Shown piece after piece: positions 1 through 36,156 of a stretch of 36,156 bases of DNA (positions are counted from its first letter, which is position 1; every line of letters starts with the position of its first letter). A model generated the notes under the pieces. That model saw nothing but the letters and a program-made list of their open reading frames with translations, ran no database searches and had not been told where the DNA came from. Source of the stretch: Nanobdellota archaeon (GTDB taxonomy: Archaea > Nanobdellota > Nanobdellia > Woesearchaeales > GCA-2686295); NCBI GenBank assembly GCA_018817005.1, contig JAHIUF010000087.1, positions 1 to 36,156 of the forward strand, read 5' to 3'. The position numbers and the translations under genes were made by a program.

Positions 1-157
1 AAACAAAAAACAAACTACTAATGAAAAGAAGACCACTATGCCAATTAAACCAAGTAACAGCAAGAATAATACTACACAACAGAAGACGAACTTCATACTT
101 CTCCAAGCTGGCTAACGCCAGCTAGTTTCCACGCAACGCCTATTTTACAACAAAATC
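1..157. other. Left-edge stretch, no assignable gene; contains a 7-bp hairpin
   Basis: I cannot assign a gene here. Two plus-strand frames are open from the edge (stops at 113-115 and 122-124) but give low-complexity Lys/Asn/Thr-rich or Arg-rich peptides unlike any family I know. On the minus strand an ATG at 94-96 with a GGAG just upstream opens a purely hydrophobic frame that runs off the edge. A perfect hairpin AGCTGGC/GCCAGCT (106-112 / 117-123, loop TAAC) could terminate a plus-strand transcript entering from the left. Confidence 0.35.
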
Positions 158-293
158 TTTATAAAGAAAATCAGTTTCTTAAACAACATTACCAACGTGT
201 GTACATGTTTTTTACACACATAGCTACCTGAGGTAATAAAAAAGGTGGAAGTTATTCTGAAAATAACTTTTACAAAGTAAAAGGTGAAAAAAA
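158..293 (+). promoter_or_regulatory. rpsB promoter and structured leader
   Basis: A TATA-like TTTATAAA at 158-165 predicts a transcript start near 188, leaving a leader of about 105 nt. That is long for this window, where most first genes look leaderless. The leader holds two perfect hairpins. One is GTGTGTA/TACACAC at 197-203 / 213-219. The other is AAGTTATT/AATAACTT at 249-256 / 262-269, with a 5-nt loop. The second ends about 12 nt before the SD AAGGTG (about 281-286) of rpsB. This could be a translational control site for the ribosomal protein; that role is inference. Confidence 0.5.
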
Positions 294-893
294 ATGAGTG
301 AACAAGAACTATTAGTTCCAAATGACTTGTATTTAAAAGCCGGAATACATATAGGAACAAAATTTAGAACAAAACACATGGCTAATTTTATATACAAAAC
401 AAGACCTGATGGACTTTCAGTCTTAAACATCCATCAAATTGATGAAAGAATTAGAGTTATGAGTAACTTCTTAAACCAATATGAACCAGAAGATATTCTT
501 ATAGTTTCAAGAAGAGAAAATGGCTGGAAACCACTAAAACTTCTTTCAGAAATTACAGGCATGAGATGCTTTGCAGGAAGATATCCTCCAGGAGTATTGA
601 CGAATCCTCAATTAGAAAACTTTATCGAAATAAAAGTGATGGTTGTAATAGATCCTTGGCCTGACAGAAATGCTGTAAACGATGCATTAAAAATGGGAAT
701 ACCTATAATTGCTCTGTGTGATACAAATAACCAAGTAAACAACTTAGACTTAGTTGTGCCATGCAATAATAAAGGTAAAAAAAGTATCGGACTTCTGTTT
801 TACGTAATAGCAAAAAAATATATGGAACACAGAAAACTGATTAAAAAAGATGAAGAACTAAAATATACTTTAGATGAATTCACAGAGGATTAA
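294..893 (+). CDS. rpsB: 30S ribosomal protein uS2 (archaeal S2)
   Basis: The 199-residue product matches archaeal/eukaryotic-type uS2 along its length. It has the N-terminal LYLKAGIHIGTK segment, the IDERIRV segment, the RYPPGVLTNP loop and the VVIDPWPDRNAVNDA stretch. The protein sits on the small-subunit head-body junction. Length is normal for archaea. The ATG at 294 is preceded by AAGGTG at SD distance. No other ribosomal gene of the usual rpl13-rps9-rpoN-eno cluster is visible; the window edge may hide it. The gene converges on radB with a 4-nt overlap of the two stop codons. Confidence 0.95.
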   Translation: MSEQELLVPNDLYLKAGIHIGTKFRTKHMANFIYKTRPDGLSVLNIHQIDERIRVMSNFLNQYEPEDILIVSRRENGWKPLKLLSEITGMRCFAGRYPPGVLTNPQLENFIEIKVMVVIDPWPDRNAVNDALKMGIPIIALCDTNNQVNNLDLVVPCNNKGKKSIGLLFYVIAKKYMEHRKLIKKDEELKYTLDEFTED

Positions 894-1585
894 ATATTTT
901 TTTCTTTTATTTCTTCCACTTCTTCAATTCCAGAATTAACAATTTTGAAAAAAACCTTTTTTTCATCAGGAAGACTTCTATGTTTTCTAAGAATCGCCTT
1001 TCTAAAAGAACCTACTTTTTGAAGTTCAATTAAGCATTTACTCTGATACTTTAGAATATCTCCACCCACAAGATTAACCTTATTTTTATTTTCAAAATCA
1101 GCATAAACCTGATTTGTTATGAGAACAGGAATTAACTTTTTTCGAGCAATTTCAATTAATAAAGATAGTTGCAAACCAAGCTCCCGATTCACAGTATAAA
1201 CATCCTTGGACTTTCCAAGCTCTAAACGATAAAGCATTGCAACACTATCGAGAATTATTAAACTAATTTTTTCATTAACAAAACTTTTTAGTTCTGAAAA
1301 ACAATTTTTTTGTTCTTCAAAATTTGTTGGTTTTAAAAAAATAACTCTCTTTAAAATATTCTCATAATCATCAGTTATTTGCTTAAAACGAGTAACAGAA
1401 AAAGAACCTTCAGTATCAATATAAATTGCTTTTTTATCTTTAGGAATGTTAGCCAGACAAAGAAGGCAAATATTCGTTTTACCACTGCCAGCAGGACCAT
1501 AAATTGTTGTTAAGACATCTTTTTCATAACCACCTTCTAAAAGCCAATCTAAAATCGCAGTTCCTGTTGAAATTTTATTCTCCAT
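890..1585 (-). CDS. radB: DNA repair and recombination protein RadB
   Basis: This is a 231-residue RecA-fold ATPase without the N-terminal HhH domain of RadA, which is the RadB architecture. Walker A GPAGSGKT is at residues 30-37 and Walker B LIILD near 109-113, followed by an LVGGDILKYQS segment typical of the family. RadB is an archaeal paralogue that assists homologous recombination. A TATA-like ATTATTAAAC lies about 26 nt upstream of the ATG (around 1606-1616) and there is no SD, so the gene is probably leaderless with its own promoter even though it follows two minus-strand genes. Confidence 0.9.
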   Translation of the reverse strand: MENKISTGTAILDWLLEGGYEKDVLTTIYGPAGSGKTNICLLCLANIPKDKKAIYIDTEGSFSVTRFKQITDDYENILKRVIFLKPTNFEEQKNCFSELKSFVNEKISLIILDSVAMLYRLELGKSKDVYTVNRELGLQLSLLIEIARKKLIPVLITNQVYADFENKNKVNLVGGDILKYQSKCLIELQKVGSFRKAILRKHRSLPDEKKVFFKIVNSGIEEVEEIKEKNI

Positions 1586-1620
1586 AAAATTTAAGAAGAA
1601 AAAAACGTTTAATAATCTTT

Positions 1621-2028
1621 CTATAAAGTAAACGTGTTTTCAAACATTGTTTTCAGACCCATAACGAGCGACTCTTCATCACAAATCTTGTTATGAACAA
1701 AAGGATTAATAAGCCATTTATTATTTGAGGATAAATCAACAAAAATCAAGCTTGAATCTTGAAATGTTTTAAACTCATTCCAGTGTTTAATTAAAAAATC
1801 TAAGTTTTCTCTCGAAGCTAAACAAACAATGCTTTTTTTACCATGAATATTAGAAATATCAAAAACATCTGAATTTAAAGTCTCTCTAATATAGTAAGTA
1901 TGATCAAAATCTTTAAAATGAAAATTAATCCTATCTGAAGATTCATCAAAAGACTTTAGTTTTCGATTAATTAAATCCTTATTTTTAACATAATAAACAG
2001 TCCATTCTTTAAGATTAATTTTATCCAT
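1621..2028 (-). CDS. Conserved hypothetical protein, 135 aa
   Basis: I do not recognise a named family, although proteins ending in a similar IFVDLSSNNKWLINPFVHNKI-like segment recur in DPANN genomes (from memory). The product is soluble, with no signal peptide or TM helix, and a predicted alpha/beta pattern: strands near SIVCLAS and SLIFVDL alternate with helices. It overlaps the upstream membrane-protein gene by 8 nt, so the two are very likely translated from one message. The stop codon is TAG. Function is unknown. Confidence 0.75.
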   Translation of the reverse strand: MDKINLKEWTVYYVKNKDLINRKLKSFDESSDRINFHFKDFDHTYYIRETLNSDVFDISNIHGKKSIVCLASRENLDFLIKHWNEFKTFQDSSLIFVDLSSNNKWLINPFVHNKICDEESLVMGLKTMFENTFTL

Positions 2029-2539
2029 TTTTCCTCACGAGCATGATGAAATATGGTGCTAAAAATCCAATTATGTAAACAACACCTAAAATAACCGGCT
2101 TTACAGGTTCATGTAATATTTGCATAGCAAAAACACTAAAAATTTTGTTCACAATATTTCTTGCAACATTGACTACTATTATAAAATTTACGATTCCAAC
2201 AACAGGTATTATGAGTGTCAGTATTAAATGATGTTTAAATTGCAACCCTTCAATGTCATGAATTATGAAACTCATAAACATACCGAAAGAGATTGATAAA
2301 ATTAAAACAATAAAATATAAAGTTAAAGGACTGATTGTTATCATTAAAGGTATCAGAATTAATGAAAACGCAACATTTCCTATTACACTTAAAATTAATG
2401 CAATCCAATAAATAGTTTTATCTAGAAAAAATGTTAAAGGGTGTTTATCATGTTTGGTTTTTTCAAGCAAATCAATAGTTCTGTCAATTTCTTCATCAGA
2501 CCAACCTTTTATGATTAGTTCATCTTTTGTAATTCTCAT
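2021..2539 (-). CDS. Four-TM integral membrane protein, unknown function
   Basis: The 172-residue protein has a short charged N-terminus (MRITKDELIIKGWSDEEIDRTIDLL, the pattern of a small helical N-domain). Four or five hydrophobic helices follow, at about residues 43-68, 72-92, 103-128 and 145-168. I recognise no enzyme motif. It overlaps the 135-aa gene downstream by 8 nt. No SD is visible; a TATA-like ATTTAAATA at about 2565-2573 is placed for a leaderless start, and a perfect palindrome separates it from the ATG. Confidence 0.75.
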   Translation of the reverse strand: MRITKDELIIKGWSDEEIDRTIDLLEKTKHDKHPLTFFLDKTIYWIALILSVIGNVAFSLILIPLMITISPLTLYFIVLILSISFGMFMSFIIHDIEGLQFKHHLILTLIIPVVGIVNFIIVVNVARNIVNKIFSVFAMQILHEPVKPVILGVVYIIGFLAPYFIMLVRKNG

Positions 2540-2541
2540 TC

Positions 2542-2567
2542 AATACTAGTTTTGAAAAACTAGTATT
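2542..2567. promoter_or_regulatory. Perfect 12-bp inverted repeat between gyrA and the membrane-protein gene
   Basis: The arms AATACTAGTTTT (2542-2553) and AAAACTAGTATT (2556-2567) are exact reverse complements around a 2-nt centre. The repeat touches the gyrA stop codon and ends 2 nt before the next ATG. It also lies between a TATA-like box and the predicted leaderless start of that gene. It can be read either as an operator or as an RNA hairpin ending the gyrA message. Confidence 0.6.
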
Positions 2568-5032
2568 TAAATTTTTTCAGAAGGTTCATCTTCATCAGTA
2601 ATAATTTTTGCAGCCGAAACTACAACATCATCATTACTTAACCGCATTAATCTTACACCTTGGGTATTACGACTAATTGTTGAAATATCTGAAGAAGAAG
2701 TCCTGATAATTATACCGTCCCTGCTAATAAACATTAATTCATCATCGTCTGATGCTGCATTTACAGCCACAACATCACCATTTCTCTCTGTACATTTAAT
2801 GTTTATAACCCCTTTTCCACCGCGTTTTATCAAACGATATTCTGAAATCGGAGTTTTTTTACCATAACCATTTTCAGTTATGGTTAGAAGATTTTCACCC
2901 TCATCAGCAATTATTACATCAACTAGAGCATCATCTCTGCCTGATCTTAGTGTAACACCCCTTACACCTCTACAAACGCGACCCAAAGGACGAGCGTCTT
3001 TTTCATCAAACTTAACTGCATAGCCTTTTTTTGTGGCGAGAAGAATTTTTTTAGAACCGTCAGTTAACTTAACAGCTATTAAAGAATCATTATCATCTAA
3101 ATTAATAGCCCGTATGCCGCCTTTTCGAACATTTGAATATGCATCCAGTTTTGTCTTTTTAATAATTCCTTTTTTTGTTGCCATAAAAAGATACTGCTTT
3201 TCGTCAAATTCATCTACTGGTATAACTGCAGTTACTTTTTCATCACTTTCAACCTCTAAAAAATTAACAAGCGGTTTTCCTTTTGAATATCTATCAGACT
3301 CAGGTATTCTATAAACTTTTAGCCAGTAAAGTTTTCCCTTAGTTGTAAATATCAATAAATATGAGTGAGTGTTTGCAACAAATAAATGTTCTATGAAATC
3401 TTCTTCCTTCATCGTGGCTCCAATTACTCCTTTTCCACCTCTTCTTTGAAGCTTATATGTTTCAATAGGCATTCTTTTAATGTAACCTGCGTGTGTTATG
3501 CTTACAACCACATCTTCCTTTACAATTAAATCTTCTATATCCATATCTTCTTCAATATCAGATATTTCAGTTCTACGTTTATCACCAAAAGTTTCAGAAA
3601 CTTCTTTAAGTTCGGATTTTATAATCTCAAGAATTTTTTGTTTATCTGCCAAAATTTCTTTTAACTCTTTAATCTTTTTCAAAAGATCATTGTACTCATT
3701 AATTATTTTATCTTGCTCAAGTTTTGCAAGTTTTTGAAGCTTCATATCAAGAATTGCCAAAGTTTGTTCTTTTGAAAGAGAAAATTCTAATATGAGATTT
3801 GTTCTTGCTTTGTCAACAGAATCTGCGCTTTTAATAGTTTTTATAATTGCATTAATATTTTTTAAGGCAATCTTTAATCCTTCTAAAATATGTGCTCTTG
3901 CTTCGGCTTTTTTTAAATCATATGTTGTTCTTTTTGTAACAACTTCTTTTCGATGCAAAAGATAGTTTTCCAAAAGCTCTTTTAATGTAAGAGTTTTCGG
4001 TTCATTATTGACTAGGGCAATCATAATTGCACCAAAAGTTACTTGTAATCTGGTGTGTTTGAAAAGTTGGTTTTTTACAACTTCAACATTCGTATTTTTT
4101 TTTAATGAAACAACCACGCGTATTCCATTTCTATCACTTTCATCTCTTAAATCAGAAATGCCTTCTATTGATTTATTATGAACACATTTTGCAATTTCTT
4201 CAACTAACAATGATTTATTTATCATGTAAGGTACTTCAGTTATTATTAATGCTTGCCGGTCCTTTTTCTCTTCTAATTCTACTTTTCCTTTAAGTATTAT
4301 TTTTCCTCTTCCTGTAGAGTATGCATCTATTATACTTTTTCTTCCTGCAATAACACCACCTGTTGGAAAATCAGGTCCTTTTATAAACTCCATAAGCTCT
4401 AAAACACCAATATCTGGATTTTCAAGAAAAGCAATTAATCCTTCAACAACTTCTCTGATATTGTGGGGTGGTATGTTTGTTGCCATTCCAACAGCAATAC
4501 CAGAACTACCATTAATAAGTAAACTGGGCAGTTTAGAAGGAAGAACAACTGGTTCTTTTAATGAGCCATCAAAGTTATCTATAAAATCAACTGTTTCTTT
4601 ATCAATATCTTGAAGCATTTCATCAGAAATTTTAGCTAGTTTCGCCTCTGTATAACGCATAGCTGCTGCATTATCACCGTCAATACTTCCAAAATTTCCC
4701 TGACCATTAATAAAAGGATATCTAAGAGAAAAAGTCTGCGCCATTCTAACAAGGGAATCATAAACTGCAGAATCACCATGAGGATGATACTTACCAAGTA
4801 CTTCTCCAACGATTCTTGCACATTTTTTATGACTGCCTGAGTATTTTAATCCAATGTCATTCATTGCAAAAAGAATTCTTCTATGAACTGGTTTTAATCC
4901 ATCCCGCACATCTGGAAGAGCTCTTCCGACTATAACTGACATAGCATAATCAAGATATGCTATCTTCATTTCATCTTCTATGACTCTTGGTATTATTCGC
5001 TGCGCTGTTTTCTGTTCTTTTTCTTCACTCAT
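2567..5032 (-). CDS. gyrA: DNA gyrase subunit A
   Basis: The 821-residue product is a complete bacterial-type GyrA. The N-terminal winged-helix/tower part has the catalytic Tyr at residue 127 within [10 protein letters not shown]. Then come a coiled-coil arm (about 365-480) and a C-terminal beta-pinwheel with the GyrA box QRRGGKG near residue 527 and a degenerate copy (IKRGGKG) further on. With GyrB it introduces negative supercoils. I chose the ATG at 5032 and not the longer frame from 5086, because AGGTGA stands 4 nt upstream. A TATA-like TTTATAAG at 5086-5093 (read on the minus strand) predicts a leader of about 30 nt. No gyrB is in the window. Confidence 0.95.
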
Positions 5033-5125
5033 GTTTTCACCTAAAAGAAGAGGATTTTCCCTCAATAAAAATGAGTATTTAATCATTTATAAGCCTTACG
5101 CTTTTAGACGAGGGAAAAACAATTT

Positions 5126-5263
5126 TCAACAAGTTTTTACTATGTTTTTATTAACTTTAAAAGATCTACCGCAAAAAACACATTTTTTAATAGCTTCGTA
5201 TACTTTTTTTCTTGGAGAACAAAGCATGTTTTTCTTACACTTCGGGCATTTTACTTGGTACAT
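5126..5263 (-). CDS. Small zinc-ribbon protein, 45 aa
   Basis: The frame encodes a 45-residue protein with a clear four-Cys zinc-ribbon pattern: CPKC at residues 6-9 and CVFC at 28-31, plus a spare Cys15, with basic residues between. Its start overlaps the end of scpB by 29 nt in another frame, so translation is probably coupled. An ATG two codons upstream (5269) is possible. Open sequence further upstream is only the antisense-like shadow of the acidic ScpB tail. The stop is TGA. It is likely a nucleic-acid-binding ribbon; the precise family is not known to me. Confidence 0.7.
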   Translation of the reverse strand: MYQVKCPKCKKNMLCSPRKKVYEAIKKCVFCGRSFKVNKNIVKTC

Positions 5264-6212
5264 CTTCATCGGTATTGTCTTCATCAATATATTCTTCTTC
5301 AGTATCTTTTTCTTTAGATTTTTCTTCACCAAAATATTCATCTTTTGTTTCATCAACTATTTCTTCTGAATCGTCTGTCTGTTCTTCAGAAACCTGTTTT
5401 TCTTGTTCAGACCGTTCCTCTATTCCTTCCTGAACGGCTATTTCAATTTTTTCTTTTCTCTTCTTAAAAACATCATCGTTATCAAACTCATCGTTTCTCT
5501 TTGATATTTCTTCGATTTTTCTATTAATTTCATCAAGAAACTCATTATCTATGGCTAATTTAGGGGATTTTTCAATTTTTACAACTTCAGATTCACTAAT
5601 GACTTGTAAGGTTTCATTATGAGGTCCAAAAATTTCTTTAGTTCTAAGATTTTTTTCCTCAGAATCAGTATCTGCTTTAACAACCTCGAGGTTTCCAAGT
5701 GTTTCTTCTTGTTTTACAGGAATTTTTACATCTTTAAAAGCTTCTTTTATACCTTTAGATCCGACAACATCAAAGTATTCAAAGAATTTTTCAGTAACTC
5801 TAAGTTTATAACTTCTACCTTCTTTTTCTTTTATTAAAAAATCTCTGTCAACCAATTCTTTTATGTGATCATAAGCTTTATTCGTTCTAATCTTTATCAC
5901 TTCAGACTGCAAAACTGGTGATTTCCACGCAATAACTGAAAGTGTCTCTAGAACTGACTTTGAAAGTTCTGTATCAGAAATTATTTTTACAACGAGATTC
6001 ATATATTTTTCACGAACAATCAATTTCCACGACTCGCCTTCAGAAACAACCATTAAAGCAGAATCTCTGTTTTTATAATTATCTACTAATTCCGAAATGG
6101 CTTTTATAATGTTTTTTTTTTGATTATTTGTGAGTGTTGCGAGTTCTACTTCACTCATTGCCTTACCACTTGAAAAAAGCAGAGCTTCAACTTCGTTTTT
6201 TAAGTCACTCAT
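5235..6212 (-). CDS. scpB: Segregation and condensation protein B, with a long acidic tail
   Basis: Residues 1 to about 165 are the tandem winged-helix ScpB core (EALLFSSGKAMSEVEL; SVLETLSVIAWKSPV; the conserved helix-turn-helix near IKIRTNKAYDHIKELVDRDFL). ScpB joins kleisin ScpA and an SMC ATPase in chromosome condensation and segregation. The remaining 155 or so residues are unusual: a Lys/Glu/Asp-rich, probably disordered tail with an EEIVDETKDEYF-like acidic run. The usual length is 180-220 aa, so the tail nearly doubles it. The ATG overlaps the TGA of the upstream gene (ATGA), and the 3' end overlaps the zinc-ribbon gene. Confidence 0.88.
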   Translation of the reverse strand: MSDLKNEVEALLFSSGKAMSEVELATLTNNQKKNIIKAISELVDNYKNRDSALMVVSEGESWKLIVREKYMNLVVKIISDTELSKSVLETLSVIAWKSPVLQSEVIKIRTNKAYDHIKELVDRDFLIKEKEGRSYKLRVTEKFFEYFDVVGSKGIKEAFKDVKIPVKQEETLGNLEVVKADTDSEEKNLRTKEIFGPHNETLQVISESEVVKIEKSPKLAIDNEFLDEINRKIEEISKRNDEFDNDDVFKKRKEKIEIAVQEGIEERSEQEKQVSEEQTDDSEEIVDETKDEYFGEEKSKEKDTEEEYIDEDNTDEDVPSKMPEV

Positions 6213-6811
6213 TTTGTTCTAAAATATTTGTTCTTTTCTTTTTTTATTTTTCCTTCTTTTTGCATGGCTTCAAACACAGGCGCTATATGTTCCTTTTTAA
6301 CACCTATTTTTTTAGCGATTTCATCAGCTTTTGTAAGACCAAAATCCATACATGTAAGTATTGAGTTCCTCACTAGTGCATTCATATTTTTTACCATGAG
6401 TTTATTTTGTTCACCTACTTGTTGAGCAACGATACTTATTTCATGTAGTTTTGCCAAAAGATCATTTATCCAATTTGTAAGTTTGCTTGGCTTAAACATG
6501 AGTGTTTCAGGTTCTAAAATTTCAATTGATGCGGGCATGAAATTAAAGCAAATCCAAGTCACCTTTTCAAGTCCTTTAATTAACATTTCAACTTCTGCAA
6601 ATGTACTCCAATGAGTATCTTGTTTTTCGGCTTGTTCAAACTTTTCGTGAACAAATATTATTTCCTCGTCATTTTTTAGTTTTTCAACATAACTTTTTAG
6701 AGCATTTTCCACATACTCTTTTGGTGTTCCTATTACCTCAAAAATAACATTAGCTCTGATAAAGCCTTCTTCGAGTTTTTGTTTTATTTCTTTTTCTTTC
6801 AACGAAAACAC
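6209..6811 (-). CDS. Uncharacterised helical protein with a C-terminal winged helix, coupled to scpB
   Basis: The family is not recognised. The 200-residue product has a helical N-terminus (KEKEIKQKLEEGFIRANVIFEVIG, with a long helix near 35-60) and a middle helix rich in Asn/Val (LAKLHEISIVAQQVGEQ). The C-terminal region, about 150-200, reads as a winged helix (ADEIAKKIGVKKEHIAPVF). It is translationally coupled to scpB through ATGA. The GTG at 6811 lies about 28 nt from a TATA-like box (leaderless). Alternatively the TTG at 6802 could use the SD GAGGTG. The position before scpB and the C-terminal winged helix invite a kleisin/ScpA-like role, which is unproven. Confidence 0.75.
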   Translation of the reverse strand: MFSLKEKEIKQKLEEGFIRANVIFEVIGTPKEYVENALKSYVEKLKNDEEIIFVHEKFEQAEKQDTHWSTFAEVEMLIKGLEKVTWICFNFMPASIEILEPETLMFKPSKLTNWINDLLAKLHEISIVAQQVGEQNKLMVKNMNALVRNSILTCMDFGLTKADEIAKKIGVKKEHIAPVFEAMQKEGKIKKEKNKYFRTK

Positions 6812-6834
6812 CTCTGAAAAGATTACTAAATATG

Positions 6835-6845
6835 ATTATATAAAG
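6835..6845 (-). promoter_or_regulatory. TATA box of the scpB operon
   Basis: Read on the minus strand, the site is CTTTATATAAT, the best archaeal TATA match upstream of the operon. It is 24-28 nt from either candidate start codon (6811 GTG, 6802 TTG). Confidence 0.5.
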
Positions 6846-6859
6846 TTATCGAAAAGGTT

Positions 6860-7903
6860 CTAAAGTTTTTTCTTAAATATTAGTATTAAGAACAATATAG
6901 TAAAAGGAACTAATAAAAAGTAGACTGTTTTGTTTTTAGTCTTTTCGGAGTTTGATTCATATATTATTTTTCCTGTCGGAGTATCACTTTTATTTTCAAA
7001 AATAACTTTGTTCTCTGTAAAGGTGAGTTGTGTCGCACCTGTTGTCTTGTTTAATTTTTCTTCCCCTTCAAAAAAAATTTCAAGTTCTTGAAAATCCAAA
7101 ACATCATCTGAATTTCTTAACAGTAAAAAATACTTGTTATTTCCAAAATGAGCGGTTGCATTAAATGAGATTGTCTTTGAACCATCTAAAGTGATATTTT
7201 GAATTTTTATTTTACACATATCAAAAAATACTACTTCATAAACACCTTTACCTGCAATGTTTGTATAAACAACTATTTCTTCATAAAAATTTTTTACTCT
7301 TGTGTAAAAAGAATTTATTTTTCCAAGAACATTGAATTGTTCTGTAACCACTATTGACGTTTCATCACATTCACAACTCGCACTTTTAGAATTGTCCACT
7401 TCATCATCCAGTAATGGTTCATTTTTAATTATTAATATTTTTTGAGAACGAGTGTTATTATTTATGTTGGTGCAGTTAAGATATTTTATTTGGTTTTTTA
7501 TAATTAAAACTTTTTCTTCAACAGCTATTTTTGGCGTGTAATACTTCGTATTTTGATTTTTTGTCGTATATATTTTTTTTATTTCCCTTCCAAAAAGATC
7601 TTCAATCCAATAATCAATTTCATAATAAAAAGAATTATTAGATAAAATGTTTTGAAAAGATACTTGTTCATTGTTTTGATACAATAGTTGTGTTGTTTGA
7701 AGAGAAATAGAAATATTACAAATATGGCTCAAATTACTTTGTGCATTATTCATTGATTCATTTGATTGTATAGTATTGGCTGTAAGGTTATCATAAGATA
7801 TATTTATGTTCAAAAAAACTTCAACAACATATGTCTCATTTAATGCAAAAGTTAATGATGGAAGAAAAAATAGGAGCATAAAATACAAAATGATTTTTTT
7901 CAT
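6860..7903 (-). CDS. Secreted, C-terminally membrane-anchored protein, unknown function
   Basis: The 347-residue protein has a signal peptide (MKKIILYFMLLFFLPSLTFA). A largely beta-type, Asn/Ser/Thr-rich ectodomain follows with many N-x-S/T sequons, then one C-terminal TM helix (VYFLLVPFTILFLILIF) followed by KKKL. That is a type I cell-surface topology. A short Cys pair (ASCECDE) is near the middle. The ATG is about 26 nt downstream of a TATA-like ATTTATTAAC (about 7925-7935) without SD, so the gene is probably leaderless. I recognise no catalytic domain; a pseudopilin-like or cell-surface structural role would be a guess. Confidence 0.75.
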   Translation of the reverse strand: MKKIILYFMLLFFLPSLTFALNETYVVEVFLNINISYDNLTANTIQSNESMNNAQSNLSHICNISISLQTTQLLYQNNEQVSFQNILSNNSFYYEIDYWIEDLFGREIKKIYTTKNQNTKYYTPKIAVEEKVLIIKNQIKYLNCTNINNNTRSQKILIIKNEPLLDDEVDNSKSASCECDETSIVVTEQFNVLGKINSFYTRVKNFYEEIVVYTNIAGKGVYEVVFFDMCKIKIQNITLDGSKTISFNATAHFGNNKYFLLLRNSDDVLDFQELEIFFEGEEKLNKTTGATQLTFTENKVIFENKSDTPTGKIIYESNSEKTKNKTVYFLLVPFTILFLILIFKKKL

Positions 7904-8023
7904 AAAAAAGATTCAATAAAAAAAAGTTAATAAATATTTTTGAATAAATTTCGGAAAAAAATGGTTTTTCTCGAAAAATATTCGGGAGGAAAAACTTTTT
8001 CTCACTCGATAATAAAAAGAAAA

Positions 8024-8084
8024 ATTTATATAAAGTAAAATAATATTTAAAATAACTTAAAAGTGAATACAAAAAAAAGGGGTG
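8024..8084 (+). promoter_or_regulatory. Promoter and SD of the coiled-coil operon
   Basis: TATA box ATTTATATAAAG at 8024-8035 predicts a start near 8056. The GGGGTG at 8079-8084 is an SD 10 nt before the ATG at 8095. This gives a leader of about 40 nt. Confidence 0.5.
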
Positions 8085-8094
8085 TATTAGGCAT

Positions 8095-8787
8095 ATGTTT
8101 AAATTTCTAAAAAAGAAAGAATCCAAGTCAACACTAGAACCATTAGACATGAATGAAAAACCAACATTAGAGAGTATTATGCCAACAAAAGATGAGTTTC
8201 CTCAAATAGAAGATATACCTTTACCCCCTAAACCAGAAGAAATATTAGACGAACCAAAAGAAGATTTATTTCCTGAACTAGAAGATGAAACTCAAAAAAC
8301 AAAAGATCTTGAAGAACCTCCAAAAATAGACGAACTTGAAGATTTGTCAGAACCCGATAAATTAGACTTAAAAGATTCTGAAACAAAAAACTTTAAACCT
8401 CAAACAGAAGAAGAAGAATTCTCACTTCCAGATTTTGATGATGAAGACCTGAGTATGGATGAAGATATTAGTTCTGAAGAAGCAAAAGAAGAGCTTAAAC
8501 CATTCACTAAAATAAAATCTATTCAAGAAAGCCCAACACCAACAATAGAATCAAACGAAAAAGGCGAACACTTCATAGAAGGAAAAAAAGGAAAAGAAGT
8601 ACTAAGAAAAATAGATGAAAATCAAGAAAGCATAAAAAAAGCAATAGAATCATTCACAAAAACAAGTGAAAGAACAAAAAACACAAAACAACTATTCAAA
8701 TTATTTCATGATAATTTAGATGTTGCTCAAGAAAAATTGATGCAAATAGACGACAAACTTTTTGAAAACAAGACACTCCAGAGGTGA
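8095..8787 (+). CDS. Acidic, largely disordered protein with a C-terminal coiled coil
   Basis: The 230-residue product starts with a basic MFKFLKKKESK patch. About 110 residues rich in Glu/Asp/Pro follow (many ExPxxxELEDL-like runs), then a helical, heptad-bearing tail from about residue 165 (EVLRKIDENQESIKKAIESF). There is no signal peptide or TM helix. It is first in a three-gene operon of coiled-coil proteins, ends with TGA inside the SD-like AGGTGA, and lies 6 nt before the next ATG. The architecture (disordered acidic linker plus coiled coil) suggests a scaffold. A relation to archaellum accessory proteins ArlC/D is possible but not shown. Confidence 0.75.
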   Translation: MFKFLKKKESKSTLEPLDMNEKPTLESIMPTKDEFPQIEDIPLPPKPEEILDEPKEDLFPELEDETQKTKDLEEPPKIDELEDLSEPDKLDLKDSETKNFKPQTEEEEFSLPDFDDEDLSMDEDISSEEAKEELKPFTKIKSIQESPTPTIESNEKGEHFIEGKKGKEVLRKIDENQESIKKAIESFTKTSERTKNTKQLFKLFHDNLDVAQEKLMQIDDKLFENKTLQR

Positions 8788-8793
8788 AAATAA

Positions 8794-9018
8794 ATGACTC
8801 AAAATCAAATTTTTGTGAAAATAGATGAATATAAAGAAATACTAAATATAGTTGGTATTGTAAAAAACAAAATTACAAAAGCAAAAGAAACAATAGATAA
8901 AATAAACGAATTGAAAAAACAAGAGAATGAAGAAATAGAAACTTGGGGCAGCAATTTAGAATCAGTATCAAAAAAAGTAGGAGTTATAGAAGAAGCACTT
9001 TCACAAGTGAACAACTAA
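8794..9018 (+). CDS. Small coiled-coil protein, 74 aa
   Basis: Nearly the whole protein is heptad-patterned helix (KIDEYKEILNIVGIVKNKI; KETIDKINELKKQENEEIE), ending in a second short helix. The ATG is preceded by AGGTGA shared with the stop of the upstream gene. It sits between two other charged helical genes with gaps of 6 and 2 nt, so the three products are likely made together and may form one complex. I recognise no family. Confidence 0.72.
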   Translation: MTQNQIFVKIDEYKEILNIVGIVKNKITKAKETIDKINELKKQENEEIETWGSNLESVSKKVGVIEEALSQVNN

Positions 9019-9020
9019 AA

Positions 9021-9419
9021 ATGGAAGGAGAATTTTTTATAAGGATTGAAGAGCCAGGAAAGTTAAGGAAAAACTTTTTAGAAACATCAAAAGAAATAAT
9101 TCAAAATCTAAAAAGTTATCATAAAATATTAAAATTAAGAGAAGAAAAACTCGCTCTTCTTGATGATTTAAAGACTGATCTAAAAGAAATTAACCTCTTA
9201 TTTGATAAAATAAAAGAATTATTACCGCTTGAACTTCTAAAACAGATACACGAAGAAAAACCAAAAACAGAAAAAAAGAAACCAACAACAAAAGCTAAAA
9301 ACGATAAGAAAGTAGAAACTAAAATAAAACCTCAAGAAAAAGCTTCAAAACCATCAGAACTTGCAAAACTCGAAGAATCACTAAAAGAAATCGAAGACAA
9401 ATTGCGAACTTTAGGATAA
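9021..9419 (+). CDS. Helical protein with a Lys/Pro-rich linker
   Basis: The 132-residue protein starts at the ATG 2 nt after the previous stop; a longer frame upstream is the shadow of the preceding gene. N-terminal helices (KLRKNFLETSKEIIQNLKSY) are followed by a coiled-coil pair, a basic disordered linker (about 82-112, KKKPTTKAKNDKKVETK) and a final short amphipathic helix (KLEESLKEIEDKLRTL). The basic linker contrasts with the strongly acidic first gene of the operon and could bind it electrostatically; that is inference. Confidence 0.72.
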   Translation: MEGEFFIRIEEPGKLRKNFLETSKEIIQNLKSYHKILKLREEKLALLDDLKTDLKEINLLFDKIKELLPLELLKQIHEEKPKTEKKKPTTKAKNDKKVETKIKPQEKASKPSELAKLEESLKEIEDKLRTLG

Positions 9420-9475
9420 TTTTAAAAATAAAGACTTTTTCTAAGAATAAAGTAAAACATAATTAGCACTTATAT

Positions 9476-9648
9476 GAGGGAGTGCCGGAGTGGCCAAACG
9501 GGATAGGTTTAAACAGCTATAAACTGTTTAAAAGTCCAAACTCAAGTTATTGAGTGATGAGGTCTATTTTGACCAATGAAATAACAAACACTCGTAAGGG
9601 TCATCTATTGGCTTAGTGCCTACCAGGGTTCGAACCCCTGCTCCCTCA
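9476..9648 (+). tRNA. tRNA-Leu(UAA) with intron
   Basis: The acceptor stem GAGGGAG (9476-9482) pairs with CTCCCTC (9641-9647), and discriminator A9648 fits Leu. The D arm is CCG (9485-9487) / CGG (9499-9501). The T arm is CAGGG-TTCGAAC-CCCTG (9624-9640). The anticodon stem is ATAGG (9503-9507) with TCTAT (9604-9608). The loop reads TTTAAA up to 9513 and resumes at A9603, giving anticodon TAA at 9510-9512 and an intron after position 37. The long variable arm has GGC/GCC (9610-9612 / 9618-9620). CCA is not encoded. UUA is a heavily used codon in this genome. Confidence 0.85.
9514..9602 (+). other. tRNA-Leu intron (about 89 nt), highly structured
   Basis: The intron begins inside a perfect 9-bp hairpin, TTTAAACAG (9508-9516) / CTGTTTAAA (9524-9532), with a 7-nt loop CTATAAA. 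Further hairpins are ACTCAA/TTGAGT (9540-9545 / 9550-9555) and GGTC/GACC (9561-9564 / 9571-9574). I could not draw a canonical bulge-helix-bulge at the proposed 37/38 junction, so the exact splice sites are uncertain by a few bases. Confidence 0.6.
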
Positions 9649-9693
9649 CTATTTTCCCAAAACTTTTTATATAAGCGTTCTTAAAACTTTAAA

Positions 9694-11007
9694 ATGACAA
9701 TTGAAATAATACCTGTAGGCGGATATCGAGAAGTAGGAAAGAATTGTACTGCAATAAAAGTTGATGATGAAGTTGTTCTTCTAGACTTAGGTCTTCATAT
9801 GGAAAAATATATTAAATATACTGATTCAGAAGACATAGTTGACTTGTCGCCCGCAAGTCTCATTGAAATAGGTGCGGTTCCAGACATAACAATACTTGAA
9901 GGCTTAAAAAAACAAGTTAAAGCTATTTGTGTAAGCCACGCACACTTAGACCATGTTGGAGCAATACCTTTTTTAGGAAATATGTTTAACTGCGACATAC
10001 ACGCAACACCCTTTACAATTGAAGTATTAAAAGCAATAATCAGAGATGAAAAGATTTCTTTTAAAAACAATCTTATAAAACACGAATCGAACTCAAAATT
10101 TAAAGTTTCAAAAAATATTGAAATAGAATTTATCAGCGCAACACATTCAACACCACAAACAGTTATGATTGCAGTACACACAAAATATGGAACTATAATT
10201 TATGCAAATGATTTCAAGCTTGATAATAATCCTGTTCTTGGAGAAAAAACTAATTTTAAACGTCTAAAATCAATAAAAGCAAAAGCGGTTATAATGGACT
10301 CATTATACGCTTCAAAACATGCAAAGACTCAATCTGAAGGAATAGCAAAAGAAATGTTAAAAGATGTTTTATTAGGTGTAAATAATCAAGGGAAAAATAT
10401 TTTTATAACAACATTTTCAAGTCATATAGCAAGAATAAAAACAATAATAGAACTTGGAAAACTTCTTAATAGAAAAATTGTTTTTTTAGGAAGGTCTCTT
10501 TCTAAATATAGTGAAGCTGCAGAAGCAGCAGGTATTGCTAAATTCTCAAAAGATGTAAACATTGTAAAATATAGTAGTAAAGTAAAAAACTATTTGCAAA
10601 CTATAAAACATTCTGAAAAATATTTGTTTGTAGTTACAGGACATCAAGGAGAACCAAAAGCTGTTCTTTCAAAAATTGTTAATAAAGGTTATTTTAAACT
10701 AAAACCAGGAGATCAAGTAATATTTTCATGCCAGATAATACCTGTTCCAACAAGTTTTGAAAACAGAGAAAAACTGGAAGCATCACTAAGACAAAAACAT
10801 GTAAGAATATTTACTGACGTGCATGTTTCAGGACACGCAGCAAGAGAAGATCATAGAGACTTTTTAGAGCTCTTAAAACCAGAACATATTATTCCAACAC
10901 ACAGTGAATTAGAAAAAATGCAATGTGTAAAAGAACTTGCAGGTGAAATAGGATTTAACAAGAAAAACGTACATCTTCTTTCAAATGGAGAAATCTTAAA
11001 ACTTTAA
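9694..11007 (+). CDS. rnj: Archaeal ribonuclease J (beta-CASP metallo-beta-lactamase)
   Basis: The 437-residue product is a beta-CASP nuclease: motif II HAHLDH at 82-87, later metal ligands around ATHSTP (about 150) and the D of YANDFKLD, then the beta-CASP insert with TTFSSHIARI, SGHA and the final HSELEKM. Archaeal RNase J is a 5'-3' exoribonuclease in RNA decay and maturation. Length is normal for the archaeal type. TATA box TTTATATAAG at 9666-9675 is only 24 nt from the ATG, with no SD, so the message is leaderless. It starts 45 nt after the tRNA gene and precedes PCNA by 67 nt. Confidence 0.93.
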   Translation: MTIEIIPVGGYREVGKNCTAIKVDDEVVLLDLGLHMEKYIKYTDSEDIVDLSPASLIEIGAVPDITILEGLKKQVKAICVSHAHLDHVGAIPFLGNMFNCDIHATPFTIEVLKAIIRDEKISFKNNLIKHESNSKFKVSKNIEIEFISATHSTPQTVMIAVHTKYGTIIYANDFKLDNNPVLGEKTNFKRLKSIKAKAVIMDSLYASKHAKTQSEGIAKEMLKDVLLGVNNQGKNIFITTFSSHIARIKTIIELGKLLNRKIVFLGRSLSKYSEAAEAAGIAKFSKDVNIVKYSSKVKNYLQTIKHSEKYLFVVTGHQGEPKAVLSKIVNKGYFKLKPGDQVIFSCQIIPVPTSFENREKLEASLRQKHVRIFTDVHVSGHAAREDHRDFLELLKPEHIIPTHSELEKMQCVKELAGEIGFNKKNVHLLSNGEILKL

Positions 11008-11074
11008 AGTTTTAAACAAAAACTATTTAAACCACTCTTTATTTACAAAAAATGAAGCTAAAGGGGGAAAAAGA

Positions 11075-11812
11075 ATGAAACTTACTCTTACAGAACCAAA
11101 ATTTTTAAAAGATAGCATAAGCATAATATCTGATCTTGTTACAGAAGCAAGGTTTAGATTTACACCCGATGCAATTGAACTTGTTGCTATGGATCCTGCA
11201 AATGTTGCAATGGTTATATTTAAACTACTAAGCAGTGCATTTGCAGAATATAATGTGAAAGAAGACATACACCTAGCAATAAACATGAATGATTTTAAAC
11301 AAGTCTTAAGGAGAGCAAAATCAAATGATGCAGTAACTTTAGAAACTGAAGATAATAAGTTTAAAATTACTTTCAAGAGCAACACAATAAGAACTTTCTA
11401 TTTGCCAATAATTGATGTTGATGAAAGTGAACAAAAAATACCTGATTTATCATTTAAAGCAACAATAACAACAACTGCTGCAATCATAAATGAAGCAATA
11501 GAAGATGCAGATATTGTCAGCGAAAGCGTAACCTTTGACATTGACAATCAAGTATTGACTATTAGCGCAACTGGTGATTTAAGTAAAGCAACCATTAGAA
11601 TTGATGCTGACAATGATACAAAAATAATATCTGATGAAAAAGTTAAGTCAAAATTTTCAATTGAATACTTAAAAAAAATGATACAAGGAAGTAAAATAAG
11701 TGAAAAAGTTTTACTTCAAGTAAGTCAAGACTACCCTTTAAAACTTGAATACAAAGTTTTAAACAAAGTACAATTGGCGTTCATCTTAGCACCAAGAGTG
11801 GACAACGATTAA
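11075..11812 (+). CDS. pcn: DNA polymerase sliding clamp (PCNA)
   Basis: The 245-residue product is an archaeal PCNA. It has the paired clamp domains, the RFRFTPDAIELVAMDPANVAMV segment of domain 1, the interdomain connector around IPDLSFKA, and the C-terminal LAPRV that contacts PIP-box partners. It encircles DNA and tethers polymerase, ligase and Fen1. A TATA-like TATTTAAA near 11030-11037 and an SD GGGGG about 8 nt before the ATG give a short leader of roughly 17 nt. A terminator follows immediately. Confidence 0.95.
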   Translation: MKLTLTEPKFLKDSISIISDLVTEARFRFTPDAIELVAMDPANVAMVIFKLLSSAFAEYNVKEDIHLAINMNDFKQVLRRAKSNDAVTLETEDNKFKITFKSNTIRTFYLPIIDVDESEQKIPDLSFKATITTTAAIINEAIEDADIVSESVTFDIDNQVLTISATGDLSKATIRIDADNDTKIISDEKVKSKFSIEYLKKMIQGSKISEKVLLQVSQDYPLKLEYKVLNKVQLAFILAPRVDND

Positions 11813-11815
11813 TAA

Positions 11816-11860
11816 CCCCACCTGGATAAAGTAATGCCAGTATGAATTTGGGGCTTTTTT
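11816..11860 (+). terminator. Transcription terminator after PCNA
   Basis: A two-tier stem, CCCCA/TGGGG (11816-11820 / 11849-11853) enclosing CTGG/CCAG (11822-11825 / 11837-11840), is followed directly by a T6 tract at 11855-11860. Confidence 0.65.
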
Positions 11861-12012
11861 CTTTGTTTTAGTCGATAAATACTAACATATTTACTTTCTA
11901 ATTCTCCCATTAACCTATAGCAAAACGTTTAGACTTTATAAAGACCTTGTTCTCTACTCTAGTTTTCACGCTAAATTTACATTCTGGCTGATGTTGTCAT
12001 AAAATAATATAA
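11861..12012. other. Intergenic junction between host DNA and the element
   Basis: No gene is seen. The stretch holds two TATA-like sites (CTTTATAAAG near 11935-11944 and AATATAAAG near 12005-12013), and the codon pattern changes after it. This is where I place the left limit of the inserted element. I found no tRNA end or convincing target duplication. Confidence 0.4.
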
Positions 12013-12102
12013 AGAAAAAAACATGATTCAATTATTAAGCAAGAAATTGGAATCAAAAATTTTGTTGAAATTAATGAAAAAATAGACAAATATCAAAGAT
12101 AG
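12013..12102 (+). pseudogene. Truncated ORF remnant at the left end of the element
   Basis: A frame of 29 codons, open between two stops, reads like the end of a real protein (IIKQEIGIKNFVEINEKIDKYQR). It has no start codon. Its TAG stop overlaps the SD AGGTG of the next gene, as in an operon. It looks like the 3' stub of a gene whose front was lost when the left end of the element was deleted. The stretch is short, so chance cannot be excluded. Confidence 0.35.
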
Positions 12103-12107
12103 GTGTT

Positions 12108-12289
12108 ATGATGCAAGGTCGGAAGGTTAAGGTTTATTTTGATGATGGAGAAAAGGTTTCTGGAGAGAGGGTTCTATCTCTTCGGAAGATCAATACTCTA
12201 TTACGCTTGATTATAAGTATATTATTCCTCGAGGTAGGATTGTTCGGATGGAGGTTTTTGAGGATGGATGTGTCAGGACCGAGAGCTAG
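12108..12289 (+). pseudogene. Small beta-rich protein of the replication module, frameshifted
   Basis: The frame from ATG 12108 (SD AGGTG at 12101-12105) reads MMQGRKVKVYFDDGEKVSGERV. It then loses sense near 12173, while the -1 frame continues as plausible protein (SISSEDQYSITLDYKYIIPR, ending RMEVFEDGCVRTES) to TAG 12287-12289. One missing T in GGTTCTATC would reconcile the two into about 60 residues of alternating strands. The fold could be Sm-like or another small barrel; I cannot name it. A single ORF spanning both this gene and the primase is an artefact of the shift. Confidence 0.5.
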
Positions 12290-12767
12290 TTTTCTCATTA
12301 AATTATGTAATAAATATGAGAATTTTAAAGTAGCGTTTGCCTTTAAGAAAGGTGATAAAATTGTTTTTTCCGAACATAAACAAGTTTTGGAATTATGGAC
12401 TTCAGATGAAGGGATGAAGTTTCTTGAGAAAGCTAATAATAGACGGATCTTCCCAGCTGAAATTGTTCTTGATATGGATGATGATGTTTCAGAATTAAGA
12501 TTAAATTCTATTTGTGATGATCTTGAAAAATATGGATTTAATTACAAAGCCTATTTTACTGGTTCAAAAGGTTATCACATTCATGTATTTGACGATGAAT
12601 TAACTAAGTATTCTGTTCAAAGCAGACGTAAGATTAAACACTTTCTTATTGCTAAATATAATTGTGATACTCAGAAAGCTTCTGAAAATACTTTGATTGC
12701 TATTGAAGATGTGCCTCATTGAAAGACTGGAAATTTAAAGAAATTAGTGAGGAAAAACAATGAGTGA
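12264..12767 (+). pseudogene. Archaeo-eukaryotic primase (PriS-like), interrupted by TGA
   Basis: Starting at ATG 12264 (GGAGG at 12250-12254), the product carries AEP catalytic motifs: LDMDDD with D70 and D72 (metal-binding DxD), and FTGSKGYHIHVF at about 98-109 with the conserved S-x-x-G-x-H. The frame stops at TGA 12720-12722. It continues sensibly as KTGNLKKLVRKNNE to a second TGA at 12765-12767, which overlaps the ATG of the helicase gene by the usual operon distance. So about 15 residues are cut off, in a region where related primases have an HxKTG-type segment. A CGA-to-TGA transition would explain it. This would be the element's replication primase. Confidence 0.6.
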
Positions 12768-13680
12768 AGCATTAAAGAAAGTAATCTTTGAGTTGGATAA
12801 TCCTGATGTTATTTTGGAATACAAAAGGGTTAATGCAAAGATTGATCCTCTTTTTTATCAGATTGAATTATTAAAGGAGATTCATGGTGAGCTTGACAAA
12901 AGACATAAGTTAGATCATAAAGAGAAGATGGCTGTTTTTGTTATTGCAGTTTCTTCTTATTTAAAAGATGCTAAGAATCATTGTAGTTGTGCATTAAAAG
13001 GTAATAGTTCTGCAGGTAAAGATAGTTGTGTTGATACAGTATTATCTCATATTCCTAAAGATGAATGGATTAAAGTAACTAGAGCAACAACAGCGTCTCT
13101 TGAAGATGATGTTATGGATAAACGTATTGTTGCTTTTTCTGAGATTAATAAGAATCGTGAACGTGGTGCTAATGCTGAAATTGTTGAAACATTTAAACAA
13201 ATGGCAGAAGGAGGAACATCTACATTAAAGAAAGATCCAAAAACAGGATTTAAAACTGCCATCAGAACAAATCAAGAGCAAAAAACATTAATTTACGGAA
13301 CTACTGAAACTGAATGTGATGATGAACTTGAAACAAGATATGTCGTTGTTCCCATCAAAGGTTTTTGGGAAAAGAATAAAATTGTTATTTTTGATACTTT
13401 AAGAAAAGCAAGAGATATTCAACATCATATTAATAGAAATAAACTGGAAGATTCTTGGATTTCAATATCTCTTTCTCTGCTTGATAGAGATCTTTTTGTA
13501 ATTGTTCCTTTTACTGAAATTTTTGAAAAAGAGATTAATGGTAAAGAAACTAAGGGAAAAAGCCCAGAAAGAACAGTAATGGCTGTGCTTATTAGAGATA
13601 ATAAGAATGTGTTTAAGCGAATGGGTGATGGAGTGTTTGGGCTTACTAAACTCGATGAATTGTATAAACAAAATACTTAA
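12760..13680 (+). CDS. SF3/AAA+-like replicative helicase-ATPase of the element
   Basis: The 306-residue protein has a Walker A variant GNSSAGKD (81-88, Asp in place of Ser/Thr), a Walker B-like RIVAFSEIN (E128), a sensor-like TLIYGTTE (177-183) and an arginine-finger-like ETRY (191-194). The C-terminal 45 residues (RTVMAVLIRDNKNVFKRMGD) look like a winged-helix/HARE-type domain. Together with the primase upstream (8-nt overlap) it forms a minimal replication module as in archaeal plasmids and viruses. It appears intact and converges with the nucleotidyltransferase gene (4-nt overlap). Confidence 0.7.
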   Translation: MSEALKKVIFELDNPDVILEYKRVNAKIDPLFYQIELLKEIHGELDKRHKLDHKEKMAVFVIAVSSYLKDAKNHCSCALKGNSSAGKDSCVDTVLSHIPKDEWIKVTRATTASLEDDVMDKRIVAFSEINKNRERGANAEIVETFKQMAEGGTSTLKKDPKTGFKTAIRTNQEQKTLIYGTTETECDDELETRYVVVPIKGFWEKNKIVIFDTLRKARDIQHHINRNKLEDSWISISLSLLDRDLFVIVPFTEIFEKEINGKETKGKSPERTVMAVLIRDNKNVFKRMGDGVFGLTKLDELYKQNT

Positions 13681-14336
13681 TTTTGACTTTGTTTTTTTTC
13701 AAGATCTTCAAAGTATTTGTTTCTTAAACTGTCAAATTCATTCATGATAGGAATTTCTAATCCTTTGTCTTCAAGAAGGTCTAATCTTTCTCCAACCCAT
13801 GTAATCCAAACATCTTGTTTACTTTGTTTAATCTGATTTTGAAGTTCTTTTAGTATTATTTTCCAATCAATTCCTGGAACAGCAATACTTATGCAATCAT
13901 CAAGATCACCATCTCTTTCAGTCATTGTTTTAAACAAGAGTATATCTTCATTAGAGCAGTGTGAGACTCTTAAGTTTTCTAAGTCTTGTATTATTTCAGC
14001 TCGTTGTTTCATATCTTCTGTTAGTGAGAATTTTCCACAAACTTCTTTGTAGAATACATCAATCCGAAAATCCTCTTTTTGAAAAATTTGATTAAGGTTC
14101 ATATGTTCATATTCTTTGCCAGGTATTTGAGGTTTAAAATCTAATTTTTCTAAGGCTTTTTGAAATTCCATAAATTCTGCTTTTGAGTCAACTACTAAAT
14201 CTATGTCTTTTGTTCCACCTTTCAGATCTCGTCTTAGAAGAACTGCTCCTCCAATAACATAAAGATTGATCTTTTTTTCAATTATTTGATTGATTTCTTT
14301 GAAGAATTCTTCAATTTGGTCATAGTTTGTAATCAT
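13677..14336 (-). CDS. Nucleotidyltransferase, putative toxin of an AbiE-like pair
   Basis: The 219-residue protein has the polymerase-beta-type NTase signature: GGAVLLRRDLKGGTKDIDL at 29-47 with the metal-binding DID and a third carboxylate in FRIDVF (D93). The C-terminal half is helical (about 130-219). The family resembles DUF6036/AbiEii-type NTases that act as toxins by modifying tRNA or protein. It lies 4 nt after the stop of a winged-helix protein, the typical antitoxin-first order. GAGGTG within the end of that gene serves as SD. The protein looks intact. Confidence 0.72.
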   Translation of the reverse strand: MITNYDQIEEFFKEINQIIEKKINLYVIGGAVLLRRDLKGGTKDIDLVVDSKAEFMEFQKALEKLDFKPQIPGKEYEHMNLNQIFQKEDFRIDVFYKEVCGKFSLTEDMKQRAEIIQDLENLRVSHCSNEDILLFKTMTERDGDLDDCISIAVPGIDWKIILKELQNQIKQSKQDVWITWVGERLDLLEDKGLEIPIMNEFDSLRNKYFEDLEKKQSQN

Positions 14337-14340
14337 TTAT

Positions 14341-15204
14341 TTACACCTCAATTCCATAAACTTCTGCTCTATCTTTTATTTCTTGATAGCTTGGATATCC
14401 TTTGACTGTTCCTTTTGCAAGAACTGCACTAATGTTCATAAGTATTTCGTGTTTAATTTTGAATTCATTTTTGAATTTTGCATAAAATAATGCAATAAAT
14501 ATTAAATTTCGAATGTCTTTATCTTTTTCAACTATGTAAAGTGAATGTCTTAATACTTCTTCTTTAGTTAATGATTTTTTAGGTAAGTAATAATAATTTT
14601 TTACCGTAAGTAATTTGATGCCATATTTCTCATAAGCTGAGAATGCTGTTTTTTCTGCATCTGTTTCTTCTTTTGATGCAAATATTATCTCGTTATTTTT
14701 TTTATAATAAATAGTTGAACTTGCTGGAATTCTTACATCTGTCCTTGATTCATATTTATTTAGTTCCATTAAGAAATCAATTAATTTAGCCCATATTTTG
14801 TCATTTAATCTATAAGATGTTTGTGTCTTTCTTACTATGCTTCGTTTTCTTGCTTCTCCTAATTTAGTATATATTGTTGTTTTTTTAAATCCTGTTTCTT
14901 GAGATATTTCTTCAATTGTTGATACTTTCAATAATGCTGTGAGAATGGGGATTCCTGACTCTGAGATTGCAGGAGCTAAGTTAGGGTATGTCGTTAATAC
15001 TTCTAAAAATAATTTGATATGTAATGCTTCTTTTCCCTCTAGAGTGCCATTTATTCGTTTAATAAAGCCTTTCTCGGTTAGATTATTAACAATGACATAT
15101 ATTCTTCTTTCTTTGACATTTAGAGCTAAAGCTAATGATTTAATGGATTTATTGCCTTTAGCTACTTGTTCTAGTAGTAATATATCTGTCTTTGATAATT
15201 GCAT
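14341..15204 (-). CDS. Winged-helix regulator, putative antitoxin
   Basis: The 287-residue protein starts with a winged helix (SKTDILLLEQVAKGNKSIKS; about 1-60) and carries a second one at about 95-145 (EEISQETGFKKTTIYTKLGE), followed by an unassigned alpha/beta C-terminal part (YYKKNNEIIFASKEETDAEK). Double-HTH proteins upstream of NTases are typical of AbiEi-like antitoxins and of archaeal HTH/NTase pairs, where the regulator represses its own promoter. An inverted repeat flanks the TATA box immediately upstream, supporting autoregulation. Its start is divergent from the Csa3-like gene. Confidence 0.7.
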   Translation of the reverse strand: MQLSKTDILLLEQVAKGNKSIKSLALALNVKERRIYVIVNNLTEKGFIKRINGTLEGKEALHIKLFLEVLTTYPNLAPAISESGIPILTALLKVSTIEEISQETGFKKTTIYTKLGEARKRSIVRKTQTSYRLNDKIWAKLIDFLMELNKYESRTDVRIPASSTIYYKKNNEIIFASKEETDAEKTAFSAYEKYGIKLLTVKNYYYLPKKSLTKEEVLRHSLYIVEKDKDIRNLIFIALFYAKFKNEFKIKHEILMNISAVLAKGTVKGYPSYQEIKDRAEVYGIEV

Positions 15205-15205
15205 A

Positions 15206-15327
15206 TTTCCGTTAAAAGAACACTAATATATAAATGTTTGCACTTTAAACGGAAAGTTTATCATTATTTAGTGAGATAAATTCGATAATTTAGTAAACTT
15301 TATATATTTCAGATGTTTTTCAGATGT
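15206..15327. promoter_or_regulatory. Divergent operator/promoter region between the antitoxin and the Csa3-like gene
   Basis: Three repeat sets occupy 122 nt. IR1: TTTCCGTTAAAAG (15206-15218) and CTTTAAACGGAAA (15243-15255), 12 of 13 positions matching, flank the TATA box (about 15224-15234) of the minus-strand antitoxin gene. IR2: AAAGTTTA (15253-15260) and TAAACTTT (15294-15301) lie 33 nt apart, the second arm overlapping the TATA box (TTTATATA, 15299-15306) of the plus-strand gene. DR: TTTCAGATGT occurs at 15307-15316 and again at 15318-15327, directly before the ATG. Confidence 0.6.
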
Positions 15328-15328
15328 A

Positions 15329-15928
15329 ATGACAAAGGTACTAATAGCTACAATCTATGTATTTGAACCTATTATAGCATCATCCACCAAAGTAGGAGCA
15401 GATAGGCTGATCTTACTTATTGATAAAGAACCAGATGAAAAACAGCAAAAATCGTTAGATATTATTAAGCAATCCTTGGGAACAGTTCTTGAAATCAAGA
15501 CAGTAGCAACTGATATTTATGATATTGTTGATGTAGCAAAAGAGACTGTTAAAATTATTGATCTCTTGTCAGATAAAGACGAAATTTATGTAGATATAAC
15601 CGCCGGTCGAAAGACTAAAGCATTAGGATTGTTATTTGGAGCATATGCAAGAATAAACAGAATCAAGAGAATCATGTACGTAAAAGAAGAAGATAAATCA
15701 ATTGTAAGTTTACCTCGTCTTTCTTACTCACTTAGTCCAGGACAACACAAAATTGTTAATTATCTAGTAAATCATGAAGTTACTTCTATGTCCAGATTTG
15801 CAACTAAAATAGAACTTAGTCAGGCAATGCTATACAAACATATTCGTGAATTAAAAGAAATGGATATTCTTGAAGAGACAAAAGAAGGATTAAAAGTTAC
15901 AGATTATGGTAGGATAGTGGTGCTTTAA
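15329..15928 (+). CDS. csa3: Csa3-like CARF-domain transcription regulator
   Basis: The 199-residue protein has an N-terminal Rossmann-like CARF domain (1-128) with the family's ligand-loop signature in VDITAGRKTKALGLLFGAYA (about 88-107). A winged helix follows (135-195, SPGQHKIVNYLVNHEVTSMS). Csa3 proteins regulate cas genes and bind cyclic oligonucleotides. The ATG lies 26 nt after a TATA box with no SD, so the message is leaderless. One nucleotide separates it from the next gene. There is no CRISPR array or other cas gene in the window, so the role may be regulation of the attached membrane protein and nuclease. Confidence 0.72.
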   Translation: MTKVLIATIYVFEPIIASSTKVGADRLILLIDKEPDEKQQKSLDIIKQSLGTVLEIKTVATDIYDIVDVAKETVKIIDLLSDKDEIYVDITAGRKTKALGLLFGAYARINRIKRIMYVKEEDKSIVSLPRLSYSLSPGQHKIVNYLVNHEVTSMSRFATKIELSQAMLYKHIRELKEMDILEETKEGLKVTDYGRIVVL

Positions 15929-15929
15929 G

Positions 15930-16208
15930 ATGTTTGACGTAAAAGTAAGTGTGGGTTTAATCATTGCCGATATAATCCTTTATTTAATGGGAATATTATT
16001 TTGGTTTAGTCAAAGCTTCGCACACGCATTAGGCGTAATTGGATTTTTCCCAAGATTATTAGCAGGTATTGTAGCAATAGTAATTGGTATTGTGATAACG
16101 ATTGTGGTGGTGAAAGCTTCAAGACTTGCTATTCTCACTCAAGGATTTCAACTTTTGAACAATGTAGATACAAGTATAAACTACAATATATTGATAAGGT
16201 CAAAGTAG
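15930..16208 (+). CDS. Two-TM membrane protein between the CARF regulator and the nuclease
   Basis: The 92-residue frame has two hydrophobic helices, about residues 7-28 (VGLIIADIILYLMGILFWF) and 39-63 (LAGIVAIVIGIVITIVVVK), and little else. The last 30 or so residues are translated from DNA that in the -1 frame encodes the conserved N-terminus of the nuclease, so the natural C-terminus probably ends earlier or a frameshift has occurred near 16110-16118. It could be a membrane effector or anchor. I recognise no family. Confidence 0.55.
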   Translation: MFDVKVSVGLIIADIILYLMGILFWFSQSFAHALGVIGFFPRLLAGIVAIVIGIVITIVVVKASRLAILTQGFQLLNNVDTSINYNILIRSK

Positions 16209-17233
16209 ATGTTCCTACAACTGTTGAATGCTTTATGGGAGATCTTGTTCATCGTAGTTTGGAGAAGTTGTATAATGACTTAAAGTTTGAGAAACAGAAT
16301 AGTAAAAAAGATGTAATCTCTTTTTTTAATGATCTTTGGTCTAAAGAGTGGACAGATGAAATCCTGATTGTTAAAGAAGAACTTACTTCTGAGAATTATA
16401 GACTAATGGGTGAGAAGTATATCTCTATGTATTATGATCATTATCAACCTTTTAATCAAATGACTGTCCTAGGTTTAGAGACACAAGACAGAATGACTTT
16501 ATCTGATGGTAACCAGTATCATGTTAGAATTGATAAGTTGGCTTGTGTTGGAGATACTTATTATGTTTGTGATTATAAAACTAATTCTCGAATGAAAGAT
16601 CAAGAAGAAGCTGATTCTGATAGACAACTTGCAATGTATTCTATTTGGGTAAAAGATAAATTCAAAGATGCTAAAAAAGTTGTGTTATTATGGCATATGT
16701 TGGCTTTCGATAAAGAAGCGACTTCTTCAAGAAGTGAGGAAGAGTTATCTAAATTGCACGATGAAGTTGTTACCCAAATTAAAGAAATTGAATCCTGCAA
16801 TGATTATCCAACTAACGTAACTGCACTTTGCAATTATTGTGTATTCAAATCAATATGTCCATCGTTTAAGCATGAAGCAGAGATTGAATTCAAAAGTGCA
16901 GAAGAATTTACTGAGGACTTTGGAGTCAAATTAGTGAATGAATATTCTGAACTGGATAATTTAGAAAAAGAAAGCAAGAAGAGAAAAGAAGAAATAAAAT
17001 CTAAATTAATTGAATTTGCTAAACAAAAAGAAATCGATGTAGTATATGGTTCTAATAAGAAAGCTTCAGTAAAGCCATACGACAAAGTTGTTTATCCTGA
17101 AGATAAAGTAGACTTTATAAAACTCATAAAAGATAAAGGATTATATGATGAAATCAGTATGATCTCCTATCCAAGATTAAACTCACTTATACTAAAAAAA
17201 CAAATTGATCAGGAAGTAATTGACAAGACTTGA
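16118..17233 (+). CDS. Fe-S PD-(D/E)XK nuclease (RecB/Cas4-like); start codon missing
   Basis: The frame from 16118 encodes 371 residues with the full RecB-family set: YSHSRISTFEQC near the N-terminus, GDLVHRSLE (H45), RIDK (D139), CDYKT (D152, K154) and RQLAMY (Q170, Y174). Four Cys (C16 and C238, C241, C247) are placed as in Cas4/AddB iron-sulfur nucleases. The first ATG in frame is 16235, which would drop C16 and the STFEQC motif. At 16118-16120, exactly where the SD GGTGA would place a start codon, the sequence is TTC. So the gene either lost its start, has a frameshift with the membrane-protein gene, or begins in an unusual way. Confidence 0.7.
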   Translation, partial: FKTCYSHSRISTFEQCRYKYKLQYIDKVKVDVPTTVECFMGDLVHRSLEKLYNDLKFEKQNSKKDVISFFNDLWSKEWTDEILIVKEELTSENYRLMGEKYISMYYDHYQPFNQMTVLGLETQDRMTLSDGNQYHVRIDKLACVGDTYYVCDYKTNSRMKDQEEADSDRQLAMYSIWVKDKFKDAKKVVLLWHMLAFDKEATSSRSEEELSKLHDEVVTQIKEIESCNDYPTNVTALCNYCVFKSICPSFKHEAEIEFKSAEEFTEDFGVKLVNEYSELDNLEKESKKRKEEIKSKLIEFAKQKEIDVVYGSNKKASVKPYDKVVYPEDKVDFIKLIKDKGLYDEISMISYPRLNSLILKKQIDQEVIDKT

Positions 17234-17918
17234 TAACTTCATCTTCAATCTGATATCTAATCTTTAAAACATCAACAGGATAAATCTCATTAGACTGAAT
17301 AATATCAAGATACGCAGTTCTTATCTCTTTAGGCATAAGATTAATGACTTTTAACCTAACTGCATCTTGATCTCACCCATACACATAACCTGGCTTTCTA
17401 CCATGAATCATCTGCTTAGCAGGAATAGTAAACTCACTTCTATTGATCTTACCAGTTGTAAAAAGCTCTCTAATACATTGATATGTATAATCCCAATTAC
17501 CATAATCTTCCAAAGAAGGATAATCCTTGAGCTGATAGAATACTTCTGCAAGAGTAAGACCTGCCTTATTGTTTTGAAATATCTCAAAAATATTACTTTT
17601 AATTCCAACAAAAAAATCATCAGTATCAACACCCTTGTTGAAAGATTCAATCTTTCTTCTAATTTCTTCTTCATTAAGACCATAAACAAAAGATCTAGAA
17701 CACATCCGTTTCTTTGATTGAACCTTTTCTGTACTTTTAACAATAAGTTCTTTTAAGAGAAGCTGTTTTAAATAGCTAGAAACATGATGTTTTTGAAGTG
17801 AAGTATTCTTAAATCCCTCTGCAATCTCTGAAGAAATCACTGCTCTCTTTCGAACTATATATTTATAGATCTTATATGTGAAAGATCCAGTGTTAAACAT
17901 TATGTTTTTATCTGCCAT
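17187..17918 (-). pseudogene. Winged-helix DNA-binding protein interrupted by an in-frame TGA
   Basis: The frame from ATG 17918 encodes 181 residues: a winged helix at 13-65 (TYKIYKYIVRKRAVISSEIA) and a second helical region, up to KPGYVYG. After TGA at 17373-17375 it continues in frame for 61 codons of natural sequence (VINLMPKEIRTAYLDIIQSN; VDVLKIRYQIEDEVIK) to TAA at 17187-17189. About a quarter of the protein is thus cut off. The extension overlaps the end of the convergent nuclease gene by 47 nt. SD-like AGG precedes the ATG and a palindrome sits at the promoter. It was probably the element's repressor or maintenance protein. Confidence 0.6.
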
Positions 17919-17923
17919 TTATC

Positions 17924-17946
17924 CTACCTATTACAGTAATTGGTAG
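17924..17946. promoter_or_regulatory. 23-bp palindromic operator upstream of the winged-helix gene
   Basis: CTACCTATTAC (17924-17934) and GTAATTGGTAG (17936-17946) form a dyad with 10 of 11 pairs around A17935. A TATA-like CTATTTATCC lies at about 17957-17966, so the dyad is centred on the predicted transcript start. This fits self-repression by the winged-helix protein. Confidence 0.55.
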
Positions 17947-18019
17947 AATTAGATTGGATAAATAGTTAGTTCGCCTAATTAGTCATATTTACTTCCCATT
18001 TCGATATATTTTTATACAT

Positions 18020-18038
18020 TAGTCGTTTCTAACGACTA
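18020..18038. repeat. Perfect 8-bp inverted repeat near the right limit of the element
   Basis: TAGTCGTT (18020-18027) and AACGACTA (18031-18038) flank a 3-nt centre. It lies 16 nt beyond the pepF stop, so it may end the pepF message, mark the element boundary, or be another operator. Confidence 0.45.
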
Positions 18039-18053
18039 TAGGGTTGAATATGA

Positions 18054-19811
18054 TTAAGAATTCAATTTTTTTAGCTCTTCTATTTCTTCTTTTATTATAT
18101 CAAATCCTCCCTGCCAAAACTCTTCTTTGGAAGGATTAATTCCAACCGTTGCAAGAAGATCAGCAGGAGATTTACTGCCACCAGCAGAAAGAATATTTAT
18201 ATATTTATCAAGAAAAGGTTTTCCTTCTTTTTTATAAATTGCATAAAGTGAAAGAACTGAAAGATTACCCCAAGAATAGGCATAACAATAAAAAGGTGAA
18301 TTATGAATGTGAGGAACATAATTCCATTCATGTTTAAAAATATCAGGCATTTTCATATTACCAAATTGTTCTTTTAAAAGTAGTTTATATTCTTCATCCA
18401 ATTTTTCTTTTGTTGCCCCGCCAGCGATTTTTTCATGAGCAAATTTTTCGAACAAAACAAAATAACTTTGCCTAGTAATTGAAGCGAATTGGTTATCTAA
18501 AAGATCAACTAATATCTCGGATTTCTCGTCATTATCTTTAGAATCCAAAAGAAGTCTTGAAGAAAGAATCATCTCACCAAAAATAGACGCTGTTTCTGCA
18601 ATAGGAAGAGGTATATTACATAATAGATTAACTTGTTTTTGTGCAAAAACATCATGTATACCATGACCAAATTCATGCATCATAGTAAAAAGGCCTCTTA
18701 CTTGATCTGTATGATTTAAAAAAATATAAGGAGTTAATTTGTTATCAACACCAAAACAAAAAGCCCCGCCTTTTTTGCAGGTTTTAGGATGAGAATGAAT
18801 GTGCTTTTCATCAACAATCTTCTTTGCTGCTTCATAAAACCGACTGTCAAACTTTTTATAAGTGTCCAAAACTAATTTTAAACTAGAATTAAAATCATAT
18901 TTTTTCTTTGATTTAATATTTAAAGGCGCGTATAAATGATATCTTGAAAAATCATATTTCGCGCCTAATTTTTTATTTAAATCGTGTTTAAATTTGAAAT
19001 ATTCAGAAAATATTTCTGAGTTTTTTCTTACAACTTTTAAAAGTGTTTCTACAACTGTATCAGGAATATCATTACCCACATTTCGAACAGAAATAGGTTT
19101 TTTGTAACCTCTAATTTTTAAAGATTCATTATCCCAATTAAGAACAATGTTCTTATAAATCTCATTTAAAACAGTGCTGTTCTCTTTGAATTTAGAAAGC
19201 AACAGTTCATATGCCTTTTTTCTTAAAGCTGATTTTTCTGAATGAACATATTTTAAAAGATCATCTTGAGTTATGTCTTTTTCACCGTTTATACTAAATT
19301 CAAAAGAGCTAACTATGGAATCATAAATAGATGAAAAAGCACCACCACCAGTTACTGATTTTATTGAAAGAATTTTTTCTATTTTTTCTGACATCGTGTG
19401 TTTTTTCAACTTTCTTATTTCTTGTAGATAGTATTTATATTCAGAAAGTGTTTCTGAATTAAAATATTTTTTTGCATCTTTTTTACTTAGCTTCATAAAC
19501 CACAAAGAAAAAAACATAGTTTCATTTTCTAATTCTGAAAAAAGCTGGCTTAGATAAGTCATTTTAGCAAGAGCATTAGAATCTTTTGTATTTTCACAAA
19601 ATTTCATATAGTAATATGCATCAACTCTGTCAGACCATCTATCAATATATTCTCCTAAAACAACTATTTCTTTCAAAATATTTGGAGAAAGATAAGGAGT
19701 TAGTTTTTTTCTATATGACTTGAAAATCTCAACTTTTTCTTTAATGTCTTCTATTATTTCATCAGGCTTTTTGCCACCAAGAATATCCTCTAAATTCCAA
19801 ATTTCTGTCAT
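18054..19811 (-). CDS. pepF: Oligoendopeptidase F (M3B family metallopeptidase)
   Basis: The 585-residue protein has the zinc motif HEFGH (near 378-382, within MMHEFGHGIHDVFA), followed by the downstream Glu region ETASIFGEMIL and a C-terminal YAYSWGNLSVLSLY segment, as in PepF/M3B peptidases. These cytoplasmic enzymes cleave peptides of about 6-20 residues. Length is close to the usual 590-600. No signal peptide is present. The ATG is about 30 nt from a TATA-like ATTTAAAC (about 19835-19848), nearly leaderless. The gene is transcribed toward the integrated element. Confidence 0.92.
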   Translation of the reverse strand: MTEIWNLEDILGGKKPDEIIEDIKEKVEIFKSYRKKLTPYLSPNILKEIVVLGEYIDRWSDRVDAYYYMKFCENTKDSNALAKMTYLSQLFSELENETMFFSLWFMKLSKKDAKKYFNSETLSEYKYYLQEIRKLKKHTMSEKIEKILSIKSVTGGGAFSSIYDSIVSSFEFSINGEKDITQDDLLKYVHSEKSALRKKAYELLLSKFKENSTVLNEIYKNIVLNWDNESLKIRGYKKPISVRNVGNDIPDTVVETLLKVVRKNSEIFSEYFKFKHDLNKKLGAKYDFSRYHLYAPLNIKSKKKYDFNSSLKLVLDTYKKFDSRFYEAAKKIVDEKHIHSHPKTCKKGGAFCFGVDNKLTPYIFLNHTDQVRGLFTMMHEFGHGIHDVFAQKQVNLLCNIPLPIAETASIFGEMILSSRLLLDSKDNDEKSEILVDLLDNQFASITRQSYFVLFEKFAHEKIAGGATKEKLDEEYKLLLKEQFGNMKMPDIFKHEWNYVPHIHNSPFYCYAYSWGNLSVLSLYAIYKKEGKPFLDKYINILSAGGSKSPADLLATVGINPSKEEFWQGGFDIIKEEIEELKKLNS

Positions 19812-19877
19812 TTTAAAATTCCGTAATTTTATTTTGTTTAAATAAATTATCTAAAACAAAAGAATAAAATAAATAAA

Positions 19878-21332
19878 TCATCCTTTTATGTTTCCAATTG
19901 GCTTGAATGCAGCAATGCTTTTTGATATCCTTGAAACAACTAATGCTTCCACAACATCAGAAATATTTTTATAAGCTATTCCTGCCTCTTCAGCAAGACT
20001 TGACATTGACGCAGACTTCACATAAATTCCTTTCTTTTCCATCTCTTTTTGAAGATCTTCACCTCGAATTAGATGTTTTGCCTTAGATCGAGACATTGTC
20101 CTTCCAGAACCATGAGCTGTACTTCCAAAAGTCTCTTTCATTGCAGTTTCTGTTCCAACCAATAAATGTGAACCTGTTTCCATACTCCCACCTAAAATTA
20201 CTGGTTGACCTGTTTCTTGATATTTAAAGGGTAATTCTTTCTGACCAGGACCAAATGCCCTTGTTGAGCCTTTTCTATGTACAAGAACCTCTTTTTTAAC
20301 ACCTGAAACAATGTGTTTTTCAAATTTTGCAATGTTGTGTGCAACATCATATACTAGTTTTAATTCCATATCTTCTGGATCTTTGTTGAATACTTTTGAA
20401 AATGTTTCTCTAATGCTATGTAAAATCATTTGTCTATTCACAAAAGCAGTATTTGCAGCACAAGCCATAGCTTTGTAATAGTCACTTCCTTCTCTACTTT
20501 TAATGGGTGCACAAGCAAGTTCCCTATCAGGAACACTCATACCATAGTCTTTCATTTTTTTATTAAATCTCATAAGATAATCGGTTCCTATTTGATGACC
20601 AAAACCCCTGCTTCCACAATGAACCATTATTGCTATTTGATTATTTCCAACTATTCCAAATTTTTTCGCGATTTTTAAATCAAAAATATCTTCGTTGGAA
20701 ACTGTTTGAATTTCCAAATAATGATTTCCACTCCCAAGAGTTCCCATTTGCCTTATGCCTCTAGAAGTGGCTTTTTCACTTACAGTCGAAGGATCTGCTC
20801 CTTTTATACATCCCTCATCTTCAATATTTTTTATATCATCTTTTGTTGCGTAACCATTTTCCAAACACCACTTAGCGCCATTAGTCATTATATCTTTAAA
20901 TTGAGAAAGATTTATTCTCAAAGAGCTTTTACAACCAACACCTGTTGGAACATTTCCAAATAAAAGATTTATTAGTTCTTTTAATTTAGGTCTTACTTCA
21001 TCAACAGAGAGATTTGTTGTCATAAGTCTCATACCACAATTTATATCAAATCCGATTCCTCCGGGGCTTATGACTCCTGAGTCAAGATCAAATGCTGCAA
21101 CACCACCAATAGGAAAACCATATCCCCAATGACCATCAGGCATACAAAAAGCATGATTTTGTATTCCGGGAAGACAAGCAACATTTGAAATCTGAGAAAA
21201 AACACCTTCATCCATTGATTTTATTAGTTTCTCAGTAGCATAAATTCTTGCAGGAACCCTCATGCCTTTCTTAAAAGATGTTGGAAGTTCCCAAACTGCA
21301 TCAGATATTTTTTTTAATTCATTAAAATTCAT
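19878..21332 (-). CDS. rtcB: tRNA-splicing ligase RtcB
   Basis: The 484-residue protein carries the RtcB metal-binding and GMP-binding motifs: GIGFDINCGMRLM near residue 95 (the metal-binding Cys), MVHCGSRGFGHQIG in the middle, and STAHGSGRTMSR with the guanylated His near 404. RtcB joins 2',3'-cyclic-phosphate and 5'-OH ends of tRNA exons using GTP and Mn2+. The SD AGGTG lies 6 nt before the ATG, 10 nt after archease stops, so the two form an operon. The substrate is likely the split tRNA-Leu(UAA) transcript at 9476 among others. Confidence 0.96.
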   Translation of the reverse strand: MNFNELKKISDAVWELPTSFKKGMRVPARIYATEKLIKSMDEGVFSQISNVACLPGIQNHAFCMPDGHWGYGFPIGGVAAFDLDSGVISPGGIGFDINCGMRLMTTNLSVDEVRPKLKELINLLFGNVPTGVGCKSSLRINLSQFKDIMTNGAKWCLENGYATKDDIKNIEDEGCIKGADPSTVSEKATSRGIRQMGTLGSGNHYLEIQTVSNEDIFDLKIAKKFGIVGNNQIAIMVHCGSRGFGHQIGTDYLMRFNKKMKDYGMSVPDRELACAPIKSREGSDYYKAMACAANTAFVNRQMILHSIRETFSKVFNKDPEDMELKLVYDVAHNIAKFEKHIVSGVKKEVLVHRKGSTRAFGPGQKELPFKYQETGQPVILGGSMETGSHLLVGTETAMKETFGSTAHGSGRTMSRSKAKHLIRGEDLQKEMEKKGIYVKSASMSSLAEEAGIAYKNISDVVEALVVSRISKSIAAFKPIGNIKG

Positions 21333-21342
21333 ATTTCACACC

Positions 21343-21768
21343 TCAAACATCAAGTATGACTGTAACTTTATAGCCATTCTTTGTTTTTTTTATTTTAAAT
21401 AAATGCATCGTAACTGCTTTTATATCTGCTCTTAATTTGATACTATCAACAATTTTTTGTCCTAAAAATTTGGCCTTTAAAAAATATTTATTTTTCTTTT
21501 TTTCAATTTTTATTTTGAAATCAAAGAAAACAAGTCCATCAACATCCTTAAGAAAAACTATTTCAGATAGTAAATCATAAAGCAAATACTCTAAATCATC
21601 TGATTCTAAAACAATATTTTTTTTTATAACTAGTTTAATAGTTTTTGTATCAGCAATAGAATCGGCTGTTGCAAAACAAGCATTCTCGAATAATTGTTCA
21701 TAAGTTTTACCCTTAGTTTCAAAAGCTATGTCTGCTGTTGCGATATCTTCTAAAAGTTTATATCTCAT
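21343..21768 (-). CDS. Archease (RtcB activator)
   Basis: The 141-residue protein matches archease: N-terminal MRYKLLEDIATADIAFETKG with the metal-binding Asp, the central DLEYLLYDLLSEIVFLKDVDG and the C-terminal RADIKAVTMHLFKI. Archease promotes guanylation and multiple turnover of RtcB, encoded next. The ATG is 26 nt downstream of a TATA-like TTTATAAA (about 21789-21799) with no SD, so the operon message is leaderless. The stop is TGA. Confidence 0.93.
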   Translation of the reverse strand: MRYKLLEDIATADIAFETKGKTYEQLFENACFATADSIADTKTIKLVIKKNIVLESDDLEYLLYDLLSEIVFLKDVDGLVFFDFKIKIEKKKNKYFLKAKFLGQKIVDSIKLRADIKAVTMHLFKIKKTKNGYKVTVILDV

Positions 21769-21810
21769 AATTATAAAAAAACTTCTTTTATTTATAAAGG
21801 TTAAGAAAGA

Positions 21811-23292
21811 CTAGTTTTTTTCAAGAAAATCTAAAAAAAGTCTTACTCCGAATCCAGTCGCTCCCTTTGGATTGAAAAACTCTTCTTCTACAAACCAAGC
21901 TGTTCCTGCAATATCTAAATGTGCCCAAGGGGTTTTTTCTACAAACTCTTCTAAAAATGCACCTGCAATAATTGTGCTTGCTTCCGAACCTTTACCTTTT
22001 CCAAGATTTCTAACATCTGCAACATCACTTTTTATTCTATCTTTATAATCATCCCATAAAGGTAACTCCCAAACACGCTCAAAAGTATTACTTGCGGATA
22101 TCTTTATCTTTTCAAGAAGATTATTATTATTTCCCAATAATCCCGCAGCTGAATATCCAAATGTTACAATACACCCGCTTGTTAATGTTGCAAGATCAAT
22201 AATTTCTTTTGGTTTAAAATTTTTCTCAACATAAGATAACGCATCTGCAAGAACAAGTCTTCCTTCTGCATCTGTATGTATTATTTCTACTGTTTTTTTA
22301 TTATATGCAGTTACTATATCTCCTTGTTTTTGAGCATTAGAACCAGGCATGTTCTCTGCTAAAGCTAAAACTCCAATAATTTTTGTTTTCATATTTAATT
22401 CAGAAGCTAACTTTAATATGCCTAAAACTGTTGCTGCTCCAGCCATATCTGATTTCATGTCCATCATGTCTAGATATGGTTTGATGTTTAATCCACCGCT
22501 GTCAAAGGTTATTCCTTTACCAACAAAAGCAATGGGTTTTTTTGAAGAATTATTATATTCAATAATTACTAATTTTGGCTCTTCAAAACCTCCTTGGCTC
22601 ACACCGATTAAACAGTTCAATCCTTGTTTTATTAACTCTTTTTTTTCAAGAACTGTAATTTTTATTTTCTTATTTATTAAAAGTCTTTTTGCTTCATTTG
22701 AAAGATAAGTCGGAGTTACTTTTTGTGAAGGAAAATTAACTAATTCACGAACATAATTAACAACCAAAGATATTTTTTCTGCTTTCTTCACGGACTGACT
22801 AATTTCTAATAGCTCTTGCTTTGATTTAACGACAAGTATTAATTCTTTAACTTTTAATTTTTTATCGGCAGATTTGTAATTATCAAATGCATACAAGCCT
22901 AATATTACACCTTCAACAATTGCTTTTGTGACTTCAACAAAAACATTCTTTTCGAAAAATTTTTTATGAATTAAAAATGCTAGTTTTTCACAATATAAGC
23001 TTCTGGCTGTTTTAGCACAAACAGACGATGCCTTTCGAAAAGAATCATTATTGCAAACACATCTTTTTCCAAGATTAACCAATAAAATGTTTTTTGAAGG
23101 TAAAAAACCAAGAGTGTTTATTACTTTTACATCAAAAGGCTTTAAATTTTTAGAAGAAATAAAATTGTTAATTTCGCCTTGAATTTTTGTGTTTGTTACT
23201 AAATTTAACTCAAAGTCCTCTTCAAAAACAAAAATACTTAAAATATCACAAGGAATATTCTCAACAGTTTTTTCTTGTATATTTATTTTCAT
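21811..23292 (-). CDS. pepA: Leucyl aminopeptidase (M17 family)
   Basis: The 493-residue protein has both M17 metal/catalytic signatures: GKGITFDSGGLNIKP near 257-271 and HTDAEGRLVLADALSY near 337-352. The N-terminal alpha/beta domain (1-170) is less conserved. M17 enzymes remove N-terminal Leu and other residues as hexamers with two Zn or Mn ions. SD GGTGAT is 4-5 nt upstream of the ATG, 32 nt after minD, so it may be the last gene of the minD operon. The stop is TAG. With PepF it gives two peptide-degrading enzymes in the window. Confidence 0.94.
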   Translation of the reverse strand: MKINIQEKTVENIPCDILSIFVFEEDFELNLVTNTKIQGEINNFISSKNLKPFDVKVINTLGFLPSKNILLVNLGKRCVCNNDSFRKASSVCAKTARSLYCEKLAFLIHKKFFEKNVFVEVTKAIVEGVILGLYAFDNYKSADKKLKVKELILVVKSKQELLEISQSVKKAEKISLVVNYVRELVNFPSQKVTPTYLSNEAKRLLINKKIKITVLEKKELIKQGLNCLIGVSQGGFEEPKLVIIEYNNSSKKPIAFVGKGITFDSGGLNIKPYLDMMDMKSDMAGAATVLGILKLASELNMKTKIIGVLALAENMPGSNAQKQGDIVTAYNKKTVEIIHTDAEGRLVLADALSYVEKNFKPKEIIDLATLTSGCIVTFGYSAAGLLGNNNNLLEKIKISASNTFERVWELPLWDDYKDRIKSDVADVRNLGKGKGSEASTIIAGAFLEEFVEKTPWAHLDIAGTAWFVEEEFFNPKGATGFGVRLFLDFLEKN

Positions 23293-23324
23293 TTTATCAC
23301 CAAAACAATAGTTTGTGTTTAATT

Positions 23325-24026
23325 TCAGGATATTTTCTCTGCAAGTTTTCTAAATTGTATAGACGCAGATGATTTAGGATATGAATGAACAACTGGATGA
23401 TTTTTTTTCTGCGCTACAGCAATCATTTTATCAAAAGGTATTGTTGCAATTATTGGTCTGTTAAGTATAAATGCAATTTCTTTTTCACTTAGTTCATGAT
23501 TTTTATATTGTTTCTTATTTATGACGACCCCTAAAATTGTTTTATTTAGTTCTTCTGCTATTTTAATTGTTTTTCTTGCCTCTTCAACTGCAGAAATTTC
23601 AGGGTTTGTAACAATTAGTATTTCATGAGCTGCTTCTATTGCAGAAATAGCTTCTTCTCCAAGACTTGCAGCCGAGTCTAGCATAACTATATCTGAATAG
23701 TTTTGAAGGTTAATAATAGATTCTCGAAATGCATCAAAGTTCAAGTTTTTTAAATCATCAATAGTTACTGTTGTCGGCAAGATTTTTAGTCCTGATTCAT
23801 GTTGATGTATTGCTTCAGAAAAATGAATTTTTCCTTTTATAACATCATAGAAAGATTTTTCAAGATTTTTTTTACCAAGATGAAGGTGTATGTTTGGTGT
23901 TGTTAAATTTCCATCAACGAGCAAGATATCTTTTCCTAAATTATGCATTGATAAAGCTAGATTTATGGCTGTTGTAGTTTTTCCAACACCTCCTTTTCCA
24001 GAGCTTACACAAATAAATCTTGCCAT
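23325..24026 (-). CDS. minD: MinD/ParA-type ATPase
   Basis: The 233-residue protein begins with the deviant Walker A CVSSGKGGVGKTTTAINLAL (5-24), has the switch region VMLDSAASLGEEA (about 113-125) and the VTNPEISAVEEARKT motif typical of archaeal MinD. The C-terminal amphipathic helix seen in bacterial MinD is not obvious; the end reads SIQFRKLAEKIS. Archaeal MinD homologues position surface machinery. It starts 3 nt after a small helical-protein gene, so its partners may be the two proteins encoded just upstream. Confidence 0.9.
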   Translation of the reverse strand: MARFICVSSGKGGVGKTTTAINLALSMHNLGKDILLVDGNLTTPNIHLHLGKKNLEKSFYDVIKGKIHFSEAIHQHESGLKILPTTVTIDDLKNLNFDAFRESIINLQNYSDIVMLDSAASLGEEAISAIEAAHEILIVTNPEISAVEEARKTIKIAEELNKTILGVVINKKQYKNHELSEKEIAFILNRPIIATIPFDKMIAVAQKKNHPVVHSYPKSSASIQFRKLAEKIS

Positions 24027-24029
24027 TTT

Positions 24030-24494
24030 TTAAGTTGACTCAATATCCGATATAATCATGCTTGAAATATAAACTAAAAATTCTTTTTGAATCGCATAAT
24101 ATTCTGAAATAATATCTATATTCACAATTACTTTTTTATTTTCAATGTAACTTGTCATAGTAACATGTCTTCGATATTCTTGTTCTTTTTCAGGATTGGA
24201 CTTGTGAAGTTTTCTAAGTAAAAAATATAGGTTAATATTATCACGTATCACTTCATCTTCAAATATTTCTTTGATTAAATCCCCTCTTTCTCTTGGCGCA
24301 GAAGGTATGTTTTCCACTTTTTCTTTTTCCACAGCATATCTAAGTATTGCTTCCATCACAAAATCATAAAAGTCAATCATTCGGTTTATTATGTTTAGTA
24401 AAACATCAACTGTTCTAGTATATTTTAAACTCACATAAATTAAATGGTCAACTCTTTTTAGTTCTTCTTTTGCATCATTTAAAGATTCCATCAT
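24030..24494 (-). CDS. Small helical protein upstream of minD, unknown
   Basis: The 154-residue protein is predicted nearly all-helical (LNDAKEELKRVDHLIYVSLK; LNIINRMIDFYDFVMEAILR) with a charged middle and no catalytic signature. The ATG has GTGAG as SD and overlaps the upstream gene by 20 nt; minD follows 3 nt after the stop. The pattern of four helices resembles the HEPN-like bundle of its neighbour, suggesting a duplicated pair. That relationship is inference from pattern only. Confidence 0.75.
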   Translation of the reverse strand: MMESLNDAKEELKRVDHLIYVSLKYTRTVDVLLNIINRMIDFYDFVMEAILRYAVEKEKVENIPSAPRERGDLIKEIFEDEVIRDNINLYFLLRKLHKSNPEKEQEYRRHVTMTSYIENKKVIVNIDIISEYYAIQKEFLVYISSMIISDIEST

Positions 24495-24960
24495 TTTTGC
24501 TCACAATCCTCACTATATCTTCTATAAACATCTTTGTTTTTGCTATGTATGTTTTCATTTCAGGAACACCAAGTGTTTTTATCCTATAATTTTCAGAACA
24601 AATAACAAATTTATCTTTTCTTGCAAATTCCACAGGACTTTTTTTGTGCTGACTAATAATTTCTCTTACTTCCTGAATTAATTTTAAATATTCTTTATTT
24701 ATTTGATAACGATCAACTATTCGTTGTCTAAAAACATTAAATTTCGAATCAAAGGTATCTTGAAAAACAGGCACTCTTTTAAACAAACGCTCATAGAGTA
24801 GCACTGAAGTCATTGCATTGTTTAAGGCTGAGCTAATATTCTCAATGACTGCCAAGAGAAGTTTTGGATCTTTAATAAGAGGATAAGTCATTATAAGCAT
24901 GTGATCTGCAATCATTATGTTTTTCTTGGCTTTTTCTCGTGCCTCTTGAAACTCTTCCAT
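24475..24960 (-). CDS. Small helical protein, first gene of the minD cluster, unknown
   Basis: I place the start at ATG 24960 (161 aa), not the TTG at 24978. A TATA-like TATTTAAA at about 24985-24992 is 28 nt from the ATG, while the TTG would lie within the promoter. The protein is helical (MEEFQEAREKAKKNIMIADH; PLIKDPKLLLAVIENISSAL) and ends with a short strand-like segment and a final helix. The N-terminal part resembles HEPN-type bundles, but I do not see the RxxxxH motif. It overlaps the next gene by 20 nt. Confidence 0.72.
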   Translation of the reverse strand: MEEFQEAREKAKKNIMIADHMLIMTYPLIKDPKLLLAVIENISSALNNAMTSVLLYERLFKRVPVFQDTFDSKFNVFRQRIVDRYQINKEYLKLIQEVREIISQHKKSPVEFARKDKFVICSENYRIKTLGVPEMKTYIAKTKMFIEDIVRIVSKNDGIFK

Positions 24961-25007
24961 ATAAGCACTAATAGTCAAGGAAACTATTTAAACTTATCGA
25001 CAAGAAT

Positions 25008-25352
25008 TTATTTTTGTAAATTCATAATCGCTTCTGCAAGATCGCCTTTCACTTCAATAATCGCTTTTTTTGCTTCTTCTTCTGAACAATTAGTTTGATT
25101 TACAACTGTTTGAATATCTTCATCTGAAATTTCTGGTGTTGAATCAATACTTCTTTCGTACTCTTCACCAGTTATTTGATAAGTCTCCTGACCCATCATA
25201 TTAACTTTTGTTACTTGAGGATTCACAAGCACTATTTCCCTGTCTTCAAGTCTGATTATAACTTCTTTTGCATCTATTTCTTGTTGTTGCAGACCCATTT
25301 TTTTCATAGCCATTCTCATCTGGCGAGAATTCATATTCATTCCAGGAATCAT
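25008..25352 (-). CDS. nac: Nascent polypeptide-associated complex protein (alpha-NAC)
   Basis: The 114-residue protein has a basic Met-rich N-terminus (SRQMRMAMKKMGLQQQEI), a NAC beta-barrel at about 30-70 (VIIRLEDREIVLVNPQVTKV) and a C-terminal UBA domain at about 75-114 (EEAKKAIIEVKGDLAEAIMN). Archaeal NAC is a homodimer on the ribosome near the tunnel exit. The ATG comes 2 nt after the Sec61-beta stop, and a G6 run about 14 nt upstream may act as SD. Translation and membrane targeting are thus encoded together. Confidence 0.93.
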   Translation of the reverse strand: MIPGMNMNSRQMRMAMKKMGLQQQEIDAKEVIIRLEDREIVLVNPQVTKVNMMGQETYQITGEEYERSIDSTPEISDEDIQTVVNQTNCSEEEAKKAIIEVKGDLAEAIMNLQK

Positions 25353-25354
25353 AC

Positions 25355-25522
25355 TTAAAAAAACCCCCCTTTAACGTGTAAGAAAACTTCAATTAAAATA
25401 ACCACTATTACAAGAATTATTATGTGTTGAGGTTTGAATTCAAATCTTGATTTGTAGTCATCAAAATATCTTGTAATTCCTGCTGTTGATGCAGGCATAT
25501 TAATTTTATCTTTTCGTCCCAT
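25355..25522 (-). CDS. secG: Preprotein translocase subunit Sec61-beta (SecG-like), 55 aa
   Basis: This short frame is easily missed. It reads MGRKDKINMPASTAGITRYF and on, with the Sec61-beta signature S-x-AG-x-x-RYFD at residues 12-21, a basic/acidic linker (DYKSRFEFKPQH) and a single C-terminal TM helix (IIILVIVVILIEVFLHV, 34-50). It is the small tail-anchored subunit of SecYE. A TATA box TTTTATAAAA (about 25545-25554) lies 26 nt from the ATG, giving a leaderless message shared with alpha-NAC. The RNase P RNA gene ends 38 nt upstream. Confidence 0.88.
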   Translation of the reverse strand: MGRKDKINMPASTAGITRYFDDYKSRFEFKPQHIIILVIVVILIEVFLHVKGGFF

Positions 25523-25559
25523 TTTATTAAGTGATTATTTATTGTTTTATAAAAGTTTT

Positions 25560-25871
25560 GTAGGGCGGCTATAAGCCACCTTCTGTCAAGCTTCACGAAT
25601 CATTCATGAACAGCCCGTCTTAACATTCTACTTAGCGCCATTTTGGCTTGCACAAGTTAGGGCTCACCGTTTCATCCGTTCCTGAAGAGACGTCAGCGGG
25701 TTATCTCTCAAGCGTCGCCGCTTAATTCTCCAAGCATCATTCCATTCAACAGGTGGTCTCGTTTCTGAGTGGTTGCCGCTCTTTTCAGAGCCTTTCTTTC
25801 AAAAGTAACCATTAATAGTGGGTGGACTTTCCTAAGCACAAAAATGTACCTACAGTTAAGCACCGTCCTAC
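25560..25871 (-). ncRNA. rnpB: RNase P RNA
   Basis: The 312-nt RNA is bounded by its P1 helix: GTAGGACGGT at the 5' end (25871-25862) pairs with GCCGCCCTAC at the 3' end (25569-25560), with one mismatch. It has the conserved GGAAAGTCC (CR-I, 25832-25824) and the CR-V ACAGAAGG-TGGCTTATAG near the 3' end. It is the catalytic RNA that removes 5' leaders from pre-tRNAs. A TATA-like CTTTAAAAAC at about 25890-25900 is correctly spaced for the 5' end. Open frames across it are spurious. Confidence 0.93.
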
Positions 25872-26049
25872 CATAAGGGAAGAAAAGATGTGTTTTTAAA
25901 GTTAACTGAGAAAAAGGATTATTTCTTATCAAACATGTTTTAATGAATTAAACCAATTTATGATTTTTAAAAAAAAAATAACTTTTATGGATAAATTTAA
26001 AAACTTCAAGTGTTTAAAATAGAAATGAGGCTAAAAAGAGGTTTTCGCA

Positions 26050-27054
26050 GTGACTGATCCCATATTAAAAATTCAAAATGTTGTGAAAAAATTCGGTGAA
26101 AAAACAATTCTTAAAGGTTTAAATTTTGACATAAGAAAAGGAGAGATTTTTGGACTAATTGGAGCAAGCGGTTCAGGAAAAACAACTCTTCTAAGCATAA
26201 TGATTGGTTTTGTCAGACCTGAACAAGGAGATGTATTGTTTCGATTTGAACACTTGTTAGATTTTGAAAAAGCTATGACTTTTAGATCTGTTTTCAAGAA
26301 ACAAGAAATTGTCAAAAAAATGTACGGCTTTGCAGCCCAAGTACCTTCTTTTTATGAAAATCTCAAAGTAAGAGAAAACCTTGAGTTTTTTGGATCACTT
26401 TATAACCTTTCAAAAGATGCGCTTAAAACAAATGTTGAAACACTTCTGAATCTTATGGATTTAAAGAATTCAGAAGATTTGCTTGCCAAAAACTTGTCTG
26501 GGGGAATGGAACGTCGGTTAGATATTGCTTGTGCATTAATACACGACCCAAAAGTACTTTTACTTGATGAACCTACAGCGGATTTGGATCCTGTTTTACG
26601 AGAGCATATTTGGAATCTTGTTAAAAAAATCAACAAGAAAGGAACAACAATCATTATTGCGAGTCATCATTTGAACGAACTTGAAAATTTGTGCTCAAGA
26701 ATTGCTATTCTTAAAAAAGGAAAAATAATTGATGTTGCAAGTCCTGAAGCAATAAAAAACAAGTATGCAAAAATCCAAGAAATACATCTTGAAAGTTATC
26801 CTGGAAATTATGAAAAAATAATTAATCAATTAAAGAAAAAGAAATTAATAGATTGTGAAAGAAAAGGTTCTGAACTAATTATAAGATCAAATAAGCCTCA
26901 AAAAACTTTTCAGGAGTTATTTCCTATTCTCGCAAAATTAAAAGAAGAAATAACTGACTTAAAAGTTGGAAAACCTTCATTGGATGAAGTTTTTATTAGT
27001 ATATCGGAAGAAAAAGAAGAGAAAAAAGAAAAAAAAGAACATGAAACTCCTTAA
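26050..27054 (+). CDS. ABC transporter ATP-binding protein
   Basis: The 334-residue ATPase has Walker A GASGSGKT (38-45), a Q-loop after a roughly 30-residue insertion (Q near 95), signature LSGGMERR (about 150-157), Walker B LLLDEPT (about 171-177) and the switch His in ASHHL. A C-terminal extension (about 240-334) of alpha/beta type ends in a Glu/Lys run. The subfamily is that of drug/lipid or polysaccharide exporters (CcmA-like). The start is GTG with AGAGG 8 nt upstream. The 3' end overlaps the permease gene by 14 nt. Confidence 0.9.
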   Translation: MTDPILKIQNVVKKFGEKTILKGLNFDIRKGEIFGLIGASGSGKTTLLSIMIGFVRPEQGDVLFRFEHLLDFEKAMTFRSVFKKQEIVKKMYGFAAQVPSFYENLKVRENLEFFGSLYNLSKDALKTNVETLLNLMDLKNSEDLLAKNLSGGMERRLDIACALIHDPKVLLLDEPTADLDPVLREHIWNLVKKINKKGTTIIIASHHLNELENLCSRIAILKKGKIIDVASPEAIKNKYAKIQEIHLESYPGNYEKIINQLKKKKLIDCERKGSELIIRSNKPQKTFQELFPILAKLKEEITDLKVGKPSLDEVFISISEEKEEKKEKKEHETP

Positions 27055-29023
27055 AATAATAAGTAAAAATTTCAAAATGCTTTTTAGAGCAAAAGGCTCT
27101 GGCGCAATAGTTCTATTTGGACCTTTAATAATAATTCTTTTAGTTGGTTTTGCGTTGAACAAACCAAGCACGTACGAATTATCAATTGGTGTTTATGCAA
27201 CAAACTATAATGAACTTGCAAATTCATTTATCGGCGAACTAAAAAATAATAACTATTTAATACAGCAATTCGATTCAAAAGAGGGTTGCATTGATGCCAT
27301 AAAAAAATCAATTATTCATACATGTATTGTTTTTCCTGAAGATTTTGAAATAGCAGAAAGTAAAACAAATGAGTTAAAGTTTTATGTTGATTATTCGAGA
27401 ACAAACTTGGTTTATCAAATTATTGAAACTGTTTCATCACAGATTGACATCCGATCTTCTGAACTGAGTTTTGAAATGACGAATAAGTTATTAAACATAC
27501 TTACAAATACGAATGAAGAAGTCGATGCAGATATTTTGGCTTTAATAAACTTAAAATCTGCAACAAACAATATTGTTTCCGAAATTATTTCAATTCAAGA
27601 AAACATGGATTCTATTGATTTAAAAATGGAAGAAACAAATATTAAAAGTATAAAAAGTAAGTTTTCAAATATAGAGCCCTTAGTTGAAGATTTAAAAGAT
27701 AGTGGTGAGGATGCTATAAGTGAAGGGAGAGAGTTTTCTGAAGATCAAGGAAACTCATCCAATGCTGGTTTTCTTGGAGATTTGGATGATATTGAACAAG
27801 CAATAAACACTACATTTAATGAAACCTCTGAAACGATAAAAGATATAGAAATTTTAATTAGTAATGCTAGTAATAAAATTAATGATATAAAAACAAAATT
27901 AGAAAAAGCTCAAAAAGCCAATAAAAATATTAAGTCAAGTCTTGAAAATACTAAAGATTCTTTAGATATATTAAAAGAAGATACAAATAAAGTTAAAGCA
28001 TCGCTTGAAAGTATAAACTCAGGCATTGAAAGTATTGAAGTTAAATCAGCAGAAAGTATTGTAAGCCCTATAACAACATCGATTGAACCAGTTATTGCAG
28101 AGTCCACACAACTAAATTTTATGTTCCCGGCATTGCTAATATTAGTTATCATGTTTATTGGAATAATGCTTTCAAGCACCCTTGTTATCATGGAGAAAAA
28201 ATCAAAATCTTCATTTAGAACATTCACAACACCCACAAAAGATTCATTGTTTGTAATTTCAACATATATTACCAGTCTAATATTATTAATTGTACAAATA
28301 ATTATAATTTTAATATTGGCATATTTCTTTATTAAGTCAGACTTGTTAGCGAACTTCGGCCTTACAAGTCTAATACTTTTCATCTCAATGAGTTTGTTTA
28401 TTTTAATTGGTATGGTTATAGGATACTTGTCTTCAACTCAAGAAGCAACAACCATGCTTTCAATTGCGGTTGGTAGTGTTTTCTTGCTTTTATCAAATCT
28501 TATTTTACCCTTAGAAACAATGTCTGATTTCATTAGAAATTTAACAAAATTCAACCCATATGTTATTTCTTCTGAAATTCTAAAAAAAGTTTTAGTCTTT
28601 AACATAGGGATAAAATTTGTGATAAAACCACTTCTTTTCTTAACACTAGGAATATTTATATTATTTATCTTAATCTTTTTATTTCAAAAAATATCTAAAA
28701 TAAGCTATCTTAATAAAATGCCCCACATAAAAAGACAAGGTTTAATTTATATTCCTGAAGACAATTATTTAAAACTCGGAAAACATATTATAAAAAACAA
28801 AGAAGAAGTACTCACTCTACTAAAAAAGATTGATGATGAAGAATTTTCAGAATACGTAAGCAATAACCAAAATGAAATATTTATTTGGTTAAAAAATATT
28901 TTAAAAGAAAAAACTCTTGCTCGAAAAATTAAAACTAAGAATCGTGAAGATATGATTAAAATAATTGATACTCATTTGAAAAAAGAAAAGAATAAAACAG
29001 AAAAAAAAAGTAAAAGAAAATAA
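27041..29023 (+). CDS. ABC-2 type permease with a large extracellular coiled-coil domain
   Basis: I start at ATG 27041 (660 aa); the longer frame from 26966 only reads the shadow of the ATPase tail. TM1 spans about 22-41. An exported domain of about 300 residues with a long coiled coil (MDSIDLKMEETNIKSIKSKF; KAQKANKNIKSSLENTKDSL) follows, then five further TM helices (about 362-555). This is the YhgE/Pip-like layout of ABC2_membrane exporters. The soluble C-terminus (about 570-645) resembles a small helical domain I associate with DUF5752 (from memory), ending in a Lys-rich tail. Confidence 0.85.
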   Translation: MKLLKIISKNFKMLFRAKGSGAIVLFGPLIIILLVGFALNKPSTYELSIGVYATNYNELANSFIGELKNNNYLIQQFDSKEGCIDAIKKSIIHTCIVFPEDFEIAESKTNELKFYVDYSRTNLVYQIIETVSSQIDIRSSELSFEMTNKLLNILTNTNEEVDADILALINLKSATNNIVSEIISIQENMDSIDLKMEETNIKSIKSKFSNIEPLVEDLKDSGEDAISEGREFSEDQGNSSNAGFLGDLDDIEQAINTTFNETSETIKDIEILISNASNKINDIKTKLEKAQKANKNIKSSLENTKDSLDILKEDTNKVKASLESINSGIESIEVKSAESIVSPITTSIEPVIAESTQLNFMFPALLILVIMFIGIMLSSTLVIMEKKSKSSFRTFTTPTKDSLFVISTYITSLILLIVQIIIILILAYFFIKSDLLANFGLTSLILFISMSLFILIGMVIGYLSSTQEATTMLSIAVGSVFLLLSNLILPLETMSDFIRNLTKFNPYVISSEILKKVLVFNIGIKFVIKPLLFLTLGIFILFILIFLFQKISKISYLNKMPHIKRQGLIYIPEDNYLKLGKHIIKNKEEVLTLLKKIDDEEFSEYVSNNQNEIFIWLKNILKEKTLARKIKTKNREDMIKIIDTHLKKEKNKTEKKSKRK

Positions 29024-29029
29024 AAAAAT

Positions 29030-29884
29030 CTATCTAAATAAGATACTTGCATAACTCACTGAATTCTTATAATCATTTGTCAAATCCCCTGAAGTATAAT
29101 ATTGTTCGAGATCTACTTTTGCAAAACCTAAAAATCTTAATATAAAAGAAATTGGTGTTGCACCACAAATCGTCGCAATATTTTTATGTATAAACTTTTC
29201 AAAACCTAAAAAATCCATTTTCTTGATAAAGTTTATTGCTTCTTCATCAAGTTTGTAAATATTTTTTTTTATTTCTGTACAAAAAGGAACGTAATGAAAT
29301 CTTCTACCATAATGTGTAAAGTCAGAACTAATAATGAACATTGCTTTTTTTCCTGTTTCAACCAAAGTTTCTTTTATATCTAAAACTATTTTTTGAAGGT
29401 CTGCATCTTGACTTAAAAGAATTGGAAGAATCTTTATTTTTTCAAGATTCTTTTTAAATAAAAACTGCAAGAAAGGAAGTTGAACCTCTAAGCAATGTTC
29501 ATCTTGATGAATTATTGAGTTTTGTTTAAGATTTCCCTTTTCACCAAGAATTCTCGCAAAGTTTTGATCAACCCTTACAATTCCAAAAGGAGTTTCAAAA
29601 GGTTCTATAGTGAATCCTGAAATGGGATAAGCATGACTTGGACCAATAAGTATAAATAGATCTGGAAACTCTGCTTCAGCAACTGCTTTATAAGACCAAG
29701 CAGCGCAAGGACCGGAAAATTGAAAACTTGCATGAGGAACAATCACTGCTTTTAAAGGTTGTTTAAAACTTGAAGCGGGTAAATCTCCCGGACCATTCTC
29801 ATCCAAGAAGCATTCCTTTATTTGCTCTTCGAGAACTGTTGGTGCTGCAGAATAAAAAGATCCGGCAAATTTTGATTGTCTCAT
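29030..29884 (-). CDS. Memo family protein (AmmeMemoRadiSam protein B)
   Basis: The 284-residue protein matches the Memo family: N-terminal RQSKFAGSFYSAAPTVLEEQ, IVPHASFQFSGPCAAWSYK with the metal-type His (PHA), LIGPSHA, DEHCLEVQLPFLQ and ISSDFTHYG. Memo proteins are related to nonheme iron dioxygenases; in archaea they often neighbour an AMMECR1 and a radical SAM gene, neither of which is here. The ATG is exactly 26 nt from TATA box ATTTATATA (29906-29914) and has no SD, so the gene is leaderless. It converges on the ABC permease with a 6-nt gap. Confidence 0.93.
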   Translation of the reverse strand: MRQSKFAGSFYSAAPTVLEEQIKECFLDENGPGDLPASSFKQPLKAVIVPHASFQFSGPCAAWSYKAVAEAEFPDLFILIGPSHAYPISGFTIEPFETPFGIVRVDQNFARILGEKGNLKQNSIIHQDEHCLEVQLPFLQFLFKKNLEKIKILPILLSQDADLQKIVLDIKETLVETGKKAMFIISSDFTHYGRRFHYVPFCTEIKKNIYKLDEEAINFIKKMDFLGFEKFIHKNIATICGATPISFILRFLGFAKVDLEQYYTSGDLTNDYKNSVSYASILFR

Positions 29885-29916
29885 AAATATTTTTTAGAAA
29901 AAGAGATATATAAATA

Positions 29917-32900
29917 TTATGATACTGAAGAAGCACATTTACACTCAGAAGAACAAGAAAATCCTGGTGGACATTGAGAATCTCTTTGACAAGGACCTGA
30001 TGGGTAAGTATTTTGAGTTCCAGCACCAATACAACAAATATCATCTTGCATAAAACCAGCATTTCCAACCGATTCGCAATTACAATTGTTACCTTCACAA
30101 ATCATAAGACCAGAAACGTCTTCAAGTCGAATATTTGAAGTTAAATAATTCCAGTTAAAAGAATCTATATCTCCTTGTATTGAAATTCTTTGCTGATAAT
30201 AACCAACTTCATAAGTAATATTTTCCAAAAATAAATCTGGTTGTAAAACGAGTAATTTGTTAGTGAAACTCTCTAAAAATTCAACAGAAGATGTGAAGTT
30301 ATAATAATCAACAACCAAAGTGTTATCTTCTGCAACAGCCTTAATCTCTAAGTCACCTTTCTTTGTTAAATAGAGTTTATCAAAATTAGCAACCTCAACA
30401 CTTGAAGGTATAGGGCTTGAAACAAAAGTATTCCCTTCAAATATATTTCTAAAGAAATCTTTGATAGATTCCCACATCGAAGCCAAAAAACCTAAATCGT
30501 ATCTGTTAAAAGAAAACAAAACTATGTTAAAACCATCGTTAAATGAAGCGTTTAGATACTTCCCTGTATTTTCACACTGAATAAAAAACTCATTTGCAGA
30601 TGGAGCGTTACTGGTTGCATCATTACAAGAAAGAACATCACCATCTTTTAAAGGAGGGAATGCTTTTAAACTATTGAGAAATAAGTTTATGTCATTATCT
30701 TTAAGCACAGTTGAAATCCATGTTTTATTATTTGCACTTAGCACACAAAACATTTCAGGAGCATTAACACCATCAATTGGTTCGTTTAAAACAAAGTCAT
30801 TTAAACCACAATGAAGCGTATAATTATCATAATTAGAAGCAACATCTAATAATTTTGCTGCCGCAATTTTTATTGGTGAAAACTCTGACACTTTATGCCA
30901 AGTATTATCTGGGTCACAATACCAAGAACCCTTAACAGAAAAATGAGACGAAGTTTTATCCTCAGAAAATATGTTATTTTTACTTACAGTATTATTTCCA
31001 AAATCAGAATTACAAGACCAAAAAGTGTCATCGTAAAATAAGATTGATTTATAAGATTCATCAGTTGAATTAGTTCCATTATACAATGTAACATCATCAG
31101 CAAAAAGCGGAACCCAAGAGTGATTCAAATGACAAAACATAGAGCTATTGATTGATAACAAATCCAAGTATTGTCCTAAAGGTAAAACATTATTGCCACT
31201 TACAGAGTTTGTACTTAAATTTTTATCACAAGACCAAAACTTTTTATCTTTAAAAAGAACAGCAGTAGTATTCTCATCAAAAACACCAGTACCATTAGCA
31301 AGTGTTTTTCCATCTTCAAAAACATGGAACCATTCTTGATTTAAATTACAAAACCAAGAACCTCTAAATCCAAAAATATCAGAAATGTGATTACCATCAA
31401 AAAGAGGCAGATTTAATCTGTAACTATTATTTCCAAAATATTTATCACAAGACCAAAAGACAGAATCATTGAAAAGAACTGCCTTGTTATCAGAAGTATG
31501 AACTCCTGTGCCTGAAGCAATAGTGTTATCATCACTAAAAATTGGACTCCAAGCGCCATTGACAGAACAAAACCAAGAACCTGAAACATTAAACTTATTA
31601 ACAATTTGTTCATCAGGAATTAAAGCACTTTCTTTTGTATTACCATCAAAAGAAAGGTTTAAACTAAAAAAGTCTTTATCGCAAGAAAGGAATTTATCAT
31701 TAAAATATAAAATTGCATTGTAATCAGACTGTGGTTGAGTCAAAATTTCGCTTACCGTTTCGTTATGCTGAACCTTCAATCCATTAAAACATCCAGCATC
31801 AACATCTGAATAAAATTCACCATAATTATCTTTTTTGGTGTTACTGCCACAACACTTGGTTCCAGTCCATGAAAAGCTAAGCTGAGCATCACAAGTAAAC
31901 ATGTAAGGAGCATAATTACTAAAATCTGAAAAATCAGTATTAAGAGGTGGATTTAAAGAATCAATCCACTCTTCAAAAGGCCCAGCACAATATCTTGTCG
32001 CGAGTTCAGGATTTGAATCCTTTCTTAAAACAAAATTATCAACAAAAAAGTTTGACTGAACAGAACTTTTTATTTCAATCGAACTTACATCTGATAAATC
32101 AGAGCAACCAGATAAATCCAAAACTATGTGAAACCAAGTATTTGCTGTCAATTGAATATCAAAAACTGGGTTGTGGTTAATGTTTTTAGAAATAACAAAA
32201 GAACAAAGTTCTACATCGCTAGAATCTAATAAAGATAAATTTCCAGGAACACCAAGTCCTTTATAACCAATATCAAATTCTAAAGTATCAAATTCTGACC
32301 ATTGAGTCTTTGCTAAATAAAGTATGACTAGTTTTGCAGAATTATATTCCCTAAGCATATTGGTTATGAAATTTGTGTTAAGATCATCACCTGTATAATC
32401 TGAATCAAATGTAAAAATCCTATGAATTTGAGAACCTGTCGTGAAAATTTTAGACTCATCAACAGTATTAGTTGAAAGAACAGATTGAAAATTACTACAA
32501 CCAGAACCCCAACAACACTCTCCAAACACACTATTTCCAAATTCCTTATAACAAATAAAACTAGTTCCAGGTTTAAAAGACTGTAACTCTAAAGGATTCC
32601 ACTCTCTATAACCTTCTCTGCAACAAATAAAATCATTATTAGAATCAGAAGAAAATATTATTGAATCACAATCAATACCCCAATTATTAGCAGGATTGTG
32701 TACTCTTTGACCATGTTGTTGAGAACAAGTCAAATCAGTATCACCTGAAGAAACACCGCAGATTTTATTTATATCATCATATAATTCTGATTCATTATAA
32801 CAACAAACTCCCGAAGTGTCATTGGATGATATCAATCTGTAATCATTAATACAAAAGCTTCCGGATGCAGTACATAAAAAACCATTATTTTGAGTACATT

Positions 32901-34497
32901 TCTTAAAAGGGTTTCCTGAATAATCACCTTCAAACGAAAAACCATCAACAGGATGATCATTGTAACCAGTTCTAAAATTTGAGTCGGGATTAATTTGATT
33001 TATAATAACACCAGATGTATCATAACAAACAGGACAAACATTAGTTGGACTTTCACCAAGATCATCACGATATTGAAATAAAGAATCATAATTAAAGTTA
33101 GGATCAGGTTCATCCTGAGATGATGGAATCGGTTTATCTGTCTTACAACAACCAGTAAAATTTTCAGAAGAATAAGTGTTAACTTTATCAGCACCAAGTT
33201 TACAAGTATTTATGTTGGGTGAAAAAAAGTATTTATCATAATCAACAGGTGATTTAGGACACCAATTAAAACCTTCAAGAAGTTTATCGTCAGGAAGATT
33301 TTCAAAGTTCCCCAAATAATTAGAAGATTCAAGCTCACCAAACTTAGGAGCATTACCTGTCGCATTACAAACATACCACTTAGCATAATTATTCATAACA
33401 TCAAAAGTTATATCACAACCCTCATCAATAACACCATCACAATTATTATCAAAACCATCACAAATCTCATTTATGTTTTGTTGGTTATACCAACCCCAAT
33501 AATTACCATTAGGAGTCGTACAAATCCAATCACCATGTTGTTCGCAAATATTAGAACCAGAAACACAAGTCAAAAAAATATTTTCAAAACAAAGCTGATG
33601 ATCACCACTATCGCCTGAAAAAGTATCTGAATGAGGATAACAAGCATCACCAACAACAACACAATCATCAGCACTCTGACAACAAGTATCGTCATCAGCA
33701 TCAAGGCAACAAACACTACCTTCATCTATTTGAAGATTACAATCATCATCAATACCATTACAAAGCTCTTCAGGTAAAGGAGAACCACCATCAGTACATT
33801 GACAATTATCTAAATCATCAATCACACCATTACAATCATCATCGATACCATTACAAACCTCATCAGTTATCATGCTTGAAGGATTACTAGGATTGCCATA
33901 ACAACCATGATTTAAATTGCTAAAACATTCCTCTATACTAAGACTCTGACAAGAAAAAGGATTCAAACTAGGATTTAAAACACAAGATTGTGTGTAAGCA
34001 CAATTCCAAGCAGAAACACTATATCTTCCATCAATGTTACAACCATTTCCATCAACCACATAAATACTATTACAAGAAACAGTAGTAGAAGTTACGGAGC
34101 TCTTTTTCTGACAATAAGATCCAACATCAGGAACACCATCATAATCAACATCTACCCATTCACACCAACCATTAGAAAAAGTCGGATTAGTACAGACATC
34201 ACCTAAATCAGCGTATAATTGTCCAAGACCAATACAAAAGTCAGTTACAGAAATAATTTTATCACAAACATCCTGTTGATTACAATTCAAACTCAAAGGA
34301 CAATTATCATAAGAAAAACTATAACAATCAATCTCACCAGCACAAGATTGAGAGCAAGGACAATTAACTAAACCCTCATCAACAAGCACATTTCCATTAT
34401 CATCAACGTTGTTACAAATCTCTTGTGCTGAAGAAAACAAACCTAAAACTATAAGCATAAAGAAAACTAACAGCAAACCTCTTTTTCCTCTCCGCAT
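29917..34497 (-). CDS. Giant secreted Cys-rich repeat protein with Ca-binding-like motifs
   Basis: From ATG 34497 (about 1526 aa) the protein has a signal peptide (MRRGKRGLLLVFFMLIVLGL). At least four MopE-like motifs of the type C-NGIDDDCNG-ID lie in the first 360 residues, then come Cys-pair-rich modules. A beta-sandwich segment near 690-840 resembles galactose-binding/CBM domains (WFHIVLDLSGCSDLSDVSSI). Four repeats of about 75 residues follow (see 30890-31725), with a WAP/EGF-like Cys-rich end (PGFSCSSECKCASS). No TM anchor is seen. ATG 34521 is in frame, but the TATA-like ATTTAAAT (34523-34530) sits 29 nt before 34497, and the neighbour starts with the same GKRGLLL. It is probably a cell-surface or attachment protein. 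Confidence 0.82.
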   Translation of the reverse strand: MRRGKRGLLLVFFMLIVLGLFSSAQEICNNVDDNGNVLVDEGLVNCPCSQSCAGEIDCYSFSYDNCPLSLNCNQQDVCDKIISVTDFCIGLGQLYADLGDVCTNPTFSNGWCEWVDVDYDGVPDVGSYCQKKSSVTSTTVSCNSIYVVDGNGCNIDGRYSVSAWNCAYTQSCVLNPSLNPFSCQSLSIEECFSNLNHGCYGNPSNPSSMITDEVCNGIDDDCNGVIDDLDNCQCTDGGSPLPEELCNGIDDDCNLQIDEGSVCCLDADDDTCCQSADDCVVVGDACYPHSDTFSGDSGDHQLCFENIFLTCVSGSNICEQHGDWICTTPNGNYWGWYNQQNINEICDGFDNNCDGVIDEGCDITFDVMNNYAKWYVCNATGNAPKFGELESSNYLGNFENLPDDKLLEGFNWCPKSPVDYDKYFFSPNINTCKLGADKVNTYSSENFTGCCKTDKPIPSSQDEPDPNFNYDSLFQYRDDLGESPTNVCPVCYDTSGVIINQINPDSNFRTGYNDHPVDGFSFEGDYSGNPFKKCTQNNGFLCTASGSFCINDYRLISSNDTSGVCCYNESELYDDINKICGVSSGDTDLTCSQQHGQRVHNPANNWGIDCDSIIFSSDSNNDFICCREGYREWNPLELQSFKPGTSFICYKEFGNSVFGECCWGSGCSNFQSVLSTNTVDESKIFTTGSQIHRIFTFDSDYTGDDLNTNFITNMLREYNSAKLVILYLAKTQWSEFDTLEFDIGYKGLGVPGNLSLLDSSDVELCSFVISKNINHNPVFDIQLTANTWFHIVLDLSGCSDLSDVSSIEIKSSVQSNFFVDNFVLRKDSNPELATRYCAGPFEEWIDSLNPPLNTDFSDFSNYAPYMFTCDAQLSFSWTGTKCCGSNTKKDNYGEFYSDVDAGCFNGLKVQHNETVSEILTQPQSDYNAILYFNDKFLSCDKDFFSLNLSFDGNTKESALIPDEQIVNKFNVSGSWFCSVNGAWSPIFSDDNTIASGTGVHTSDNKAVLFNDSVFWSCDKYFGNNSYRLNLPLFDGNHISDIFGFRGSWFCNLNQEWFHVFEDGKTLANGTGVFDENTTAVLFKDKKFWSCDKNLSTNSVSGNNVLPLGQYLDLLSINSSMFCHLNHSWVPLFADDVTLYNGTNSTDESYKSILFYDDTFWSCNSDFGNNTVSKNNIFSEDKTSSHFSVKGSWYCDPDNTWHKVSEFSPIKIAAAKLLDVASNYDNYTLHCGLNDFVLNEPIDGVNAPEMFCVLSANNKTWISTVLKDNDINLFLNSLKAFPPLKDGDVLSCNDATSNAPSANEFFIQCENTGKYLNASFNDGFNIVLFSFNRYDLGFLASMWESIKDFFRNIFEGNTFVSSPIPSSVEVANFDKLYLTKKGDLEIKAVAEDNTLVVDYYNFTSSVEFLESFTNKLLVLQPDLFLENITYEVGYYQQRISIQGDIDSFNWNYLTSNIRLEDVSGLMICEGNNCNCESVGNAGFMQDDICCIGAGTQNTYPSGPCQRDSQCPPGFSCSSECKCASSVS
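30890..31725 (-). repeat. Four tandem protein repeats of about 75 residues
   Basis: Units begin with (V/I)LF-D--FWSC(D/N) and contain GSWFC---(G/Q)-W--(I/V)F; their SC codons lie near 31688, 31456, 31233 and 31018, a spacing of 215-232 nt. The DNA has diverged but the aromatic/Cys pattern is kept, indicating old duplication under selection. The Gly-rich neighbour ends in a similar FC-GSW unit. Confidence 0.7.
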
Positions 34498-34536
34498 TTC
34501 TATTTTATTTATTGTTTTCATTATTTAAATATTTCC

Positions 34537-35970
34537 TTATCTTATTGTGTGTATTTTATAAGTATCAACCATCTTCGTAGCATCCCACCAACGCCAAGAG
34601 CCAGAACCATCATAAACAACAGTTTTATGAGTTGCATCATAATCATCAAGACAAAAATAACGACTAGTAAAATCAACAAAAGCAAAATCACCAAACAAAT
34701 CATCACCACAACAACCATCAGAACCGTTCAAAGCAGAAGCATTCTTTAAAGACAAAGACTCAAAGTTAGAAAGTGAACCCAAAGGACCAACATTAGCAGG
34801 ACAAACAAGCAAATCATTATAACAATCAACATCAGCCATATCAACAAAACCATCAAAATCATCATCGATACCATTTTGACATAAAAAATAATTAAACTCA
34901 ATCCCAAAAAGTTTTGTTTCTTTTATACCCACTAAACCACCACTGGTTTGTGGAATACCATCTAACCCTTTTAAGCCAGGACCACCTTTAGAACAACCTT
35001 CTTTTTGGGCACCACCAATTCCTGGTTTTGAAATAATTTTCCCTGCAAAATTAGATGTGTGTTGACTATAAACAACTATGAAACCTTCAGCACCACCGCC
35101 ACCAGAACCACCAGAACCACCACCATCTTCTCCTTCATCACAATTACCGCCACTTGCACCCTGTGAACCATTACCACCAAACGCTAAAATAGACCCTGTG
35201 CCTGAAAGGGTGCCTGAAAATATAGTGATTAAACCTGCACCAGAACCACCAGAACCAGCACCACCGCCACTACCCCAATAACCTTCATCAAGACACCAAC
35301 CTCTACCGCCCGACTTTGCATCCGAATATCCATTCATACCAGAAATATTAATAACACCAGATAAATTTAAATTAGCACTTCTAATTCCTATAAAACCACC
35401 CGCACTTGTAGGTCTACTTGCACCATCACCACCATACTGATCAGAACAACCTGTACCTCCACCGCCATTACCACCAGAACCACCAACACCTAAATAACCT
35501 ATTGCACCACCAGAACCACCGTTACCACCACTATAACCATCAGAATGACCTGATCCACCAGAACCACCTTCACAATAAAGATTATCCTCATCAACACAAA
35601 TTTTTCCTGTTCTTTCTGAAATAATCTGTATCTTTGAACTTGAAGAAATATTTAAATCATTGGAGATATTTAAAAAAACAGCATATTTTTTAGTATTAAT
35701 TTTTAATTCAGAAGATTCTTCTAAAACTAAATTATTAATGTTAAAAAAAACATTTTTATTCAAAGAAATTTCTTTAAAAGTATTAATAACACAAACATCA
35801 TCTATTGAACCTTGATCACAAAAACTTTGAAAAGTCTCTTCAAAAAAATCAGCTCCACTATAAACACAATCATCTCCAGAAAAAATAACACAATCAGAAT
35901 CTAAGGCAAAAACGAGCCCAGAACACAATACAAAAAACAAAAATAGCAACAACCCTCTTTTCCCAACCAT
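34537..35970 (-). CDS. Secreted glycine-rich repeat protein
   Basis: From ATG 35970 (477 aa) a signal peptide (MVGKRGLLLFLFFVLCSGLV) precedes a short beta-helix-like domain (about 60-130). Gly/Ser-rich low-complexity blocks (about 135-340, GSGGSGHSDGYSGGNGGSGG) alternate with predicted strands, then a CxNGIDDDFDGFVD Ca-binding-like motif, and a C-terminal FCLDDYD-GSW unit as in the giant protein. The product ends only 15 nt from the next start codon and has no TM anchor. The start is leaderless, 27 nt from TATA TATTTATA (35994-36001). A longer frame from TTG 35979 overlaps the promoter and is less likely. Confidence 0.8.
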   Translation of the reverse strand: MVGKRGLLLFLFFVLCSGLVFALDSDCVIFSGDDCVYSGADFFEETFQSFCDQGSIDDVCVINTFKEISLNKNVFFNINNLVLEESSELKINTKKYAVFLNISNDLNISSSSKIQIISERTGKICVDEDNLYCEGGSGGSGHSDGYSGGNGGSGGAIGYLGVGGSGGNGGGGTGCSDQYGGDGASRPTSAGGFIGIRSANLNLSGVINISGMNGYSDAKSGGRGWCLDEGYWGSGGGAGSGGSGAGLITIFSGTLSGTGSILAFGGNGSQGASGGNCDEGEDGGGSGGSGGGGAEGFIVVYSQHTSNFAGKIISKPGIGGAQKEGCSKGGPGLKGLDGIPQTSGGLVGIKETKLFGIEFNYFLCQNGIDDDFDGFVDMADVDCYNDLLVCPANVGPLGSLSNFESLSLKNASALNGSDGCCGDDLFGDFAFVDFTSRYFCLDDYDATHKTVVYDGSGSWRWWDATKMVDTYKIHTIR

Positions 35971-35996
35971 AAATAACAATTTAGAAGTCTTATTAT

Positions 35997-36155
35997 TTAT
36001 ACTTTTCTATATGGGCGGCTCTGTAGAAATGCTCTTACGAAGTAGAGCATTTCAATAATACTTCTTGTTGCTCGTTCAATATTGTATGCTAGGATTTTAC
36101 ATAATAGTTCTATTTTTTGTGTTTTGTATTTTCTGGCTTTTAGTTTTGAGCCGTA
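35997..36155 (-). CDS. Transposase C-terminus, cut by the window edge
   Basis: The minus-strand frame entering from the right reads 52 residues (GSKLKARKYKTQKIELLCKI, then LAYNIERATRSIIEM) to TAA 35997-35999. The pattern K-R-x-x-x-Q-x-x-E-x-x-x-K-x-L-A-Y-N-I-x-R is the C-terminal helix seen in DDE transposases of the IS4/IS5 type; I name the class from memory only. The stop codon lies inside the TATA box of the Gly-rich secreted gene. The rest of the insertion sequence would be outside the window. Confidence 0.55.
   Translation of the reverse strand, partial: YGSKLKARKYKTQKIELLCKILAYNIERATRSIIEMLYFVRAFLQSRPYRKV
36026..36053. repeat. Perfect 10-bp hairpin inside the transposase end
   Basis: GAAATGCTCT (36026-36035) and AGAGCATTTC (36044-36053) are exact complements with an 8-nt loop TACGAAGT. 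It lies within the transposase frame, about 27 nt from its stop. It may terminate the transposase message, shielding or feeding the downstream surface-protein genes. Confidence 0.55.
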
Positions 36156-36156
36156 T

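Follow-up and report, generated by a model that had tools for sequence, protein, structure and literature searches.

The question raised by this locus is what the chromosome-organizing protein ScpB acts with in a large group of archaea with tiny genomes when the gene coupled to it is not scpA but one for an unrelated protein that ends in a winged helix. The window analyzed here, a 36,156-nucleotide stretch (positions 1 to 36,156 of contig JAHIUF010000087.1, assembly GCA_018817005.1), comes from a Nanobdellota archaeon of the order Woesearchaeales, whose genome assembly (G000) comprises 1.66 Mb in 91 contigs and is 91% complete. A preliminary description had reported an scpB gene with an acidic tail, a zinc ribbon and a gene for a 200-residue winged-helix protein coupled to scpB through an ATGA overlap, with no scpA adjoining. 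All of these genes are present on the minus strand, the 4-base overlap lies at 6209-6212, and scpA sits on another contig. The gene for the winged-helix protein (hereafter the WH protein; 6209..6811, minus strand) encodes 200 residues from a GTG start; the starts in close relatives suggest that a TTG at 6802 may be the true one. It is followed by scpB (5235..6212, minus strand), whose 325-residue product exceeds the cut-offs of both PF04079 (116 bits vs 27.4) and TIGR00281 (109.4 vs 89.2), and by a zinc ribbon with two CxxC pairs (5126..5263, minus strand). The latter is real, but the 76-residue ORF with a TTG start is probably too long: a 45-residue version with its likely start at ATG 5263, overlapping scpB by 29 bases, is preferred because it fits the 46-57 residues of most relatives' zinc ribbons. 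Downstream and in the same direction lies gyrA (2567..5086, minus strand), a common neighbor in the order. Upstream, a gene at 6860..7903 (minus strand) codes for a protein that matches the iterated profile of an LTD-containing neighbor family with E 3.5e-8 and no Pfam family at E 0.1; by eye it has a signal-like start and a hydrophobic end, as a secreted or membrane-anchored protein would. The divergently transcribed genes at 8095-9419 (plus strand) are acidic or coiled-coil, without a Pfam match above cut-off, and by eye they resemble two small families whose genes occupy the opposite strand upstream in 43 and 25 of 78 named loci. A search of a plasmid collection gave no match.

The kleisin ScpA (PF02616) and the WH protein share one C-terminal winged helix, and the WH gene adjoins scpB; both points favor the divergent kleisin considered in the preliminary description, which would either stand in for ScpA or be a second version of it. 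However, the genome has a canonical ScpA in one copy on contig 32 (G000:C32, 248 residues; PF02616, 50.5 bits), as well as, on contig 1, an SMC whose 1179-residue frame contains the two head halves and the hinge. A profile made from seven ScpAs of the order (the resident one plus the 6 out of 12 fetched whose plus-strand frames were long enough) matches the solved N-terminal and C-terminal domains of ScpA. The WH protein, for its part, has no PF02616 among its matches to E 1, and its hhalign probability is 0.1% against the resident ScpA profile and 16% against the first winged helix of ScpB. The helical N-terminal domain with which kleisins engage the SMC neck is absent from it, as the structural model has a b-a-b-b-a-b arrangement at residues 17-100; nor does it resemble a kite protein, the AlphaFold2 model having a single winged helix rather than a tandem pair. 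The two proteins also coexist more widely: among 60 genomes taken from the organism itself, its genus, its family and its order, the WH protein was found in 56, ScpB in 55 and ScpA in 53. Given the wrong N-terminal fold and the lack of similarity to a ScpA that is itself present, we regard the kleisin identity as refuted.

To describe the WH protein we relied on an AlphaFold2 model computed from an 80-row alignment (mean pLDDT 95.8, pTM 0.76). It comprises a ferredoxin-like b-a-b-b-a-b domain, also supported by conservation (residues 17-100; 6512..6763, minus strand), a predicted 49-residue helix (residues 108-156; 6344..6490, minus strand) and a C-terminal winged helix (residues 160-198; 6218..6334, minus strand). 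A Foldseek search with the model against the PDB retrieved nothing at E 0.001 or better, and VIA-align returned common folds only; as the core and the long helix were folded as parts of the whole protein, no new fold is claimed. Residues 17-101 superpose on S6-type chains with Z 8-9.2 and rmsd 2.2-3.6 A, as in ferredoxin-like folds such as bS6, RelA and HPPK; this core is a common arrangement, and no function follows from it. Sequence profile searches against the PDB recovered mostly generic winged helices (best E 0.011), with nearly all matches in the winged helix and none over residues 17-94. Likewise, the WH protein reaches no curated Pfam or NCBIfam family cut-off, and no Pfam or NCBIfam family was matched by more than 2 of 29 core rows at E 0.1. 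Across 80 full-length rows the models that turn up repeatedly are generic winged helices, with ANAPC2 in 40 (best E 7.7e-5) and TrmB in 32 (best E 5.2e-5).

These matches bear on a further explanation, namely that the winged helix binds DNA in the manner of MarR or TrmB and that the protein serves as a regulator of its own operon or as a nucleoid protein. Its C-terminal 54-59 residues do superpose on MarR-type and Z-alpha domains (Z 8-10.8, rmsd 0.9-1.5 A), the protein weakly matches the TrmB (18.8 vs a cut-off of 25.6) and MarR (13.4 vs 24.6) profiles, and the winged helix of the window copy carries a net charge of +7. On the other hand, it differs from these families in architecture and in reaching no curated cut-off, and for several rows in which part of the long helix is taken in the superposition is poor (rmsd 5.8 to 8.5 A). 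Over the 80 rows the median net charge of the winged helix is 0, with 38 positive, and no basic character is conserved in the recognition helix; by eye, the recognition-helix residues needed for Z-DNA do not line up in the WH protein, and membership in the Z-alpha group was set aside. These features do not clearly mark the winged helix as one that reads DNA. The family also includes short forms that lack it, and a regulator of this kind appears unlikely.

The family to which the WH protein belongs extends well beyond the order. The WH protein was found in 51 of the 54 genera of the first 60 genomes, and 194 genomes drawn from the phylum, all of those listed belonging to the same class, yielded the WH protein in 187, ScpB in 185 and ScpA in 175. 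A core-only profile, covering the ferredoxin-like domain and the long helix that together form the class-wide core, recovered the family in 351 of 375 relatives; the profile searches for the family reached its own class only. Thus, the WH protein is the winged-helix-bearing form, typical of the order, of an uncharacterized and nearly class-wide family. E25, G28, P30, P93, N116 and H123 mark its conserved surface. In addition, scanning all species representatives of a collection with two strict peptide patterns yielded 206 relatives, 80 of which are listed as named loci; 78 of these are titled Woesearchaeota, Nanoarchaeota, Nanoarchaeia, DPANN or plain archaeon. The other two, a Candidatus Aminicenantes bacterium (L144) and a Methanosarcinales archaeon (L165), carry a Woesearchaeota-type operon and are probably misnamed or misbinned MAGs. 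Several absences are likely to be assembly gaps, given that the genes lie at contig edges: scpB is at the very start of a contig in G084 and G106, and in G032 a fragment of the WH gene lies at a contig end. In G042, G111 and G119 both the WH gene and scpB are lacking, which one gap could explain. G042, which is 95% complete and of the order, has an SMC hinge and gave no match for the WH protein, ScpB or ScpA. Two genomes of 90 and 92% completeness (G185 and G219) gave ScpA matches and showed neither ScpB nor a hinge. We found nothing in the open-licence literature on this family or on the acidic ScpB tail described below.

Outside the order the listed matches mostly end near profile position 140-150, before the winged helix. 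From among the stronger of these matches we examined 20 loci in fetched stretches of 6.6-8.5 kb each: none of the 20 proteins has a winged helix and no scpB occurs in any of the stretches. An LTD-type gene stands immediately upstream in 16 of them, and 15 have Hjc. By eye, at least 3 of 36 genomes outside the order with positions listed for both genes have scpA and scpB adjacent (G080, G165 and G180). In a further family of genomes, f87, a divergent relative was recovered in 5 genomes with E 5e-8 to 4e-15, and a sixth (G339) gave no match; hhalign aligns this relative to the core with a probability of 97.8% (E 1.3e-12). Yet the SMC hinge was detected in none of the 5 genomes, and ScpA and ScpB in neither of the 2 tested. 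The gene comes after those for proteins of 199 and 104 residues in four of the f87 loci (L276-L279) and of 206 and 104 residues in L275. Pfam identifies the upstream pair of L276 as Gins51 and the ribosomal protein L44, and from their sequences we take the pairs of the other four loci to be the same. Retention of the family in f87, where no SMC hinge is detectable, indicates that the core has a job without SMC or ScpB and is not simply an SMC subunit. As to the alternative put forward in the preliminary description, a possible SMC accessory factor, the operon link with scpB in the order speaks for it; against it, the class-wide family occurs without a nearby scpB in the 20 loci from other orders and is kept in genomes without a detectable hinge.

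Within the order the association of the two genes is strong. In 56 genomes with the WH protein (the window genome included), scpB was found in 53 of the stretches, always on the same strand, and within 100 bp in 51. Of these 53 pairs 37 overlap, 16 of them by exactly 4 bases. The exceptions are two genomes with the genes on different contigs (G028 and G045), two in which they are 305 bp (G009) and 831 bp (G024) apart, and G032, the third unpaired genome, with its fragment running to the contig end. Similarly, 79 of the 80 named loci have scpB, 75 of them within 100 bp. Among 79 further genomes of the order, those with positions listed for both proteins, the two profile matches lie within 250 bp on one strand in 66 and within 150 bp in 63. 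The remaining 13 include nine with 269-1953 bp between the matches (G060, G067, G082, G086, G126, G142, G147, G155 and G221), two with opposite strands (G157 and G164) and two with different contigs (G129 and G186), indicating that the link is strong but not universal. The pair persists at protein identities down to 26%, and in G026 the winged helix is gone with scpB still adjoining. Recurrence across the order shows that the pairing is not due to chance.

Other genes travel with the pair. A zinc ribbon and gyrA each occur in 60 of the 80 named loci (gyrA on the same strand in 59); gyrase is present in the majority of Woesearchaeota, according to PMC9348778. An LTD-type secreted protein is encoded upstream in 57 of the 80 named loci and 30 of the 56 genomes, an odd constant neighbor for a protein that has no evident signal sequence. 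As an LTD-type gene is also frequent upstream in the other orders, the arrangement of these genes may reflect inheritance and not function. The neighbors ScpB, GyrA, Hjc and Gins51 point to a chromosome role for the family. One way to account for all this is that the family has a replication or recombination role of its own and merely shares a transcript with scpB, the zinc ribbon and gyrA, the proteins making no contact. We consider this quite possible, if somewhat doubtful. It would fit the retention of the family in f87 without a detectable SMC hinge and, in L276, after Gins51 and L44, the presence of Hjc and the LTD-type protein nearby in other orders, and the 13 of 79 genomes in which the pair is not kept together. 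It sits less easily with the frequent overlap of the pairs that are kept and with their survival at such low protein identities.

The tandem winged-helix, or kite, part of the window's ScpB (residues 1-150; 5763..6212, minus strand) is predicted by AlphaFold2 in blocks with pLDDT 86-98, so that both the domain match and the predicted fold are shared with the kite subunit of the bacterial Smc-ScpAB complex. In contrast to the latter, it is not encoded beside scpA or smc, stands in an operon with an unrelated family and bears a long acidic tail with a conserved peptide. This tail (residues 170-325; 5238..5705, minus strand) is partly of low confidence in the model; helices are predicted at moderate confidence for residues 223-242 and 247-273. 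The domain ends near residue 150, and the 140 residues from 186 on contain 34% D+E with a net charge of -26. Comparable tails are common in the order: 111 of 134 have at least 60 residues, with a median D+E of 34% in these and a net negative charge in 110 of the 111. The median tail length is 169.5 residues in the order (126 of the 134 rows, those in which the domain end could be marked) vs 43.5 in 20 ScpBs outside it, whose median total length is 194. Several linked ScpBs carry short tails, and the length measure scored at least four long rows (L079, L097, L098 and L202) as short, two of them plainly by alignment artefact.

Near its start the tail, which is otherwise variable among relatives, has a conserved peptide, LGNLEVV in the window (ScpB residues 172-178; 5679..5699, minus strand), which recurs in the tails of relatives as [LIVM]G-x-L-[EDQ]-[VI]-[VFYI], often followed by DEP. 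This motif occurs in 59 of 132 tails of the order, is lacking in the other 73 and appears in none of the 20 outside it; over 200 shuffles of the tails the hits averaged 0.04 and never exceeded 1, and about 960,000 residues contained just one further ORF with the motif. The 56-genome and 80-locus sets share genomes: after equal ScpB starts and short rows were dropped, leaving 117 rows with copies of one genome removed, the motif was retained in 52. Some tails have two copies (L103, L113, L151 and L166). On a FastTree protein tree the trait requires 28 changes, at least 12 of them on supported branches, which indicates that it is widespread rather than confined to one recent clade. A search of the window genome with the DNA pattern of the motif picked up 6 sites, scpB itself included, vs 11 for the reversed control; the motif is thus not genome-wide, and no partner can be named from it. 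In the ScpB model it lies at pLDDT under 50, so that no docking inside ScpB is seen. As to the preliminary suggestion that the acidic tail and the zinc ribbon might be a nucleic-acid or partner module, long tails prove common in the order and many bear a docking-like peptide.

Jeon et al. 2020 (PMC7055376) tested six archaeal ScpA-ScpB pairs, none of which binds; the middle region of bacterial ScpA, which has 61-72 residues, is longer than that of most archaeal ones, and two archaeal ScpAs in which this region is longer, at 49 and 66 residues, also failed to bind. The ScpA middle region of the window genome has 48 residues, and 46-53 were counted in 7 of 7 measured ScpAs of the order; with the same anchors a hand count gave 29 residues in chain 6ivh, which is archaeal, and 68 in chain 3w6j. 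That this shorter-than-bacterial region bears on ScpB binding is suggestive only. The archaeal ScpBs of that study share with the window an scpB apart from scpA and a shorter ScpA middle region; the word DPANN is absent from its main text, and here scpB has a frequent partner gene. A more radical possibility is that ScpB in these organisms stands outside Smc-ScpA altogether, in a separate kite complex with the WH protein that would be held or regulated by the sometimes repeated LGxLEVV docking peptide of the acidic ScpB tail and linked to gyrase; we consider this unlikely.

In the order the winged helix, the linkage to scpB and the long ScpB tails are found together, while outside it the family is in its short form and scpB is not near; given that these co-occurring traits belong to one clade, they amount to about one event. 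Taken as a whole, the reading that we tentatively favor, short of an even chance, is that the WH protein is a chromosome-maintenance adaptor acting with ScpB. Its ferredoxin-like domain and long helix would hold the protein together, with the long helix probably joining two copies into a dimer, and would bind an ancestral partner. In the order a winged helix would have been added and the gene would have become co-expressed with that of ScpB, so that the two could act together. With its LGxLEVV-type peptide, the acidic tail of ScpB might then serve as a docking site for the WH protein or for another partner, and ScpB might work with the WH protein instead of, or besides, ScpA.

The new elements are a class-wide family that has no name as yet, the winged helix and the scpB operon that typify it in the order, and the peptide in the tail of ScpB. 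If a separate complex of ScpB and the WH protein did exist, it would represent a kleisin-independent use of a kite protein. A frequent operon partner and a conserved tail peptide provide two concrete, testable leads on archaeal ScpB, and the core of the partner, near-universal in a large archaeal class and modeled in neither Pfam nor NCBIfam, poses a more general puzzle that merits solving.

Follow-up and report, generated by a model that had tools for sequence, protein, structure and literature searches.

The CARF operon and its surroundings

The window, by which we mean the whole stretch of DNA analysed (36,156 nucleotides), makes up the entire contig C42 of a Woesearchaeales draft genome of 1.66 Mb in 91 contigs, whose nearest named relatives are two Woesearchaeota MAGs, SURF_58 (L001) and DPANNHV_H2.bin.75 (L002). 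On its forward strand, at 15329-17233, the window harbours three real genes, encoding a CARF-wHTH regulator, a two-helix membrane protein and a Cas4-like Fe-S nuclease.

The first gene of the operon (15329..15928, plus strand) encodes a protein of 199 aa that belongs to the CARF3/CasR group. The PADLOC profile CARF3--CARF (PDLC01849) covers it from end to end (residues 1-199, E 2.3e-71), and the Pfam family HFX_2341_N matches it above the cut-off (E 1.4e-11). An earlier note, made from the sequence alone, had described a Csa3-like CARF-wHTH protein and proposed a profile search as a check; the CARF-wHTH part stood, and the likeness to Csa3 proved weak. Csa3_N reached 20.7 bits against a cut-off of 27 and the PADLOC model of Csa3 an E value of 3.5e-4 only, and judged by these scores the protein is closer to CasR/CARF3 than to Csa3. 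The Pfam match to Card1 falls below the cut-off, and a Pfam scan detected no WYL domain. The AlphaFold model is modest (pLDDT 60, pTM 0.61); searched with Foldseek against the PDB, its 18 best matches were all CARF proteins (Can2, Csa3, Csm6 and ring nucleases, E 2.8e-6 to 1.4e-3), including Csa3 with cA4, which indicates a CARF fold at the modest confidence of the model. The CARF motif ITxGRKTxAxG is conserved, with K95 invariant among 18 relatives, and in comparison with the CARF gene of locus L082 dN is far under dS.

The second ORF (15930-16208, plus strand) begins 1 nt past the CARF stop codon, as the earlier note had stated. It is a genuine gene, because homologues of 62-65 aa with 41-53% identity exist in three genomes (G101, G314 and G051). 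Its natural extent is about 64 codons (15930..16124), which means that the last ~28 residues of the annotated ORF are 5′ DNA of the nuclease gene read in another frame; residues 64-92 match L086/G103. The membrane gene has no CARF gene alongside except in the window. Two of the three homologues stand before restriction-modification genes, namely a type II methyltransferase and restriction endonuclease in G101, and a IIG enzyme and specificity subunit in G314.

The third gene (16121..17233, plus strand) encodes the nuclease, with PDDEXK_1 as its best Pfam match (E 1.3e-25). The PD-(D/E)XK catalytic residues and the four Fe-S cysteines, which characterise Cas4-like nucleases of the RecB family, are all intact in the alignment, and every invariant column is kept; the C-terminus is ~20 aa shorter than in the relatives. 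Relatives among solved structures were not found. Both the Cas4/RecB-like identity and the damaged start seen in the earlier note proved correct. Homology begins with YSHSR at 16130, well 5′ of the ATG at 16235, and the nucleases of the relatives open with ATG-x-x-YSHS, the ATG falling precisely on position 16121; the window has AAG there. The true start codon, 16121-16123, is lost in the window, and a one-base difference in the stop/start overlap accounts at once for this loss and for the excess length of the membrane ORF. The in-frame ATG at 16235 was rejected as the true start, since the 35 codons ahead of it show a pN of 0.07 and a pS of 0.96 relative to L043, and since its use would remove the first cluster cysteine. 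Such strong constraint implies that the start was lost very recently, or that the loss is a consensus error. A programmed frameshift fusing membrane protein and nuclease was also rejected, as inspection by eye revealed no slippery heptamer in the overlap, and as in the relatives the two genes are separate and the nuclease start coincides exactly with the stop/start overlap.

No CRISPR-like array was found in the 11.8-18.1 kb section of the window, and neither Cas1 nor Cas10 was found anywhere in its genome, which agrees with the absence of cas genes and arrays reported in the earlier note. The regulator lacks the linkage to cas genes or CRISPR leaders typical of Csa3, and the nuclease lacks the adjacent cas1/cas2 genes of a Cas4 of CRISPR adaptation.

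The operon lies in a variable hotspot (9694-21768) between RNase J-like/PCNA genes (9694-11812) and RtcB/archease genes (19878-21768). The same flanks enclose differing contents in four related genomes (G002, G003, G004 and G006; L143, L145-L147). The position in a variable chromosomal hotspot supports the earlier reading in part; viral carriage was not seen, as one scan of IMG/VR detected no relative. On the minus strand, positions 13677-15204 encode an AbiE-like pair in which a wHTH protein of 287 aa precedes a DUF6036 nucleotidyltransferase of 219 aa, with 58-61% identity to the pair of G003 (L143). The pair was rejected as a part of the system, because G003 possesses it at the same hotspot in the absence of the CARF operon. 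Positions 12108-13680 encode a short protein of 204 aa, possibly truncated, with a weak match to the primase small subunit, and a protein of 306 aa without a confident family; these genes are possibly the remnant of an integrated element. At the hotspot of G003 (contig C55) a single ORF of 919 aa (L143:7860-10616) contains Cas4-like, RNase H-like and IS66 transposase domains, and is an unusual fusion or a chimera.

The promoter palindrome

CARF promoters have in common a palindrome of 40 bp, TTTCTAtTAtTTAgTAtAAATTTaTAcTAAaTAaTAGAAA, followed immediately by a TATA box. The likelihood of the palindrome model was 446, compared with 144-146 for shuffled sequence and 163-172 for other promoters at the same loci. 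Scores of at least 15 were reached by 30 of the 51 CARF promoters and by one of 211 control promoters. At a score of at least 17, the 764,595 bp searched contain 34 sites, 32 of them at CARF promoters. The remaining two precede the CARF gene of L097 (G271:C52), whose protein carries an N-terminal extension of ~180 aa; the predicted operator in this position supports the fusion as a real gene.

About 20 of the 51 CARF promoters, including that of the window, score low with the main model. For the window promoter the main-clade model was discarded (7.6 in the joint fit, and outranked by another site in the leave-out scan), and only a sub-clade variant fits. This diverged form is common to the window, L082, L086 and L087, lies directly 5′ of the TATA box, and is defined by these four promoters. 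In the window the predicted operator extends over 15253..15301 (plus strand), with the core TTAGTGAGATAAATTCGATAATTTAGTAA at 15268-15296 and predicted outer inverted arms at 15253-15260 (AAAGTTTA) and 15294-15301 (TAAACTTT). The TATA box TTTATATA, read from the sequence at 15299..15306 (plus strand), is situated ~23-30 bp before the CARF ATG, and its position relative to the operator is the same in L082, L086, L087 and ~30 other CARF promoters. Placed there, the box suggests that the CARF transcript is leaderless. Specific and symmetric conservation at the own promoter is the trace expected of an autoregulatory dimer, and we infer that the CARF protein binds the predicted operator, although the palindrome may partly mirror common descent.

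CARF-led operons in related genomes

A protein search revealed CARF homologues in 15 of 99 relatives, and a profile search found 53 CARF loci in 43 of the 353 genomes of the order; seven further genomes of the same class, outside the order, were detected in a phylum-wide search. The neighbourhoods of all 53 loci were compared, 49 of which have downstream DNA. In 47 of the 49, the gene 3′ of CARF is co-directional, mostly overlapping or within ~26 bp, and the gene 5′ of CARF is usually divergent.

The cargo downstream differs from locus to locus, and over all loci includes restriction genes of types I, II, IIG and IV, DISARM-like helicases and MNT/HEPN genes. A nuclease is accompanied by a DrmD-like helicase in L043, by a PbeA-like helicase in L001/L082, and by GmrSD and an Eco57I IIG enzyme in L032. 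Other operons carry GmrSD and DUF2779/Cas4-like genes (L027), Schlafen AlbA, PDDEXK, Bro-N and a nuclease (L029), ORF6N, Bro-N and UvrD-PDDEXK (L025), a PLD-SNF2 helicase and Eco57I (L036), DrmE and DrmA (L041), HsdM and HsdS (L042), YhcG (L079), or NTase/HEPN genes (L105). The genome of the window possesses a second CARF operon (L040, G000:C63) with AlbA and a Schlafen helicase; its genes encode Bro-N, an apparently split Schlafen AlbA and a Schlafen group 3 helicase.

Among the 109 proteins encoded by the first three downstream genes, the Pfam families found were Bro-N (12), PDDEXK_1 (9), DUF2779 (6), GmrSD (5), RhuM (4), Schlafen AlbA (4) and Cas4 (4). The 88 proteins encoded by the two genes upstream of CARF comprise AAA ATPases and otherwise mainly housekeeping families, with few defence families. 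A nuclease, helicase, methyltransferase, Schlafen or NTase/HEPN gene is present in 33 of the 49 operons, a count that rests partly on cluster propagation. With Bro-N, ORF6N and RhuM, which are only candidate defence genes, the count becomes 39, again partly by cluster propagation, and ten operons lack a recognisable defence gene.

Directly 5′ of CARF, ten loci (L026, L029, L033, L034, L039, L073, L075, L078, L093 and L096) encode a divergent AAA+ ATPase (cluster c3, 437-499 aa where complete), in most cases together with a partner of 160-180 aa. The two are possibly a second defence pair that uses the common promoter region. Two proteins encoded upstream of CARF match ThsB_TIR.

The cargo is exchanged between CARF operons. 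The CARF proteins of L082, L086 and L087 are 73-77% identical to that of the window and lead different cargo: a nuclease and a helicase in L082, Bro-N, a nuclease and type I restriction in L086, and RhuM in L087. Conversely, the nuclease closest to that of the window (72%) is found in L043, whose CARF protein is just 28% identical to the window CARF. The nuclease family occupies ~89 places in 82 of the 353 genomes. Twelve places are inside CARF operons other than that of the window, where the rough chance expectation for co-location is ~0.1 (53 loci x 10 kb in ~440 Mb); in four of the twelve (L043, L078, L082 and L102) the nuclease is the gene next to CARF, with its start intact. CARF, membrane protein and nuclease together were found in the window alone among the 353 genomes of the order. 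The recurrence of the three-gene set with intact nuclease starts, which the earlier note had named as support for a system, was thus observed for CARF and nuclease and not for the membrane gene. A fixed three-gene system, which the earlier note had considered as a possible sensor-effector trio, was rejected, because outside the window the membrane gene has no CARF neighbour. The exchanged neighbours of all three genes indicate interchangeable parts of a common pool.

Exchange of this kind could also mean that CARF is a fellow mobile passenger of defence islands, which stands beside the defence genes and does not regulate them. The PCNA-RtcB hotspot, with different content in each relative, and the second CARF operon of the same genome agree with such hitchhiking. 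However, hitchhiking predicts random order and strand, and CARF keeps the first position, the same strand and overlapping or nearly overlapping junctions in nearly all loci, with a promoter palindrome confined to CARF genes. We therefore consider hitchhiking unlikely, while it is the best of the alternatives.

Regulation, signal and relation to known systems

Computation on draft genomes established the CARF-wHTH identity of the protein, its leader position, the variable defence cargo, the specific promoter palindrome and the absence of Cas10. The explanation that we regard as probable is that CARF leads innate defence operons in Woesearchaeales and related DPANN archaea as a gene that responds to a ligand and regulates itself, and that the window holds a reduced copy of such an operon. 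The CARF product would be a dimeric, ligand-sensing transcription factor. By binding the palindrome that adjoins the BRE/TATA region at its own promoter, it would set the expression of its own gene and of the defence cargo that follows. At rest it would most likely be a repressor, holding the operon down. A nucleotide-type ligand arising on infection may bind the CARF domain and shift the wHTH pair, and the resulting weaker or altered grip on the operator would change transcription, so that the cargo is expressed in what may be an antiviral response. The cargo is exchangeable, and in the window it consists of the two-helix membrane protein and the Cas4-like nuclease. From its domains and promoter, CARF appears here to act on DNA as a regulator, with a conserved predicted operator in front of its own gene, rather than as an activator of effectors.

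In the window, the helicase or methyltransferase genes found downstream in the relatives are missing and the nuclease start is lost, for which reason the operon looks reduced and is probably decaying; the alternative is an assembly error in the base call of the start.

CARF domains are best known for reading the cyclic oligoadenylates made by Cas10. The Cas10 palm family, on which type III cyclic-oligoadenylate signalling depends, was detected above the cut-off in none of the 43 CARF genomes, with a single partial match below the threshold in G269. Therefore the ligand is not a Cas10 product, or it comes from elsewhere, and the cyclic-oligoadenylate circuit anticipated in the earlier note is not supported. 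Chances seem about even that these CARF factors command exchangeable DPANN defence operons independently of CRISPR and sense a nucleotide not made by Cas10, either a novel infection messenger or else a nucleotide or RNA fragment induced by a virus.

Slightly less credible than hitchhiking is an orphan CRISPR regulator, that is, a Csa3/CasR-type factor which formerly controlled cas genes and was left behind after the loss of CRISPR. CasR/CARF3 are indeed the closest profile models, and cas1 is kept in four of the CARF genomes; yet the other 39 of the 43 lack it, the family is conserved, if scattered, over the order, with an intact motif and dN well under dS, and it possesses a specific predicted operator and an operonic tie to non-CRISPR defence genes. 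Least probable of all is a stand-alone system in which CARF senses cyclic oligoadenylate and acts with membrane protein and nuclease as effectors: the CARF motif is intact, CARF and nuclease are operon partners in the twelve other loci and the membrane gene is real, but the trio was found in the window alone, CARF is fused to a wHTH domain with its own predicted operator instead of to an effector, the CARF genomes lack Cas10 above the cut-off, and the nuclease is also common without CARF (82 of 353 genomes).

As a leader gene of defence operons, CARF has its best analogue, in our reading, in BrxR. BrxR and CapW are WYL-domain regulators of bacterial defence islands that occur together with defence systems of widely differing kinds. 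The inverted repeats bound by BrxR lie close to the promoter of its own gene, and 48% of the BrxR homologues are beside known defence systems (PMC9122601, PMC9122588, PMC9122589). The CARF family likewise consists of wHTH regulators with a ligand domain beside diverse defence systems, and where BrxR represses its own operon through inverted repeats, it has a conserved palindrome at the promoter as a putative counterpart. It differs in that the sensor is CARF and not WYL, the promoter is archaeal, with a predicted operator adjoining the TATA box, and the hosts are DPANN archaea.

Among archaeal regulators, an 18-bp palindrome close to BRE/TATA has been associated with Csa3a (PMC8699464), and MM_0565 is a dimer and binds the promoter of its own gene (PMC7465815). 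Csa3a/Csa3b and MM_0565 are CARF-wHTH proteins with an identical domain order. However, they are linked to CRISPR, whereas the family described here is without this linkage, leads non-CRISPR operons, scores weakly with the Csa3 models and has a different predicted operator of 40 bp.

In bacteria, RtcR-like CARF regulators head CoCoNuT/restriction superoperons (PMC11090510; a link to restriction-modification also in PMC4012209). They resemble the present family as CARF transcription regulators encoded first in operons that combine several systems for DNA restriction, but they are sigma-54 activators of CARF-AAA+-HTH architecture, in contrast to an archaeal CARF-wHTH protein of 200 aa with a putative autoregulatory palindrome. 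Regulation of defence by CARF/WYL factors was predicted in 2014 (PMC4012209). Solo-Cas4 nucleases are found near restriction genes in several DPANN genomes (PMC5704561); similarly, the nuclease described here is a Cas4-like Fe-S protein without CRISPR and near restriction genes, with the difference that it has a CARF leader with a predicted operator, and that its family is longer (~390 aa) and matches PDDEXK_1 best in Pfam. As far as the literature searched shows, a CRISPR-free CARF-wHTH leader family with a predicted operator is new for Woesearchaeales, though part of the gene-neighbourhood link may already have been noted in the 2020 CARF classification paper.

The operon of the window would be a reduced example of the CARF-led defence operons. 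With a compact archaeal CARF regulator in dozens of Cas10-free genomes, CARF sensing without type III CRISPR becomes directly testable. The CARF leader and its palindrome may serve as a marker to find unknown defence genes of DPANN archaea, and the leader family would represent an archaeal counterpart to the bacterial BrxR/CapW regulators.
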